This document shows positions 1-64,000 of a stretch of DNA of 64,000 bases, piece after piece. Numbering within the stretch: the first letter of the stretch is position 1; every line of letters starts with the position of its first letter. Source of the DNA: Lentilactobacillus rapi DSM 19907 = JCM 15042 (GTDB lineage: Bacteria; Bacillota; Bacilli; Lactobacillales; Lactobacillaceae). The stretch spans positions 1 to 64,000 of the forward strand of contig NZ_AZEI01000078.1 of NCBI RefSeq assembly GCF_001436255.1, read 5' to 3'. A program made the position numbers and the translations under genes. The notes beneath the pieces were generated by a model that was not told where the DNA came from, did no database searches, and saw only the letters and a program-made list of their open reading frames with translations.

Positions 1-2134
1 TCCTTTTTTGCAAAAGTATACCAAAACTCAATTTAGATCTCAAACAGTTTCTTAGAAGTGCAACTATTGCAATTCCAATAATGACGAGGAACAACAGGGC
101 AACTGCCAAATAAATCAGAATTCTAGAATTCTGACTGAACCTTTGTTGAACTGTTTTGCCAGGCTCAATTGCCGCCTGTTTTTTAAAGCGATAACTGAAA
201 TGATTGTTATCTGGATCGACAAGCAGGCCATCTTGATTGCGGTACATCTGGATATTTTTTTGAAAATCAAGTTGAGTCGAGCCTAAAACTGCCGCCGTCG
301 GAGTGGCGCCAGTAACCACCAATAACGCCCGCCTTTTATTAAATGGCGACCTTAACAGTTGGGCAGTCCCAACGGTCTTCCCGTACTGGTGTTCAATACT
401 CAGTTTTTCATTTGAGACCAAACTTGAGAAGTGATTTCCGAACTGAAAATACAATTGGGGATTCAACGACTTGATGAACGGGTTCTGTTTGGGTGCACCA
501 AAAGCAATTACACTACTCCGTTTTAATTGGTCTCGACTTGGGCGATGACTCACAAACGTCACCTTCCCGGTATTACTTTGGGCATAGTTCCCAATCAGAT
601 TAAAGATATTGGATAACGTTTGAAAATCCGGGCCTGTCATCGTTTTTGGCCGGACTACCATCAAGTTATCAAAAGTTTGATTCTTGATGAAGACCCCTGG
701 ATAATTACTAAATAGCAAACTATTTTTGGGCTGGGACTTAATAATCGCCTTTGAATTTGAGCTAACCGTTGCCCATGGCGTTTGATTGTTATTGGCTCTT
801 GATTGGTCATCAATATCCAGATCAAAAGCAACGCGAACGGTAAACTCGTTTCCTAACGAATGCCCCGCTGGAAATTTGACCGTTAGCTCATCATCATTTG
901 CATGCTTGGCGGTTAACTTTTTACTACCAATCGGTCTGTTATTAATCAGGACCGTTACCATTGATCGCTTAAAGTTCAAATTCTTGGCATATCGAAAATG
1001 AAGTCTTACCTCAGAACCATCAGCATTGTCACGATCTACCGGCAAGCTCACAAAGTACGCTTGCTCCTGGTGATTAGCACCGACAATTTGGCTATCTTGT
1101 TTCGTTAATTGAACGCTGCCATCATATTGCAATACTGACGTATATGTCGGCGTATCCTGTGTGATCACCTTGGTGGCTTGGCTGGTTTCCTTCATCAACT
1201 CTTGATTGGCAACATATTTGGCTGCTTTCTTCAAGAGAGTGCCATTCTTAGCTGTCACAATTAATAAATGTTTGGTTTTCGTATCATGGGTTTTGATAAC
1301 GGCCTGATTGGTGACATCACTTTTAGGTACCATTTTTTTGATATTAGCGGGTAAATGGTCGTAAGTTGCGATCACCAGTTGATAGGCAGCCTTTTTTGCC
1401 TGTGAATCATTAAAGGTTGTGACAGGAATTTGGTCGGTTTCAGTCGTAATAACGCGTGATTGCCCACAAAGTGCATACATCCCAGCAGCCAATTCATTAT
1501 TTGTCGGCTGACTAGATGTTGTAATCACCGCATCACGGTTCACAATTGTATCCGCACCGGTAAAGTGGTCATAAAAGGACTTGACCGATTTCGTTGGTGG
1601 CACCAACTGATATTTGAAATTGACATTCGCATTTTTATAAATTGTCAGCCAATTAGCCGGTGTTTGAGCGAGTTGGTAATTTTTGTGACCACCCTTATTT
1701 AAGATCTGGCCGCTCACCTCAATGTTGTTCTCTCCACTCAGTAAACGAGTTGGAATGTTAATTTTCTTGGTTTGGATTCCCGAAACCCGTTTGGGCCGAA
1801 AGGAATAAAATTTAACGTTGTTTACAGAAACTGTGATGTCTGAAATCTGTTTATCACTGAGTTGAGAAACTTGAAAGTTTAAGTTCAACGTTGCCCGTTT
1901 AACATCCCAATACCCCATTTTCACAAAATACATGTTTGTTTGAACTGCATTTCCAGAAAGGGTCACTGTTTGATTTTGAAAAGGTTGGGTATAGGTTTGA
2001 TCCTTGGCAAACGCTGCTTTACCAGAAACAAAAAAGATCCCTAGAGTTAATAACATTAACCCAGCCCAAATGACGATTTTATTTATAGCGAACGGTTTTA
2101 TACCATTTCGCTTGTTTATGAAAGATTTGTTCAC
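1..2134 (-). CDS. BcsB-like exported polysaccharide synthase subunit (3' end cut by window)
   Basis: The frame stays open from about 2134 to the window edge, giving about 711 residues with no stop reached. The first ATG (2056) would leave only a stub of a signal peptide. A GTG at 2134, preceded by GGTGGGGT, gives a complete one: a basic n-region (MNKSFINKR), a hydrophobic core and an AFA cleavage site followed by KDQ. I therefore prefer GTG, which overlaps the upstream GT2 gene by 56 bases. The mature part is a long, beta-rich extracellular region, and near the window edge there is one C-terminal membrane helix followed by basic residues, so only a few codons are missing. This size and topology match BcsB/YdaN-type proteins, which escort the polymer made by a BcsA-like partner. 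The partner gene lies directly upstream. The family call rests on layout and neighbours, so it is good but not certain. Confidence 0.75.
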   Translation of the reverse strand, partial: MNKSFINKRNGIKPFAINKIVIWAGLMLLTLGIFFVSGKAAFAKDQTYTQPFQNQTVTLSGNAVQTNMYFVKMGYWDVKRATLNLNFQVSQLSDKQISDITVSVNNVKFYSFRPKRVSGIQTKKINIPTRLLSGENNIEVSGQILNKGGHKNYQLAQTPANWLTIYKNANVNFKYQLVPPTKSVKSFYDHFTGADTIVNRDAVITTSSQPTNNELAAGMYALCGQSRVITTETDQIPVTTFNDSQAKKAAYQLVIATYDHLPANIKKMVPKSDVTNQAVIKTHDTKTKHLLIVTAKNGTLLKKAAKYVANQELMKETSQATKVITQDTPTYTSVLQYDGSVQLTKQDSQIVGANHQEQAYFVSLPVDRDNADGSEVRLHFRYAKNLNFKRSMVTVLINNRPIGSKKLTAKHANDDELTVKFPAGHSLGNEFTVRVAFDLDIDDQSRANNNQTPWATVSSNSKAIIKSQPKNSLLFSNYPGVFIKNQTFDNLMVVRPKTMTGPDFQTLSNIFNLIGNYAQSNTGKVTFVSHRPSRDQLKRSSVIAFGAPKQNPFIKSLNPQLYFQFGNHFSSLVSNEKLSIEHQYGKTVGTAQLLRSPFNKRRALLVVTGATPTAAVLGSTQLDFQKNIQMYRNQDGLLVDPDNNHFSYRFKKQAAIEPGKTVQQRFSQNSRILIYLAVALLFLVIIGIAIVALLRNCLRSKLSFGILLQKR

Positions 2135-3437
2135 GAATATACCCCACCATTCCGTATGCTGCCACAGCCAGCCACATTTGACTATATACAAGATACATAA
2201 TCATTATCAACAATAAATTTGATCCAGTCATCTCACCCTTCTCAGTTGTGATCGCCGTAAATGTACTAATCACAAACAACACAACCGCAAAGGCCCAGAC
2301 AACGTTACTGAAGCCCTGCAATTCTGAATGAGCATATCCAGCCACTGATAGAACAAACACAGTATCTGAGAGGATTAACGATGTCATCAATAAAAAATAA
2401 ATCGATGCAAAATACAATAAATCAAATCGAATTTTTCGCGCCCTTTTTGAAAAAAGTAAATGCATATTCTTTAAAATGACATAAATATTGCCCTTCACCC
2501 AGCGCGTTCGCTGATGAAACCAAACACTCAAAGTTTGGGGTTCTTGCTCCCAGGTCACCGCTGCGGGCTGAAACTCGATGCGATAGCCCATTTGATAAAT
2601 CCGAAAACTAATTTCAGTATCCTCAGCCAATGCTTTGACATCCCAACCGCCAACCTTCTCAAGGAGGGATCTGCGGATAACATAATTGGTTCCCGGGATC
2701 GTACACAATTTAAACAGTTGCCGGCGTCCTGCCTGGGCCATCCACTGAAAAGCCAACGTTTCAATATTGATAAATCTCGTCAGAATCGTGGCATTCTTAT
2801 TTCGGGTCCTAAACTTACCAATTACAGCACCAACCTGCTCATCCTGCAGCAATTCCGCCACTAACGTTGAAAGAGCATCTTTTTCAGGCGTGTTGTCAGC
2901 ATCATAAACTGAAATCACGGTTCCTTTTGCAGCTCGCAAGCCAATGTTTAAAGCATTTGATTTACCCTTACCACCCGTTTTCTGGTCCGTGTTAATGACG
3001 ACCAATTGACGGTCAGCATACAAATCCTGGAGTCCTTTTAACAATTCAGCGGAATTATCGCTTGAGTTGTCGTTGATCACAATAACTTCATACCGTGATT
3101 TGGGATAGTCAAAATCAAGCAAGGCCTGAACCGTCTTAACGATCACGACACCCTCATTGTGAGCGGGCACCATGATTGAAACAAATGGTGGTTCATCTGG
3201 TAATTGGGGCCTTTTGGTATGTGCCCATTTTAAATAATATGTATAGCCGGCTATCGTGAGTACGAGGTTAATGATCAAAATACCCCAAATGGAAATGATC
3301 GCGACTAACAAAAATGCATCCAGAATCGAAATGATGATCCCCTCTTTCATTGAATGTGCCAATTGTCCAAATATTGATCTTATGCTCCGAAAGCTAATCG
3401 CTTGCTTTCGCACTCTGGTTGAAATGTGCTCAATCAA
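2079..3437 (-). CDS. BcsA-like family 2 processive glycosyltransferase
   Basis: This is an integral-membrane GT2 synthase that would polymerise a cell-surface polysaccharide. An N-terminal hydrophobic stretch is followed by the GT-A domain beginning at PPFVSIMVPAHNE. The domain contains the nucleotide-sugar motif DADN, the acceptor motif AEDTE and the processive signature QRTRW. Several C-terminal membrane segments follow. There is no PilZ domain, unlike Gram-negative BcsA, so direct c-di-GMP control is not expected from this chain. It sits between a DUF2334-like gene and a BcsB-like gene, as in ydaL-ydaM-ydaN of Bacillus. The start is uncertain: the longest frame begins with TTG at 3437 inside a tandem repeat, and an ATG at 3352 just before the first hydrophobic segment is an alternative, although it lacks a good ribosome site. 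The polymer cannot be named from sequence. Confidence 0.85.
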   Translation of the reverse strand: MIEHISTRVRKQAISFRSIRSIFGQLAHSMKEGIIISILDAFLLVAIISIWGILIINLVLTIAGYTYYLKWAHTKRPQLPDEPPFVSIMVPAHNEGVVIVKTVQALLDFDYPKSRYEVIVINDNSSDNSAELLKGLQDLYADRQLVVINTDQKTGGKGKSNALNIGLRAAKGTVISVYDADNTPEKDALSTLVAELLQDEQVGAVIGKFRTRNKNATILTRFINIETLAFQWMAQAGRRQLFKLCTIPGTNYVIRRSLLEKVGGWDVKALAEDTEISFRIYQMGYRIEFQPAAVTWEQEPQTLSVWFHQRTRWVKGNIYVILKNMHLLFSKRARKIRFDLLYFASIYFLLMTSLILSDTVFVLSVAGYAHSELQGFSNVVWAFAVVLFVISTFTAITTEKGEMTGSNLLLIMIMYLVYSQMWLAVAAYGMVGYIREQIFHKQAKWYKTVRYK

Positions 3438-3786
3438 GCAGCGACTTCCATATAAGCACCTACTGGAAAAATTCCAAGAGCGGGAATTCTCCCAGTAGGA
3501 GACTTATATTCCAGTCCCTAACCGCTTGCTTTCGCACTCTGGTTGAAACATGCTCCTCCAAGCAACAATCTGCATGTAAGCACCTACTGGAAAAATTCTA
3601 AAACCGGGAATTTTCTCCAAAGAAGACTTACATTCCGATTGCTAACCGCTTGGATTCGCACTCTGGTTGAAATGTGCTCAATCAAGCAGCTTTCTGCTCA
3701 TAAGCGCCTTCATCAAAAATCCAAACCCGGGATTTTCGTTGAAGGCCACTTACGCTTCGAAAGCTAATCGCTTGCTTTCGCACTCT
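3376..3786. repeat. Tandem array of three ~124-bp repeats with internal hairpins
   Basis: Units begin at 3394, 3518 and 3642 (CTAAYCGCTT), with periods of 124, 124 and 122 bases. A 23-base partial unit starts at 3764 and the tail of another lies before 3394. The shared blocks are CGCTTGCTTTCGCACTCTGG, TTGAAATGTGCTC and a variable inverted repeat. Each unit can form a hairpin (3452-3507, 3576-3631, 3700-3753) closed by RTAAG/CTTAY. The array abuts the stop codon of the upstream gene at 3785 and runs into the 5' end of the GT2 frame. I do not recognise the family. Confidence 0.85.
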
Positions 3787-5338
3787 ATCTTTTGAACATT
3801 CCCACATAAATTTTTCTGCCAATCACAATAAAAACCAGCAGGACGACCAAAATCGCGCTAAATAAAATCAATAACACATGTGACTGAAATTTGAAAAAGT
3901 GGTTTAAGGATCCGGTCACCGTTTCGGGAGTTGTCTCCTCGGGCTGACGGCTTCCGGCCTTGCCCACATCAACTGGACTGCCATTCAGAAAGTAGGTTCC
4001 CTTTCGATAATGATAATTGGCGGAACCAAATTTAACTTGCGCGTCCAATTGAGTTGCCGGGTTTAGCCACCGGAAGGGCAGTCGGTCAACTTTTCTTTCC
4101 AAATCCCGTAAACCGACTTGGGTGGTTGGCATTCCAAAGGTCACCGCAGTTGGCATGGCGAAAGTCATCTTTTGTCGTTGGCGGATTGTGAGCAAGTTAT
4201 CCCCTGTCAAACCATAGTAACTTTGCTTAAACACCTGGGAATTTCTTGTTGAGGTCACCTGATGTTGCCGTTGAGAGTTTGGCAACAGCACAACCTGATC
4301 AGCAGTTTTTAACCCTTGACGCTGATACAGCTGATTCTGGTTCCAAAAGCCGTCGGTACTGATTCCCACGGGAAATACATGATTTTGACCCAGACTGGTC
4401 AATTCTGTAATCATCAGCTGATTAAGCTGCCGCTGATCCGTTTGATAAGCTGTTACAGCTGGTGTCTTTAAGAAGACAATCCCATTTCTGGTCTCGATAT
4501 TTCTGAGGACCTTGGTAAACCGTTTAAATGCCGCCAAGTCTGTATTGGCACCAACACTGGTTGTACTAATTGCAAATGGTATTCCGCGGTCAAAGAAGTC
4601 GCGGCTCAGGTGGTTAAGCAATTTTAGGTTTGAATATGGCGTGACATTTGTGATCGTCAATAAAGGTTGCTGCTTGTCTAGCTGCTGTTGAAACAATTTG
4701 CCAATCAATTGAGAAGCCACCTGTAATGCCAGGCCATTGACCGAATAAAACGGCAGGTACCCAGATTTGTGGTGAATGATCCCAGCTGCAAATTGACGCT
4801 GCTGAACTTCTTGAGTTGTCAATTTTCCAAATTGTTGAATCTTGGTTGACTTGCCGGGTTTAAAAACCGTCAGGGTATCACTCAATGGCAGTAACTGAGA
4901 ATGACCGTGCGCGTCACTCAAGATGAGCTGTTGATGGCGCAGAGTTTCAGCAGCACCCCCAATTTGGTCAGCCTCTGCTTTGGTCAAATTGCCGCCGATA
5001 TGCAGCTTAATGCCAGAAAATTGGTGCCGATCGTGTTGAAACTGACGATTATTAACAGGGTTTTGCGCCCAATTGACCATCGTAATGACGCCACTATACT
5101 TTCCGTTTCGGAGCATTCCAGAACGGTACTGAGATTCAGCGATCGTTCGAACACTCAATTGATGACTCGTCAAAAGCCGTTGTAGGGAATCGATTTTTCG
5201 GTATCCGTGATCAGCCGAATTCTGTGAATCATAAACGAGTAATACCCGATTAGTCGCCGCAGCAGCGGGCAAAAATTCTATAAAGGCTAACCCAATCAAG
5301 GCCAGGAGAACCACAAGTAGTTGTCTTAAAAGTTTCAT
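3785..5338 (-). CDS. Exported DUF2334/YdaL-like protein of the polysaccharide operon
   Basis: A 517-residue protein begins with a cleavable signal peptide (MKLLRQLLVVLL, then LPAAAA) and ends with one C-terminal membrane helix and basic residues, so most of it is extracellular. The start at 5338 is chosen because GGAGAAG precedes it and it gives an ATGA overlap with the upstream gene. The mature region starts NRVLLVYDSQN. Near the middle it has a segment, TITNVTPYSNLKLLNHLS, that aligns with the start of the deacetylase-like DUF2334 fold. The paired aspartates and the HG..H element normally used to bind metal are not visible, so it may be a binding rather than a hydrolytic protein. Its position directly before the synthase matches ydaL of Bacillus. 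The family assignment is by inspection and synteny. Confidence 0.55.
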   Translation of the reverse strand: MKLLRQLLVVLLALIGLAFIEFLPAAAATNRVLLVYDSQNSADHGYRKIDSLQRLLTSHQLSVRTIAESQYRSGMLRNGKYSGVITMVNWAQNPVNNRQFQHDRHQFSGIKLHIGGNLTKAEADQIGGAAETLRHQQLILSDAHGHSQLLPLSDTLTVFKPGKSTKIQQFGKLTTQEVQQRQFAAGIIHHKSGYLPFYSVNGLALQVASQLIGKLFQQQLDKQQPLLTITNVTPYSNLKLLNHLSRDFFDRGIPFAISTTSVGANTDLAAFKRFTKVLRNIETRNGIVFLKTPAVTAYQTDQRQLNQLMITELTSLGQNHVFPVGISTDGFWNQNQLYQRQGLKTADQVVLLPNSQRQHQVTSTRNSQVFKQSYYGLTGDNLLTIRQRQKMTFAMPTAVTFGMPTTQVGLRDLERKVDRLPFRWLNPATQLDAQVKFGSANYHYRKGTYFLNGSPVDVGKAGSRQPEETTPETVTGSLNHFFKFQSHVLLILFSAILVVLLVFIVIGRKIYVGMFKR

Positions 5339-6822
5339 TTTGCCGTCTTCTCCCCTGGATGATCCGATTTGGCGGGCATTCCCCACAAACGATGATTCAT
5401 CCAATCAGCAATCAAAAGGATCCATGCCAAGCTCAGACTGACCGCAACCGGAAACATATTTCTCGAAAGATTATATGTACCATACGAAACGATATCAATG
5501 ATTGGCAACAAAATCACGACAGTTGATAGTCCCAATACCAAGAAGAACTTGAGAACTCCTTCGATGTTGCGGTGCCGAAAACTATTCACCATTCCGATTG
5601 TATAAACCACCAACAAAGCAGCCATTACCAGCAGATTAAAGGCACATTTTCTCGGATAAAAACTTTGCATTAACAAACTATACCCTGAAAAATATTGGGT
5701 TTTTGCTCTCGGCAACTTTCCTGCAGCCGCATCATAGTTACCAACCGATTGAATTCGAATTTGCATCACATTTTTGGCCGCATCATCCAATAGCCGCAAA
5801 AACTGGGAAAAATGATTAAAATAGTATCCGGTTATCCAAGCCGCATTAAGCTTATTGATCAGGTGTCGATGAACATATTTTGAATCCGGCAGAATGGCTG
5901 AGTAAGTGTTGGGATAATAATCGTTATCCTTCATTAACGCATACTGTGAATCAATCCCCCCAGCTGTCACTTTTAAAGACGGCTCAGTCGTTTGCAAGAC
6001 ACCATGGGTAAAAGCTTGATATCGATTCAAAGACTGATATCGCGTCGCCACTGTCTGATGGACAAAGGCTCCCATCCCGATCAAAGCCAACATACCAATC
6101 ACAACATATACTTGGGCTAAACGTCCTTTGAAAACAAACAACAACCCACAAGCCATGATTAAAAGCCCCAAAGTTAAGGGGACATTATGGTAATCAACCG
6201 CAATTAACAACAATGAAGCCGCAAAAAAAGCAATCGTCGTTAACCGATGATGCTTCACTAATTTACGGGTAATCAATAAAAATAAACCGGAGCAATAAAG
6301 CATTAAAATGTACGTTCCGGCTTCGGGATAAAAGGAATTAAACGGGATGGTAAAGGCGGTGTCTGCAAATACAAAAACAATAATTAATGCAAGCACATAA
6401 TTGCGGACATTACGATGAGATGCCGTTAGCCCCCGGGTTAAGAGATAAATTGCTCCTAAGAAAAATACATAGTAAACAACCCCCAGGAAACGGATATCGA
6501 AAACACGGGAGCTGGCGAATACTTTGTTAAGCGCAATGGCGGCTTTAACAAATAAAAACTGAGATGAATAAATTGGAACCGCATTCTCATTGTAGAATTG
6601 CATGATCCCAAATTTTTCGATCACATAGTTAAAATAGACTGAACCATGGGTGCTCAACCGATAAAGGCCGTTTTGTGAAAGCACCTGTAAAAAGTCCCCA
6701 TTATCCGCAAGCCCGTTGACAGGAGGAACGAACAACAAATAACCAACGATGACTGCACACAAAATTGTGGCAAGCAACGCTGGCGAAATGAACTTTATTA
6801 ATCTTTTTATACCAGAAATCAA
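5335..6822 (-). CDS. Polytopic membrane protein, GT-C glycosyltransferase-like
   Basis: A 495-residue protein with about ten hydrophobic segments. After the first helix an extracellular loop carries NGLADNGDF, a motif resembling the catalytic acidic loop of GT-C enzymes and of WsfD-type hexose transferases. A large loop (about residues 250-350) and a hydrophilic C-terminus follow. It is the first gene of the polysaccharide operon and overlaps the next gene by four bases, so the two are probably translationally coupled. It may add a side sugar or modify the polymer outside the membrane, which is inference. The start is TTG at 6822 with GTAGGTAG upstream, since no closer ATG gives a full first helix. 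The region from 6823 to 7120 upstream holds AT-rich promoter-like DNA but no gene I can support. Confidence 0.55.
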   Translation of the reverse strand: MISGIKRLIKFISPALLATILCAVIVGYLLFVPPVNGLADNGDFLQVLSQNGLYRLSTHGSVYFNYVIEKFGIMQFYNENAVPIYSSQFLFVKAAIALNKVFASSRVFDIRFLGVVYYVFFLGAIYLLTRGLTASHRNVRNYVLALIIVFVFADTAFTIPFNSFYPEAGTYILMLYCSGLFLLITRKLVKHHRLTTIAFFAASLLLIAVDYHNVPLTLGLLIMACGLLFVFKGRLAQVYVVIGMLALIGMGAFVHQTVATRYQSLNRYQAFTHGVLQTTEPSLKVTAGGIDSQYALMKDNDYYPNTYSAILPDSKYVHRHLINKLNAAWITGYYFNHFSQFLRLLDDAAKNVMQIRIQSVGNYDAAAGKLPRAKTQYFSGYSLLMQSFYPRKCAFNLLVMAALLVVYTIGMVNSFRHRNIEGVLKFFLVLGLSTVVILLPIIDIVSYGTYNLSRNMFPVAVSLSLAWILLIADWMNHRLWGMPAKSDHPGEKTAK

Positions 6823-7122
6823 AAATTTCTACCTACTCAACTTTTATAATGATCGATTTAGATAACTAAAATGATATGATAACACCCAGTTAATAATAAT
6901 TATAGACATAACTGTTAAATTAGCAAGTCGAATAATCAGCTCAAATCCACTGCCAACAGCGTGTTTGAATGCAGCAAAATGTCACAGAATGCCGTCCTCC
7001 AAGGATTTATGGTAACTAAAAGTAAGGGGTTAGTCATCAACCAATTCTCTAATGGTGACGACCGTTTTATTTACTGATGCACCTAAACTGAGAGCTACGA
7101 CAACTGCTGCCCTCAACCATTC

Positions 7123-7173
7123 AACGACAAAGGACAACCATTCCAACCTCAAGAATGCTTGTCCTTTGTCGTT
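7123..7173. repeat. Perfect 15-bp inverted repeat in intergenic DNA
   Basis: AACGACAAAGGACAA (7123-7137) pairs perfectly with TTGTCCTTTGTCGTT (7159-7173). Inside the loop CATTC and GAATG can add five more pairs after one mismatch. Neither side is followed by a strong T-run, although TTTAATTTTTTAA lies shortly after on the plus strand. It lies between tRNA-Arg and the polysaccharide operon. It could be a weak terminator of the tRNA transcript, a small-RNA element or a remnant of a mobile repeat. Confidence 0.7.
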
Positions 7174-7228
7174 AAATTCTGGATTTAATTTTTTAATTCC
7201 AGTTTGCTACTTTTTTGTCACCTACTGA

Positions 7229-7301
7229 TGACCCCACCCGGACTCGAACCGGGATCAACCGCTTAGGAGGCGGGTGCCCTATCCAGTTGTGCTATGGGGC
7301 C
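7229..7301 (-). tRNA. tRNA-Arg (anticodon CCT)
   Basis: Read on the minus strand, this is a 73-base cloverleaf with acceptor GGCCCCA/TGGGGTC, a D-arm containing AACTGGATA and an anticodon loop CTCCTAA giving anticodon CCT, which reads AGG. The T-arm is CCCGG-TTCGAGT-CCGGG. The 3' CCA is not encoded. There is an A-G mismatch in the D-stem and a C-T mismatch at the top of the anticodon stem, so a covariance search should confirm it, but all landmark bases are present. Confidence 0.92.
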
Positions 7302-7350
7302 AAAACAACACCACTTAATTTTCTCATTTTAAGCGGGTTGTGTAAAGGCA

Positions 7351-8646
7351 TTATTTTTCAGTGCGCTTATGGTGCATCCCTTTTCGTTTGGAGTGCTTGT
7401 GCTTCTTCTTGCCCGAATGCGATTTAATCGACTGATTGCCTTTATTTTGACCGTTCTTTCTCGAGTTTGATTTCGAAGCATGAACATCAGCCCTTTCTGA
7501 AGACCCATTTTGTTCTTCAGCAAGTTTGACTGGATCTTTTGGTCTAGTCGCCGATAATTGATTACCGTCAAAGTAGATGTTGGTCAATTCATAACCGTCA
7601 GCTCGAACCAGCTTCTTCAAATCACGCAGGTCATGATCATCACCCATGTTAATAACCAAACCGGCTTCGTGCATCCGGCCAGTTCGCCCCACCCGGTGAA
7701 TGTAAGTCTTCGGGTCTTTGGGGAGATCAAAATTAACAACCGCTGGCAATTTAGGAATATCAATCCCTCGGGCAGCAACATCCGTCGTCAAGAGTAATCG
7801 AACCCGTCCGAGGCGAAAATCCTTGAGCGCCTTTTGTCTGCTGGTTTGTCGCTGCTCAGACGTCAACTCCGCTGCCTCTTTGATATGTCGATGAGATAAA
7901 AAACCACCGACTTTTTTTAAAGTGTCCATTTTATCAAAGAAGACCAACGCCTTGAAGTCCTTCATATGCAAAAAGCGCAGGAGCATCTGTTCCTTCTTGT
8001 GATTTGATACTTCCAACAGGGTATGATTTACTTCACCTCTGGTATCGTCAATATCAGACACATCAAACGTTTCAATCTCTTGAACAAACCAACGATTGAG
8101 ATGATCCAGCAAGTCACTCTTGGTAGCCGAGAAAAAGCCAAGTGACACCGTCTGTGGTGACAAATCCACCAGTGAGCGAATGGAATCTAACGTATCCTCA
8201 CTCAATAAATTGTCAGCTTCATCAATCACAATCGCTTTTAGTGAGTCCAGTTTCAGCTTACCGAGGTCAATTAGATTCATGATTCGTCCAGTGGTCCCAA
8301 CGATGACGTTTGGATGAGTTTTCAGCTTATCCATCTGTCGTTTAATATTGGCACCACCGACAATTCCTTCGACATTTAAGCCGATCAATTTTCCCCAGTC
8401 GCTTAAGACTTGCTGGGTTTGCATGGCCAGTTCAGCAGACGGTTCCACCACCAACAATGACAAACCATCTTCTGGGCGAATATTTTCCAACAATGGAACG
8501 GCAAAGGCAACCGTCTTTCCTGATCCAGTGGGTGCCAGTCCCAGGACACTTTTACCATCTTTTAATGGTTGATAAACCGCCTTCTGGATTGCTGTCTGCT
8601 CCTTGTATCCTAATTGTTGTGCGTGTTCTTCAAACTCTTTTATCAA
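7351..8646 (-). CDS. DEAD-box ATP-dependent RNA helicase
   Basis: A 431-residue RNA helicase. It shows motif I APTGSGKT, motif II DEAD, motif III SAT, motif V DVAARGID and motif VI HRVGRTGR, so both RecA-like domains are complete. The C-terminal tail of about 60 residues is rich in Lys, His, Arg and Ser and ends HHKRTEK, as expected for non-specific RNA binding. Proteins of this class help ribosome assembly and mRNA turnover, particularly in the cold. The frame opens further upstream, but TTG at 8646 with GGAG seven bases before it is the best start and leaves 16 bases after the stop of the upstream oxidoreductase gene. The subfamily (YfmL-like or CshB-like) is not settled. Confidence 0.93.
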   Translation of the reverse strand: MIKEFEEHAQQLGYKEQTAIQKAVYQPLKDGKSVLGLAPTGSGKTVAFAVPLLENIRPEDGLSLLVVEPSAELAMQTQQVLSDWGKLIGLNVEGIVGGANIKRQMDKLKTHPNVIVGTTGRIMNLIDLGKLKLDSLKAIVIDEADNLLSEDTLDSIRSLVDLSPQTVSLGFFSATKSDLLDHLNRWFVQEIETFDVSDIDDTRGEVNHTLLEVSNHKKEQMLLRFLHMKDFKALVFFDKMDTLKKVGGFLSHRHIKEAAELTSEQRQTSRQKALKDFRLGRVRLLLTTDVAARGIDIPKLPAVVNFDLPKDPKTYIHRVGRTGRMHEAGLVINMGDDHDLRDLKKLVRADGYELTNIYFDGNQLSATRPKDPVKLAEEQNGSSERADVHASKSNSRKNGQNKGNQSIKSHSGKKKHKHSKRKGMHHKRTEK

Positions 8647-8662
8647 AGTTTTTCTCCGTTCA

Positions 8663-9664
8663 TTATGCTTCTTCACCAACAAAATACAGGTGCGCATCTT
8701 GTCGCAGATTAAACATTAGTTTATTCACATACATGCTCAGTTGGCGCCAATTCTCATAATCTTCGTGGTTCTGTTTGGCCGTTGGATCATTGATCACTCG
8801 GGCAAAGTCCTCAGCCTCTGGCAGCATTGGATTCTCATCGATTGTATTGGCGATCACCTGCTTGTTATTGTCTTCATCGACATAGGTGACTGATCTTAGT
8901 TCACCGGCATCGTCAATTGAAATCAAATCTTTAAGGCCATATATTTCAGACGTCATATGAGAATTTGAAACCTTAGAGAAATTGAGGGTGACGCTGTATT
9001 CAGGATAAGACAGGATTGCCGTTCCCTTACCGTCAACCCCGGTTCGGATTAGTTGGGGAAAATAGGCCACTTCCTGCGGCATCCCAAACAGAGCAACCGC
9101 ATCATATACTGTATAAACGCCAAGGTCCTGCAAGGCACCACCGGCATATTTCAATGAAAAGACATTTGGCTCTTTTCCGGCCAAAACTTGATCATAACGA
9201 GATGAGTATTTTGAATACGTAAACTCCGCTCCCTGAACGGTGTCCAAATCGGCGAGTTGTGCTTCAATGGCATGAAAATTCGGTGTGTGGATATTTCGAG
9301 CCGCTTCAAAATACAACACATCTGGATGATCGGCCAACATCTCTTGAATTTGCGCCATTTGTTTCTGATTCGTAAATGCCGGTTTTTCAACGATCACATT
9401 TTTGCCATGCAAAATCGCAAGCTTGGCCTGTTCAAAATGCAGACTATTTGGCGAAGCAATGTAGACTGTATCAAAAACGCCATCATCAAAGAAGGCATTT
9501 AAGTCCGTAAAGATTTCTGTCGCGCCATTTTTGCCTGCAAATGTTTTTGCCGTATCCTCATGACGTGAATAAACGCTGGTTAGATCATATGATTTGGACA
9601 GCTTCACAGCCTCAACAAACTGCTGGGTAATCCAATTAGTTCCAATCGTTCCTAATTTAATCAT
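8663..9664 (-). CDS. Gfo/Idh/MocA family NAD(P)-dependent oxidoreductase
   Basis: A 333-residue protein beginning MIKLGTIGTNWIT, which resembles the dinucleotide-binding turn of the family. It continues with VYIASPNSLHFEQA and VIVEKPAFTN, the EKP motif whose Lys is catalytic. The C-terminal half has the expected mixed alpha/beta substrate domain, with GGALQDLGVYTVYDA. The substrate, probably a sugar or polyol derivative, cannot be read from sequence. The ATG at 9664 is chosen because AAAGGG lies eight bases upstream, whereas the longer GTG start would collide with that site. It is closely followed by the helicase gene, so the two are probably cotranscribed. Confidence 0.88.
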   Translation of the reverse strand: MIKLGTIGTNWITQQFVEAVKLSKSYDLTSVYSRHEDTAKTFAGKNGATEIFTDLNAFFDDGVFDTVYIASPNSLHFEQAKLAILHGKNVIVEKPAFTNQKQMAQIQEMLADHPDVLYFEAARNIHTPNFHAIEAQLADLDTVQGAEFTYSKYSSRYDQVLAGKEPNVFSLKYAGGALQDLGVYTVYDAVALFGMPQEVAYFPQLIRTGVDGKGTAILSYPEYSVTLNFSKVSNSHMTSEIYGLKDLISIDDAGELRSVTYVDEDNNKQVIANTIDENPMLPEAEDFARVINDPTAKQNHEDYENWRQLSMYVNKLMFNLRQDAHLYFVGEEA

Positions 9665-9787
9665 CTTATCCACCCTTTCTTAATTAGATTGTAACAAGGT
9701 TTTAATACAATGAAAACGAATTTCAGCAGGTCTGTTATATTAATCAGTTATAATCTGAGATGAATACAAGCTAGGGGATGGTTTACC

Positions 9788-10135
9788 ATGCGAAAAAGAA
9801 GCATTTTTTTATTTTTAATTTCACTGGGGTTTGGGCTGTTTCACACACCAAAAGCTTCAAAAAAAGAATTGCCAGCCGTCGACCCACGTTTCTTTGTGGG
9901 CAGCTGGTTCTTTAAAGATCGCAGAAATCGGGAGCATGAAATTGTCATTGATCCAGATTTAAAATTGACAATTGATGGTCAGAATATGTCCGCAAAGGTT
10001 TCATCGATGACGAAGTATGAACTGTCATACATTGACAAATTTGGCTATAAACTGGAAATTCGGGGGAATGAAGCCAGGCCAGTCAAATTCTATGATGAAT
10101 CAGAAAACTTTACGTACGATTTAACAAACGGTTAA
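9788..10135 (+). CDS. Small exported protein, DUF4828-like
   Basis: A 115-residue protein with a short N-terminal hydrophobic segment (SIFLFLISLGFGLF) that could act as a signal or anchor. It is followed by a compact beta-rich domain containing FFVGSWFFKD, LTIDGQNM and a YDLTNG end. The shape and key positions match the lactobacillar DUF4828 proteins as I remember them. The function is unknown. AGGGG lies ten bases before the ATG, and a TATAAT at 9749-9754 is a likely -10 element. The gene is monocistronic: a clear terminator follows at 10158, and its neighbours point the other way. Confidence 0.7.
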   Translation: MRKRSIFLFLISLGFGLFHTPKASKKELPAVDPRFFVGSWFFKDRRNREHEIVIDPDLKLTIDGQNMSAKVSSMTKYELSYIDKFGYKLEIRGNEARPVKFYDESENFTYDLTNG

Positions 10136-10157
10136 ACAAAATTAAAGATATCGAGTT

Positions 10158-10189
10158 GGCAACCTTAGGATGACCTGGGTTGCTTTTTT
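10158..10189 (+). terminator. Rho-independent terminator of the DUF4828-like gene
   Basis: GCAACC (10159-10164) pairs with GGTTGC (10178-10183), with AGG/CCT inside, followed directly by six T. It lies 23 bases past the stop codon and also separates this gene from the converging GH25-like gene. Confidence 0.85.
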
Positions 10190-10203
10190 GCTCTCTACGT
10201 AGG

Positions 10204-10962
10204 CTAATTCAGATACCGATGCCACTTCCCTTTTCCACCGTTAAACACGGACATTGGGAGGAAGACAATTTGCCTATCCATTTTAAAATCTTGCTTCTGA
10301 TTGACTTGAATAAAGGTGGCATCCCCATTTGGTTTCCCTATTTGGGCATCTGTGGGCCAAAATTGACGTTTGCCAGTCGCTTGAACGTGAAGATGGTCAA
10401 TGATACTTCGGGTCGCCGAAATCACGATTGGGCGCTTATAGTAGGCTCTCAGACGATCGCTCAAATCGGCCACATCTTTTCGAACTGTTTTCCATTGGAG
10501 ACTGTTTTCACCATAAGTGCCGTAATATTGAATCGCAATACAAATTGGTAAACTCCCGGTATTATCCTGAACAGCACGGACAAAGTTTTTGAATTGCGCC
10601 GTTGGTGAGCTACTAAAGCTGAAATAGTGGTAGACTCCCACCGGTAGCTGGGAGCCCTGACTGCGCTCGAAGTTACTCTGAAAACTGTCATCGGTAAACG
10701 TTGCGCCCTGGGTAGCCTTCAAATAAACAAAGCTGATCCCATCACTTTTCAAACTCTCAAAATCAATATAGCCATTGGTTTGGTTGATGGTTACCCCACG
10801 AATTGGGTACTTCTCCAGTTCGTGTTTTTCATGTGAACGGACAACAAAAAAGCCCAGAGCAATCACAACCACTAATAGAAAAATGCCGAACAAAACCTTC
10901 CTTGTCGCCTTACGTCTTCGGTATGTTTCTGCATATATTGGTTGAATATCTCTACGCTTCAT
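10204..10962 (-). CDS. Membrane-anchored GH25-like protein lacking the catalytic acids
   Basis: A 252-residue protein with a basic N-terminus, one membrane helix (VLFGIFLLVVVIALGFFVV, about 23-41) and an extracellular GH25-type domain. The fold signature is clear: NGYIDFESLKSDGISFVYLK, then KATQGATF and VGVYHYFSF. However, the three acidic residues used by GH25 muramidases are missing. The usual GIDVS reads GVTIN, and the D-x-E strand that normally follows LP reads PICIAIQYYG, so Asp is Ala and Glu is Gln. The Glu of KATEG is also Gln. It is therefore unlikely to cleave peptidoglycan and may bind glycan or act as a scaffold. It has no other known domain and is probably transcribed alone. Confidence 0.85.
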   Translation of the reverse strand: MKRRDIQPIYAETYRRRKATRKVLFGIFLLVVVIALGFFVVRSHEKHELEKYPIRGVTINQTNGYIDFESLKSDGISFVYLKATQGATFTDDSFQSNFERSQGSQLPVGVYHYFSFSSSPTAQFKNFVRAVQDNTGSLPICIAIQYYGTYGENSLQWKTVRKDVADLSDRLRAYYKRPIVISATRSIIDHLHVQATGKRQFWPTDAQIGKPNGDATFIQVNQKQDFKMDRQIVFLPMSVFNGGKGKWHRYLN

Positions 10963-10993
10963 AAAATAGTCATCTCAGTTAACACAGCGAAAC

Positions 10994-11839
10994 TTAGCTG
11001 CGAGTACTTTCAATAATATTTTGAACATTTTGAATAGTATCTTCGGTCGCTGGCCCCATTCGAACAGTTGCCATCATAAACAGTGAATCGATAATCGTCA
11101 TCTGGGCGATCAGCGAGTACATCCCCTCGGACCGGTAATTAGACTCATCACTGGATGACACGAAAGTAATGTCGCTGTGGTTGGCGAGCGGGGAATCCTG
11201 ATAACCGGTAATCCCAATTACAGGTACTTTGCGCTGCTTAAGGGTTTCAGCAATCTTCAATGTTTGCCGGTTCTTGCCGGAATGCGACACAACGATGCCA
11301 CAGTCATCTTCACCCAATTTTACTGCTTGCATGAGTTGGACGTCAAAGTCTGGATAGTAAAAGCAGTCAATTGAGGTACGCAGGAACTTATGATAACCAT
11401 CAAGGGCGATCACAGATGACCCACCAAGTCCAAATAAGCCAAGGCGCCGACAGTGGATGATCCTCAATACGGCGCGGGCAAAATCATTTTCATCAATTCC
11501 ATTGCGGGTATCGCGGATGGCCCGCTGTGAACTGGTAAAAATCTTGTCAGCGATGGTTGACAGCGAGTCGTTCGCATCAATATCCTTAAAAATTGGTAGG
11601 TTCTGGGGCCGCAGCTGTGTGTAGGCCAACGATAACGTAAACTCACGGAAGTTCCCATACCCTAATGTTTTAACCAGACGAGAAACCGAAGCTGTCGACG
11701 TTTCAGTCTTCGCTGCTAAGTCCTCAATATTTGCCTCAGAGGCTGCCTGCGGATTGTCGATCACATACCGGGCAATTTTCTTGTTTGTCCGACTTAAATC
11801 CTCAAATGATTGTTTTAATAATTGAACTGGCGAGCTCAT
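10994..11839 (-). CDS. MurR/RpiR-family transcriptional regulator of the gluconate genes
   Basis: A 281-residue regulator. Residues 1-75 form an RpiR HTH (ANIEDLAAKTETSTASVSRL) and the remainder is a SIS sugar-phosphate-binding domain (LFGLGGSSVIALDGYHKFLR, then GIVVSHSGKNRQTL and VIGITGY). SIS regulators sense phosphosugars, here plausibly 6-phosphogluconate. It is divergent from gluconate kinase and permease and shares a 309-base intergenic region with two palindromes, which suggests it controls that operon and itself. The ATG at 11839 follows GAAAGGTGATC. The effector is inferred from the neighbours. Confidence 0.87.
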   Translation of the reverse strand: MSSPVQLLKQSFEDLSRTNKKIARYVIDNPQAASEANIEDLAAKTETSTASVSRLVKTLGYGNFREFTLSLAYTQLRPQNLPIFKDIDANDSLSTIADKIFTSSQRAIRDTRNGIDENDFARAVLRIIHCRRLGLFGLGGSSVIALDGYHKFLRTSIDCFYYPDFDVQLMQAVKLGEDDCGIVVSHSGKNRQTLKIAETLKQRKVPVIGITGYQDSPLANHSDITFVSSSDESNYRSEGMYSLIAQMTIIDSLFMMATVRMGPATEDTIQNVQNIIESTRS

Positions 11840-11893
11840 TTTGATCACCTTTCGTTTCTAGCTGTTCAGCTGATAAATCCATAGTTTTTCTAT

Positions 11894-11964
11894 TGTAAAT
11901 ATTTTACATCAAAATAGTTGCGTTGTGAAATTGATTTCCATATAATAACTTGGTGGCGTTTACA
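11894..11964 (+). promoter_or_regulatory. Gluconate operon promoter with two palindromic operators and a cre-like site
   Basis: TTGCGT (11918-11923) and TATAAT (11941-11946) are spaced by 17 bases. A palindrome GAAAT-TG-ATTTC (11927-11938) fills the spacer, where a bound repressor would block RNA polymerase. A second palindrome, TGTAAA-TAT-TTTACA (11894-11908), lies upstream and overlaps where the divergent rpiR promoter should be. Just after the -10, TGGTGGCGTTTACA (11951-11964) partly matches a CcpA cre site. The remaining 180 bases before the kinase form a long leader in which I recognise no known RNA. Confidence 0.65.
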
Positions 11965-12148
11965 CCCGCCTGAAAATTAACAGACACTTTATTTGAAGTA
12001 TAGCAGTGAAAATGCTAAGTTTAGTGCGAGGTGGTGCTGGTTTCAGAACCCATCATTTATAAATACAATGATGACTCCGCTATTATTCTATATTAATCCA
12101 GCACAATAACCAACTGCTTTATTTCATAATCGAAAGGAAGTTATTCAT

Positions 12149-13711
12149 ATGGATTATACACTAGGTGTCGATATTGGAACAACCAGTGTCAAAACCGTTT
12201 TGTACGATATCCACGGCAAAGTTCACGGCTACTCAAACGATGGCTATCCCCTTTATCAGGATACGCCTGACATGGCCGAAGAAGACCCCGAAGAAATTTT
12301 TTCCGCGATGTCGGATGGGATTACCGAAATCCTGCGGAAAGCGAATTTAAAGAAAGGAGAATTGAAAGGGGTTGCTTTTTCTTGTGCAATGCATAGCCTG
12401 ATTCTTTTGGACGAAGACCACAAACCCCTCACCCGAGCAATTACTTGGGGAGACAACCGAGCAGTTAAGTACGCTGATGAGTTGAAGCACAGTCCTGAAG
12501 GGATGGAAATTTACCAACATACCGGAACCCCAATTCATCCAATGACGCCACTCACCAAGTTGATTTGGCTTCGGAATGATCATCCGGATCTTTTCAAAAA
12601 AGCCCGTTGGTTCGTCGGAATTAAAGAGTACATTCTCTACAAATTATTTGGGGTGTTAAAGGAAGATTATTCCATCGCTAACGCCACTGGAATGTTCAAT
12701 ATTTATAACTTGGACTGGGACGACCAAGCGCTCAAGATTGCCGGCGTCACCCGGGATCAACTGCCTGAGCTTGTCGATACAACTTACCAGCTAACCGGCA
12801 TGCACGAGGAATATGCCAAGGTGTTGGGAATTGACATCAAGACCCCATTTATCATTGGGGCTTCCGATGGCCCACTGGCTAACCTTGGTGTGAACGCCAT
12901 TCAGCCAGGAGTTGTTGCCGTTACGATCGGGACTTCAGGCGCTGTTCGAGTTGTCACCGACAAGCCAAAAACGGATCCAAAGGCCCGGGTATTCTGTTAT
13001 TACTTAGCCAAGAATATGTGGGTTGTCGGCGGACCGGTTAATAACGGTGGTGTCGTCTTCCGTTGGGTCCGTGATCAACTCTGTGCCCCAGAAAAAGTCA
13101 CTGCCGAACAAATGCACATTGATCCATATGATTTATTAACAGAAATTGCCGCTAAGATTCCTGCCGGCTCCGATGGACTCTTGTTCTTCCCATTCTTGGG
13201 CGGTGAACGGGCTCCTATCTGGGATGCCAATGCCCGCGGTTCATTCTTTGGCCTGAATCGGACGCATACCCGGGCTCACATGATTCGAGCCGTCTTGGAA
13301 GGCATTGTCTACAACTTGTACACGGTCATGTTGGCCTTGGAAGAAGTCGTTGGCCGGCCGAAGAGCATTCAAGCAAGTGGCGGTTTCGCCCGTTCTGCCC
13401 TTTGGCGCCAAATGTTAACTGACATTTTTGAACAAGATGTTGCCATTCCAGAAAGTTTTGAAAGCACGGCCTTAGGAGCCGCAACACTTGGAATGTATAG
13501 CTTAGGCTTAATTGATAGTTTGAGCGACGTTTCAAACTTTGTTGGTACCACCGTTGTCCATCACCCAGAACCAAAGAACTTCAATGCTTATCGGGAATTG
13601 ATTCCAATTTATATTCGATTAAGCCGCTCCTTGGAACCTGAATACAAGCATATTGCAGATTATCAGCGCCGCCATGAGCACGAAGACACTGATGCCAACA
13701 AAGAGGGATAG
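12149..13711 (+). CDS. gntK: Gluconate kinase (FGGY family)
   Basis: A 520-residue FGGY sugar kinase that would phosphorylate D-gluconate to 6-phosphogluconate for the pentose phosphate or phosphoketolase pathway. The N-terminal ATPase signature is LGVDIGTTSVKTVLYD. The second domain has GASDGPLANLG, TIGTSGAVR and the C-terminal ASGGFARS adenosine motif. The length is normal for bacterial GntK of this family. AAAGGAAG precedes the ATG. It is followed 54 bases later by a GntP permease and is divergent from an RpiR regulator, which supports gluconate over xylulose or glycerol as substrate. Confidence 0.92.
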   Translation: MDYTLGVDIGTTSVKTVLYDIHGKVHGYSNDGYPLYQDTPDMAEEDPEEIFSAMSDGITEILRKANLKKGELKGVAFSCAMHSLILLDEDHKPLTRAITWGDNRAVKYADELKHSPEGMEIYQHTGTPIHPMTPLTKLIWLRNDHPDLFKKARWFVGIKEYILYKLFGVLKEDYSIANATGMFNIYNLDWDDQALKIAGVTRDQLPELVDTTYQLTGMHEEYAKVLGIDIKTPFIIGASDGPLANLGVNAIQPGVVAVTIGTSGAVRVVTDKPKTDPKARVFCYYLAKNMWVVGGPVNNGGVVFRWVRDQLCAPEKVTAEQMHIDPYDLLTEIAAKIPAGSDGLLFFPFLGGERAPIWDANARGSFFGLNRTHTRAHMIRAVLEGIVYNLYTVMLALEEVVGRPKSIQASGGFARSALWRQMLTDIFEQDVAIPESFESTALGAATLGMYSLGLIDSLSDVSNFVGTTVVHHPEPKNFNAYRELIPIYIRLSRSLEPEYKHIADYQRRHEHEDTDANKEG

Positions 13712-13765
13712 TTGGTAAGTAATGAGGCCAGTCACTTCAAGTGGTGATAGAAAAGGGGAAAAGTT

Positions 13766-15127
13766 ATGTTACTTAAATTACTTGCTCTGTTAATCGGGAT
13801 CATTATTTTACTGGTCTTGATTATCAAGTTCAAAATTAATACCTTCGTTTCATTGATTCTAACAGCTGTCATTACAGCTGTGATGTTGGGAATGCCACTC
13901 GGAACAGTTGCTGATTCGGTATCAAATGGTATCGGCAGCCAACTTGGTGAATTGTCAATGGTCTTTGGGTTTGGTGCTATGCTTGGTCGCCTGGTATCAG
14001 ATTCCGGTGGTGCCTATATGATCGCCGAAACCTTGATTAAACGATTTGGTAAAGCCCGGCTGCAAGTTGCCGTGATGATTGCGTCATTCATTCTTGGGAT
14101 TGCCTTGTTCTTCGAAGTCGGGATGGTTTTACTGGTTCCAATCGTCTTCGCAATTGCCGTTGAAGCCGGTGTGCCAATCCTTTATTTAGGAATTCCAATG
14201 GCAGCTGCTTTGTCAGTTACCCACGGCTTCTTGCCACCTCACCCAGCACCAGTTGCCATTGCGCAAGTTTTGGGTGCCAATGATGGTAAAGTTCTGTTGT
14301 TTGGATTCTTCATTGCCATTGTTGCCGCATATATTGCTGGTCCGCTGTTCTCAAAGATCGCCAGAAAATATGCGCCAGCTGCCTTTGAACGTAAAGGTAA
14401 CCTTTCTTCAATTGGTGAAGTTAAAGAGTTTACCCCGGAAGAATCACCTTCGTTTGGCCTTTCCGTTTTAACCGCCTTATTCCCAGTTATTTTGCTAGCT
14501 ATTTCTACAATTTATAAAATGACGGTTAACGGTGGTGTCGATCCAAAGAATCCGAGCTTATTGGATTCGATCATTGCCTTCATTGGCTCACCAAGTATCG
14601 CAATGTTAATTTCATTATTCTTTGCAATGTATACCATGGGTTGGGCTCGGAAACGAACGACAGCCCAAATCATGGAGTCCTTGGAAAATGCCGTCAAATC
14701 AATTGCCATGCTGCTCTTGGTTATTGGTGGTGGTGGAGCCTTCAAACAAGTTCTGATTGACGGTGGTGTTGGTAAAGCCGTTGCCCAATTGTTCTTAGGC
14801 TCATCTATCTCGCCATTAATCTTAGGCTGGCTAGTTGCCGTCGTGCTCCGGATTGCCTTAGGATCCGCCACAGTTGCTTCATTAACTGCCGCAGGAATTG
14901 TTGCCCCATTGATGGCTCAAGCAGGCGTTGACCCAGCATTGATGGTTCTCGCAATTGGTGCCGGTTCCCTTGCCGCATCACATGTTAACGATGCCGGCTT
15001 CTGGATGTTCAGAGAATATTTCGATTTGACAATCAAGCAAACCTTACAGACATGGACGGTACTTGAATCCGTGATTTCTGTTGTTGGTATTGTGATGGTT
15101 ATGGGATTGAATTTGTTGTTCCATTAA
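13766..15127 (+). CDS. gntP: Gluconate:H+ symporter, GntP family
   Basis: A 453-residue polytopic transporter of the GntP family with about twelve hydrophobic segments. Typical family landmarks are visible: GFGAMLGRLVSDSGGA, FFEVGMVLLVPIV, GFLPPHPAPVAIA and, near the end, HVNDAGFWMFREYF. It would bring gluconate into the cell for the kinase encoded just upstream. AAAAGGGG precedes the ATG. A strong terminator closes the two-gene operon at 15164. Confidence 0.94.
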   Translation: MLLKLLALLIGIIILLVLIIKFKINTFVSLILTAVITAVMLGMPLGTVADSVSNGIGSQLGELSMVFGFGAMLGRLVSDSGGAYMIAETLIKRFGKARLQVAVMIASFILGIALFFEVGMVLLVPIVFAIAVEAGVPILYLGIPMAAALSVTHGFLPPHPAPVAIAQVLGANDGKVLLFGFFIAIVAAYIAGPLFSKIARKYAPAAFERKGNLSSIGEVKEFTPEESPSFGLSVLTALFPVILLAISTIYKMTVNGGVDPKNPSLLDSIIAFIGSPSIAMLISLFFAMYTMGWARKRTTAQIMESLENAVKSIAMLLLVIGGGGAFKQVLIDGGVGKAVAQLFLGSSISPLILGWLVAVVLRIALGSATVASLTAAGIVAPLMAQAGVDPALMVLAIGAGSLAASHVNDAGFWMFREYFDLTIKQTLQTWTVLESVISVVGIVMVMGLNLLFH

Positions 15128-15163
15128 TTTAAAAGTGCAGAGACCAACGAGTTTCCGTGCCTG

Positions 15164-15216
15164 AAAGACCCTTCGTTTGAAATCCCGATTCTGGGTGTTA
15201 AACGAAGGGCCTTTCT
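15164..15216 (+). terminator. Terminator of the gluconate operon
   Basis: CCCTTCGTTT (15169-15178) and AAACGAAGGG (15200-15209) form a perfect ten-pair stem, extended by AAAG/CTTT, followed by a T-rich tract. It lies about 40 bases after gntP. Confidence 0.88.
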
Positions 15217-15264
15217 TCACCGCAAACCAAAAATATCAATTCTGAACACTCCCCGACTTATCAA

Positions 15265-15293
15265 TTGTCCACAGCCTATTTCGGTGCTATATT
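15265..15293 (+). promoter_or_regulatory. Sigma-A type promoter for the gene at 15333
   Basis: TTGTCC (15265-15270) and TATATT (15288-15293) are separated by 17 bases and lie about 40 bases before the start codon. Confidence 0.6.
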
Positions 15294-15332
15294 GAACCTG
15301 GATCATCAAACTATCTAAGGAGCGTGGTTATA

Positions 15333-15890
15333 ATGGCAAAACAGTATCAAGCAAAGATCACTGCACTGAACGGCGACAAAATTGGGACTAACCCAACTGG
15401 TGAGGCCACTTTTACGGTCGACGATGATACATTAACGGTTGAAATCACAATGGATCATACGTCACCTAATACCCAGCATTGGATGCATTTTCATGGGTTC
15501 CCGGACGGCAAGGATGCGCAACCGGCCACGATTGCCCAAGATACTAATCACGATGGCTATGTTGACCTGCCAGAAACCGAACCAGTTTCGGGAACAACCA
15601 TGGTGCCATTTAACGATCAGCCTGAAAAGATGGCAATTCCAACGGATACTTACCCAACCTCGGACGCAAACGGCCATTTCCACTACAAGAAGGAAGTGCC
15701 GCTAAAGGAAATTAGTGATAAATTTAATGAAGTTTTCCACGATCATGACTTGCAGTTAGACAAACGGGTCATTTACATTCATGGTGTGCCTGATTCAATG
15801 ATCCTACCTGACACAATTCAAGGGGCTGTCGGTCAATATGATCAACACACGACTTTGCCAATTGCGACAGGCAAAATTGAAGCAGTTTAG
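15333..15890 (+). CDS. Cytoplasmic CHRD-like hypothetical protein rich in histidines
   Basis: A 185-residue protein without signal peptide or membrane segment. It starts with a beta-rich repeat (YQAKITALNGDKIGT, then GEATFTVDDDTLTVEITMDH), followed by HWMHFHGF, a central acidic loop with DTNHDGYVDLPE and a late strand, KRVIYIHGVPDSM. The pattern recalls CHRD or Cu/Zn-SOD-like beta sandwiches, but I cannot name a function. The clustered His residues could bind metal. ATG 15333 is chosen because AAGGAG lies ten bases upstream, while the earlier GTG is too close. The gene has its own promoter and terminator, so it is monocistronic. Confidence 0.6.
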   Translation: MAKQYQAKITALNGDKIGTNPTGEATFTVDDDTLTVEITMDHTSPNTQHWMHFHGFPDGKDAQPATIAQDTNHDGYVDLPETEPVSGTTMVPFNDQPEKMAIPTDTYPTSDANGHFHYKKEVPLKEISDKFNEVFHDHDLQLDKRVIYIHGVPDSMILPDTIQGAVGQYDQHTTLPIATGKIEAV

Positions 15891-15948
15891 GTAAAGACGA
15901 TATTGTTTCCATACATTTTAACGACTCGACGTAGTGGAGACTTTTCAA

Positions 15949-15985
15949 GGGCCGGGACAAAACGAACCGTTTTGCCTCGACCCTT
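15949..15985 (+). terminator. Terminator after the CHRD-like gene
   Basis: CAAAACG (15958-15964) pairs with CGTTTTG (15968-15974), and flanking GGG.CG and CG.CCC extend the stem. It is followed by TTTC. Confidence 0.7.
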
Positions 15986-16091
15986 TCGCATTTCCAATAT
16001 CAACTTCCCAATTAGACCATCACTATCAACCACCTGATTGATTCTGGTGTAAAATAATGATCATAACCGAATCATCTTAGGGGGAATTCTT

Positions 16092-16697
16092 ATGTTTCAC
16101 TACTCAAAATCACGCTTAGTTGGTATTTCTGATGGAATCTTTGCTGTAGTCCTGACCATCATGGTCTTGGATATCAAATCACCGATCAACGAATCAGTCG
16201 GACCAATGACTGAACTGCTTAAACATTTGGTCATCTATTTTACCAGCTTCGGGATTGTCTCTCAGTATTGGGTTTATCATCAAGAGTTGCTCAGTGGGAT
16301 TAAGAAGGCAACCCCAATGTTGACCATTACGAACATCTACTACCTGTGTTTCATCAGCTTAACGCCATTTGCAACATCGTGGCTCAACGACAGCTTCCTC
16401 AGCCGTGACAGCGCCATCGCCTATTCTGTGTTAATCATTTTAGTGAACTTTACGCAGTCCTTGATGTTTAGAGAAGTTGCCAACCTTGCTGAAAAAACCA
16501 GTACTGAGGTAACCGCCCACGATCGTGAAGAAATCCGTTCCGCTCAAATTATGCTTGGCGTTAGCATTGTTTATCTCGGTTTTGCTTACTTTTTGCCGAA
16601 GTATTTGTTAATCGTCATCATCATGGGGCTTTTATTGCGAACAACGGTTACCCAAATTGCGCGTTTGATCAATAGAGTTCCGAGAATTCACCATTAA
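16092..16697 (+). CDS. TMEM175-family (DUF1211) membrane protein
   Basis: A 201-residue protein with about six hydrophobic segments. It opens with RLVGISDGIFAVVLTIMVLD, the hallmark of helix 1 in bacterial TMEM175 proteins, which form potassium-permeable channels. A second segment, SFGIVSQYWVYHQELL, fits helix 3. The family assignment is strong, while ion selectivity is known only from a few relatives. AGGGGGA lies before the ATG. It appears to stand alone, with no terminator that I can identify before the next gene on the same strand 106 bases later. Confidence 0.87.
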   Translation: MFHYSKSRLVGISDGIFAVVLTIMVLDIKSPINESVGPMTELLKHLVIYFTSFGIVSQYWVYHQELLSGIKKATPMLTITNIYYLCFISLTPFATSWLNDSFLSRDSAIAYSVLIILVNFTQSLMFREVANLAEKTSTEVTAHDREEIRSAQIMLGVSIVYLGFAYFLPKYLLIVIIMGLLLRTTVTQIARLINRVPRIHH

Positions 16698-16803
16698 ATT
16701 GACGCCGTGAAATTTATGGTCCCTGCCGATAGATTTTTCAACTTATCCATTCTTGACAAAGTGCTATCCTGTTCTCAATCATTCACCAATTGGAGGCCTC
16801 AAC

Positions 16804-17634
16804 ATGCGGAAAACCCTCTCAATCATCGGCATTTACCTGCTGAGTTTCATCTATTTTGTCATGATTTTATTTTTGAGCCATTTGACAAATACATATGCTT
16901 TAAGAACCACAATCACACCCCTTGATCTCATTAATAGTTTAACTGGGTTGCTCTTTTTTCCGGTTTCATTAATTTGGTTTCGAGCCCTTATCCGGAATAC
17001 TCGAGACAACCCTGGGGCCACAAGCGAGAGCACTTTGAATCGTGGGGTGGATAGTTCTGCCTATTTTTTAGCGGTTCAGACCAGTAATGCAACAGTGCTT
17101 ATCCCGGGTGGCTATGATTCGATTATATTTAAGGTCCTATTACTTTTCTGTATTGACTTGATATTGTATATCTTTTCTCTGCCGTTATTAATTTTGATGA
17201 TCCTTTCAAAAATATTTAACTGGCACTTATTTGAAACCATCATTTTAGCGGTCGAAAGCCATCGTTACCGCAGTGAGATGAAACCTTCCAAGCTTATTTC
17301 CCCAGTCGATCTGCAGAAACTAACTGCCCTGATCCAGGAATCTCAGTTCAAATTGATTTTTATTGGCAGCCCTCGCGATCGATTGAGTCGCCTCATTGTT
17401 CCTAAATTAAAATACGCGCTGAAATTAAATTCGATGCAGGTTTATTATTTCGATTTTGCTGATGCTGACCCGGATGACTACCAATCCCTTTTTAACCGGC
17501 TTGGTATCACCACCTTGCCCAGTCTGATGATAACAAATGGTGATGGCAGCGTGACTTCTATTGATCTGGATCATCTCGAAAAAGCGATTCAATTTTGGAG
17601 TCAAAAAAGCACCAGTGAAATTCAACCTCGTTAA
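16804..17634 (+). CDS. Membrane protein with C-terminal thioredoxin-like domain lacking CXXC
   Basis: A 276-residue protein that I do not recognise as a named family. Hydrophobic segments lie at about 5-27, 38-58 and 110-145. The last 90 residues are soluble and look like a thioredoxin fold: KLIFIGSPRDRLSRLIVPKL, then VYYFDFADADPDDYQSLFNR, GITTLPSLMI and a final helix. The TLPS element corresponds to the cis-proline loop, but the position of CXXC reads GSPRDR, so redox chemistry is unlikely. The start at 16804 follows GGAGG with seven bases between. TTGACA at 16752-16757 may be its -35 box. Confidence 0.6.
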   Translation: MRKTLSIIGIYLLSFIYFVMILFLSHLTNTYALRTTITPLDLINSLTGLLFFPVSLIWFRALIRNTRDNPGATSESTLNRGVDSSAYFLAVQTSNATVLIPGGYDSIIFKVLLLFCIDLILYIFSLPLLILMILSKIFNWHLFETIILAVESHRYRSEMKPSKLISPVDLQKLTALIQESQFKLIFIGSPRDRLSRLIVPKLKYALKLNSMQVYYFDFADADPDDYQSLFNRLGITTLPSLMITNGDGSVTSIDLDHLEKAIQFWSQKSTSEIQPR

Positions 17635-17702
17635 CAATCAAGCGACTTCTCAATTACCTTGAAATTCCGAATAATGCCACTTTAAAAGTCGTCCGTTACT
17701 AG

Positions 17703-17756
17703 ATAAGGTTCATCATCTGAAATTTTCGAATTTCGGATGATGAACCTTATTTGTTG
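17703..17756. terminator. Bidirectional terminator with a 22-bp stem and TTCG loop
   Basis: ATAAGGTTCATCATC at 17703 pairs with GATGATGAACCTTAT ending at 17750, and GAAATT/AATTTC extend it around a TTCG tetraloop. TTTGTT follows. It sits between converging genes and can serve both. Confidence 0.88.
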
Positions 17757-17778
17757 GACACTAACAATTTTACTATTC

Positions 17779-18321
17779 TTATAAACGAGTGGTTTCTTTA
17801 TTCCAAATCCGCATTCTTTCTGCCACCAAATAAACGGCCACTGCTTTCAACGTATCCGCCGGAATAAATGCCAAATTTGACACGAGTGACCCAATCAATG
17901 AAATCGGGCTGACCAGCCATAACCAGACTGAGCCGATAACATCGACCAATAAGACGCCAGCGAACCAGATAATGCTTAATCGACTCCAACGACGGTTAAT
18001 AAATGGCCTGGAAAGACCATAGCCGATCATGAGTGGCGTTAATAACCACCCGAGCAAGTAGCCGCCGGTTGGTCCGGCAAAAACTGCAGGCCCTGCCTGA
18101 CCACCGCTAAGCACTGGGAAACCAATCAACGCCAGCAAGAGGAACCCGAGAATCGCCAGGGTTCCTTTTTTCGGCCCTAAAATCACGGCTGCTAACATGA
18201 TCCCCAAATTCTGCATCACAATTGGGACCGGAATGAAACCAAGTGGTAACGGTGGGATCATCCCCAAAATAATAATGGTTGCGGTAATCAGTGCCGTTTG
18301 AACAATTTCTCTGATTTTCAT
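17779..18321 (-). CDS. bioY: Biotin ECF transporter S-component BioY
   Basis: A 180-residue membrane protein with about six hydrophobic segments. It carries the BioY landmarks IPVPIVMQNLGIMLAAVILG, GFPVLSGGQAGPAVF and AGPTGGYLLGWLL. BioY captures biotin and uses the shared EcfT-EcfA-EcfA' module, whose genes lie at 55286-57754 in this window. It is 73 bases downstream of birA and preceded by two GTTAAC half-sites. AGGAG lies before the ATG. Biotin is needed for AccB in the adjacent fatty-acid operon, and no biotin synthesis gene is seen here. Confidence 0.95.
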   Translation of the reverse strand: MKIREIVQTALITATIIILGMIPPLPLGFIPVPIVMQNLGIMLAAVILGPKKGTLAILGFLLLALIGFPVLSGGQAGPAVFAGPTGGYLLGWLLTPLMIGYGLSRPFINRRWSRLSIIWFAGVLLVDVIGSVWLWLVSPISLIGSLVSNLAFIPADTLKAVAVYLVAERMRIWNKETTRL

Positions 18322-18340
18322 CTAAACGCTCCTATGAGTT

Positions 18341-18374
18341 GTTAACGGTTAAGTGAAACCCAATCCAAGTTAAC
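18341..18374 (-). promoter_or_regulatory. Candidate BirA operator upstream of bioY
   Basis: GTTAAC occurs at 18341-18346 (as TTGTTAAC on the plus strand) and again at 18369-18374 (as GTTAACCA). A third related block, GGTTAAG, lies between. Firmicute BirA boxes are made of TTGTTAACC/GGTTAACAA halves about 15 bases apart, so the spacing here (22 bases) is longer than usual. Confidence 0.45.
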
Positions 18375-18394
18375 CATAAATGTAATGAATCAAC

Positions 18395-19384
18395 TCAGCC
18401 AGTATAACCATTCTCTGGTAAATAAACTTTCGTCACTTCACCACTAGAAATCGTCAGCTGCCCTGAATCAGTGTTCATCACCAACGCCCCTTCATTATCG
18501 AAATGATCAGCAATGCCTAGATAGACCCGGCTGCCCATTTCGACCCGAATCTTTCGACCTAGGATATCTGACAATCGCGCATATTCCGGCAAAAAATTGC
18601 CGGTTTGGTAAGTTTGATACATGTAAAAGAAATTGTCGATAATCTTGGCCACAATCTTGTTCCGGTCAATTTGGCTGTGGGCAACAATTGCCCCGGCTTT
18701 GTGTTTAATCGGATCGGGAAAGTCATCTGAATCAATGTTGAGACCAATCCCCACGATCACATTTTCATGAGAGCCGTCCTCAAGACTGGCAGTTGTCTCA
18801 GTCAAAATCCCACCACATTTTTTGTCGTGAGCAAGAATATCATTGACCCATTTCACGCGAAAATCGACTTGTGGGAAAAAGGATTGAAGTGAACGTACCA
18901 CACAGACGGCTGTGCCAGTTGTGATTAACCCGGAATGCAACGTTTGGCGAGTTTGAATCGGAATCAGTAAGCTCATATAGATACCGGTCTTAGCTGGCGA
19001 ATAAAATCGCCGGCCCAAGCGCCCACGCCCTTTCGTCTGGGTATCCGTCACGAAAATCTGGGGTTTGTACACTGTTTTTTCAGTGCCGTACTGCTTAGCG
19101 TAATCATTGGTTGATGTCAGCTGAGCAAACACGTGCGTTCTGACCGGGTAAGTTGTCACTCGATAATGATCGATCACTTGAGCATCAAAACATTTTGACT
19201 TCTGATAGCTATATCCCAAGCCCTTCTTCGTCTCAATCAGGTGACCCTTTTGCTTAAGTTTTTGAATGTTATTATAAACGGCCGGCCGACTGATGTTGAA
19301 GCGCCGCGCAAGTTCATTTCCGGAAATATAACGGTTATCCAGTTCCAATAATGCTCGTAAAATCTGTGATTGATGATCCGCCAT
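18395..19384 (-). CDS. birA: Bifunctional biotin operon repressor / biotin-protein ligase BirA
   Basis: A 329-residue protein. Residues 1-65 form a winged HTH (ISGNELARRFNISRPAVYNN). The ligase domain follows with STNDYAK, GRGRLGRRF (the biotinyl-AMP loop), VKWVND and GGILTE, plus the small C-terminal domain. It attaches biotin to AccB, encoded nearby, and should repress bioY when biotin is abundant. Its start at 19384 has GAGG upstream. It follows fabI by 47 bases and may be partly cotranscribed with the fab operon. Confidence 0.95.
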   Translation of the reverse strand: MADHQSQILRALLELDNRYISGNELARRFNISRPAVYNNIQKLKQKGHLIETKKGLGYSYQKSKCFDAQVIDHYRVTTYPVRTHVFAQLTSTNDYAKQYGTEKTVYKPQIFVTDTQTKGRGRLGRRFYSPAKTGIYMSLLIPIQTRQTLHSGLITTGTAVCVVRSLQSFFPQVDFRVKWVNDILAHDKKCGGILTETTASLEDGSHENVIVGIGLNIDSDDFPDPIKHKAGAIVAHSQIDRNKIVAKIIDNFFYMYQTYQTGNFLPEYARLSDILGRKIRVEMGSRVYLGIADHFDNEGALVMNTDSGQLTISSGEVTKVYLPENGYTG

Positions 19385-19431
19385 TTTATTACCTCATTTT
19401 CCTCACCGGCGTTGACAAATGCCCATCCCGA

Positions 19432-20190
19432 TTAAATCAGATGAACGCCCTTATCAACATACACCACATCACCGGTCATGCCAGTTGACAAGTCACTCAT
19501 CAAAAAGGCAGCGACGTTGCCAATTTCATCAGTTGTGACACTCTTTTGATCAACTGTCCGTGATTCGGATTCTTTTAATAACTCGCCATGATGTTTAATC
19601 CCAGTAACTGCCAATGTCTTAACGGCCCCAGCAGAAATTGCGTTCACTCGAATACCAGTCGCACCTAAATCTGATGCCAAGTAACGGACGTTAGCTTCCA
19701 AAGCGGCCTTGGCAACGCCCATCATATTGTAATTAGGGATTGCGCGAGTGGAACCAAAGTAGGTCAGCGTCAAGATGCTGGCTGGGTTATTCAGCACTGG
19801 TTGAGCATATCTGGCGACTGCGATCAGTGAGTAAGCACTGATATTTTGGGCTAAATCATACCCATCTTTCGTGGTATTAACCAGTCCAGAAGTCAATGTA
19901 TCCTTGTCGGCATAAGCAATGGCATGAATGACGCCGTCAATTTTACCATAGAGGTTACCAATTTCAGCGAACGCCTTTTCAATGTTTTCATCTTCTGAAA
20001 CGTCACATTCAAGTAAGTCCAGGTTTTCGGGGACAAAGCGCTCCAGACTCTTCTTGATCCGATCATTTTGATACGTCAGGACAACTTTTGCGCCCTGGTC
20101 CATAATTGCCTGAGTACATCCCCAAGCAATGCTTCGCTTATTCGCAACCCCCATGATTACGATTGTTTTACCATCTAAAAAGCCACTCAT
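19432..20190 (-). CDS. fabI: Enoyl-ACP reductase FabI
   Basis: A 252-residue short-chain reductase that completes each elongation cycle by reducing trans-2-enoyl-ACP. It has the FabI-type N-terminus IVIMGVANKRSIAWG and a catalytic pair in the form Y-x6-K: in YFGSTRAIPNYNMMGVAKAA the Tyr of PNYNMMGVAK and its Lys are both present. The length is normal. It is the last gene of the fab-acc operon, 25 bases after accA. Confidence 0.95.
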   Translation of the reverse strand: MSGFLDGKTIVIMGVANKRSIAWGCTQAIMDQGAKVVLTYQNDRIKKSLERFVPENLDLLECDVSEDENIEKAFAEIGNLYGKIDGVIHAIAYADKDTLTSGLVNTTKDGYDLAQNISAYSLIAVARYAQPVLNNPASILTLTYFGSTRAIPNYNMMGVAKAALEANVRYLASDLGATGIRVNAISAGAVKTLAVTGIKHHGELLKESESRTVDQKSVTTDEIGNVAAFLMSDLSTGMTGDVVYVDKGVHLI

Positions 20191-20215
20191 GATTGGGCCT
20201 CCATTTTATTTTTAA

Positions 20216-20986
20216 TTAATAATTTCTAAACCGTCGTTGTCTCTGTTCAATTAATTCGCTCATTGGCAAATTCTCAAGTTCGGTAAACTGTTGGTCCAAG
20301 AAGTCGCGCAAATCACTTAAATCATCACCAGGTTTATATTCATGAATAATTTGATTAATAATACCATCTTTAAGTAAACTCTCTGGGGTTAATCCAAGTT
20401 CTTCGGCAGCCTGTTGCACCTTTGATGAATCTTTCCACATAATACTTGCATAACCTTCGGGCGAGAGAACGGAATAAATACTGTCCTCAAACATCAACAC
20501 CCGATCACCACATGCCAAGGCGAGAGCTCCCCCGCTCCCACCTTCGCCAACAATGATACTGATATAAGGCACCTTGAGCTGCATCCCCTGAATGATACAT
20601 TGGGCAACTGCTGAACCCTGACCATGATATTCGGATTCCACATCCGGCCAAGCGCCCGGTGTATTAACCAGCGCCAAAATGGGCCGGTGAAATTTTTCGG
20701 CTTGCTTCATTAAGCGCAGTGCTTTGCGATAACCTTGTGGCGTCGGACTGCCAAAATGACGGTCAATATTCTCGTCAGTATCAGCGCCCTTTTGAATACC
20801 CACAACCGTGATTGGCCGGTTATTCAATAAACCAACTCCACCAATCAACGCGTGATCATCCGCCTCTAATCGATCGCCATGAAGCTCAAAGAAGTCAGTT
20901 GTCAAGCCATGAATCAGCTCTGCAGTCGAAATTTTATCTTTTCTACGAGCACCTTGAACTCGTTGATAGGCCGTTTTATTAACCAT
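20216..20986 (-). CDS. accA: Acetyl-CoA carboxylase carboxyltransferase subunit alpha
   Basis: A 256-residue subunit that with AccD transfers CO2 from carboxybiotin to acetyl-CoA. Visible motifs are DFFELHGDR, VVGIQKG, NTPGAWPDVESEYHGQG and GEGGSGGALAL. The second ATG (20986) is chosen because AAGGAG is seven bases from it but only one from the first. It overlaps the end of accD by eight bases, which suggests coupled synthesis of the two subunits. Confidence 0.95.
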   Translation of the reverse strand: MVNKTAYQRVQGARRKDKISTAELIHGLTTDFFELHGDRLEADDHALIGGVGLLNNRPITVVGIQKGADTDENIDRHFGSPTPQGYRKALRLMKQAEKFHRPILALVNTPGAWPDVESEYHGQGSAVAQCIIQGMQLKVPYISIIVGEGGSGGALALACGDRVLMFEDSIYSVLSPEGYASIMWKDSSKVQQAAEELGLTPESLLKDGIINQIIHEYKPGDDLSDLRDFLDQQFTELENLPMSELIEQRQRRFRNY

Positions 20987-21821
20987 ATGCATTCTCCTTT
21001 GTATGTAAGCGGAGGAGTTGGGTCAATGTTTTCTTCATATCGGACCGTTTCACAATCTGATCAATGAAGCCATGTTTCATGACGGTTTCAGCACTTTGAA
21101 AATCTTTGGGGGGTGTTTGCATGATTGTTTGTTCGATTACACGACGACCGGCAAATCCCACTAAAGCATGTGGTTCAGCCAAAATGATGTCACCATCCAT
21201 TGCAAAACTGGCAGTCACCCCACCAGTCGTCGGATCGCAAAGAACCACGATGTACAATAGCCCAGCCGCACTATGTTCCGCAACCGCACTGGAAACCTTT
21301 GCCATTTGCATTAAGGAGTGTAGGCCTTCCTGCATCCGAGCCCCACCTGAAGAAGTGAACATGACCACCGGCAAATCCTTTCGGGTGGCCAATTCAAACA
21401 ACCGGGTAATCTTTTCACCGGTTGCACTCCCCAGACTACCCATGATCCAAAATGGATCCATAATGCCAACAGCAACCTGTTGCTTATTCAGCGACCCAAT
21501 TCCAGTCAGCACACTTTCGTTAAGGCCCGTTACTTTCTTGGCTTTGGCAATCTTAGCTCGATACTTCTCATCAGTGTAACGATCAGGGACGGTGACATTT
21601 TGATCAATTTCAGTGAACTTATCAAATGTGATCTTGACACGCCGTTTGGCCAAAATCCGAAAACCATACCCACATTTTGGACACGTATGGTCACGGCCCA
21701 ACCTCATCGATAAAAACTTAGCATGACAAATTGGGCATTCCCGCAGTACATGGTCGGGAATGGCATCCATTCGTTTGACTAATTCGTCATGACTGGGCAT
21801 TTTAAACCGACTCTGCAACAT
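20979..21821 (-). CDS. accD: Acetyl-CoA carboxylase carboxyltransferase subunit beta
   Basis: A 280-residue subunit with an N-terminal zinc ribbon made of CPICHAKF and CPKCGYGF. The crotonase-like carboxyltransferase core contains SSGGARMQEG, MQMAK and GFAGRRVIEQT. It pairs with AccA, encoded next. Its ATG lies inside the 3' end of accC (20-base overlap), and the ribosome site AAGGAGGGA is part of accC coding sequence. Confidence 0.95.
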   Translation of the reverse strand: MLQSRFKMPSHDELVKRMDAIPDHVLRECPICHAKFLSMRLGRDHTCPKCGYGFRILAKRRVKITFDKFTEIDQNVTVPDRYTDEKYRAKIAKAKKVTGLNESVLTGIGSLNKQQVAVGIMDPFWIMGSLGSATGEKITRLFELATRKDLPVVMFTSSGGARMQEGLHSLMQMAKVSSAVAEHSAAGLLYIVVLCDPTTGGVTASFAMDGDIILAEPHALVGFAGRRVIEQTIMQTPPKDFQSAETVMKHGFIDQIVKRSDMKKTLTQLLRLHTKENAYG

Positions 21822-23181
21822 GGAATCCCTCCTTGTTCGTTAAAACCTGATTTTCGATAAAGCTGGTTGAATACTGGCCCGAATTAAATTCAGTAGTGTT
21901 AATCAAATACTTTAAGAAGGTTTGATTTGTCACCACGCCATTGATCTCGAGTTCCCCTAGAATTCGATTCATCTTGGCAATTACGGTATTCCGATCATTC
22001 AAATGAACAATCACTTTAGCAATCATTGAATCATAAAATGGTGAAATAAAGCTTCCCTGGGCAACCCCGGAATCAATTCGAACCCCGAGTGACCCAGCCG
22101 GAAAGAACAAATGATTAATCCGACCTGGTCGGGGAGCAAAGTTATGACTAGGATCTTCGGCGTTGAGACGACACTCAAGGGCATGTCCCTTTACGGCTGC
22201 ATCCGCTTGGGTAAATGGCAACTCTTGCCCATCAGCAACCATCAGCTGAGCTTTAACCAATTCGATACCGGTCACTTCTTCAGTAATCGTGTGCTCAACT
22301 TGAAGCCTGGTATTCATTTCCATAAAGTAAAAGTGGTGGTCTTCATCCATCAAAAATTCATAAGTCCCTGTATTGGTATAGCCTAACTTTAGAGTCGCAT
22401 TGGCAACAATTTCGCCCAATTTTTTTCGTTCAGTCGGCGAAATCAGGACACAGGGACTTTCTTCGATCACCTTTTGGTGGTTCCGCTGAAGGGAACAATC
22501 CCGTTCTGGCAGATAGACCACGTCGTTAAATTCATCGGCAATGACTTGCATTTCGACGTGTTTGGCATTTCGAATCAATTTTTCAACATAAATATCATCG
22601 TCATTGTACGATACTCGAGCTTCTTGTTGAGTCTGCTCGAAGGCACTGCGAAGGTCTTCTGGCCGATCAACCTCACGAATTCCCTTACCACCGCCACCTG
22701 CAGCTGATTTCAGTAAGACTGGGAAGCCAATTTTTTCGGCAACCGTTTCTGCTTGGTTAGTTGTTTTCACAACTCCCTGGCTACCAGGAATCACCGGCAC
22801 GCCAGCTTTTTCCATGGCTTCTCTGGCATTTGACTTATCACCCATCAGCGAAATCAATTCGTGACTTGGGCCGATGAACTTGATATGACAGGTTTCGCAG
22901 AGTTCCGCAAATTCGGCGTTCTCTGACAAGAATCCATAGCCGGGATGAATTGCTTCACACCCCGTCAGGTTGGCAGCACTAATGATTTGAGCCATATTTA
23001 AATACGACTCGCTCGGCTGCGGACCACCAATACAGATTGCCTCATCAGCTAAGTGAACGAACAAACTGTCTTTATCAGCACTAGAATAGACCGCTACCGC
23101 TGTGATGCCCATATCGTGCAGTGCCCGAATAATTTGGACGGCAATTTCACCACGATTAGCCACTAATACTTTTTTAAACAT
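21802..23181 (-). CDS. accC: Biotin carboxylase subunit of acetyl-CoA carboxylase
   Basis: A 459-residue ATP-grasp enzyme that carboxylates the biotin on AccB using bicarbonate and ATP. It shows FKKVLVANRGEIAVQIIRA, HPGYGFLSENAEFAE, the glycine loop SAAGGGGKGIR, and EMNTRLQVEHTITEEVTG with the Mg-binding Glu and catalytic Arg. The start at 23181 follows GGAGGTGAGCAG, and the longer frame upstream has no better site. It lies between a FabZ-like gene and accD in the operon. Confidence 0.96.
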   Translation of the reverse strand: MFKKVLVANRGEIAVQIIRALHDMGITAVAVYSSADKDSLFVHLADEAICIGGPQPSESYLNMAQIISAANLTGCEAIHPGYGFLSENAEFAELCETCHIKFIGPSHELISLMGDKSNAREAMEKAGVPVIPGSQGVVKTTNQAETVAEKIGFPVLLKSAAGGGGKGIREVDRPEDLRSAFEQTQQEARVSYNDDDIYVEKLIRNAKHVEMQVIADEFNDVVYLPERDCSLQRNHQKVIEESPCVLISPTERKKLGEIVANATLKLGYTNTGTYEFLMDEDHHFYFMEMNTRLQVEHTITEEVTGIELVKAQLMVADGQELPFTQADAAVKGHALECRLNAEDPSHNFAPRPGRINHLFFPAGSLGVRIDSGVAQGSFISPFYDSMIAKVIVHLNDRNTVIAKMNRILGELEINGVVTNQTFLKYLINTTEFNSGQYSTSFIENQVLTNKEGFHVAESV

Positions 23182-23194
23182 CTGCTCACCTCCG

Positions 23195-23611
23195 TCATTC
23201 AACTGCAAAAATTAAATCAGCTTCACAAATTGACTCGCCATCACGATGAATCGTCCCGTGACCCAAGCCAATATTCCGTTTCAATTTTTTCATAACAACT
23301 TCAAATTCCAACTTGTCGCCGGGGTGAAAGTCATCTTGAAAAGTAGCATTTTTGATTCCACCGAATAAGACATTCTTCCCTTTATTTTCAGGAATCGACA
23401 AAATCGCCGCAACCCCAGTTTGGGCCATTGCTTCGATCATAATTGGACGTGGCACTGCTAATCGACTACTCGTTTGGTTGGCAAAGAACCACTCATTAAT
23501 CGAAATCAGCTTAATGGCTGATGCTGAAACTCCTGGTTGAACATCAATAAACTTATCAATCATTTCAAAGGGATAACGCTGTGGAATGACATCATTTACT
23601 GCTGGCTTCAT
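23195..23611 (-). CDS. FabZ-like hotdog protein lacking the catalytic histidine
   Basis: A 138-residue single hotdog domain placed between accB and accC, where lactobacilli usually have a FabZ-type gene. It keeps RYPFEMIDKF, the late PGDKLEFEVV strand and the helix IEAMAQTG, whose Glu matches the FabZ catalytic acid. However, the segment that reads FFQGHFPG in the other FabZ of this window (28777-29223) reads FFANQTSS, so the catalytic His is Gln. It may be an inactive partner that pairs with the active FabZ, or an enzyme with altered chemistry. Conservation of its place in the operon argues against decay. Confidence 0.8.
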   Translation of the reverse strand: MKPAVNDVIPQRYPFEMIDKFIDVQPGVSASAIKLISINEWFFANQTSSRLAVPRPIMIEAMAQTGVAAILSIPENKGKNVLFGGIKNATFQDDFHPGDKLEFEVVMKKLKRNIGLGHGTIHRDGESICEADLIFAVE

Positions 23612-23615
23612 TTAA

Positions 23616-24086
23616 TTACCCCTTCGTAACTTGAAAAATCGGCTGGTCGTACTCGACCATGCTGCCATCTTCAACTAAAATATTAGAAATTGTTCCAGTG
23701 ACGTCGCTCTTGACTTCGTTGATCATCTTCATGGCTTCAATCACACAAACAACCTCACCTTTTTCAACGTGGTCACCCTGCTTTTTATAAACCGGTTTAT
23801 CCGGACTTGGCGCAAAGTAAACGACGCCGACCAACGGTGCCTTAATTTCGGCAACATTGTCTTTAACTGGCTGTTGCGGTTCACCAGCAGGCTGAGAACT
23901 GGCATCGGTAGATTTTGGTGCTTCACTGACCGGCGTTTTAGCACCAGCCGGCTGCTGGACAACAACTTGGTCATTCTGCTCACGTTTACTCAACTTTAAT
24001 TTGAAGTCATCCTGAGTCAATTCGAAGTCCTTCAGTGAGGATTGATCAAATTTCTCAAGCAAGCGTTCAATTTCTTTCTCGTTCAT
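23616..24086 (-). CDS. accB: Biotin carboxyl carrier protein of acetyl-CoA carboxylase
   Basis: A 156-residue carrier. It has an N-terminal helical region, a Pro/Ala/Gln-rich flexible linker at about 45-75 and a C-terminal biotinyl domain. The biotinylation motif EAMKMINEV places the modified Lys at residue 120. It is the target of the BirA ligase encoded 4 kb away. Four bases separate it from fabF and five from the FabZ-like gene. Confidence 0.95.
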   Translation of the reverse strand: MNEKEIERLLEKFDQSSLKDFELTQDDFKLKLSKREQNDQVVVQQPAGAKTPVSEAPKSTDASSQPAGEPQQPVKDNVAEIKAPLVGVVYFAPSPDKPVYKKQGDHVEKGEVVCVIEAMKMINEVKSDVTGTISNILVEDGSMVEYDQPIFQVTKG

Positions 24087-24089
24087 TGT

Positions 24090-25319
24090 TTAATCACATC
24101 CCTTAAATGCAATTACCGCGTTATGGCCTCCAAAACCAAATGAGTTACTAATTGCGTAGTTAACGGGGACTTTTTTATTGTCATCGTTAACCAACTCAAT
24201 ATCACAGTCTTCGTCCTGGTTAACCACCCCAACGTTCACGGGCATCTGGTTATGCTGGATTGCGCCAATCGTTGCAACGGCTTCAATTGCGCCGGCAGCT
24301 CCCAGTGCATGGCCAGTCATCCCTTTAGTGCTGCTGACTTTAACGTGGTCGTTCTTGGCAAAGACTTGTTTGATAGCTTTAGATTCGGCGCTGTCGTTAG
24401 CATGAGTGCTGGTTCCATGAGCATTGATGTAATCGACTTCGGTTTCATCGATGCCAGCTTCGTCAACAGCTTGTTGCATGGCCCGAATGGCACCCTTGCC
24501 TTCTGGATCAGGGGCAGTCATATGATAGGCGTCGCTGGTGGTTCCATAACCAACAATTTCAGCTAAAATATTGGCATGACGGGCTTTGGCGTGATCGTAA
24601 TCTTCAAGGATCACAGTTCCTGAACCTTCACCAAGCACAAATCCATTCCGATCTTTGTCAAATGGAATTGAAGCTTTCTTTGGATCGGTTGCTTTGGACA
24701 ATGCCGTTAAGGCCGCGAATCCAGAAATTCCAATTTCATTCACTGACGCTTCGGTTCCACCCGCAATAATGGCTTTCGCCTTGCCTTGCTTGATATACTC
24801 AAAGGCATTTCCAATCGCGTTCGTTCCTGATGAACAGGCGGTAACAATTCCCTGGCTGGTGTTCAGCGCATTAAAGGCAATCGAAATGTTACCAGCCGCC
24901 ATATTAATAATTGAGTCCGGAACAAACAATGGGGATACCCGCTTTGGGCTCTTATCATGCATCTTGATGACCTGTTCTTGAATAGTGGTCAAGCCACCAA
25001 TTCCAGAACCATAAATCACGCCAAGATCTTCGGGATCAATGTTGTCTTCGGTGAGACCAGCCATTTCCATTGCTTCTTTGGCACTATACAGTGCATAGGT
25101 ACAGAACAAATCATTCCGTTTAGCAAATTTCTTGTCAACTCGTTTTAACGGGTCAAAGTCTTTCACCTCACCAGCAACGGTAATGCCAGTTGGCTCTGCG
25201 TCAAATTTGGTAATTGGATTAATGCCCACTTTAGAAGCAAATAAATTCTTCAAAAAACTATCAACATCATTTCCAATTGGGGAAACAATTCCCATTCCGG
25301 TAATCACTACTCTGCTCAT
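24090..25319 (-). CDS. fabF: 3-oxoacyl-ACP synthase II
   Basis: A 409-residue elongating condensing enzyme. The Cys-His-His triad is present: TACSSGTNAIG (Cys162), NAHGTSTHAND and KGMTGHALGAAG. The C-terminal GFGGHN is also typical. Full length for FabF. It is the only elongating ketosynthase in this operon, so it probably handles both saturated and unsaturated chains. Confidence 0.96.
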   Translation of the reverse strand: MSRVVITGMGIVSPIGNDVDSFLKNLFASKVGINPITKFDAEPTGITVAGEVKDFDPLKRVDKKFAKRNDLFCTYALYSAKEAMEMAGLTEDNIDPEDLGVIYGSGIGGLTTIQEQVIKMHDKSPKRVSPLFVPDSIINMAAGNISIAFNALNTSQGIVTACSSGTNAIGNAFEYIKQGKAKAIIAGGTEASVNEIGISGFAALTALSKATDPKKASIPFDKDRNGFVLGEGSGTVILEDYDHAKARHANILAEIVGYGTTSDAYHMTAPDPEGKGAIRAMQQAVDEAGIDETEVDYINAHGTSTHANDSAESKAIKQVFAKNDHVKVSSTKGMTGHALGAAGAIEAVATIGAIQHNQMPVNVGVVNQDEDCDIELVNDDNKKVPVNYAISNSFGFGGHNAVIAFKGCD

Positions 25320-25340
25320 TAATTTACTCCTTCAACAATT

Positions 25341-26072
25341 CTAAATTGTTAAACCGCCATCGACCGTGACCACTTGGCCTGTGATGTACTGGTTATGAAT
25401 CAAAAATGCGACCGCATCGGCAATTTCGTCGGGTTCGGCAAATCGTTTCAACGGAATCTGATCCGTAAATTCTTTTTGCCGGCGTTCGCTCATTTTACCA
25501 GTCATGTCAGTGGCAACCATTCCGGGGGCAACCGCGTTACACCGAATATTTCTCAGGGCACCCTCTCTGGCAGCAGTCTTCGTTAAACCAACTAGTCCGG
25601 CCTTGCTGGCTGAATAGTTTGCCTGACCCAAATTACCATGTAATCCAGAAATGCTGGACAGGTTCACAATGGCCCCTGAGCGGCTCTTTTGCATGAACTT
25701 CATGGCAAACTTGGTCATGTTAAAAGCACCCACCAGGTTCGTGTCGATCACGGCTTTGAAATCAGCTAACTTTAACCGGCTTAACAACTTGTCCTTTGTA
25801 ATGCCGGCATTGTTCACCAGAACATCAATTTGGCCGTATTTTTCAACAACTTCGCCGACCATTTTTTCAGCGTCGGCTTCATTAGCCACGTCGCCAACCA
25901 AATTATCAAATGAAAAGCCTGCATCTGAAAAGCTTTGTTTCTCCTCGTCAGTTAAGGGATGATGTGAGTTAATCACAACCGTCATCCCATCACTTGAAAG
26001 CCGTTTGGCGATTGCCAGGCCAATTCCCTTGGCAGCTCCGGTTACTAATGCAACTTGTTTTGTGTCACTCAT
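25341..26072 (-). CDS. fabG: 3-oxoacyl-ACP reductase
   Basis: A 243-residue NADPH-dependent SDR. It has the TGAAKGIG cofactor motif, NNAG, catalytic Ser in LSSISGLHG and the YSASK motif. It reduces 3-oxoacyl-ACP after each condensation. It begins at the stop codon of fabD (one-base overlap), so the two are likely coupled. Confidence 0.96.
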   Translation of the reverse strand: MSDTKQVALVTGAAKGIGLAIAKRLSSDGMTVVINSHHPLTDEEKQSFSDAGFSFDNLVGDVANEADAEKMVGEVVEKYGQIDVLVNNAGITKDKLLSRLKLADFKAVIDTNLVGAFNMTKFAMKFMQKSRSGAIVNLSSISGLHGNLGQANYSASKAGLVGLTKTAAREGALRNIRCNAVAPGMVATDMTGKMSERRQKEFTDQIPLKRFAEPDEIADAVAFLIHNQYITGQVVTVDGGLTI

Positions 26073-26989
26073 TATTTCACCAACTTTGCTTTTGATCGAA
26101 AATCGTTTAACGTCTTAACACTATCAATATGGAATGTATGATCGTTCGCCACCACATTCTTGGCAAACTTCATCAGTGTATCGCCAGGGCCCAGTTCAAC
26201 AACCGTATCAACACCTAATTGAGTAAGCTGTTGGATGCAGCTATAAAAATGGGTTGGATTAATGAGCTGATCGATTAACGTTTGCTTAATCGTGTTAACT
26301 TCGAAAGGTTGAGACGTTGTGTTACTGATCACGGGGAAAGCCAACTGGTTGAACGAAACATCTTGAATTCGTTTTGCCAACAAATCGGAGGCCTCCTGCA
26401 TGAATGGTGTGTGAGATGCGACCGTCATTTTCAACGGAACAACGCGTTTAACACCGTGCTCATGCAGATAATCGGTAGCTGCCTGAAGGCCCTCAACGGA
26501 ACCGCCAATCACAATTTGAGAATCGGTGTTGTAATTGGCAGCATAGATTTCACCCTGCTTCGAGCCGGCTTTTACCGCTTGGTCCACCATGTCAGCAGTC
26601 GTTTTTAAGACGGCCGCCATTTTGCCAGGATGATCCTGACCAGCTTGATCCATGTAGTGACTGCGATCACGAACCAATTGAAGGGCATCACTGAAGTCCA
26701 ATCCCTTGGCAGCCACAATCGCGCTATACTCACCAAGACTCAAACCAGTGGCACCAACCGGACCACCAAAATCTTGATTGAGAATCCGCTCAATCCCTGT
26801 ACTCATGGCGACAATCGCCACTTGGGTATTGACCGGCTTATCAAAGACAGCGGAATCACTCATATCCATATTTAAAGCTTCGGAAGCTTCGTCAATTGTC
26901 TGGCGATAAACAGGTTCCTGCTGATACAAGTCCTGCCCCATGCCGTCAAATTGCTTACCTTGGCCGCTAAATAAATAACCTATTTTCAA
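26072..26989 (-). CDS. fabD: Malonyl-CoA:ACP transacylase
   Basis: A 305-residue enzyme that moves malonyl groups from CoA to ACP. It has FSGQGKQFDGMG near the start, the nucleophile elbow GLSLGEYSA (Ser84), the malonyl-binding Arg in VRDRSHYM and the catalytic His in VASHTPFM. Ten bases separate it from acpP. Confidence 0.95.
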   Translation of the reverse strand: MKIGYLFSGQGKQFDGMGQDLYQQEPVYRQTIDEASEALNMDMSDSAVFDKPVNTQVAIVAMSTGIERILNQDFGGPVGATGLSLGEYSAIVAAKGLDFSDALQLVRDRSHYMDQAGQDHPGKMAAVLKTTADMVDQAVKAGSKQGEIYAANYNTDSQIVIGGSVEGLQAATDYLHEHGVKRVVPLKMTVASHTPFMQEASDLLAKRIQDVSFNQLAFPVISNTTSQPFEVNTIKQTLIDQLINPTHFYSCIQQLTQLGVDTVVELGPGDTLMKFAKNVVANDHTFHIDSVKTLNDFRSKAKLVK

Positions 26990-26998
26990 ATTATCGAC

Positions 26999-27241
26999 CT
27001 ACTTGTCAGCTTTTTGCTTCAAAACGTAATCAACTAATTCACCAACAGTTTCCATACCTTCGTCTGTATCGATTTCGATATCGTAAGTGTCTTCGATCTT
27101 GTCAATCACTTCAAAGATGTCCAAACTGTCTAAATCCAAGTCGTTCTTGAAATTGGTGTTTTCTTTAACCTTGTCAGCGTCTACGTCCAATTGGTCTACG
27201 ATAATGTCCTTAATCTTGTTGAATACTTCTTCTTTAGTCAT
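26999..27241 (-). CDS. acpP: Acyl carrier protein
   Basis: An 80-residue acidic protein with the phosphopantetheine site DLDSLDIFEVID at Ser39, flanked by four predicted helices. It carries growing acyl chains for all fab enzymes here. GGAGG precedes the ATG. Confidence 0.95.
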   Translation of the reverse strand: MTKEEVFNKIKDIIVDQLDVDADKVKENTNFKNDLDLDSLDIFEVIDKIEDTYDIEIDTDEGMETVGELVDYVLKQKADK

Positions 27242-27299
27242 AATAAATTTCCTCCAAATTTTTGTTAGTCATTTTTTGTTCATCAATGTTCATTGCTTG

Positions 27300-28283
27300 C
27301 TAATATTTAATAATCATGGTTCCAACCGTTAATCCGCCGCCAAATCCGGATAGGGCGATGACATCCCCCCTTTTAATGATTTTTTGTTTAACTAATTGAT
27401 CTAATAAAATGGGTTCGCTGGCCGCAGCGGTGTTTCCATATTCATCAATGTTAATTGGAAACTTGGCCATTGAGACCGCCAATTCATCGGCGATCCGTTC
27501 AACAATCCGTTGGTTGGCTTGATGCAAAACGAAACAGTCAACCTCGTCTGCCGTTAAATTGGCCTGCTTCAAGGCGTCGTTAATTGATTCTGGCACGTTC
27601 TTAACGGCGAAGCTATAAACTCGCCGGCCATTCATCTTGAAGAACGGTGAAAATGGCTGTTGATCTGTTGCAAACGGTGATGGCTTACCGGTTTGGCCAG
27701 CAGTCAAATATTGACCCAGATTACCTAATGTCCGAAGATCTTCACTGATAAACGAACCGTTCTCAACAGTTGTGTTCTGAATCAAAACGCCACCAGCACC
27801 ATCGCCAAACAGCACTGCGGTGGATCGATCAGACCAATCCAACAATTTACTGAGGGTTTCACCACCAATCAAAATGGCGTTCTTTTGCTGATTGGCCATC
27901 AACATCTGTTTTACCAAATGTAACCCGTAAACAAATCCTGAACAGGCGGCATCAATATCAAAAGCAATGGCATGATCCGCGCCAATCTGACCTTGAACCG
28001 TCGCACCCACTGATGGCGTGAGATAATCCGGTGACATCGTAGCCACCACAATCAAATCAATATCTTTAGCAGTCAAGTCGCTTTGGGCAATTAATTGGGT
28101 CGCCACATCGGTACACATTGAACTGGTGGTTTCCTCAGTCGCAATCCGTCTGCGCTTAATCCCGGTCCGTTGCGTGATCCACTCATCTGACGTATCCATC
28201 ATCGTCGCTAACTCATCGTTAGTCACAACGTGGTCAGGTGCTGAACTGGCTGTTGCCATGATTTTGAAATCTTCAAATTTCAT
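27300..28283 (-). CDS. fabH: 3-oxoacyl-ACP synthase III
   Basis: A 327-residue initiating condensing enzyme that joins acyl-CoA to malonyl-ACP. The triad is visible: DAACSGFVYG (Cys114), VLHQANQRI and the Asn in EYGNTAAAS. It overlaps the end of fabT by four bases. The order fabT-fabH-acpP is typical of streptococci and lactobacilli. Confidence 0.96.
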   Translation of the reverse strand: MKFEDFKIMATASSAPDHVVTNDELATMMDTSDEWITQRTGIKRRRIATEETTSSMCTDVATQLIAQSDLTAKDIDLIVVATMSPDYLTPSVGATVQGQIGADHAIAFDIDAACSGFVYGLHLVKQMLMANQQKNAILIGGETLSKLLDWSDRSTAVLFGDGAGGVLIQNTTVENGSFISEDLRTLGNLGQYLTAGQTGKPSPFATDQQPFSPFFKMNGRRVYSFAVKNVPESINDALKQANLTADEVDCFVLHQANQRIVERIADELAVSMAKFPINIDEYGNTAAASEPILLDQLVKQKIIKRGDVIALSGFGGGLTVGTMIIKY

Positions 28284-28747
28284 CTACCCGAAACCTCACC
28301 AATAAAATCTTCCACGTTCATTAACGCTTGCTTCATTTTTTTGATATCCGAACCGTCGAATCCCTTGAGACACTGCTCAACCAATTTTCGATGGAATGCA
28401 TAATGGGCTCGGTAAAGCAGTCGGCCTTTACTAGTTAACGCCAAATTGATAATTCGCCGATCTCGTTGATTAATTATCCGGGAAATGTACCCTTTGCGTT
28501 CCAAATTATTTAAATTAGCTGTCAGCGTTCCCTTGCTTAATCGCAGGATCCGCGCAACCTCAGACGTCGTTTTATGGTCATGCAAGCCAATCGTATGAAC
28601 CAAATGCAATTCTTTTGCGGTGATGTCCTTAAAACGGCTTTTCTTGATTTCGCTCTCTTCGATTCGCATAATCTGATCATAAATGTCCACCAAAGAATCG
28701 CTAATGAAGTTGTAGTCTTCTTTAATTTCATCACTTATTGCATTCAT
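28280..28747 (-). CDS. fabT: MarR-family fatty-acid repressor FabT
   Basis: A 155-residue MarR regulator with the wHTH segment TSEVARILRLSKGTLTANLN and wing residues YISRIINQRDRR. FabT of related bacteria binds long-chain acyl-ACP as corepressor and shuts down fab transcription. It lies second in the operon. A FabT-type palindrome overlaps the -35 box of the operon promoter at 29361-29377, so autoregulation is expected. Confidence 0.92.
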   Translation of the reverse strand: MNAISDEIKEDYNFISDSLVDIYDQIMRIEESEIKKSRFKDITAKELHLVHTIGLHDHKTTSEVARILRLSKGTLTANLNNLERKGYISRIINQRDRRIINLALTSKGRLLYRAHYAFHRKLVEQCLKGFDGSDIKKMKQALMNVEDFIGEVSGR

Positions 28748-28776
28748 GAGATTGGTCTCCTACAAATTTGTCCAAA

Positions 28777-29223
28777 TTAGATTTTCTTCTTAGGATCAGG
28801 GACGATAAAGGTTAACTCTGCAGAACAGGCAACCTTATCTTCGACCTTTGCTTCACACTTGACTTTGCCCATATTGTCACGTTGCTTTTCCATGGTGACA
28901 TGCAATTTGAGGACATCGCCTGGACGAACTACTTTTCTGAATTTGGCACTGTCAATCGCACCCAGATAAGCCGTTTTGCCTTGATACTTCTCGGTCTTTA
29001 AAATCAAAATTGAAGCGGCTTGGGCAAGTGACTCAATGATCAACACACCAGGCATGACTGGATTGCCAGGAAAATGGCCTTGGAAAAATTCTTCATTAAT
29101 TGTCACGTTCTTGGTACAAACAATTGACTCACCAGGATTTAATTCGTCGACCTTATCCATAAATAGGATTGGGTAACGGTTCGGAATCAAATCCATAATT
29201 TCAGCTGCATCTAATACACTCAT
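28777..29223 (-). CDS. fabZ: 3-hydroxyacyl-ACP dehydratase
   Basis: A 148-residue hotdog dehydratase and first gene of the operon. The catalytic His is in [15 protein letters not shown] and the catalytic Glu in [10 protein letters not shown], both intact. It removes water from 3-hydroxyacyl-ACP. In relatives this copy may also isomerise to start unsaturated chains, which I cannot tell from sequence. The ATG at 29223 follows AAAGGAAG, and the upstream extension of the frame has no site. Confidence 0.94.
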
Positions 29224-29263
29224 TGATTTCTTCCTTTCAGTTACAAACATCTACATTCAATTA

Positions 29264-29288
29264 AATTAGTTCGAAACCCGAACTAATT
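29264..29288 (-). promoter_or_regulatory. Hairpin in the leader of the fab operon
   Basis: AATTAGTTCG and CGAACTAATT form a perfect ten-pair stem around a five-base loop. It lies 41 bases before fabZ inside the expected 5' untranslated region and has no T-run, so it is not a terminator. Confidence 0.7.
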
Positions 29289-29345
29289 ACTGAGAGGCGT
29301 CCTTTAGAAATGAACCCTGAAGCACCCTCGTTTTGAACAAAACAC

Positions 29346-29377
29346 ATCATATACCATATTAGTTTGAATATCAAACT
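29346..29377 (-). promoter_or_regulatory. Fab operon promoter with FabT box
   Basis: On the minus strand, TTGATA (29374-29369) and TATGAT (29351-29346) are spaced by 17 bases. AGTTTGAATATCAAACT (29361-29377) is a perfect palindrome closely matching the FabT consensus (TTTGA-N3-TCAAA) and covers the -35 box. Binding of FabT would block transcription. Confidence 0.88.
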
Positions 29378-29476
29378 ATTCTGGTTAACGGCATACCGAT
29401 AAACGTCATTGTACACGGGTTGTGAGCGGGCGTAAAGATTTTTTTGAAGAACGGACAGCCAAAGTGAATGAGCCGT

Positions 29477-29525
29477 CAAAAAAGCTTCACCTTTAAACGC
29501 TGTTTCGCGTTAGCAGGTGAAGCTT
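29477..29525 (-). terminator. Terminator of the deo operon
   Basis: AAGCTTCACCT (29482-29492) and AGGTGAAGCTT (29515-29525) form an eleven-pair stem with ACGC/GCGT inside. Read on the minus strand it ends in six T. It lies 66 bases past the stop of pdp. Confidence 0.9.
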
Positions 29526-29591
29526 TGGGAAATGGATGATAACTGTCCAAAATCACATTATTGTTAATGATACTCACTGATTAAAATCGGC

Positions 29592-30893
29592 TCATTCAAT
29601 CGTTGTATAAATCAACTCTGGTGCTTTGGCCGTATCTGAAATTTCAATATTGTCATACAACAACTTCTTAATATCATCAACTTCTTCACGATTACTATAA
29701 ATCGTTAACAGCGGCTCACCCGATTCGACCTTGTCGCCAATCTTCTTGTTGAGCACAATGCCAACCGAGTAGTCCAGTTGGTCGTCAGCTTTTTGACGGC
29801 CGCCACCAAGTAGCATGCTGGCCACACCAATTTCATCGGCCACAATTTTAGCAACCACGCCGGAAGTTTTGGCAGGTAATTGAATTTGGTATTTAGCCTG
29901 TGGCAAGACCCCTTTTGGATCGTTGACAACATTGGGATCACCCCCCTGATCCCTAACCATCGCTTCGAAGCTGGCTAAGGCCTTGCCATTATGAATGACT
30001 GCCTCACACATCTTCTGCCCTTCAGCAGTCGTTTTAGCCTTGTCACCCATGACTGCCATATAGCCGCCAATAGTCACAATCAGTTTTTCTAAATCAGCTG
30101 GACCATTGCCTTTCAATAAGTCAATTGATTCTTCGATCTCAAGTGAATTCCCAATGGCATCCCCGAGTGGTTGGTTCATGTCGGTTATCAATGCCATACA
30201 TTTCATGCCGACGCCTTTACCAATATCAACTAAAGCTCTGGCAAGCGCTTTGGAATCGTCCAGGGTCTTCATGAAGGCCCCAGCACCGGTTTTAACGTCA
30301 ATCACCAAGGCATCGGTCCCAGAAGCAATCTTCTTACTCATGATCGAACCGGCAATCAAGGGGATCGAATCAACCGTATCCGTCACGTCGCGCAAAGCAT
30401 AAATCTTTTTATCAGCGGGCGCAATATTTCCTGTGGCACCGATAATGGCTAAGTGATCTTTTTTGACTTGTTTAATGAAATCCTGCTCACTAATTTCAAC
30501 CTGATAGCCTGGAATGGCTTCTAGTTTGTCCAACGTTCCGCCAGTGTGGCCGAGGCCACGACCGGAAATCATGGGTACCGGGATCCCTAAAGCGGCCACC
30601 ACTGCTGCCAAAGGAATACTGGTTTTGTCCCCGACCCCGCCAGTGGAATGTTTGTCGACTTTGACACCGGGAATGCTGCTCAAATCAAGATGATCGCCAG
30701 ATTCCATCATTTTCATCGTTAAGGTCGACTGCTCTTCAGTCGTCATTCCCTTAAAGAAGATCGCCATCAACAAGGCACTGGTTTGGTAATCAGGAATGTC
30801 ACCCGACACCACACCGTCAACAAAATATTGAATTTGTTCGTCCGTCAATTCTTTTCCTGAACGTTTTGCATGAATAATATCAACCATTCTCAT
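29592..30893 (-). CDS. pdp: Pyrimidine-nucleoside phosphorylase
   Basis: A 433-residue enzyme that splits uridine, deoxyuridine or thymidine with phosphate. It starts MRMVDIIHAKRSGKELTDEQ and has the family block VDKHSTGGVGDKTS, then GRGLGHTGGTLDKLE and KKIASGTDALVIDVK. ATG 30893 follows GGAGACTTCGTT, and the longer frame lacks a site. It is the last gene of the deo cluster, following deoR by about 95 bases, with a cre site in the gap. Confidence 0.95.
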   Translation of the reverse strand: MRMVDIIHAKRSGKELTDEQIQYFVDGVVSGDIPDYQTSALLMAIFFKGMTTEEQSTLTMKMMESGDHLDLSSIPGVKVDKHSTGGVGDKTSIPLAAVVAALGIPVPMISGRGLGHTGGTLDKLEAIPGYQVEISEQDFIKQVKKDHLAIIGATGNIAPADKKIYALRDVTDTVDSIPLIAGSIMSKKIASGTDALVIDVKTGAGAFMKTLDDSKALARALVDIGKGVGMKCMALITDMNQPLGDAIGNSLEIEESIDLLKGNGPADLEKLIVTIGGYMAVMGDKAKTTAEGQKMCEAVIHNGKALASFEAMVRDQGGDPNVVNDPKGVLPQAKYQIQLPAKTSGVVAKIVADEIGVASMLLGGGRQKADDQLDYSVGIVLNKKIGDKVESGEPLLTIYSNREEVDDIKKLLYDNIEISDTAKAPELIYTTIE

Positions 30894-30910
30894 AACGAAG
30901 TCTCCTTCCA

Positions 30911-30925
30911 AGTAACCGTTTACAT
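30911..30925 (-). promoter_or_regulatory. Catabolite-responsive element upstream of pdp
   Basis: ATGTAAACGGTTACT on the minus strand fits every position of the cre consensus WTGNAANCGNWNNCW. It lies 18-32 bases before the pdp start. CcpA binding would repress or block transcription into pdp when good sugars are present. Confidence 0.65.
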
Positions 30926-30988
30926 ATTGCTATTATCAAAATCCGGGAAATTATCAGTCCCCCACTTAATAATCCCCCGGACTCTTCG

Positions 30989-31936
30989 TTAATAATCCAA
31001 CAACAACTGTGCCAAGCTTTGATCAATAATGGCACAATTTGTATAGTTTGCTTTCAACACCGCGTGCACCCCGGCAACTTTTCGGTTCCCAGTTGCCACC
31101 AGGATCGCATACTTCTTTGTCTTTAAGTCATCAAGCTGAATGCCAATTGTGCGATCATCAATTTGTTGACTGACAATTTTGCCATCTCGATCAATAAACC
31201 GTGAAAATACGTCACCGATGGCCTTTTTCTGCAATTGAGCTTTCTCCTGTTTGTTGAAATACCCCAATTGAAAAATCAATGCGTCAGATCGAACCGTGCC
31301 AACCGTGAACAAAGCAACGTTGGCTTTGCGACCGAGGTCCAATATGCTTTTGATGTACCGATCGCTTTCGACCATGTCCTTGGTCACTTTATGATCAAAG
31401 ATGACGGGTAACGGCAGATATTCAGGTTGGGTGTGGTAAGCCCGTGCCAACTCATTGACACTTTCGTACGCCCAAGTTTTCTCCTGAGAATGACTGATAC
31501 TCCCTTTGAGTTGAACAACCTGAACACCAGCTGCATTCTGCTCCTCAACCTGTTTGGTCACCGCATGAATGGTATGACCCCAACCAATTCCAATGATGTC
31601 CCCAGGTTCAACCACTGATGTCAAATAATCGGCGGCAAATTTACCAACGCTATCAGAAAGTGAAGCCATCCCCGCGTAGTTGTTTGGCACAACGTGAAAC
31701 TGGGCCCCGTATTTTTCCGCCAACTGTTGGCCCAACACCTGGGAATCTACCAGTGGATTAATGATCTGGATTTTCACCAACCCGTTATCCTTGGCATACT
31801 GAATTAACCGGGAAACCGTTGGCCGCGAAACCCCCAATTGTTTCGAGATTTGTAACTGACTTAAATTGTCCTGATAGTAGAGTTCGGCTACTTGCAAGCT
31901 CTGCTTTAACTTGGTAACATCCCTAATCTCTGCCAT
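30989..31936 (-). CDS. deoR: SorC/DeoR-type deoxyribonucleoside regulator
   Basis: A 315-residue regulator with an N-terminal HTH (LSQLQISKQLGVSRPTVSRL) and a large sugar-phosphate-binding domain containing GDIIGIGWGHTIHAV and VQLKGSI. This architecture matches B. subtilis DeoR, which responds to deoxyribose-5-phosphate. Its position inside deoC-deoB-deoD-pdp supports the same role. A candidate operator lies upstream of deoC at 34671-34706. Confidence 0.88.
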   Translation of the reverse strand: MAEIRDVTKLKQSLQVAELYYQDNLSQLQISKQLGVSRPTVSRLIQYAKDNGLVKIQIINPLVDSQVLGQQLAEKYGAQFHVVPNNYAGMASLSDSVGKFAADYLTSVVEPGDIIGIGWGHTIHAVTKQVEEQNAAGVQVVQLKGSISHSQEKTWAYESVNELARAYHTQPEYLPLPVIFDHKVTKDMVESDRYIKSILDLGRKANVALFTVGTVRSDALIFQLGYFNKQEKAQLQKKAIGDVFSRFIDRDGKIVSQQIDDRTIGIQLDDLKTKKYAILVATGNRKVAGVHAVLKANYTNCAIIDQSLAQLLLDY

Positions 31937-31978
31937 GGTCGCTTCTCTCCGAATCGTTTTGGACTTCGATCGATTTTT

Positions 31979-32695
31979 TTAATTGTTCATGTTCTTAATA
32001 GCGGTTTCCAATGATAATCTGGCCATCTCATCAAATGACGTTTCCCGCTCTTTGGCTGACAATGCCTCGCCAGTGAGTAGATGATCACTAACCGTCAGGA
32101 TAGTCAGGGCGCGGATGTGGTGCTTAGCCGCCAATAAATAAAGGCCAGACGTTTCCATTTCAGTTGCTAAAACCCCATAGTCAATGAGTTTATGAATATC
32201 CAACTCATCATTATAGAAACGATCAGCAGCAAAAATATTGCCGACTTTCGTTTTAATGTTCATTTCCTGAGCCGTATGGTATGCGGAATCCAGCAACCCA
32301 AAGTCAGCGATTGGTGAATAGTATAGGCCAGGGCCAAACGTATTTTGAATAATCGATGAATCAGTCGTGCCAGCCTGGCCCAAGATGACGTCGCGAATCT
32401 TAACATCTGGGCTCATCCCACCACAGCTACCCACTCGATAAATGGTCTTGACACCATATTCTTTGATCAACTCAGTCGTGTAGATTGCCAGCGATGGAAT
32501 CCCCATGCCAGAACCTTGGACAGAGAGCCTTTTACCTTTGTAGGTGCCGGTATAGCCGAACATGTTTCGCACGTGACTATACTGAACCGGATTATCCAGA
32601 TAGGTCTCAGCAATAAATTTTGCGCGCAGTGGATCACCGGGCATTAAGACTGTATCGGCGATTTCACCAGGCTTGGCGCCAATGTGTGTACTCAT
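31979..32695 (-). CDS. deoD: Purine nucleoside phosphorylase, DeoD type
   Basis: A 238-residue hexameric-type PNP. It shows STHIGAKPGEIADTVLMPGD, YRVGSCGG and the base-binding part LATEMETSGLYLLA, followed by TVSDHLLTGE. It releases ribose-1-phosphate or deoxyribose-1-phosphate from purine nucleosides, which feeds DeoB. It begins 14 bases after deoB. Confidence 0.95.
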   Translation of the reverse strand: MSTHIGAKPGEIADTVLMPGDPLRAKFIAETYLDNPVQYSHVRNMFGYTGTYKGKRLSVQGSGMGIPSLAIYTTELIKEYGVKTIYRVGSCGGMSPDVKIRDVILGQAGTTDSSIIQNTFGPGLYYSPIADFGLLDSAYHTAQEMNIKTKVGNIFAADRFYNDELDIHKLIDYGVLATEMETSGLYLLAAKHHIRALTILTVSDHLLTGEALSAKERETSFDEMARLSLETAIKNMNN

Positions 32696-32709
32696 ATGAT
32701 TACCTCCGT

Positions 32710-33903
32710 TTAAATCTCGTTAAGAAAACTCGTTCCAACCGGATTGCCGGTCACGTTAAAATTATCAAGAACCGTTGCGCCAAAGTCAGCAAACGTCTTT
32801 CGAACGCCTAATGAACCACTATTCTTCATGGATGGTGAATAAACCAGTAGTGGCACTTCCTCACGGGTATGATCAGTTCCTTTAAAGCCCGGATCGTTTC
32901 CATGATCAGCCGTAATCATTAGTAAATCATCGTCCTTTAGGTTCTTCAAAACCGTTCCCAGTCGTTTGTCAAAGTCCATCAAGGCTTCACCAAAGCCAAT
33001 CGGATTACGGCGGTGACCATACATTGCGTCAAAATCAACTAAATTAGTGAAAGCAAATCCAGTGAAGTCTTCAGCCATCACATGATCGACGTGATCCATT
33101 CCATCCATGTTGCTTTCATTGTGGTAGCCTTCATCAATCCCATGACCTGAGAAGATATCATTAATCTTGCCAATTCCAATGGTATGAACGCCAGCAGCTT
33201 GTAAATAATCCAAGTCCGTCTTACCAGTTGGTTCCAAGGTGAAATCATGGCGGTTGGCTGTTCGGGTGAAGTGATCTTTATCAGGGCCAACGTATGGCCG
33301 GGCAATGATCCGACCAACGGTGTACTCCGGCCCATTGACCAATGTTCTGGCATACTCACAAATCCGATACAATTCGTTTAGCGGAATCACGTCCTCGTGA
33401 GCAGCAATTTGCAGAACCGAATCACCAGAAGTATAGACAATTAAATCGCCGGTCTTCATCTGTTGTTCGCCAAGCTCCGCGATAATCTTGGTTCCTGATT
33501 CCGGCCGATTACCAATAATTTTACGGCCAGAGAAGGCGGCCAGCTTTTCTAAGATATCAGCTGGAAACCCATTTGGAAATGTGTTCAGCGGCTTGTTGAC
33601 GGGCAGCCCCATCATTTCCCAATGACCGTCCATGCTGTCTTTGCCCGCTGAGATTTCTTGCATTTTGCCATAATAACCAATTGGCTGGTCAACTTTGGCA
33701 ACCCCTTCAATCGGTTGGTCCCGCAAGTTGGAAATCCCTAGCTTTTGTAGGTTGGGGATCTGCAACTTGCCTTTATAAGCTTCTCCAACGTGCCCCAAGG
33801 TATCTGAGCCAACGTCATCAAATTTGGCTGCATCGGGTGCGGCGCCGGTTCCAACTGAATCCATTACAATTCCAAATACCCGTTTATAATTCTTTGTACT
33901 CAT
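32710..33903 (-). CDS. deoB: Phosphopentomutase
   Basis: A 397-residue alkaline-phosphatase-superfamily mutase. The N-terminal metal and Ser region is [17 protein letters not shown], the nucleophile region is [15 protein letters not shown], and [12 protein letters not shown] with [13 protein letters not shown] closes the metal site (here [13 protein letters not shown]). It converts (deoxy)ribose-1-phosphate to the 5-phosphate. It lies between deoC and deoD. Confidence 0.95.
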
Positions 33904-33927
33904 AGATATGCCTCCCCATGCAGTCTT

Positions 33928-34593
33928 TTAAGATAAGATCTTAACGGTTGCGCTGACCCCTAAACGACTGGCACCAGCATCAATCATTGCTAAAGCTTCC
34001 TCGCGTGAATGAATGCCACCGGATGCTTTAACGCCCAAGCGATCACCAACGGTTTTGCGCATCAAGGCAACGTCATCGAGCTTGGCCCCTGCTGAACTGA
34101 AGCCAGTTGACGTTTTAACATAATCGGCACCAGCTGTTTCGGAATCTTGACAGCCACTCACAATTTGGTCGTTGTTAAGATACGAAGTTTCTAGAATCAC
34201 TTTAAGCAGTTTGCCCTTTGCATGAACGGCTTCGGCAACTTTTTGAATATCTTCAGTTACAAATTTGTCGTTACCGCCAATTAATTCACCGACATTTAAA
34301 ACCATATCGATTTCTTCAGCGCCTTGGTCAATTGCGGTAATTGCTTCATATACTTTAGTCTCAGTGTTGGTTGCGCCTAATGGGAAGCCCACAACCGTGA
34401 TTGGGTTAACCGTTGAATCCTTGAGTTCTTCAGCAACCAGTGGGATCCAGTGAGAGTTCACACAAACGGAAGCTGTGTTGTATTTCACCGCCTCCTGACA
34501 GGTTTCACGGATACTCTCTTCAGTAGCGTCAGGTTTCAGGTTGGTATGGTCCAAGTATTTTGCTAATTGGGCAGTAGTTAAGTCTGTTGTCAT
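33928..34593 (-). CDS. deoC: Deoxyribose-phosphate aldolase
   Basis: A 221-residue class I aldolase that splits deoxyribose-5-phosphate into glyceraldehyde-3-phosphate and acetaldehyde. It shows YLDHTNLKPDAT, the Schiff-base Lys in DYVKTSTGFS and the second Lys in VKASGGIH. ATG 34593 is used because GGGG lies about ten bases upstream and the protein start fits the family. It is the first gene of the operon. Confidence 0.95.
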   Translation of the reverse strand: MTTDLTTAQLAKYLDHTNLKPDATEESIRETCQEAVKYNTASVCVNSHWIPLVAEELKDSTVNPITVVGFPLGATNTETKVYEAITAIDQGAEEIDMVLNVGELIGGNDKFVTEDIQKVAEAVHAKGKLLKVILETSYLNNDQIVSGCQDSETAGADYVKTSTGFSSAGAKLDDVALMRKTVGDRLGVKASGGIHSREEALAMIDAGASRLGVSATVKILS

Positions 34594-34670
34594 GGTAATG
34601 TAACCCCTTTCATTTATTATTACAAGCATAGTTTACAGGAACCGAGAACATATGTAAAGATATATGATGA

Positions 34671-34706
34671 AATAATGTTCACTTTTGTGAAAAAATGTAC
34701 ATTATT
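34671..34706 (-). promoter_or_regulatory. Candidate DeoR operator upstream of deoC
   Basis: AATAATGTTCA (34671-34681) and TGTACATTATT (34696-34706) are inverted copies matching at ten of eleven bases, 25 bases apart in phase. They lie about 80-110 bases before deoC, around the likely promoter. No -35/-10 pair stands out clearly. The whole gap 34594-34868 holds only this site and the terminator at 34731. Confidence 0.6.
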
Positions 34707-34730
34707 CATCGATTTTTTGTCCGATAAGAA

Positions 34731-34770
34731 AAGAGGTTGAAATTCGCAATTTTTTGCGTTTCAACCTCTT
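34731..34770 (-). terminator. Terminator of the osmolyte transporter operon
   Basis: AAGAGGTTGAAA (34731-34742) pairs with TTTCAACCTCTT (34759-34770), with CGCAA/TTGCG inside. Read on the minus strand it is followed by TTTTCTT. It lies about 100 bases past the binding-protein gene. Confidence 0.85.
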
Positions 34771-34868
34771 CGAGAGTTTAGCTATTCGATTTCCTCATGG
34801 ACAAGTTCACATAGAGGATTTTGACTTCAGATGATCCTTTGACTTTAAACGGTTCTAATTAATCCACT

Positions 34869-35774
34869 TTAGTTTTTCAAATCTTCAATCGAATTAATAT
34901 TCTTCATATAAGAAGGAACGGCTAACCCAACTTTGGCACCCTTTAAATTGGTTCCAAGATCGTCAAACTTACCTTTATAATCCTTGTAATACAATCCTTG
35001 GGTGTTGGGCAACCAGGCACAGACCATGCCATCAGCCGCATTGGTTGCAATTGAAGCCCATAATGGTTGCAGCTCCATTGCTTGGATTTCAACTTTATAC
35101 CCGAGAGATCTCAATACGTTGGCAACTAGATTTGTGGAGGCAATTTCTGAATCCCACGCAACGTAGGTCAACTTGATCGATTGACCGTGAACGTGCTTAA
35201 TGCCTTTGGTCCAGGAATTGACTTGCTGCTGATTTTGTTTCATCCATTTAGCTGTTGCCGTCTTAGGGTTTTCACCATTGTTCACCTTTAACATGATGTC
35301 AGCCATTTGATCCGGTTTCCAGTTAAATCTGTTCAACATTTCATAGGCTTCCGGCTTGTCTTTTTTCAACCCTTTACGGACAATCGTATGGATGTCTTCC
35401 GATTTTCCATAAATGTTTTTAGGATCCTTCAGAAACTTCAAATGGAATTTATTGATCATCCAGTGCGGTGTCCAACTTGTCACAACGATCGGCTGGTGGT
35501 TCTTAACCGATTTAGCCAGCGTACTTGTCATGGCAGCAGTTGAACTGGTTTGCAATTGCCACTTGGAATTGGTCAGTCCATATGCCTTCATCGCTTTTTG
35601 AGTGGTCGTCATTTCACCAGCCCCGGCTTCAATTCCAGTGATCGTATAATTAATCTGTTTGCCGAGACTTTCGTTGGGGTTATATTTCGCAACCTTGCTC
35701 GAACAAGCTGACAACAAAACGACAGAGAACATGAGCGAGAGAAAAAGGATTAATTTGTGATTTCGTTTTTTCAT
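34869..35774 (-). CDS. Osmolyte (betaine/carnitine-type) substrate-binding lipoprotein
   Basis: A 301-residue lipoprotein with signal and lipobox LLSACSS (Cys about 24). The OpuAC-type domain shows VVTSWTPHWMINKFHLKFL, whose aromatic residues would cage a quaternary amine, and a second lobe with YVAWDSEIASTNLVANVL. It delivers the solute to the permease encoded 12 bases upstream. Whether it prefers glycine betaine, carnitine or choline is not clear. A separate binding protein, rather than one fused to the permease, is notable for lactic acid bacteria. Confidence 0.88.
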   Translation of the reverse strand: MKKRNHKLILFLSLMFSVVLLSACSSKVAKYNPNESLGKQINYTITGIEAGAGEMTTTQKAMKAYGLTNSKWQLQTSSTAAMTSTLAKSVKNHQPIVVTSWTPHWMINKFHLKFLKDPKNIYGKSEDIHTIVRKGLKKDKPEAYEMLNRFNWKPDQMADIMLKVNNGENPKTATAKWMKQNQQQVNSWTKGIKHVHGQSIKLTYVAWDSEIASTNLVANVLRSLGYKVEIQAMELQPLWASIATNAADGMVCAWLPNTQGLYYKDYKGKFDDLGTNLKGAKVGLAVPSYMKNINSIEDLKN

Positions 35775-35786
35775 ATGAACCCCCTT

Positions 35787-36638
35787 CTATGACTTAGGGA
35801 TCTTGCTACGATTAATCGCCTGCGTAATTCGATCCAAAATGATCGCTAAGATAACGATGGCTAGTCCGGCGGCAAACCCACCCCCGGCATCATTTCGACC
35901 AACGGCAAAGTAGACTTTGTTTCCAAGTCCCATCGCCCCGATCATTGATGCAATCACAACCATCGAAAGCGACAGCATCATACTTTGGTTGACACCAGCC
36001 ATCAAAGTTGATTTTGCCAACGGTAACTGAACTTTGAAGAGTTTTTGCCAAGAAGTTGAGCCATATGAATCAGCAGCTTCAATTAAGTCTGCCGGCACTT
36101 GGCGGATTCCTAAGTTGGTCATCCGAATCGTTGGCGGCATTGCAAAGATCACCGAAGCAATGACTCCAGGAACCATTCCAATCCCAAAGAAGGCAACTGC
36201 CGGGATCAAATAAACAAAGGCTGGCATCGTCTGCATGAAATCAAGAATTGGTTTGTTGATGGTTTCGAAGACCTTTGATTTACCCATCCAAATTCCAAGC
36301 GGAACCCCAATCACTAGGGCAATCAAGCTTGAAGTCAGAACCAATGTCAACGTCTGGGTCATATCACGCCAGAAGCCTTGATTCCAAATGTAAAGTAAGC
36401 CAACGATTTCGAATCCAATTAATGTCCAATGCTTGGTTTTTCGGTTTAACCAGTACGTACAACCAACAACCAGCAGCATGAACAACCAAATTGGCAACAG
36501 ATCAAAGATCCATTGAAATCCGTTGATAATGCCGCCGATGAAGTTGGTAACAGCATTGAAGAACCCTTCAAAGCTCGCCAACCAGTCAACAAATTTGTCA
36601 ATCCAACTTGAAACAGGTAATTGAGGAATGTTATTCAT
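35787..36638 (-). CDS. Osmolyte ABC transporter permease (ProW/OpuAB-like)
   Basis: A 283-residue permease with about seven hydrophobic segments. The binding-protein-dependent transport motif reads EAADSYGSTSWQKLFKVQLP and contacts the ATPase. MQTMPAFVYLIPAVAFFGIG is typical of ProW/OpuAB. The ATG at 36638 follows AGGTGGG and overlaps the ATPase gene by eight bases. Confidence 0.92.
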   Translation of the reverse strand: MNNIPQLPVSSWIDKFVDWLASFEGFFNAVTNFIGGIINGFQWIFDLLPIWLFMLLVVGCTYWLNRKTKHWTLIGFEIVGLLYIWNQGFWRDMTQTLTLVLTSSLIALVIGVPLGIWMGKSKVFETINKPILDFMQTMPAFVYLIPAVAFFGIGMVPGVIASVIFAMPPTIRMTNLGIRQVPADLIEAADSYGSTSWQKLFKVQLPLAKSTLMAGVNQSMMLSLSMVVIASMIGAMGLGNKVYFAVGRNDAGGGFAAGLAIVILAIILDRITQAINRSKIPKS

Positions 36639-37830
36639 CTTCGCCCACCTCATTTCCAGAAATTGCGCCAAGAACGGCACCTCTAATAATGATTCCTAAC
36701 AGATGATTTTGATCGTCAACCACTGCATAAGGGATTGGCGTTGAAGAAATGGTATCCATGATATCCGTGATTGGGGTATCTGGTGAAGTTGTCGGCACGT
36801 TCTTTTGAATGACTGAATCAAGCTTACGCTCCTTCTTCTTGATTAAGCTCATCACGTGACTGGCATCAACCACCCCAATAAATTCACGTTTATTGTTCAC
36901 AACATAAACGGATGAAATCTCGTTTTCAACCATCCGTCGCATAGCAATCCGTGGTCCATCTTTGTCAATGTTAACAAATGTCGGCCGAATCATGACGTTA
37001 GAAGCAGTCAAAACCTTCGTCCGATCGACATCTTCAATAAATCTCTCAACGTAGTCGTCTGCTGGCTGGGTCAGAATTTCTTCCGGCGTACCAGTTTGGA
37101 CAATTTCGCCGTCTTTCATGATCATGATTCGGTCGCCAATTCGTAGCGCTTCGTTCAAGTCATGAGAAATAAATACAATCGTTTTGTGCAGGTTTTCCTG
37201 CAGATCCAACAACTCGTCCTGCATATCTTTTCTGTTCAATGGATCCAAGGCTGAAAAGGCTTCATCCATCAATAGAATCTCCGAGTTATTAGCAAGGGCT
37301 CTGGCAAGGCCAACCCGTTGCTGCATCCCGCCTGATAATTGAGTGGGATACTGATTGTCGTAACCATGAAGGCCAACTAATTCCAGCGCATCATGTGACT
37401 TTTTCAAACGCTCATCTTTATCAACACCCTTAATTTCCAATCCATAGGCGGTGTTATCGATGATGGTCCGATTGGGAAACAACGCAAAGTTTTGGAAAAC
37501 CATGCTCATTTTGTTCCGGCGAACATCCAACAATTGTTTTTTATTAAGTGAGGTTAAATTTTCACCATCAATGAGGACTTCACCGGATGTGGGTTCAATT
37601 AGTCGGTTAATCATCCGAATCATCGTTGATTTACCACTTCCAGATAATCCCATGATGACAAAAATTTCACCATCGTTCACTTCAAAATTGGCGTCGTTCA
37701 CACCAACTGTGGCACCTGCTGATTTTAAAATCTCAGCTTTTGACTTACCTGCTTTTAATAATTCTTCGGCCCGGGGGATCCGGCGGCCAAAGATCTTGGT
37801 AAGATGTCGCACTTCTAATTTTGCTGTCAT
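36631..37830 (-). CDS. Osmolyte ABC transporter ATP-binding protein with CBS domains (OpuAA-like)
   Basis: A 399-residue ATPase. The first 270 residues carry Walker A GLSGSGKST, signature LSGGMQQRVGLARAL and Walker B ILLMDEAFSALDP. The last 120 residues form a tandem CBS module (ISSVYVVNNKREFIGVVDA; IPYAVVDDQNHLLGII) that in OpuA senses ionic strength or cyclic di-AMP. AAGGAGGGG gives a strong ribosome site. It is the first gene of the operon and is preceded by a terminator-like hairpin in the leader. Confidence 0.94.
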   Translation of the reverse strand: MTAKLEVRHLTKIFGRRIPRAEELLKAGKSKAEILKSAGATVGVNDANFEVNDGEIFVIMGLSGSGKSTMIRMINRLIEPTSGEVLIDGENLTSLNKKQLLDVRRNKMSMVFQNFALFPNRTIIDNTAYGLEIKGVDKDERLKKSHDALELVGLHGYDNQYPTQLSGGMQQRVGLARALANNSEILLMDEAFSALDPLNRKDMQDELLDLQENLHKTIVFISHDLNEALRIGDRIMIMKDGEIVQTGTPEEILTQPADDYVERFIEDVDRTKVLTASNVMIRPTFVNIDKDGPRIAMRRMVENEISSVYVVNNKREFIGVVDASHVMSLIKKKERKLDSVIQKNVPTTSPDTPITDIMDTISSTPIPYAVVDDQNHLLGIIIRGAVLGAISGNEVGEDE

Positions 37831-37874
37831 GTGCCCCTCCTTATCAATGTTCCGTATTAACGATCTAAGAAATT

Positions 37875-37904
37875 AAAAAAGGCACTTCCTAATAGGTTGT
37901 GCCT
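37875..37904 (-). promoter_or_regulatory. Terminator-like hairpin in the leader of the osmolyte operon
   Basis: Read on the minus strand, AGGCAC and GTGCCT form a stem with CCT/AGG inside, followed by six T. It lies 44 bases before the start codon, downstream of the promoter at 37956. It therefore looks like an attenuator rather than the end of another transcript. There is no room for a second promoter between the hairpin and the gene. Confidence 0.7.
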
Positions 37905-37927
37905 GTCGCTAAAAATTCACTTTAAAA

Positions 37928-37956
37928 AGCATAACAAAGATATGGACTTGTTTCAA
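37928..37956 (-). promoter_or_regulatory. Promoter of the osmolyte transporter operon
   Basis: TTGAAA (37956-37951) and TATGCT (37933-37928) are spaced by 17 bases on the minus strand. Transcription would start near 37921 and give a leader of about 90 bases. Confidence 0.6.
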
Positions 37957-38312
37957 ACATATAGACCAAATGCAAATTTGAAGCCTGGACTAAATTGGTT
38001 AGCTGTAACGACTGATATTATAAGGCTTGGGTCAACTATTACTATTCAGTTAACAAAAGGCTTACAAATGCCGTTGAATGGGCATGGTAATAGGAATTAC
38101 CGTCTTTTTTCAAAAAAAGTTGAAAAATTTCTCCAAAAAGTGATTGGAAACGGTTCCTAAAATCGAATTAGCTTGTCACTTTGATATGTTTTCTGTCATT
38201 GACTCACTAGAATCAGCCGTCATCTTTACCCCATTTTCCAAGCCAGAGCTTGAATATTATCAAAATGCGGTTTCGAAGGTTACAAGAGCGCCCACGATTA
38301 GAAATCACGCAT
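37957..38312. other. Gene-free stretch between osmolyte operon promoter and rRNA methyltransferase terminator
   Basis: About 350 bases without a convincing gene. Short open frames exist on the plus strand (87 and 86 codons in two frames), but they lack good ribosome sites and do not resemble a family I know. They could be shadows or the remains of a decayed gene. A cre-like site lies at 38144-38158. Confidence 0.5.
38144..38158. promoter_or_regulatory. cre-like site
   Basis: TTGGAAACGGTTCCT matches every position of the cre consensus WTGNAANCGNWNNCW. It is about 190 bases upstream of the osmolyte operon promoter, so its target is unclear. Confidence 0.4.
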
Positions 38313-38352
38313 CAAAAAAAGATCCCCTCAAAATTCAAAAAATTTGGGGAGA
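38313..38352 (-). terminator. Terminator after the rRNA methyltransferase gene
   Basis: CCCC-CAAA-ATT and AATTTGGGG arms (38324-38350) form a stem with a small bulge. On the minus strand a run of seven T follows at 38320-38314. Confidence 0.8.
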
Positions 38353-38392
38353 ACCTTTTATAGGGACACGTTCAAATGTGATCGTCACACAG

Positions 38393-39757
38393 CTATTTTG
38401 TTAAAACCGTAATTGATTCAATATGCACCGTTTGAGGAAATTGATCAACAGGTTGGATTGGCTGGTTTACTTGATAGCCTTGTTCATTAAATAACTTGAC
38501 ATCCCTTGCAAGGGTTGCTGGGTTGCACGATACGTACACAACTCGTTTCGGTTGCATCTTAACAACGCTGTCAATCAACGTGCCATCTAACCCCTTACGT
38601 GGCGGGTCGACCACAATCACGTCAGGCTTTAGGCCATCTTCTTGCCATTTTGCCATTTGATCTTCGGCGTAACCTGCAACAAACTTCACATTATTAATCC
38701 CATTAATCTTGGCATTCTTTTTAGCGTCTTCAACGGCTTCCGGAACGATTTCAACCCCGTATACTTTTTTGGCAACTCGGGCCATCGAAAGTGAAATTGT
38801 CCCAATCCCACAATAAGCGTCGATAACCGTATCGTCGGCGGATAAGTCAGCCTTTTTGGTAGCTAAATCATATAATTTTTCAGTCTGGACTGGGTTAACT
38901 TGATAGAACGAATTAGCAGAAATTTCAAATTTAAGTCCAAGCAGCGTGTCCTCAATCGTACTTTGCCCTGCTAAGACTTTATTCTCCTTACCCATCAATG
39001 CATTGGTCTTCTTCGGATTCACATTTTGGACAATGCTCTTAACTTCTGGCAACGCCTTAGTGATATCGGCAACAATTTCCTTGTTACTTGGCAACTTTTC
39101 GGTTCGGGTAATGAGCACAATCATCATTTCATGAGAATAATGCCCGCGACGAACCATCACGTTCCGGATAACCCCGCCGTTTACCCGTTCATCATAAGGC
39201 TTAATCCGATACTTGCGTAAAATATCACGAACTACGACGATTGCCTTATCAATCTCAGGATCCTGAATATAAAAGTCTTCGATTGGGACGAGGTCATGGG
39301 AATGCTTACGATAAAATCCTGTTTGCAATTGACCATTGATCAAACGAACCGGGATCTGAGCCTTGTTACGATATTCATAGGGCTTATCCATGCCAATTGT
39401 TGGGTCAACCTGCACATCAAGCTTCAATTTCTTGAAATCTTCTTCAATTTGATGACGCTTGAATTCAAGTTGCGCATCGTATTTGAGATGTTGTAATGGG
39501 GCAATGCCGGTTTGCGTATATGCCTTATCAACCGACTCGACTCGGTCAGCACTCTTTTGATTGATCTTAATAACTTTCCCAAATGCAAAATTTTTCTTGA
39601 CCTTAATAACCTTCATTGTCACGTTTTCAGTCGGCAATGCATCTTCAATAAAGATTGGGAAGTCGTCAATTTTGGCAACCCCCATGCCTTGATAAGTTAA
39701 ATCAGTAATATCAACATCATAATTTTCATTTTTTAATACTGGAGCTGTTCTTTTCAT
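38393..39757 (-). CDS. 23S rRNA (uracil-5-)-methyltransferase, RumA/RlmCD family
   Basis: A 454-residue SAM-dependent methyltransferase. An N-terminal TRAM RNA-binding domain (about 10-70) precedes a catalytic domain with IDAYCGIGTISLSMA, VVDPPRKGLD and the nucleophile Cys in YVSCNPATLARD. The four cysteines that hold a 4Fe-4S cluster in many relatives are absent: the place before LQHLKY reads TQTGIAP. The target uracil cannot be assigned. It is probably cotranscribed with dagK, which ends 79 bases upstream. Confidence 0.9.
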   Translation of the reverse strand: MKRTAPVLKNENYDVDITDLTYQGMGVAKIDDFPIFIEDALPTENVTMKVIKVKKNFAFGKVIKINQKSADRVESVDKAYTQTGIAPLQHLKYDAQLEFKRHQIEEDFKKLKLDVQVDPTIGMDKPYEYRNKAQIPVRLINGQLQTGFYRKHSHDLVPIEDFYIQDPEIDKAIVVVRDILRKYRIKPYDERVNGGVIRNVMVRRGHYSHEMMIVLITRTEKLPSNKEIVADITKALPEVKSIVQNVNPKKTNALMGKENKVLAGQSTIEDTLLGLKFEISANSFYQVNPVQTEKLYDLATKKADLSADDTVIDAYCGIGTISLSMARVAKKVYGVEIVPEAVEDAKKNAKINGINNVKFVAGYAEDQMAKWQEDGLKPDVIVVDPPRKGLDGTLIDSVVKMQPKRVVYVSCNPATLARDVKLFNEQGYQVNQPIQPVDQFPQTVHIESITVLTK

Positions 39758-39835
39758 TTATTCACCTTTATTTGCGTAGAAACAAAAATTGCGAAACGAC
39801 AACATCGCAACGCAATTCATAACCATCATATAAAA

Positions 39836-40834
39836 CTATTCCTTATCAGGCAGTTTGTCAACGCCTTTGACGAAGTTCTTTTCAGCTTCACGAATTCGAT
39901 CGATTTCATCAGTGTACGCTCGATCAGGAATTTCATCAGTATTCGCAAAAATTTCAATGTGTTGTTTCAAATCAACGAACGTCATTGGCGCATCGCCACC
40001 ATATTCACCATCCAAGTTAATCTGCATGCGATCATTAACTGGCTTAGCCGTCACTTTACGGACCTTCTTGTAAATGATTCGGGGATCGTCCACGTGCTTT
40101 CCACCATTCAAGACTTTAGAAGCCAAATGAAGAATTTCCACCAGGTTGCTGGTTTTAACAATGATTAACGTGAACTTACCATCATCAAGTGACGCGTCTG
40201 GAACAATTTGCTCAAACCCACCGACTGAATTGGTTAAGGCGAGGAAAAACATCGAGGCCTTACCTTTAAATTCGCCGCCATCATACTTCAAATCCATCTG
40301 GATGGGTTTGATTCGAGGCAACAATTCGGCACCTTTGACCAAATAGGCTAAATAACCAAAAACCGTCTTCAAATCTGAAGGCACATCGTAAGTCAGCTCA
40401 GTTAGTAGCCCACCAGCAGCAATGTTAATGAAGTAATTGTCACCAGCTTGGCCAATATCCATGTGAATGGTTTGCTTCTTGAATACCATCTTGGCAGCTT
40501 CAACGGGATCCTCACGGGGAATATGCAAAGCGCGGGCATAATCATTCGTCGTACCGGCAGGGATAATCGCCATCTTCGGTCGTTTCTTCAATGGGGCAAT
40601 CCCATTGACAACCTCATTAATTGTTCCGTCTCCACCAGCCGCAACAATTAATTCGAACCCTTCTTCAGCGGCTCGGCGAGCTTCATTTTTGGCAGAATCC
40701 TTAGCAGCAGTGGTGGCGTATGCACTGGTTTCATAACCAGCCTGTTCAAACACATCCAAAATATCCACCATCTTCTGCTTGAGGATTTCTCTTCCAGAAG
40801 TTGGGTTATAGATGACTCTTGCCCGTTTTCGCAT
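39836..40834 (-). CDS. Diacylglycerol kinase, DgkB/YegS type
   Basis: A 332-residue soluble lipid kinase that returns diacylglycerol from lipoteichoic acid synthesis to phosphatidic acid. It carries YNPTSGRE, the nucleotide motif AAGGDGTINEVVNG and IPAGTTNDYARAL. The C-terminal 30 residues are charged. It sits 17 bases after gatB, the usual lactobacillar order. Confidence 0.92.
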   Translation of the reverse strand: MRKRARVIYNPTSGREILKQKMVDILDVFEQAGYETSAYATTAAKDSAKNEARRAAEEGFELIVAAGGDGTINEVVNGIAPLKKRPKMAIIPAGTTNDYARALHIPREDPVEAAKMVFKKQTIHMDIGQAGDNYFINIAAGGLLTELTYDVPSDLKTVFGYLAYLVKGAELLPRIKPIQMDLKYDGGEFKGKASMFFLALTNSVGGFEQIVPDASLDDGKFTLIIVKTSNLVEILHLASKVLNGGKHVDDPRIIYKKVRKVTAKPVNDRMQINLDGEYGGDAPMTFVDLKQHIEIFANTDEIPDRAYTDEIDRIREAEKNFVKGVDKLPDKE

Positions 40835-40850
40835 AATAATCCTGACTTTC

Positions 40851-42272
40851 CTATTTACTCATTGATTCTTTCAACATTTTGTTTACAACTTGAGGGTTGG
40901 CCTTACCATGAGTTTGTTTCATGATCTGACCAACTAAGAAACCGATTGCTCGATCTTTACCATTATGAAAATCTTCAACAGATTGTGGGTTGGCTGCCAC
41001 AACATCGTCTACGATTGGTTGGAGCTTAGCGGGATCTGATAATTGAACCATGCCCTTTTCTTCAACGAATGCCTTGGGATCGTCTCCCTTGGTAATGGCT
41101 TTGAAGACTTTTTTGGCCATCTTCGACGAAATTGTGCCATCGGTGATCAGTTTAATCATCGTTGCCAGATGGTCAGGAGTAATCTTAGTATTTTGAAGGT
41201 CAACCTGATTATCATTTAGGTAGGCGTTAACGTCTCCTTGTAGATAGTTGGCAGCCAGCTTTGCATCGGCCCCGGCTTTAATCATGGCATCGTAGAAATC
41301 AGACATTTCCTTGGTCTGGGTGATAACCATTGCATCGTAGTCGGTAATGCCTAATTCATTGACGTAATGCTCACGACGCTTAGCAGGTGGTTCTGGAAGT
41401 TCCTCATTGATTTGGTCAATCCAATCTTGAGAAATTTCCAAAACGGGTAGATCTGGTTCTGGGAAGTAACGATAATCATCGGAACCTTCCTTAACCCGCA
41501 TCAATTCGGTTTTACCAGTCGTTTCATCAAATCGACGAGTTTCTTGTTGGATCACACCACCGGACATCAACACCCGCTGTTGACGTTGCTCCTCGTATTC
41601 AAGACTCTTACGGACATAGTTAAATGAGTTAATGTTCTTCATTTCAACTTTGGTACCATATTCCTTTTGGCCAAGTGGTCTGATCGAAATGTTGGTATCA
41701 ACCCGCATGGAACCTTCTTCCATTTTGACATCAGAAATGCCGGTAAACTGAACAATTTGCCGTAATTGTTCCAGATAAGCATATGCTTCATCTGGAGATT
41801 CAATATCAGGCTTGGAAACAATTTCAATTAGTGGGGTTCCCTGACGGTTTAAGTCGACATAAGAATGTTCGGCAGCATGGGTATTCTTACCAGCATCCTC
41901 TTCGATATGCATCTCAGCAATCCCGATTTTCTTCTTTTTTCCATCTACTTCGATTTCAACCCAGCCGTCATGGGCAATGGGCGTTTCGGATTGGGTAATC
42001 TGGTAAGCCTTTGGGTTATCAGGATAGAAGTAGTTCTTTCGATCGAAATGAGGCTTAGGCTCGATTTGGGCATGTAGCGCTAATCCGGCCATAATACCGT
42101 CATGAACAACCCCTTTGTTAGTGGTTGGCAAGACACCAGGATAGCCCCAGTCAATCACGTTAGTGTTGGCATTTGGCGTATCACCAAATTCTACAGGAGA
42201 AGGACTAAAAATTTTGGAGTTTGTTTTTAACTCAACGTGCACTTCAAGCCCAATTGTTGTCTGAAAATTCAT
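40851..42272 (-). CDS. gatB: Asp-tRNA(Asn)/Glu-tRNA(Gln) amidotransferase subunit B
   Basis: A 473-residue kinase and tRNA-binding subunit of GatCAB. It begins [16 protein letters not shown] and has [29 protein letters not shown] and the C-terminal YqeY-like tRNA-binding helical domain. It activates misacylated Glu-tRNA(Gln) or Asp-tRNA(Asn). It overlaps gatA by one base. Confidence 0.97.
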
Positions 42273-43735
42273 TAGTTAGTTCCTCCCATCTTTGGTGTTT
42301 GCTGATTAAAGTCAGTATCTTGTTCGAAAGCATTTCCAGCTTGATAAACGCTTAGTTCATCATATGGTCGACCGATTAGTTGAACACCTACCGGCAAGCC
42401 ATTTGAAAAACCAGCTGGGATCGACATTCCTGGCAGGCCAGCCAAGTTCACTGGCAATGTCAACACATCGTTCATATACATTGTCATTGGATCAGAAACA
42501 TCTTCACCGATGCCATATGCCGGGGTTGGGGCAGTTGGTGCCAAGATCAAATCAAAGTCCTTGAATACTTTGGCAAAATCATTGTTCATCAATGTCCGAA
42601 CCTGAGCGGCTTTCTTAAAGTACGCATCATAGAAGCCGGCAGACAACGAGAAGGTCCCTAACATAATTCGGCGCTTAACTTCATCGCCAAATCCTTCAGA
42701 CCGCGACTTCACATAGAGGTCCTCGAGGTTCTTAACATCTTTAGCCCGACGACCGTAACGAATGCCATCAAATCGCTGAAGGTTTGAAGAGGCTTCGGAT
42801 GAGGAAATGATGTAGTAAGCCGCAACACCATACTTAGTATGAGGTAACGAAACTTCTTCAACAGTGGCCCCGAGTTTTCTAAATTCGTCGGCAGCGTCCA
42901 ATACTGTCTGCTTCACATCATCATCAAGCCCTTGGGACATGAACTCTGTTGGAATTCCAATTCTCATCCCTTTAACACCTTTATTCAAGGTGCTGGTAAA
43001 ATCAGGAACTTCCTTAGTTGATGAAGTTAAATCATGTTGATCATGACCGGCAATTGCGTTCAAAACAGTTGCGTTGTCCTGAACATTTCGAGTAATTGGG
43101 CCGATTTGATCCAAACTTGAACCAAAGGCAATTAAGCCCCAACGAGAAACCCGCCCATAGGTTGGCTTCATTCCAACTACCCCGTTAAATGAGGCTGGTT
43201 GGCGAATTGAACCACCGGTATCAGATCCAAGCGCCACTAGAACTTCACCAGCGGCAACCGCGGCAGCAGAGCCACCTGATGAACCACCAGGAACTTTGGT
43301 CGTGTCCCATGGATTGTGCGTGACTTTGAAAGCAGAGTTCTCAGTTGAACCCCCCATTGCAAATTCATCCATGTTAGTCTTTCCTAATGTCACCGTGCCA
43401 AAGCTCTTGAGCTTTTCAACAGCGGTTGCATCAAACATTGGCGTGAAGTTTTCCAAGATTTTGGAAGCAGCTGTCGTCTTCATCCCTTTAGTCAACATAT
43501 TATCCTTGATGGCGACAGGCACGCCAGACAAGCCGTTATCAGCATCAATCCCATTCTGATCAATTTGTTCAGCGTCTTTTACGGCACTGGCTTCATCAAC
43601 CGTTAAGAATGCATTAATATCACCATCAACTGCTTGGATATTGTTCAATGTTTCTTGGGTCAGATCTTTAGCGGAGATTTCTTTTTTGGCTAATTTCTCG
43701 TGGATACTGGTTAAAGATTCGTTGAAATAATTCAT
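42272..43735 (-). CDS. gatA: Asp-tRNA(Asn)/Glu-tRNA(Gln) amidotransferase subunit A
   Basis: A 487-residue amidase that releases ammonia from glutamine. The Ser-cisSer-Lys triad is present: Lys in VAIKDN, Ser in [16 protein letters not shown] and Ser in [11 protein letters not shown]. It overlaps gatC by one base at its start. Confidence 0.97.
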
Positions 43736-44046
43736 TACTCATTTTCCCCACTTTCATCGATAATCGTAGGAGTTCGAATGTAGCCATCCTGAGTATCAGG
43801 GGCATTATCCAATAATGCTTGTTGTTGGTGCCAATCTTCGGCAACGTCTTCTCTCATAACATTAACTTGGTCAGTGACACTACTTGTCGGTTCGACACCC
43901 TCGGTATCAACTTCACTGAGTGTTTCAAATAAACCGATAATCTTATCTAATTGGGTTGTAAAGTATGGTAACTGGTCATCGTCAATCTTGAGCTTTGCTA
44001 GACCAGCAACGTGTTTTACTTGATCTTCAGAGATCTTTTCAGTCAT
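43735..44046 (-). CDS. gatC: Asp-tRNA(Asn)/Glu-tRNA(Gln) amidotransferase subunit C
   Basis: A 103-residue subunit that wraps GatA and GatB. It has the family start [17 protein letters not shown] and the end FNxxTPKID-like region reading [15 protein letters not shown] 44046 follows GAAGGATTTCG. The first gene of the gat operon, with about 80 bases to camS. Confidence 0.94.
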
Positions 44047-44126
44047 CGAAATCCTTCTCTCTTCTGAATTACTTAATTTAATCACAACAATAATTTTACC
44101 ATATAACGTCCATCATTTTTGTAAAA

Positions 44127-45272
44127 TTAATAACTATTGAAAATATGGGCTGAAAACTTCTTCTCGTTGGCTTTCCGGCTCAAGAAACTTTGGATCCCCT
44201 CCGTCGACTGAACCGTAATGTCAATTGGTGCGTTGGCCGGCAAGTATTTCTGGGCGGCTCCTTGAATGTACTGAGTGAAACTAATAATTTCAGTCTGGCT
44301 GTAAAATTGGGTGGTAATATTGACATTCATCCCAGTTAACGAGCCGTCGGTGTACTGAGCTTGAGCAGTCACCCCACTCAGGTTCGGGAAGAATCCTTGA
44401 ATGGTTGATTTGAAATTATCAAAGGAATCTTCATCGTTGGTGCTGGGACCTTTTTTGTTTGATTGAAGTGGGAAGACATAATTCTTTTGGTTCACTTTTG
44501 TCCACTTGCTAATCTTAGTCTCCGAATCGTCATTCAACGAATAGGCAAAAAAGTTCCCGCCAACGAGACTATCATCAGATGCCGACTTATAAAGCGCAAT
44601 AATGATCGGAATGTTCTTCAAGGCCTTCTTCTTTCGCAATCTTTGAAGGACTTGGTTAGCAATCGCCTTGCCATGCTTTTTAACCTCGGCATTGGAGATG
44701 TTGGTCTGATATGTCGGCCCATATTGAGTCTTCTTGTAATAATCCACCGAGTTAATTGCCAGGCCAACCGTCATCGCTGATAGCTTGAGTGACTTCCCAT
44801 TTGGAACCATAAAGTCCTGTTCATCAATTTGGGAAAGGTAAATGGGTGTCCGCCCAGTCGGCGTCGTGGATTTAACCTTTTCGGGATTGAGACCGGTTGG
44901 GTTCGATTTAGATTTACGATCCAGCCAATTTTCCACCTGGTCAGTTGAAAGGTACTGGCCTTCTTGGAAAACATACTTTTTAGTTGAAAATTCCTTCTTG
45001 GAAATATTCAGCAAGCCATTCTCAAATCCCTTGATATTAAACTGGTTGGATTCTTGGGACACGCTGACGCCCCTTGATTTACTTGTCCGGTAACGACCAT
45101 TTTTGATGACCCCTTGATAATAATTATCGTTGGTTTGACCGGTTAGTTGCGTCTTGGTCTTTGAACCATTCGAGCTGTTGGTGTCACTTGACAGATTATC
45201 AATACTGCCACACGCCGCTAACATGAACCCGGATAGGATAATCGAGATGCCAACAATTGCTTTTTTTAACAT
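44127..45272 (-). CDS. camS: CamS family sex-pheromone-like lipoprotein
   Basis: A 381-residue lipoprotein whose signal peptide ends LAACGS (lipobox Cys about 21). The mature part has the CamS pattern with NDNYYQGVIKNGRYRTS, RTPIYLSQIDEQDFM and a late FTQYIQGAAQKYLP. In enterococci and staphylococci the cleaved signal peptide acts as a pheromone, but no such role is shown here. ATG 45272 follows GGAGGAGAATCA, and the long upstream frame runs into ligA. It lies 16 bases after ligA, in the usual ligA-camS-gatCAB order. Confidence 0.92.
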   Translation of the reverse strand: MLKKAIVGISIILSGFMLAACGSIDNLSSDTNSSNGSKTKTQLTGQTNDNYYQGVIKNGRYRTSKSRGVSVSQESNQFNIKGFENGLLNISKKEFSTKKYVFQEGQYLSTDQVENWLDRKSKSNPTGLNPEKVKSTTPTGRTPIYLSQIDEQDFMVPNGKSLKLSAMTVGLAINSVDYYKKTQYGPTYQTNISNAEVKKHGKAIANQVLQRLRKKKALKNIPIIIALYKSASDDSLVGGNFFAYSLNDDSETKISKWTKVNQKNYVFPLQSNKKGPSTNDEDSFDNFKSTIQGFFPNLSGVTAQAQYTDGSLTGMNVNITTQFYSQTEIISFTQYIQGAAQKYLPANAPIDITVQSTEGIQSFLSRKANEKKFSAHIFNSY

Positions 45273-45288
45273 TGATTCTCCTCCACTG

Positions 45289-47334
<2,046 letters not shown>

Positions 47335-47348
47335 TTAATTTCTAATAG

Positions 47349-49580
47349 CTATTCCTGTTTTTTGATTGGGGCAAAAGCAGCTAATAATCGCTTAATTCCC
47401 TGTTCCTGAAAGGCAATATCCAATTCCATATCCTCGCCAGTTCCAGAAACCTTAACAACCGTGCCGGTTCCCCAGGCTTTGTGGGAAACTTTGTCACCGA
47501 CTTCCCAGGCTTTCCTATCAGCCCCAGTTCCCTTAGGCTTTTCAACTATCTGATCTGGACGGTGATAAGTGGTTGCGGTTGCCCGCCGAGTTCGCCTGTC
47601 AAATGGCGTGGTCAATGGCGTTTCGGCCTGCTGTTGATTGTCGTAATGAATTAATTCGGGCTTAATCTCATTCACAAATCTGGATTCCGGATTGTTCTGT
47701 CGGCGACCATAAAGCATTCTGGAGTAGGCATTAGTGATATAGAGCTTTTCCTTGGCTCGGGTAATACCAACGTATGCCAGCCGCCGTTCCTCTTGGAGCT
47801 CAGATTCATCTGCGGCCGCTCTGGCAAGTGGGAAAAGCCCTTCTTCCATCCCCATCAGGAAGACAACCGGAAATTCCAACCCTTTGGCCGCATGCAATGT
47901 CATTAAAGTCACTTGCGAATTATCATCTTCCAGATCATCCTGATCAGAAACTAACGCTAAGTCACTGAGAAAGTTGACCAAATTGTCTTGACCGGTTTCT
48001 TCTGAGTTGGCTTCATCATATTTTTGAGTAACTGAAATAAATTCTTCCAAGTTTTCAAGCCGAGTTTGGGCTTCAAGGGATTTTGAGGCTTTCAAGGTAC
48101 TCAGGTAACCACTCTTATCCAACAGTTCTTCCGTTAATTCGGTAATGGACAGCTGATCCATTTTGGCATAAATCTGACTGATCATTTGTTCAAATGCGGC
48201 AATTGAGTTTTTTGCCCGAGACGAAATTTCATTTGCCAGATCCACATTCTTAGCTGCATCTAGTAGGCTCCACCCGTGATCATTGGCGAAGAGCCGTAAC
48301 TTTTCAATACTGGTGGCACCGATTCCTCGCTTAGGTTCATTAATCACCCGTTCGAAACTCATGGAGTCGTTGGGGTTACCCAACAACGTCAAATATGACA
48401 AAATATCTCGAATTTCTTTTCGGTCATAGAATTTATGGCCCCCAACCATCGTGTAAGGGATGTTGGATTTAAGGAGCGTTTCTTCAATCACTCGAGACTG
48501 AGCATTGGTTCGGTACAAAATCGCAAAGCTGCCATAGTTGCGCTTTGGCTTTTTCATTTCCTCTTGAATCTTAGCCACAACGTAGCGGGCCTCATCATTT
48601 TCGGTTTGACCACGATAATATGAAATTTGGTCGCCCTTTTCATTTTCAGTCCAAAGGTTTTTGTCGGCTCGATTATCATTATGAGCAATGACTGAGTTAG
48701 CAGCATCCAGCACCGTTTTGGTTGATCGATAGTTCTGCTCCAACAACGTCACGTGAGCATTAGGATAGTCCTTCTTAAAGTCCAAAATATTTTGCATATT
48801 GGCACCCCGCCAACCATAAATACTTTGGTCAGCATCCCCAACAACACAAATATTCTGATTCTTCTGGGCTAACGTGTTCACCAGCTTATACTGAGCCTCA
48901 TTGGTATCCTGATATTCATCGACATGAATATAGTGAAATTTATCCTGATAATATTCCAAAACATCCTGATGTTGCTCAAATAACTGAATGGTAATCATAA
49001 TTAAGTCATCAAAGTCCAATGATTCATTTTGACGCAACTCAGCCTGGTAGCGTTCATATACATCAGCCACAATCTGGTCAAATGCACTCACGGCCTGAGC
49101 TTTATACTGTTTTGGGGTCAATAAATCATTCTTAGCATTTGAGATCGATGACAGAATGGAACGCGGGTCAAATTTTTTGGGATCGATGTTCAAGTCCCTT
49201 AATACTCGTTTCACAAGGGTTCGTTGCTCACTGGTATCAGCAATCGTGAACGCCCGATTGTACCCTAACAGGTCAATGTTACGCCGTAAAATCCGCACGC
49301 AGAGAGCGTGAAATGTCGAAACCCATACATCATTGCCACTGTCATCCAACAGCTTAGCAACCCGCTCACGCATTTCTTTAGCAGCTTTGTTCGTAAAAGT
49401 GATTGCCAAAATATGCCATGGCATCACATGATTATGTTCAATTATGTACGCAATCCGGTGGGTCAAAACTCGGGTCTTGCCACTACCAGCCCCCGCCATA
49501 ATTAACACTGGTCCTTCGGTATGGACAACTGCATCCTTTTGATCCTTATTTAAACCATCTAATAAACTTTCTTCTGCCAC
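47349..49580 (-). CDS. pcrA: ATP-dependent DNA helicase PcrA/UvrD
   Basis: A superfamily 1 3'-5' helicase of 743 residues for repair and plasmid or phage replication. It shows Walker A AGAGSGKT, DEYQDTN, GDADQSIYGWRGA, QNYRST and LMTLHAAKGLEFPVVF, and a C-terminal Tudor-like tail (VGDKVSHKAWGTGTV). GTG 49580 is chosen because the result, (M)AEESLLDGLNKDQ, fits relatives. The ATG at 49592 is directly attached to the GAGAGG site and is less likely. Confidence 0.95.
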   Translation of the reverse strand: MAEESLLDGLNKDQKDAVVHTEGPVLIMAGAGSGKTRVLTHRIAYIIEHNHVMPWHILAITFTNKAAKEMRERVAKLLDDSGNDVWVSTFHALCVRILRRNIDLLGYNRAFTIADTSEQRTLVKRVLRDLNIDPKKFDPRSILSSISNAKNDLLTPKQYKAQAVSAFDQIVADVYERYQAELRQNESLDFDDLIMITIQLFEQHQDVLEYYQDKFHYIHVDEYQDTNEAQYKLVNTLAQKNQNICVVGDADQSIYGWRGANMQNILDFKKDYPNAHVTLLEQNYRSTKTVLDAANSVIAHNDNRADKNLWTENEKGDQISYYRGQTENDEARYVVAKIQEEMKKPKRNYGSFAILYRTNAQSRVIEETLLKSNIPYTMVGGHKFYDRKEIRDILSYLTLLGNPNDSMSFERVINEPKRGIGATSIEKLRLFANDHGWSLLDAAKNVDLANEISSRAKNSIAAFEQMISQIYAKMDQLSITELTEELLDKSGYLSTLKASKSLEAQTRLENLEEFISVTQKYDEANSEETGQDNLVNFLSDLALVSDQDDLEDDNSQVTLMTLHAAKGLEFPVVFLMGMEEGLFPLARAAADESELQEERRLAYVGITRAKEKLYITNAYSRMLYGRRQNNPESRFVNEIKPELIHYDNQQQAETPLTTPFDRRTRRATATTYHRPDQIVEKPKGTGADRKAWEVGDKVSHKAWGTGTVVKVSGTGEDMELDIAFQEQGIKRLLAAFAPIKKQE

Positions 49581-49688
49581 TAAAAATTTCATCCTCTCAC
49601 ATTTATCCTGTCAATTATACCAAAAAACACCAGCTTTTGCTCCTAGCTTAAATCATTCATAAACATCAATAAATGAGTATTTATAAGT

Positions 49689-49732
49689 GAAAGAATCAAC
49701 CATTCCAAAGGTACGGAACAATTGATTCTTTC
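49689..49732. terminator. Inverted repeat, candidate terminator before pcrA
   Basis: GAAAGAATCAA (49689-49699) and TTGATTCTTTC (49722-49732) pair perfectly, with TTCC/GGAA inside. There is no long T-run on either side, so termination may be partial. It separates the PurK-like gene from pcrA. Confidence 0.5.
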
Positions 49733-49764
49733 GGTTGTTTTGATAAATTAATTAGAACGCCCAG

Positions 49765-50925
49765 TTATTTTTTTAAATACTTATCCTTGTAATCAATATC
49801 GTTCCAAATTCCAGTTGCTTCCAACTGCATCAAGGTGTCTGGCAACGATTCAGTAGGAATTAAGACATTTCCGACTGCCTGATCATCATCGCTCGCCTGA
49901 TTACCGTAAATTGTAAAGTGCCAGTTTCCCTTAATGACCCATTGCGTTTTGATCCGCTGATAATCCTTTTTTCGGATGGTTTGGTAAACCGTCGGCGTAG
50001 CAGTAATAATTTTGGTCAGTGATAAGCCAACAATTGCGCGAATATGCTGTTCAAACTCGTTCACATTAGCTGCATAATCAAACACGAATCCGGCTGGGCT
50101 CAATAATGGCGCCACCCGACTCACATAAATCGACCCACTTTTTGCTAAGAATAAGCTCACTTCAAAAGTGCCAACGTAATCCAGATTATTCGTGATCTCT
50201 TTTGTGATGCGTTTCATTTCCTTCTCAACGCTGGGGTCTAGCTTGGAAGCAGTAAATGCTGTCATCAACTGGTTATTCTTATATACAACTTCGACAACCG
50301 GGAAAATTTCTTGATCCCCCGCTTCGGTTCGGGTCACAATGACAGAATAATCGATATCGTGCTCAACATACGACTCAAGAATGTAAGTGCCAGCATCCAA
50401 AAATCCAGAAGCAAGGACAATATCAGCTTGATTCTTAATTAGCAATTCTTTGCCGTTCAATAGGCCCCGTTGGATTGGCTTTAAAATCGCCGGATAACCG
50501 ATGGAATTAATCGCTTGGTAAATATCCTCTAAAGTAACGATCGTTGAATAAGGCACCATGTTGATATTTAACGTTTCAAAAAAGCTCCGTTCAATCAATC
50601 GGTCTTGAATGATATCTAGCAAGCCGTCACTTTGAGGAACTGACGTAAATTCCGAAATGTAGCGGATAATGTCTGAATCAATGAAGTCGTTATCATACAT
50701 CACAACGTCACAACGTTCCGCAAACATCTTCAACGTCTGCTTATCATCGATTGGCCCGATATATTTATAATCGGCAAGTTGCATTGCTTTACTATCTTCA
50801 TTTGAACTATACATTCCGACATTAAAGCCCATTCTTTTTGCAGTCATCAATAAAACGGGTGTGCTTGGACCCTCGCCTAAAATACCAATTGTTTGACCTG
50901 GATAGAGAACATTTGCTTTTGCCAA
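49765..50925 (-). CDS. Degenerate PurK-like ATP-grasp protein
   Basis: A 386-residue protein with the three-domain PurK layout: TIGILGEGPSTPVLLMTAKR (preATP-grasp), QDRLIERSFFETL, ATP-grasp with GYPAILKPIQRG and YILESYVEHDIDYSVIV, and FEQHIRAIVGL in the last domain. The PurK active site is altered. The Mg-binding NE pair before the AP reads SR, and the RPHNSGH loop reads LLSPAGF. It therefore probably does not make N5-CAIR. It lies 58 bases after xpt, away from any purine synthesis gene here. A role in purine sensing or a different ATP-grasp reaction is possible but unproven. Confidence 0.8.
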   Translation of the reverse strand: MAKANVLYPGQTIGILGEGPSTPVLLMTAKRMGFNVGMYSSNEDSKAMQLADYKYIGPIDDKQTLKMFAERCDVVMYDNDFIDSDIIRYISEFTSVPQSDGLLDIIQDRLIERSFFETLNINMVPYSTIVTLEDIYQAINSIGYPAILKPIQRGLLNGKELLIKNQADIVLASGFLDAGTYILESYVEHDIDYSVIVTRTEAGDQEIFPVVEVVYKNNQLMTAFTASKLDPSVEKEMKRITKEITNNLDYVGTFEVSLFLAKSGSIYVSRVAPLLSPAGFVFDYAANVNEFEQHIRAIVGLSLTKIITATPTVYQTIRKKDYQRIKTQWVIKGNWHFTIYGNQASDDDQAVGNVLIPTESLPDTLMQLEATGIWNDIDYKDKYLKK

Positions 50926-50983
50926 TTATTTCACTACTTTCATCCAATTATTATCAACAACTTGTTGATTCTTTCATAACCTA

Positions 50984-52203
<1,220 letters not shown>

Positions 52204-52303
52204 CACAACCTCAAACTTTCTGACTTTAGCATTAATTCTAACGATAAATGACGATAAAGACAATTAATATTTAACAATTTTTAATTTACAAAAGGTGACA
52301 TAA

Positions 52304-52332
52304 TTGACAAATCTCCTAATATCAGTTATGTT
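52304..52332 (+). promoter_or_regulatory. Promoter of the DUF2187 gene
   Basis: TTGACA (52304-52309) and TATGTT (52327-52332) are spaced by 17 bases, about 35 bases before the ATG. Confidence 0.7.
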
Positions 52333-52366
52333 ATCACTTGACACTTAATTATGGAGATGGAAACCA

Positions 52367-52660
52367 ATGGCTAAAAACACCGAAGTATCAGAAGCACAAT
52401 CTAAGTTCCACGTTGGTGATGAGGTTTCATTCAAGATCGAAAAGAAAACTTTTAAAGGATATGTTGATAAGAGTTATACCAACTCATTCCTAATCACATT
52501 TGAATCTGATGATCCTGAAATTATTGATAAGTACCACAAGAAAGTGGTTATCAATAATCGTCATCTAAAAATGATCAAGGCTGCCCCACGAGTTGAGGAA
52601 GATCCTGAAGACGACGAGGAAGATTCTGAGAAGACAACCAAGAAACCCAACAAGAAATAG
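52367..52660 (+). CDS. DUF2187 family protein
   Basis: A 97-residue cytoplasmic protein with a small beta-barrel-like core (FHVGDEVSFKIEKKTFKGYV, then NSFLITFES) and an acidic-then-basic tail (EDDEEDSEKTTKKPNKK). The core resembles DUF2187/YkvS proteins and KOW-like barrels, which may bind RNA. The function is unknown. GGAGATGG precedes the ATG. It is monocistronic, with a terminator at 52671. Confidence 0.8.
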   Translation: MAKNTEVSEAQSKFHVGDEVSFKIEKKTFKGYVDKSYTNSFLITFESDDPEIIDKYHKKVVINNRHLKMIKAAPRVEEDPEDDEEDSEKTTKKPNKK

Positions 52661-52670
52661 TGATTGAAGA

Positions 52671-52710
52671 GGCTGTGGCAAAACATTTTGTTTTGTTGCA
52701 GCCCCTTTTT
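52671..52710 (+). terminator. Terminator of the DUF2187 gene
   Basis: GGCTG..CAAAACA pairs with TGTTTTG..CAGCC, followed by five T. Confidence 0.88.
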
Positions 52711-52746
52711 CATCTTCGCACGCTTTTTTGGAACGGACCTGATTAC

Positions 52747-53340
52747 TCACTGTCGGCGTTTAATGACTCGACTTAACGGAACAGCAATTAACGGGGTCAC
52801 AATCCCACTAAAAATCGCTTCTGGGACACCATTGGTTCCAACAACGCCAATCAAATACGGGAGTAACTTTTCCATATTAATCTGATACAGCTGAGGCGCC
52901 TTTGCTTTATAAAAGACATAAATCAGCCCTAAAACCAAAACCGTATTTGTGATTGATCCTAAAATAGCCGCGATCGAAACGCTTAACGATTGATTTTTGA
53001 ATCGTCTTCTCAATGCCGTATATGCCCAACCCGCAACCAAACCAATCATAATTCTTGGGAAAACCGAAACAATCGGGTTAACAAATACAATTGTCGCTAA
53101 TGGGCTGGTTGGCCAGATGTAGGCCCGAACAAACGTAATAAATCCCCAGACACCGCCAATAATTGCCCCATCTGTCGTTCCTAAGAGGATAGTGGCAATG
53201 ACAACCGTCGTCGGGATAATCGTAATGCTTAAGGGACCAATTGGAATATATCCAATCAACGGGATCGACGTCTGAAGAATGATAATTGCAATAAACATCG
53301 CCAATAAATTAAGCCTCAAAGTATTCTTTGTTTTTGGCAT
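52747..53340 (-). CDS. ECF transporter S-component, substrate uncertain
   Basis: A 197-residue membrane protein with about six helices. IPIGPLSITIIPTTVVIATI and LLGTTDGAIIGGVWGFITF match the generic S-component pattern, with Ala-rich helices for EcfT docking. The substrate may be pantothenate or another vitamin. The sequence alone does not decide. AAGGAGCGG precedes the ATG and a TATAAT lies at 53375-53370. It would use the EcfA1-EcfA2-EcfT module encoded at 55286-57754. Confidence 0.8.
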   Translation of the reverse strand: MPKTKNTLRLNLLAMFIAIIILQTSIPLIGYIPIGPLSITIIPTTVVIATILLGTTDGAIIGGVWGFITFVRAYIWPTSPLATIVFVNPIVSVFPRIMIGLVAGWAYTALRRRFKNQSLSVSIAAILGSITNTVLVLGLIYVFYKAKAPQLYQINMEKLLPYLIGVVGTNGVPEAIFSGIVTPLIAVPLSRVIKRRQ

Positions 53341-53457
53341 GGTTCCGCTCCTTTAAATTTATTGCGTTTATTATACAATAACAAGTTTCATTCTAGTAGA
53401 TTGGCGACGCTTCGAGTCGTTTGAGAACAAAGTTTAACATAAACTTCAGATTACAAA

Positions 53458-53483
53458 AAAACACTTCCGAGAAGAAGTGTTTT
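53458..53483 (-). terminator. Terminator of the rplM-rpsI operon
   Basis: AAAACACTTC and GAAGTGTTTT form a ten-pair stem. On the minus strand a T-run follows. It lies 20 bases past rpsI. Confidence 0.9.
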
Positions 53484-53502
53484 GAAAGTAACAATTTGAA
53501 TT

Positions 53503-53895
53503 TTAACGCTTTGAAAATTGCGAAGCCTTACGAGCTTTCTTAAGACCTGGCTTCTTACGTTCCTTCATACGAGCGTCACGGGTTAATAATCCTGCACGCT
53601 TCAAAGGTCCACGGAAATCTGGGTCAACTGCAAGTAATGCACGTGCAATACCATGACGAGTTGCGCCAGCTTGACCAGAGAATCCACCACCATTAACGTT
53701 AACCAAGGTATCATAGTTACCTAAAGTTTCAGTAACATTAAATGGTTGCACAACAACTTCACGTAAGTTAGCAAAAGGAATATAATCTTCGATTGCTTTG
53801 TCATTCATGATAATTTTTCCAGTTCCTGGTACCAAACGTACCCGAGCAACTGAATCTTTACGACGGCCTGTGCCGCTATATTGTACTTGAGCCAA
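53503..53895 (-). CDS. rpsI: 30S ribosomal protein S9
   Basis: A 130-residue protein. It has [36 protein letters not shown] and the basic tail [14 protein letters not shown], whose last residues reach the decoding site. It follows rplM by 13 bases, the universal pair. Confidence 0.98.
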
Positions 53896-53908
53896 TGCGA
53901 GTTCCTCC

Positions 53909-54352
53909 TTAAATTAGGTTAGTGATGTCAAATGCTTCCGGCTTTTGAGCTTGGTGATCATGTTCAGGACCTGCATAGACATGTAACTTCAAACCAATTT
54001 TATGACCTAATGTTCCATGAGGAAGCATTCCTTTAACTGAAGTTTCGATCAATTTTTCTGGGTTCTTCTCACGAAATTCTCCAGCTGATTTTTGCTTCAA
54101 GCCGCCAATAAAGCGTGAGTGATGATAATAGATCTTTCGAGTATCCTTATGACCAGTCAATTTCACTTTACTTGCGTTAATTAGGATTACATTGTCCCCT
54201 GTATCGACGTTAGGGGTAAAAGTAGGCTTATTCTTGCCTCGTAGAATTGATGCGACTACTGATGAAAGACGTCCTAAAGAAACGCCATCTGCATCAACAA
54301 CGTACCATTTACGTTCTACTTCACCAGGTTTTGCCATATATGTTGTACGCAC
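53909..54352 (-). CDS. rplM: 50S ribosomal protein L13
   Basis: A 147-residue protein starting (M)[20 protein letters not shown]. The start is GTG 54352 with GGAGG nine bases before it, and it fits the family length. [12 protein letters not shown] and [11 protein letters not shown] are conserved. It is an early assembly protein that in relatives binds its own leader. Confidence 0.97.
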
Positions 54353-54431
54353 GTTATATTCCTCCATGTTCCTGTGTTTGTTCGACACCAAATAAGATTC
54401 CGGGGCTTATCGTGGGGCAAACAATACCAAC
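54353..54431 (-). ncRNA. Candidate L13 ribosomal-protein leader
   Basis: The 80-base leader between the promoter and rplM has a small hairpin GTGT-CGAACAA-ACAC just before the ribosome site and a GC-rich segment (GCCCCACGATAAGCCCCG). Its place and features resemble the L13 leader of Firmicutes, which lets L13 repress its own operon. The match is from memory. Confidence 0.5.
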
Positions 54432-54435
54432 TAAC

Positions 54436-54464
54436 ATAATACAAATTATTCCACTAAAAGTCAA
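54436..54464 (-). promoter_or_regulatory. Promoter of rplM-rpsI
   Basis: TTGACT (54464-54459) and TATTAT (54441-54436) are spaced by 17 bases on the minus strand, in the gap after truA. Confidence 0.8.
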
Positions 54465-54476
54465 TCAGTTTTGTGA

Positions 54477-55277
54477 TTATCGGGGCCGAGTGGATAATTT
54501 TGTTGGGTGAGCCGGATCTTCACCCTCGTAGTAAACCTTTTTAAGATATAAACCAGAGGCGGGCATCGTTAGCCGTGCCTGGTTTCGATCTTTGACCTCG
54601 TATAAGCGCCGTATATCATGTTCAGGGCGTCTATTCGATCCAATCTCGACAATTACCCCCACCATGATCCGAACCATGTTATAGAGGAAGCCATTGCCGT
54701 AAAACTCTAACTGAAGTTCATTGGCAGCCTCATCCAGTTTCCCAGTTGCTTCATAAATCGATCGAACATTGGATTTGGCAGTCGAGCCAGAGGCAACAAA
54801 ACTAGAAAAATCATGTTCGCCAAGGAAATCAGGTAATGCTTCGGTGACCCGGTTGAAATCAATTGGAAACTTCCAGTGACCCGTATAGTTACGTTTAAAC
54901 GGATCCAAAAATTCGCCTAAATCCACTCGATAAAAATATCGTTTACCGGATACATCATAGCGGGCGTGAAAATCCGGTGCTACCTTTTCGACTTTCATAA
55001 TTTCCATATCCAGGGGTAACATGCTGTTTAATCCACGATAAATGGCCTCAGTCGGTAGATTATATGGAAAGTCAAAATGGACCACCTGCCCAAATGCATG
55101 AACACCTGAATCAGTTCGCCCAGATCCATAGACCACAATTGGCGGATCAGGATTTTTGGCCATTAGATTCACTTTTTTTGTCAATACCCCTTCAATTGTT
55201 CGTTTGCCAGGCTGCCTTTGAAAACCACTAAAAAGCGTGCCATCATACTTGACCGTTACTTTATAACGGATGATCAT
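54477..55277 (-). CDS. truA: tRNA pseudouridine(38-40) synthase
   Basis: A 266-residue enzyme. It has RYKVTVKYDGTLFSGFQRQ and the catalytic Asp in GSGRTDSGVHAFGQ, then FHARYDVSGKRYFYR and YGNGFLYNMVRIMVG. It modifies the anticodon arm of many tRNAs. ATG 55277 gives the conserved start and follows GGGGTG. It is eight bases after ecfT. Confidence 0.95.
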   Translation of the reverse strand: MIIRYKVTVKYDGTLFSGFQRQPGKRTIEGVLTKKVNLMAKNPDPPIVVYGSGRTDSGVHAFGQVVHFDFPYNLPTEAIYRGLNSMLPLDMEIMKVEKVAPDFHARYDVSGKRYFYRVDLGEFLDPFKRNYTGHWKFPIDFNRVTEALPDFLGEHDFSSFVASGSTAKSNVRSIYEATGKLDEAANELQLEFYGNGFLYNMVRIMVGVIVEIGSNRRPEHDIRRLYEVKDRNQARLTMPASGLYLKKVYYEGEDPAHPTKLSTRPR

Positions 55278-55285
55278 CACCCCAA

Positions 55286-56080
55286 CTATTTTCGTAGATA
55301 TAATACTAACCCACCGACCAGCAGAAAGACGAGCCAACTAACCGTGTCCTTTAACTGCCACCGATAAATTCGATACTTACTCCTGTGTTCGCTATCCGAA
55401 AAACCCCTGGCTTCCATTGCCGTCGACAGATTCTCCGCGTGATTGATTGCCCCAGTAAATAACGGGACTAATAGCGGAACGGCTGCTTGAACTCGATGCT
55501 TTAAGCTTCCTGAACCAAAATCAACGCCACGCGACCGCTGAGCGTTCAGAATCGTTTCCATTTCATCCATCAGCGTTGGCACAAACCGTAAGGCAATCGA
55601 CAGCATGAGTGCCAGCGTATCAACAGGAAACTTTACTTTCTTGAGTGGCTTTAATACTGTCTGCACCCCATCCGCAATTGCTAATGGAGTTGTCGTCAAC
55701 GTTAAAACTGTGGAAATCATAATGATCAGCAAAAAGCGGATAAAAATAAAGCCACCGTTAATCAAGCTTAAATTTGTGACCGAAAATGGTCCCCATTTCC
55801 AGAGAACTGTTCCACCAGCACTAAATAGGATTTGGAGCGCTACAGTAAAAATAATCAACCAAATCAACGGCCGAATTCCTTTAAGAAAAAAGAGGATTGA
55901 AACGCCAGACAACAAAATCACAATTGCAATTAATGCTGCTAAGGCAGCGTAGGAAGCCAAATTATTAGCAAAGAATATCACAATCACAAAATAAAAGCTC
56001 AACATCAGCTTTGACTGCGGGCTCATTTGATGAACCCAGGAATTTCCTGGTAAATATCTGCCAAATAAGAAATTATTCAT
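55286..56080 (-). CDS. ecfT: ECF transporter transmembrane subunit EcfT
   Basis: A 264-residue membrane protein with about five helices. The coupling helices carry [22 protein letters not shown] and [17 protein letters not shown], with the AxR motifs used to contact the ATPases (the second as TAMEARGFS). It forms the shared module for BioY and other S-components. ATG 56080 follows GGAGCGG and overlaps ecfA2 by eight bases. Confidence 0.95.
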
Positions 56081-56951
56081 CCGTATCCGCTCCTTCAGCC
56101 ACCAATTGTGAAATTTTAGTGGCGAGCTGATCAATTGTCAGTGGCAATTTGCCGATTGGAACACCTGAGTCAACCAATTTTTGGGCAAATTCCGCACTGC
56201 TAGGTAAATTAAGTTGCATTTTATAAACCCATCCCGGATCAGCAAAGATTTCGGCAGCTGTACCGGTTTTGACAATTTTTCCTTCGTCCATCACAACAAC
56301 CTGAGATGCGTAGTTCACTACATCATCCATTTGATGGGTCACCAAAATGATCGTCATTTGATCTTTGTCATGCAATTGTTGAGCTAAATCCATAATCTCT
56401 TTATGGCCCCGGGGATCTAACCCGGCAGTCGGTTCGTCAAGAATGAGAATTTCCGGCTTCATAGCAAGGACCCCAGCGATTGCCACCCGCCTCATCTGAC
56501 CCCCAGAAAGATCAAATGGCGATTTTTCAGCCAAAGATTCATCCAAACCAACAAGCTTCATTGCCGATTTGGCTGCCTGCTGGGCATCAGCATCACTGAC
56601 ACCGTAGTTTTTAGGGCCAAACATGATATCTTTAATAACCGTTTCCTCAAAAAGTTGTTTTTCAGGGAATTGAAAAACCATGCCAACATGCTGACGAAAC
56701 GCTTTTAGATTCTTGTTTGTCGTAGCTGATGTGATTACCTTACCTAGTACTTGAACGCTTCCTTTGGTGGGCTTTAGCAGGGCATTGATATGTTGAACAA
56801 GGGTCGATTTGCCACTCCCTGTATGACCGATGATAGCCGTAAATGAATTATTCGGAATGACTAAGGAAACATCAGCCAACGCATTTTGTGCATATGGGGT
56901 ATTTGCTTGGTATGTGTGGGTTACTTGTTCGAAACTAATTGCTTTATCCAT
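56073..56951 (-). CDS. ecfA2: ECF transporter ATPase EcfA2
   Basis: A 292-residue ATPase with Walker [10 protein letters not shown], signature [15 protein letters not shown] and Walker [14 protein letters not shown]. The hetero-partner of EcfA1. It overlaps ecfA1 by 31 bases. Confidence 0.95.
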
Positions 56952-57754
56952 GCTATTAACCTCTCGCTATCAAGATATTGCTGATTCAGATTGACACCTT
57001 TTCCTTTTAAGGCTGCAATGAGTTGGGATGTGTATGGGGCATCTAACCCAATTTGTTCCAATTGTTCAGTATTCGCAAATATCTTGTCTGGAACATCTTC
57101 ATCAATCTTTTTACCGTGATTAATCACCACAACCCGGTCCGCACCAGCAGCTTCGTCAATATCGTGGGTAATTGAGATAACCGTTAAATGATTTTTTGCT
57201 TTGATCTCACGCACCAGATTCAAAATATCTTGTCGCCCTCGCGGATCTAACATACTGGTTGCTTCATCAAGAATAATTATTTGGGGACTCAAAGCAACAA
57301 TTCCGGCAATTGCGACTCGCTGCTTTTGCCCACCTGATAAGTTAGCAGGGATTCGGTCTCTAAAATCCCACATATTCACATTTTTGAGACTTCTCTCAAC
57401 AATATGATGCATTTGCTCCCGATCAACCTGACGATTTTCGAGTCCAAAGGCAACGTCATCTTCGACAGTGGCCCCGACAAATTGATCTTCTGGATTCTGA
57501 AAGACCATTCCAATTTTATTGCGAATATCAAGAATATTTTCGTCATTCACTAATAAACCGTCCACTATAATCTGCCCTTGTTTTAAAACGTTCAAGCCAT
57601 CGATCAATCTTGCCAGAGTACTCTTGCCACTCCCATTTTGACCGATCAGCGCTAGCCATTCACCTTCGTGGACATTCAATGACAAATTATCAAATAATAA
57701 TGGTTGGTCAGCATAATTAAATGAAATGTTTTTTACTTGAATGATATCTTTCAT
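56921..57754 (-). CDS. ecfA1: ECF transporter ATPase EcfA1
   Basis: A 277-residue ATPase with Walker [10 protein letters not shown], signature [15 protein letters not shown] and Walker [17 protein letters not shown] 57754 follows GAGGAATTTATCC. It is the first gene of the ecf set, 185 bases after rplQ. That gap has a T-run at about 57805 after a weak stem, which may end the ribosomal operon. Confidence 0.95.
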
Positions 57755-57939
57755 GGATAAATTCCTCATTTAAACGCGCAATAGGCTGAATTTATGTACA
57801 AAAAAATCACTTACAGGAAATCAGTGCATGAGACAAGTCTCACATTCAAACTAGACTAGGAATAAGATCCACCATCATAACGTTCTATACCAATAACCTG
57901 AGTGATTCTCGTGAAAATATGTGATTGAATTAAAGACGA

Positions 57940-58323
57940 TTAGTCAACCAATTCAAGGATAACCATTGGAGCACCGTCACCGCGACGAGGCATAGTCTTT
58001 AAGATTCTAGTGTAACCACCATTACGATCAGCATACTTAGTAGCTAAGTCGCCGAATACTTTTTGCAAAGCAGTAGTAACGGTAATATCATCACCATCTT
58101 CTTTAACATCTGCAACAACATCCCGAATGAATGCGGCAGCTTGTCGACGAGCGTGTAAATCACCGCGCTTACCAAGTGAAATCATCTTATCGGTAGTTGA
58201 ACGAACTTCCTTGGCTTTGGCTTCAGTGGTCACAATCTGACCATGAATGATCAAGTCAGTTGTCAAATTCCGAAGCAATGAACGACGATGTTCGCTACTA
58301 CGTTGTAATTTCCGATAACTCAT
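57940..58323 (-). CDS. rplQ: 50S ribosomal protein L17
   Basis: A 127-residue protein with [38 protein letters not shown] and [20 protein letters not shown]. It ends the long ribosomal operon and follows rpoA by 27 bases. Confidence 0.98.
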
Positions 58324-58350
58324 AATTTAGATGTCCTCCTTTTTTATTTG

Positions 58351-59301
58351 TTAGTCTTCTTTACGAAGTGAAAGGCCTAATGCAGCTAATTTTTCTTTGA
58401 CCTCTTCAAGTGACTTACGACCTAAGTTACGAACTTTCATCATATCAGCTTCGGTCTTTTCAGTCAGTTCTTGAACAGTGTTAATGCCGGCACGTTTCAA
58501 ACAATTGTATGAACGAACGGATAAGTCAAATTCCTCAATTGTCATTTCCAGCATCTTTTCCTTGTGGGTCTCTTCTTTTTCAACCATGATTTCGGTATTT
58601 TTAGCTTCATCAGTCAAATCAACGAACATTTCAAGATGTTCAGTTAAAATCTTGGCTGCTAAACTAACGGCCTCGCTTGGTGTGATTGAACCATCAGTCC
58701 AAACATCCAAAGTCAGCTTATCAAAATCATCACGTTGTCCAACCCGAGTGCTTTCAACTTGATAGTTGACACGTTCGATTGGGGTATAAATTGAATCGAC
58801 CGGAAGCACTCCAATAGGCATCTCTGAACTACGCTTCTTGTTTTCAACAGCAGAAACATAGCCGCGACCCTTGTTGGCAGTTAATCGCATATGGAATGTA
58901 GCCCCATCAGCGACTGTAGCAATGTGCAAGTCAGGATTTAAGACCGTCACATCGCTATCACCTTGAATATCACCGGCAGTAACATCAGCAGGACCAATGA
59001 CGTCGATCTCTAGATTCTCTTCTTCATCTTCTGGCCCATCTAATTTCAAAGAAATTTTCTTAACATTCAAGATAATTTGAGTAACATCTTCAACTACTCC
59101 CTTAATAGTTGAAAATTCATGCAGAACATCATCAATCTGGATACTGGTAACAGCAGCCCCGGGGAGTGATGACAATAAAGTTCGTCGCAAAGAATTACCG
59201 AGGGTAGTTCCATAACCACGTTCCAGTGGCTCTACGACAACTTCACCGTAGTTCTTAGTCTCTTCTATCTTATGAATGTTAGGCTTTTCAAATTCAATCA
59301 T
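58351..59301 (-). CDS. rpoA: DNA-directed RNA polymerase subunit alpha
   Basis: A 316-residue subunit. The N-terminal dimer domain includes [20 protein letters not shown], and the C-terminal domain with [19 protein letters not shown] contacts UP elements. ATG 59301 gives the family start MIEFEKPNI. An ATG three codons earlier is also possible. Confidence 0.97.
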
Positions 59302-59395
59302 TCTTATCATTAACCCCTTTCAAAACGCGTGAGTCTACATGCAAAATATCAATATACTCAAACAAAATAAACTTCACTATATTGAATGTCTCTAA

Positions 59396-59785
59396 TTAAA
59401 CTCGACGACGCTTTGGAGGACGAGATCCATTGTGAGGTACCGGAGTAACATCACGAATAGCAGTGACTTCCAAACCAGTAGCTTGAAGTGCACGAATAGC
59501 AGCTTCACGACCAGAACCTGGTCCTTTAACAGCTACTTCAACGGATTTCATTCCATGTTCCATTGAAGCCTTTGCAGCTGCTTCAGCAGCCATTTGAGCG
59601 GCAAATGGAGTTGACTTACGACTTCCACGGAAGCCCAATGCACCAGCTGATGACCAAGAAACAGCGTTTCCTTGGGCGTCAGTAATCATAACTAAAGTAT
59701 TGTTGAAGGTTGAGTGAATATGTGCAATACCTGACGCAATATTCTTTTTAGCCCGGCGCTTGCGACTTGTCTTTTTGTTTACCAT
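59396..59785 (-). CDS. rpsK: 30S ribosomal protein S11
   Basis: A 129-residue protein with [36 protein letters not shown] and the end [18 protein letters not shown]. It is between rpsM and rpoA. Confidence 0.98.
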
Positions 59786-59810
59786 AAAAACAGATGACCT
59801 CCTTTATTTA

Positions 59811-60173
59811 TTATTTTCTTCTGCCTGCGGCAACTTTGCTGCCTTTTCTAGTGCGGGCATTGTTCTTAGTATGTTGACCACGAACAGGCAAACCACGACG
59901 GTGACGCATTCCACGATATGAACCAATTTCTTGAAGGCGTTTGATGTTCATACTTACTTCACGACGTAAGTCACCTTCAATTTTTAGATTACTAACAATC
60001 TCACGGATTTTGTCTTCTTGGTCTGGTGTTAAATCACGAACACGGACGTCTTCTGAGACACCTGCTTGAGCAAGAATCTTTTGGGAAGTCGTCGTGCCGA
60101 TACCAAATATATATGTTAGTCCGATGACAATTCGCTTATCACGGGGTAAATCAATTCCGGCAATACGAGCCAT
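59811..60173 (-). CDS. rpsM: 30S ribosomal protein S13
   Basis: A 120-residue protein. [19 protein letters not shown] and [17 protein letters not shown] are conserved, with a basic tail contacting P-site tRNA. Confidence 0.98.
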
Positions 60174-60197
60174 TGAGCATACACCTCCTGTTTATGT

Positions 60198-60317
60198 TTA
60201 TTTACCTTGGCGTTGTTTATGCTTTGGATTTGCTGAGCAAATAATCATTACTCGGCCTTTTCGTTTGATAACTTTACAATGTTCACACATTGGTTTTACT
60301 GATGGTCGTACTTTCAT
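60198..60317 (-). CDS. rpmJ: 50S ribosomal protein L36
   Basis: A 39-residue zinc protein reading [17 protein letters not shown] and ending HKQRQGK. Three Cys and one His bind zinc (CEHC, C in MIICSAN, and PKH). GGAGG precedes the ATG at 60317. It lies between infA and rpsM. Confidence 0.97.
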
Positions 60318-60352
60318 TTTTAATCCTCCTCGAAAAATGATGAAGACAAGAA

Positions 60353-60571
60353 TTACTTAAATCGATAAGTGATTCTACCCTTACTCAGATCGTAAGGAGA
60401 CATTTCAACAGTAACTTTGTCACCAGGAAGGATTCGAATGTAATGCATCCGAATTTTCCCGGAAACATGAGCTAGAATTTCGTGTCCGTTTTCAAGTTCG
60501 ACACGAAACATCGCGTTTGGCAATGTTTCAACCACTTTTCCTTCAACTTCAATAACATTATCTTTAGCCAC
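60353..60571 (-). CDS. infA: Translation initiation factor IF-1
   Basis: A 72-residue OB-fold protein, [19 protein letters not shown] with [17 protein letters not shown] and [12 protein letters not shown]. It occupies the A site during initiation. A promoter lies upstream at 60636-60664, so this gene and those after it can be made independently of secY-adk. Confidence 0.98.
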
Positions 60572-60635
60572 TCAATAACACCTCCAATGTTAAATTTAGA
60601 TTGAATTAAATAAATTAACTTGACAAACCTTTGAT

Positions 60636-60664
60636 AGTCTACCACATTCAACATATTTCATCAA
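60636..60664 (-). promoter_or_regulatory. Internal promoter of the infA-rplQ operon part
   Basis: TTGATG (60664-60659) and TAGACT (60641-60636) are spaced by 17 bases in the 124-base gap between adk and infA. Confidence 0.6.
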
Positions 60665-60695
60665 TCTAATCGTCTCAACACCTTATGAATAGCAA

Positions 60696-61352
60696 TTAAA
60701 GAGAGCTAAGAATTTTGTCAACATTTTGCCAAACATCGTCGATAGATTTACTTCCATCAACGTTGTGCAGTAAATTGCGGTCTTTATAATATGAAATCAA
60801 TGGTGTATTCATCTTGATGTTAACTTGAAGTCGAGTCTTAACGGCCTCAGGCTTATCGTCTTCACGTTGATAGAATTCATGACCACCACAAACGTCGCAA
60901 GTTCCTGTAACTTTTGGCATATGATACAACTTATGATAAGTTGCACCACAGTTCTTACAAATGAATCTGCCAGTTAACCGATCAGTTAACAGCTTAGGGT
61001 CAACATCAATGTTAACAACCGCAGACAATGGCTTGCCTAAATCTTCTGTCATCTTAGCTAATGCATCCGCTTGCTCTAAAGTTCGTGGATAACCATCTAA
61101 CAGAAAGCCAGGCTTGGTATCATCTTCGGCCAATCGTTCCTTAACAATTCCATTTGTCACTTCGTCTGGTACAAGGTTTCCCTTATCCGTATATTCTTTT
61201 GCTTTAAGTCCAAGAGGTGTTCCGTTAGAAATCGCTTCTCGGAACATATCACCAGTAGAAATATGCGGAATCTTATATTTATCAACAATATATTGTGCTT
61301 GAGTACCTTTACCTGCACCAGGCAATCCCATTAAAATTAAATTCAATGACAT
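60696..61352 (-). CDS. adk: Adenylate kinase
   Basis: A 218-residue enzyme with P-loop [10 protein letters not shown] and a LID that holds zinc through CKNCGATY and CDVCGG, the Gram-positive form. [11 protein letters not shown] is also typical. It follows secY by 39 bases. Confidence 0.97.
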
Positions 61353-61391
61353 TCTGTAACTCCTCCTCGTTGATTAAAATCTTGCGATCAA

Positions 61392-62708
61392 TTATTCATC
61401 AGTTGGCCGTGGTCCATGAATGAAACCAACATACTCACGTTTCATCATTAATCCACGAATTTGACGAATTGTTTCGATTGCAACACCAACAACGATTAGT
61501 AAACTAGTTCCACCAAGTCCGATTGATTCATCCAAATTCCAGAGATTTTGCGCGATTAACGGAATCAATGAAACAACTCCTAGGAATAAAGCACCAACAG
61601 TACTTAATTTCATTAACAGATCCGAAACATATGATTGGGTTTCATGTCCGGGCCAAACCCCTGGAATATAACTTCCCTGTTTCTGCAAGTTCTCAGAAAG
61701 TTTTTCTGGGTTAACTTGAACAAACGCATAGAAGAAAGTGAACATAATAATCAAGATGGTATAGAATGCGGCCCCGGTCGGTGTCTGCATATTAAACACG
61801 TTGTTTAATATTTGGAACCAAGTGGCGGTCGAATAGTTATTTGTAAATGCCATCAGAATTGTTTGTGGAGTTGCAATAAATGAACTTGCAAAAATAACTG
61901 GAATAACACCAGCAACGTTAACCTTCAAAGGAAGATAACTGCTGTCAGGTGATCCTGAAACTCTTCGAGTATATTGAATTGGTACTCGTCGCTCAGCCTG
62001 TTGGACCCAAGTAACGAATGTAACAATCACCAATACAATAATTAGAAGGGCAATGGCAAACAGGATTGGTTGCCATAAATCAGAACCGGTGACTCCAACA
62101 AAATATTGTTGCCACAATGACTGTAATCCAACTGGAATTCGGGCAACGATACCAGCAAAGATGATCATGGAAATTCCATTTCCAATCCCTCGTTCGGTAA
62201 TCATGTCACCCATCCATGTGGTTAACATTGTTCCACCTGTTAAAATTAAACCAATAATAACAAATGTTTTGATACTTGGGTTATTCACTAAGTTCAAACT
62301 ACTTAATTGATTAAATCCAGCTGTAATTCCAACTGATTGGAAGAAAGCAAGGATAACCGTTAAGTAACGAGTATGTTGATTCAACTTTCGTCGACCAACT
62401 TCTCCTTGTTTTCCCCACTCAACGTATCTAGGAACAATATCCATTTGAAGTAATTGAATAATAATTTGAGCAGTGATGTACGGTGAAACTCCCATCGCGA
62501 AGATGGAATAGTTCGTGAGCCCACCACCACTAAATGTATTCAGAATACTAACTAGTCCTGAAGAAGCAACCGATTGAAGTGCTTTCGCGTTAATACCGGG
62601 AACAGTTATGTATGCCCCTAGTCGGAATATTACCAAAACAAAAAGCGTAAAAAGGATTTTGTTTCTAATTTCTTTAACTTTGAACGCACTTGCCAAAGTC
62701 GAGAGCAT
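61392..62708 (-). CDS. secY: Preprotein translocase subunit SecY
   Basis: A 438-residue channel protein with ten helices. It contains LFRLGAYITVPGI-type helix 1 (FRLGAYITVPGINA), the plug region with GGGLTNYSIFAMGVSPYI, and RRVPIQYTRRVSG before helix 7. It overlaps rplO by one base. Confidence 0.98.
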   Translation of the reverse strand: MLSTLASAFKVKEIRNKILFTLFVLVIFRLGAYITVPGINAKALQSVASSGLVSILNTFSGGGLTNYSIFAMGVSPYITAQIIIQLLQMDIVPRYVEWGKQGEVGRRKLNQHTRYLTVILAFFQSVGITAGFNQLSSLNLVNNPSIKTFVIIGLILTGGTMLTTWMGDMITERGIGNGISMIIFAGIVARIPVGLQSLWQQYFVGVTGSDLWQPILFAIALLIIVLVIVTFVTWVQQAERRVPIQYTRRVSGSPDSSYLPLKVNVAGVIPVIFASSFIATPQTILMAFTNNYSTATWFQILNNVFNMQTPTGAAFYTILIIMFTFFYAFVQVNPEKLSENLQKQGSYIPGVWPGHETQSYVSDLLMKLSTVGALFLGVVSLIPLIAQNLWNLDESIGLGGTSLLIVVGVAIETIRQIRGLMMKREYVGFIHGPRPTDE

Positions 62709-63142
62709 TAAACCACCTCGATTTTACCGCCCGCATTTTCAATAACGGATTGTGCAGCTTTCGAAAATTTATTAGCCTTAACGGTTAATTTTTTAGTAAG
62801 TTCACCATCACCAAGAACCTTAATACCAGATTTGGCATTCTTAACGATTCCAGAAGTTTGAAGTAATTCAGGTGTTACTTCAGTACCATCATCGAAAGTT
62901 TCAAGTTTAGCAACATTAACAACTGCATATTCTTTACGGTTGATGTTGTTAAAACCACGCTTTGGAGTTCGACGATATAATGGCATTTGTCCACCTTCAA
63001 ATCCTACACGAGTCTTTCCACGAGCTTTTTGTCCTTTTTGTCCACGACCAGCAGTTTTACCTTTACCTGCTGAACGACCGCGACCCTTACGAGTACGTAA
63101 TGAACGAGAACCTTCTGCAGCCTTCAATTCATGCAATTTCAT
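62708..63142 (-). CDS. rplO: 50S ribosomal protein L15
   Basis: A 144-residue protein with the glycine- and arginine-rich start [19 protein letters not shown] and [17 protein letters not shown]. Confidence 0.98.
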
Positions 63143-63169
63143 GAAATTGGCACCTCCTTACAAATTTAT

Positions 63170-63355
63170 TTAGTCTTTAACTTGTTCTACTTCAATTAAG
63201 TGAGCGATTTGGAACAAAGCCCCACGAATAGATTCGTTATCTGGTTTGACAACGGTACTATTAACTCGGCCGAGGCCAAGTGCCTTCACAATTTTACGTT
63301 GCTTTGGGAGGCGGTGAGTTACGCTACGTTTTAAAGTAATTTTTAATTGAGCCAT
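63170..63355 (-). CDS. rpmD: 50S ribosomal protein L30
   Basis: A 61-residue protein, [20 protein letters not shown] with [20 protein letters not shown]. It is between rpsE and rplO. Confidence 0.98.
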
Positions 63356-63369
63356 TTAAAACACCCTCC

Positions 63370-63873
63370 TTATTCAGCTAAATGTTGAGTTGAAACACCA
63401 CGTAGAGCTGAAACTTCTTCAGCACTCTTCAATTCAACCAAGCCTTGGAATGTTGCTCGGATAACGTTGATAGGAGTATTTGAACCCAATCGTTTACTAG
63501 TAACATCATCGACGCCAGCTAATTCCATCACGGAACGAACGGCGCCACCAGCTGCAACTCCAGAACCTTCTTCAGCGGGCTTCAACATAATACGGCCACC
63601 ACCGAAAGTTCCTAAAACTTCGTGAGGAATTGTTGTACCAACAATCGGAACCTCAATCAAGTTTTTACGAGCTGCTTCAACTGCTTTACGAATTGCTTCA
63701 GGAACTTCTTGTGCTTTACCAGTTCCAAAACCAACATGTCCGTGCTTGTCTCCGACAACTACCAAAGCAGCGAAACGAAGACGACGTCCACCTTTAACAA
63801 CTTTAGTGATCCGGTTGATTGATACAACGTTGTCTTCAAGCTCTAACTTTTCTGGATCAATAAATTTCTTCAT
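63370..63873 (-). CDS. rpsE: 30S ribosomal protein S5
   Basis: A 167-residue protein. [40 protein letters not shown] and [13 protein letters not shown] are conserved. Confidence 0.98.
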
Positions 63874-63893
63874 GTGCGGTTATTCCTCCTTTA

Positions 63894-64000
63894 TTAGAAT
63901 TCCAGTCCATTTTCACGGGCTGCATCGGCAAGAGCTTGAACACGACCATGATACAAATAGCCACCACGATCAAAAACAACCTTTTTGATATTCTTTTCGC
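63894..64000 (-). CDS. rplR: 50S ribosomal protein L18 (3' end only)
   Basis: The last 34 codons are present and end [20 protein letters not shown] then RENGLEF, the conserved L18 C-terminus that binds 5S rRNA. The 5' part lies outside the window. It follows the order rplR-rpsE-rpmD-rplO-secY. Confidence 0.95.

What the first reader, a model, noticed from the sequence alone, without database searches (positions are those of the whole stretch)
3376..3786. Three tandem ~124-bp repeats with compensating hairpins inside the polysaccharide operon
Units start at 3394, 3518 and 3642 plus partial copies at both ends. Each unit keeps a hairpin although the stem bases differ: CCTACTGG/CCAGTAGG in unit 1, CCTTCA/TGAAGG in unit 3, and closing pairs ATAAG/CTTAT versus GTAAG/CTTAC. 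Such paired changes suggest selection for RNA structure. The array starts at the stop codon of one gene and reaches the start of the next, so it could set the ratio of the two products.
Basis: seen in the sequence. Interest (0 to 1): 0.75.

Follow-up and report, generated by a model that had tools for sequence, protein, structure and literature searches.

The report
Dispersed hairpin repeats at gene edges
The three tandem hairpins are copies of an abundant DNA repeat of lactobacilli that sits at the edges of genes and changes its copies quickly, so it looks like a mobile or recombining repeat rather than a control switch of this one operon.

Summary
In detail: window 3379-3786 holds three full units (122, 124, 124 nt, minus strand) and a 38-nt partial unit. 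Its scope is wrong: this is not an operon-specific device. The unit belongs to a dispersed family in Lentilactobacillus: 168 units in 68 arrays, beside unrelated genes, in 57 sequences of this genome. Matches occur in 93 of 251 Lactobacillaceae genomes, but in only 3 genomes outside the family among 299 sampled from the class. No Rfam family reached threshold. The ~110-nt hairpin covaries strongly and folds better on one strand in 145 of 145 units. Placement is sharp: in 48 of 64 arrays the unit's 5' end lies at a stop codon, or 13-25 nt upstream of a start codon, pointing away from the gene; at the 3' end 7 of 64; at random intergenic points 3.7%. Between two close species 24 of 33 units at 15 shared sites were replaced. 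Best reading: a REP/MITE/BOX-like mobile or recombining repeat with unknown mover; neither Y1 transposase nor reverse transcriptase tracks it. An effect on the two neighbouring genes was not tested.

The parts
3665..3786 (-). unit 1 of the array (122 nt); its first two bases AG complete the TAG stop codon of the upstream gene
3541..3664 (-). unit 2 (124 nt); inner stem imperfect, right arm shares CCAGTAGG with unit 3
3417..3540 (-). unit 3 (124 nt)
3379..3416 (-). partial unit (model positions 1-38, left arm only)
3785..5404 (-). upstream gene (ORF as listed from a TTG; a start at 5338 is also possible); no Pfam match for 3788-5338; its stop codon TAG overlaps the array
2079..3350 (-). downstream gene, glycosyltransferase family 2 (423 aa from the ATG at 3350)

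Best explanation
The array is one address of a high-copy, dispersed hairpin repeat family of Lactobacillaceae. A unit of about 119-125 nt folds on one strand into a ~110-nt hairpin with fixed bulges. SHOWN: units are dispersed beside unrelated genes; in three quarters of the arrays tested the 5' end of the folding strand lies at a gene edge (at a stop codon, or a little upstream of a start codon) and points away from the gene; at sites shared by two close species most units have been replaced; unit number changes; linkers between units tend to repeat the left flank of the array. INFERRED: a founder unit is placed at a gene edge by a machinery that acts in trans and recognises the hairpin of one strand; arrays then grow by added or duplicated units, and recombination between copies overwrites the interiors. 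In the window such an event hit the stop codon of the upstream gene and now separates it from the glycosyltransferase gene. The family behaves as a non-autonomous mobile repeat (REP/MITE/BOX-like); effects on host genes would be side effects.
For: Dispersal: 53 BLAST matches of the window array in its own genome with 40 of 147 candidates scored; 148 covariance-model matches, 148 of 1436 candidates scored (such lists can hold opposite-strand self-matches of the palindrome, as seen); 168 non-overlapping units in 68 arrays in 57 sequences. Structure: (95.4% of cells paired, covariation score 0.501 against 0.185 in shuffles, 0 of 500). One strand: 145 of 145 units fold better on the unit strand. 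Placement: 48 of 64 at the 5' side, 7 of 64 at the 3' side, 3.7% of 1236 random intergenic tests; loci of other genomes 20 of 24 arrays at the 5' side, 0 of 24 at the 3' side, not all independent. rplI: in 18 of 21 relatives without a matched array the native stop codon lies exactly where the unit's TGA lies in G000, G003 and G009. Turnover: 15 shared arrays of G000 and G003, 9 of 33 units at identity 0.90 or more, 24 at 0.72-0.85, flank blocks of these pairs 88-99% identical; in one two-unit array the linker is unchanged while both interiors differ. 112 pairs of units at 93% or more in different arrays lose identity within about two bases outside the unit. Linkers resemble the left flank (2.81 of 5 nt against 1.99, sd 0.14; 0 of 2000 permutations). 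Units ride on plasmids.
Against: G006 and G009 are drafts of 20 and 120 contigs, so a lost transposase gene is possible there. A target-site duplication right of the last unit is not significant (p 0.10, 45 arrays). Empty sites were compared only across flanks of about 73-84% identity, so no insertion was dated or fixed to the base, and two of the four sites hold shorter hairpins that may be remnants. The G000-G003 sample was picked from loci with arrays and cannot show empty sites; shared sites fit old insertions plus recombination as well as continuing transposition. 16 of 64 arrays do not follow the edge rule. The excess of G-T pairs over A-C mismatches outside the four columns of fixed G-T pairs is modest (78:35, 27:15, 24:10; lower bootstrap limits 1.26, 1.00, 1.21).
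Confidence: 0.72

Rival explanations
1. A cis-acting RNA element that sets expression of the adjacent operon genes: hairpins after the stop codon change stability or readthrough and so the ratio of the two products.
For: The window array and 13 others of 64 lie at a stop codon, with the folding strand being the mRNA strand; strong folding; unit number differs between species.
Against: In 34 of 64 arrays the folding strand is antisense to the neighbouring gene, and units of that class fold better on it by the same margin; neighbours are unrelated by eye; units at one site are exchanged between close species.
Confidence: 0.12
2. A barrier at gene exits: at either end of a gene the strand that leaves the gene runs into the hairpins in folding orientation, so arrays stop or process sense transcripts at the 3' end and antisense transcripts at the 5' end.
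For: One orientation rule covers both classes: the folding strand points away from the gene, also in loci of other genomes; some rplI relatives without units carry other hairpins after the stop codon, several of terminator type by eye; two terminator-like sub-stems lie inside the window array (0.7 expected).
Against: No T-run follows the full hairpin on the unit strand in the window. Many relatives have no unit match at rplI and GAPDH.
Confidence: 0.1
3. The stem changes are made by the copying process itself: arms of quasi-palindromes correct each other, or whole hairpins are swapped, so covariation needs no selection for structure.
For: Units are overwritten between copies; half-replaced units with mismatched arms exist, such as unit 2 of the window.
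Against: Arm correction would turn G-U pairs and bulges into perfect palindromes, yet one U-G pair is kept in 35 of 38 units, three further pairs are G-U in 17, 19 and 23 of 38, and bulge columns are largely conserved.
Confidence: 0.2

Closest known systems
BOX elements of Streptococcus pneumoniae (PMC3049150, passages read)
   Same: small dispersed hairpin repeats with a module that can be repeated; read there as parasitic non-autonomous elements that may affect neighbouring transcripts
   Different: BOX is a boxA-boxB(n)-boxC composite; here whole units repeat. The paper calls its repeats apparently dormant; here units are replaced quickly at shared sites. The gene-edge orientation rule is not in the passages I read
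REP/BIME palindromes with RAYT transposases (PMC2817692, passages read)
   Same: high copy number, extragenic, palindromic; nearness to stop codons in general is recalled
   Different: units about three times longer, tandem in one orientation rather than alternating, and no Y1 transposase found in several genomes rich in units
MITEs such as RUP and Correia elements (named in passages)
   Same: short, strongly base-paired, dispersed copies with sharp ends
   Different: no significant target duplication at the right end; fixed orientation to gene edges; no parent IS identified or searched beyond PF01797
Integron attC sites / Vibrio cholerae repeats (recalled, no call)
   Same: ~124-bp imperfect hairpin folded on one strand, placed at stop codons
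   Different: no cassette genes between units, also placed reversed before start codons, in tandem without genes; integrase and core sites not searched

Membership tests
known Rfam family | match at or above a gathering score | tested here: not met
   (window): only an L13 leader and a tRNA elsewhere; (12 of the 39 array loci then fetched): only microRNA-precursor matches far below their gathering scores
REP with RAYT | Y1 transposase (PF01797) present in genomes with many copies | tested here: not met
   7 of 24 genomes (G003 only fragments); none found in G001, G006, G009, G017, which have 83, 148, 148 and 107 matches; G001 is nearly closed, the others are drafts
REP with RAYT | 20-40 nt palindrome in alternating orientation (BIME) | tested here: not met
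   units 119-125 nt; neighbouring units lie in one orientation, opposite-strand hits there being overlapping self-matches
retroelement | reverse transcriptase in genomes with many copies | tested here: not met
   8 of 24 genomes; none in G001, G006, G009
MITE | short element with dispersed near-identical copies and sharp ends | tested here: met
   112 pairs at 93% identity or more in different arrays; identity falls off within about two bases outside the unit. Recombination between copies would give the same ends
MITE | target-site duplication | tested here: inconclusive
   linkers resemble the left flank, but the right end does not significantly (p 0.10)
MITE | parent insertion sequence with the same ends | not tested
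   no search for a parent IS was made beyond PF01797
intrinsic terminator | hairpin followed at once by a T-run | tested here: inconclusive
   the full hairpin has no T-run after it on the unit strand, but two terminator-like sub-stems lie inside the window array (0.7 expected, sd 0.8); other arrays were not scanned
integron attC | integrase and core sites | not tested
   recalled features only

The most novel reading that the evidence does not exclude
A new class of very active hairpin element that reads gene edges: a machinery without Y1 transposase or reverse transcriptase recognises one strand of a ~120-nt hairpin and places or rewrites it at stop codons and just upstream of Shine-Dalgarno sequences, pointing away from the gene, so that scores of lasting addresses per genome (68 arrays read here) are continually rewritten.
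Probability: 0.3. Interest if true: 0.85.

Novelty: new variant of a known kind. Interest (0 to 1): 0.64.

Why it matters
Dispersed repeats are usually thought of as loosely intergenic. Here a family with a precise, oriented gene-edge rule and rapid replacement of units at lasting sites gives a directly testable case: what machinery senses gene edges, and whether translation or transcription boundaries mark the DNA. The family reached no Rfam threshold and no feature is annotated under the 20 plasmid matches listed, although the repeat borders many genes of food bacteria and rides on plasmids as far as Listeria.

Tried and rejected
Operon-specific regulator: rejected as the main function. Known RNA family: none. 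Phage origin: no match in 50,697 phage records. Y1 transposase or reverse transcriptase as mover: do not track copy number; the single Y1 gene of this genome has no unit within the 3.4 kb fetched around it. Target duplication at the right end: not significant. Plain tandem duplication as the origin of arrays: units of one locus are not clearly more alike in their stems than units of different loci (middle stem z -2.1, inner z 1.8); the outer columns are (z 3.6). A small gene between arrays as the mover (L017, L027): one looks like a YafQ-type toxin by eye and the other is probably not a gene. Pfam on the two genes upstream of the array: no match.

Literature: nine searches listed no paper whose title or printed start of abstract describes this family; for only part of the papers found was listed. 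Passages were read in PMC2267715, PMC3049150, PMC5217627 and PMC2817692 only. No bioRxiv preprints and few subscription papers are held, so earlier description cannot be excluded.

Full report
WHAT IS THERE. The repeat reported at 3376-3786 is real. Read on the minus strand, which is also the strand of the flanking genes, it is three full units, 3786-3665, 3664-3541 and 3540-3417, and a partial unit 3416-3379. Each full unit folds into one long hairpin, far better than shuffled sequence (z -7.0, -4.6, -7.2). The first two bases of unit 1 complete the stop codon TAG of the upstream gene. The downstream gene encodes a family 2 glycosyltransferase; the two genes upstream of the array have no Pfam match. 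Only 4 of 24 genus members have this glycosyltransferase, and the other three show no unit near its start. In one of them (G023, 76% identical) the stop codon before it and its ATG are 15 bases apart by eye, so I infer that the array opened up a tight gene junction; the upstream sequence of the nearest one (G009) was not analysed.

IT IS A FAMILY. BLAST of the array in its own genome gave 53 matches with 40 of 147 candidates scored. A covariance model of 38 units matched 148 of the 148 candidates that were scored in this genome, of 1436; such lists can contain opposite-strand self-matches, as a few rows show. In 57 sequences read closely (56 fetched loci and the first 8 kb of the window; most were fetched because they had matches) I found 168 non-overlapping units in 68 arrays of one to six units. 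The whole 64-kb window has only this one array. The model matched 19 of 24 genomes of the genus (E up to 0.01), 93 of 251 genomes and 23 of 36 genera of the family, this genome included (E up to 1e-4, best 14 candidates per genome scored), and 4 of 299 genomes of a class sample: this genome and three of other families with one weak match each (best 11 candidates scored). The genus is Lentilactobacillus, because the genus member G010 is identical over 4272 bases to L. kosonis; the family name follows from that. Partial relatives lie on 75 plasmid records, among them 16 of Listeria; a Listeria plasmid stretch holds a nearly complete unit. That unit lies 22 nt before the start codon of a gene that by eye encodes a metal-transporting P-ATPase, and the same array came up in five genomes of four other genera. 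No phage record matched and no Rfam family.

STRUCTURE. On the 38-unit alignment 41 pairs were counted: 95.4% of cells pair, 25 pairs have two-sided changes, the covariation score is 0.501 against 0.185 in shuffles with 0 of 500 as high, and sliding the partners by one column drops pairing to 43-44%. The counts are cells, not independent events, and units are exchanged between copies (below), so the number of independent compensations is lower than it looks. One strand is preferred: in 145 of 145 units the unit strand folds better, by about 12 kcal/mol, whatever the orientation to the neighbouring gene. G-T pairs exceed A-C mismatches about 8- to 9-fold in all classes. Without the four columns rich in G-T pairs the excess is about two-fold and modest (START 78:35, STOP 27:15, other 24:10; lower bootstrap limits 1.26, 1.00 and 1.21).

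PLACEMENT. Of the 68 arrays, 64 with a complete 5' end were tested. The 5' end of the unit strand lay 13-25 nt upstream of a start codon in 34 cases, in antisense orientation and mostly just beyond a Shine-Dalgarno-like sequence. In 14 cases the first base of a stop codon lay between 11 nt before and 2 nt after the first base of the unit, in sense orientation; 16 fitted neither. At the 3' end the same test succeeded in 7 of 64, and at random intergenic points in 3.7% of 1236 tests. In 10 of the 14 stop-codon cases bases of the unit form part or all of the stop codon (offsets). In 22 loci from other genomes, of the genus and of other genera, 20 of 24 arrays followed the rule at the 5' end (with a slightly wider start window) and 0 of 24 at the 3' end; these are not all independent, since five are one shared locus and several others look orthologous. 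At rplI, of 24 genus members, G000, G003 and G009 have arrays; in 18 of the other 21 the native stop codon lies exactly where the unit supplies one, and in three it lies one or two codons further on. Three species (L184, L188, L190) carry hairpins at the same codon that look like diverged subfamilies by eye. At the GAPDH gene G000, G003, G006 and G009 carry arrays 22-23 nt before the start; the other 20 loci show no match, but five of these are probably a second GAPDH gene.

TURNOVER. G003 is the closest relative seen. For 15 shared arrays (flank blocks 88-99% identical), 9 of 33 G003 units have a partner of 0.90 or more in the orthologous array and the other 24 lie at 0.72-0.85, close to the 0.75 mean of units in different arrays. 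For one array (L254/L162) only two of three units on each side were compared. Left out of this count were L247/L035, which is denser in units, further pairs with only one matching flank or a partial one (L248/L172, L256/L164, L259/L042, L260/L016), and rplI. Unit number differs in 5 of the 15. In L251/L036 the linker and flanks are nearly unchanged while both unit interiors differ, and in L245/L027 only part of the hairpin was replaced. The sample was chosen from loci that carry arrays in both genomes, so it says nothing about how many sites are empty. In a 20-kb comparison some sites were occupied in one species and lacked a unit match in another, but with flanks at about 73-84% identity the junctions cannot be fixed to the base, and two such sites hold shorter hairpins that may be remnants.

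HOW ARRAYS FORM. Units of one locus are not clearly more alike in the middle and inner stems than units of different loci (z -2.1 and 1.8); the outer columns are (z 3.6). Linkers resemble the flank left of the array more than expected (2.81 of 5 bases against 1.99, sd 0.14, 88 linkers of which a few stem from partial units, 0 of 2000 permutations). The right end shows no significant copy of the flank (p 0.10, 45 arrays). Near-identical units in different arrays lose identity within about two bases outside the unit (112 pairs). This fits growth at the gene-side junction, by insertion or by duplication of junction plus unit, followed by overwriting of interiors from a genome-wide pool. Homologous recombination between copies would give the same sharp ends, so insertion and conversion are not separated.

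WHAT MOVES IT. Y1 transposase was found in 7 and reverse transcriptase in 8 of 24 genus members. G001, a two-contig genome with 83 matches, has neither. The mover, if there is one, is unknown.

VERDICT. The finding is a good observation with a wrong scope. The array is one address of a dispersed hairpin repeat family that works like REP, BOX or MITE repeats but, on the tests made, is not a REP/RAYT system and not a retroelement, and has no identified parent insertion sequence. The gene-edge rule, the single orientation and the fast replacement at lasting sites are the parts worth following. Nine literature searches listed no description of the family, within the limits of that library.

Noticed in passing
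window 3541-3664: Unit 2 shares its right-arm CCAGTAGG with unit 3 but has a left arm that does not match it: a likely scar of partial overwriting.
   Followed up: partly
window 3330-3378: The glycosyltransferase gene has no clear Shine-Dalgarno sequence before its ATG at 3350; by eye, relatives suggest a start at an ATT a few codons later, behind AGAGGGG, in this genome and in G009.
   Followed up: partly
L051 3001-3117; L152-L156: A unit upstream of a P-type metal ATPase gene is shared by plasmids and genomes of several lactobacilli and by a Listeria plasmid, so the repeat travels with a metal-transport gene.
   Followed up: partly
L184, L188, L190 (rplI 3' ends of G008, G022, G013): Other long hairpins begin exactly at the rplI stop codon in three species; by eye they look like further subfamilies that the profile detects weakly or not at all.
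   Followed up: partly
L180, L186 (rplI 3' ends of G006, G014): A different hairpin (TTAAGCCAA...TTGGCTTAA) follows the rplI stop codon; possibly another repeat family.
   Followed up: no
window 54371-54428 and 7229-7301, minus strand: Ribosomal protein L13 leader and a tRNA gene.
   Followed up: no
L017 1872-2138: A small YafQ-like toxin ORF between two arrays in opposite orientation (named by eye).
   Followed up: no
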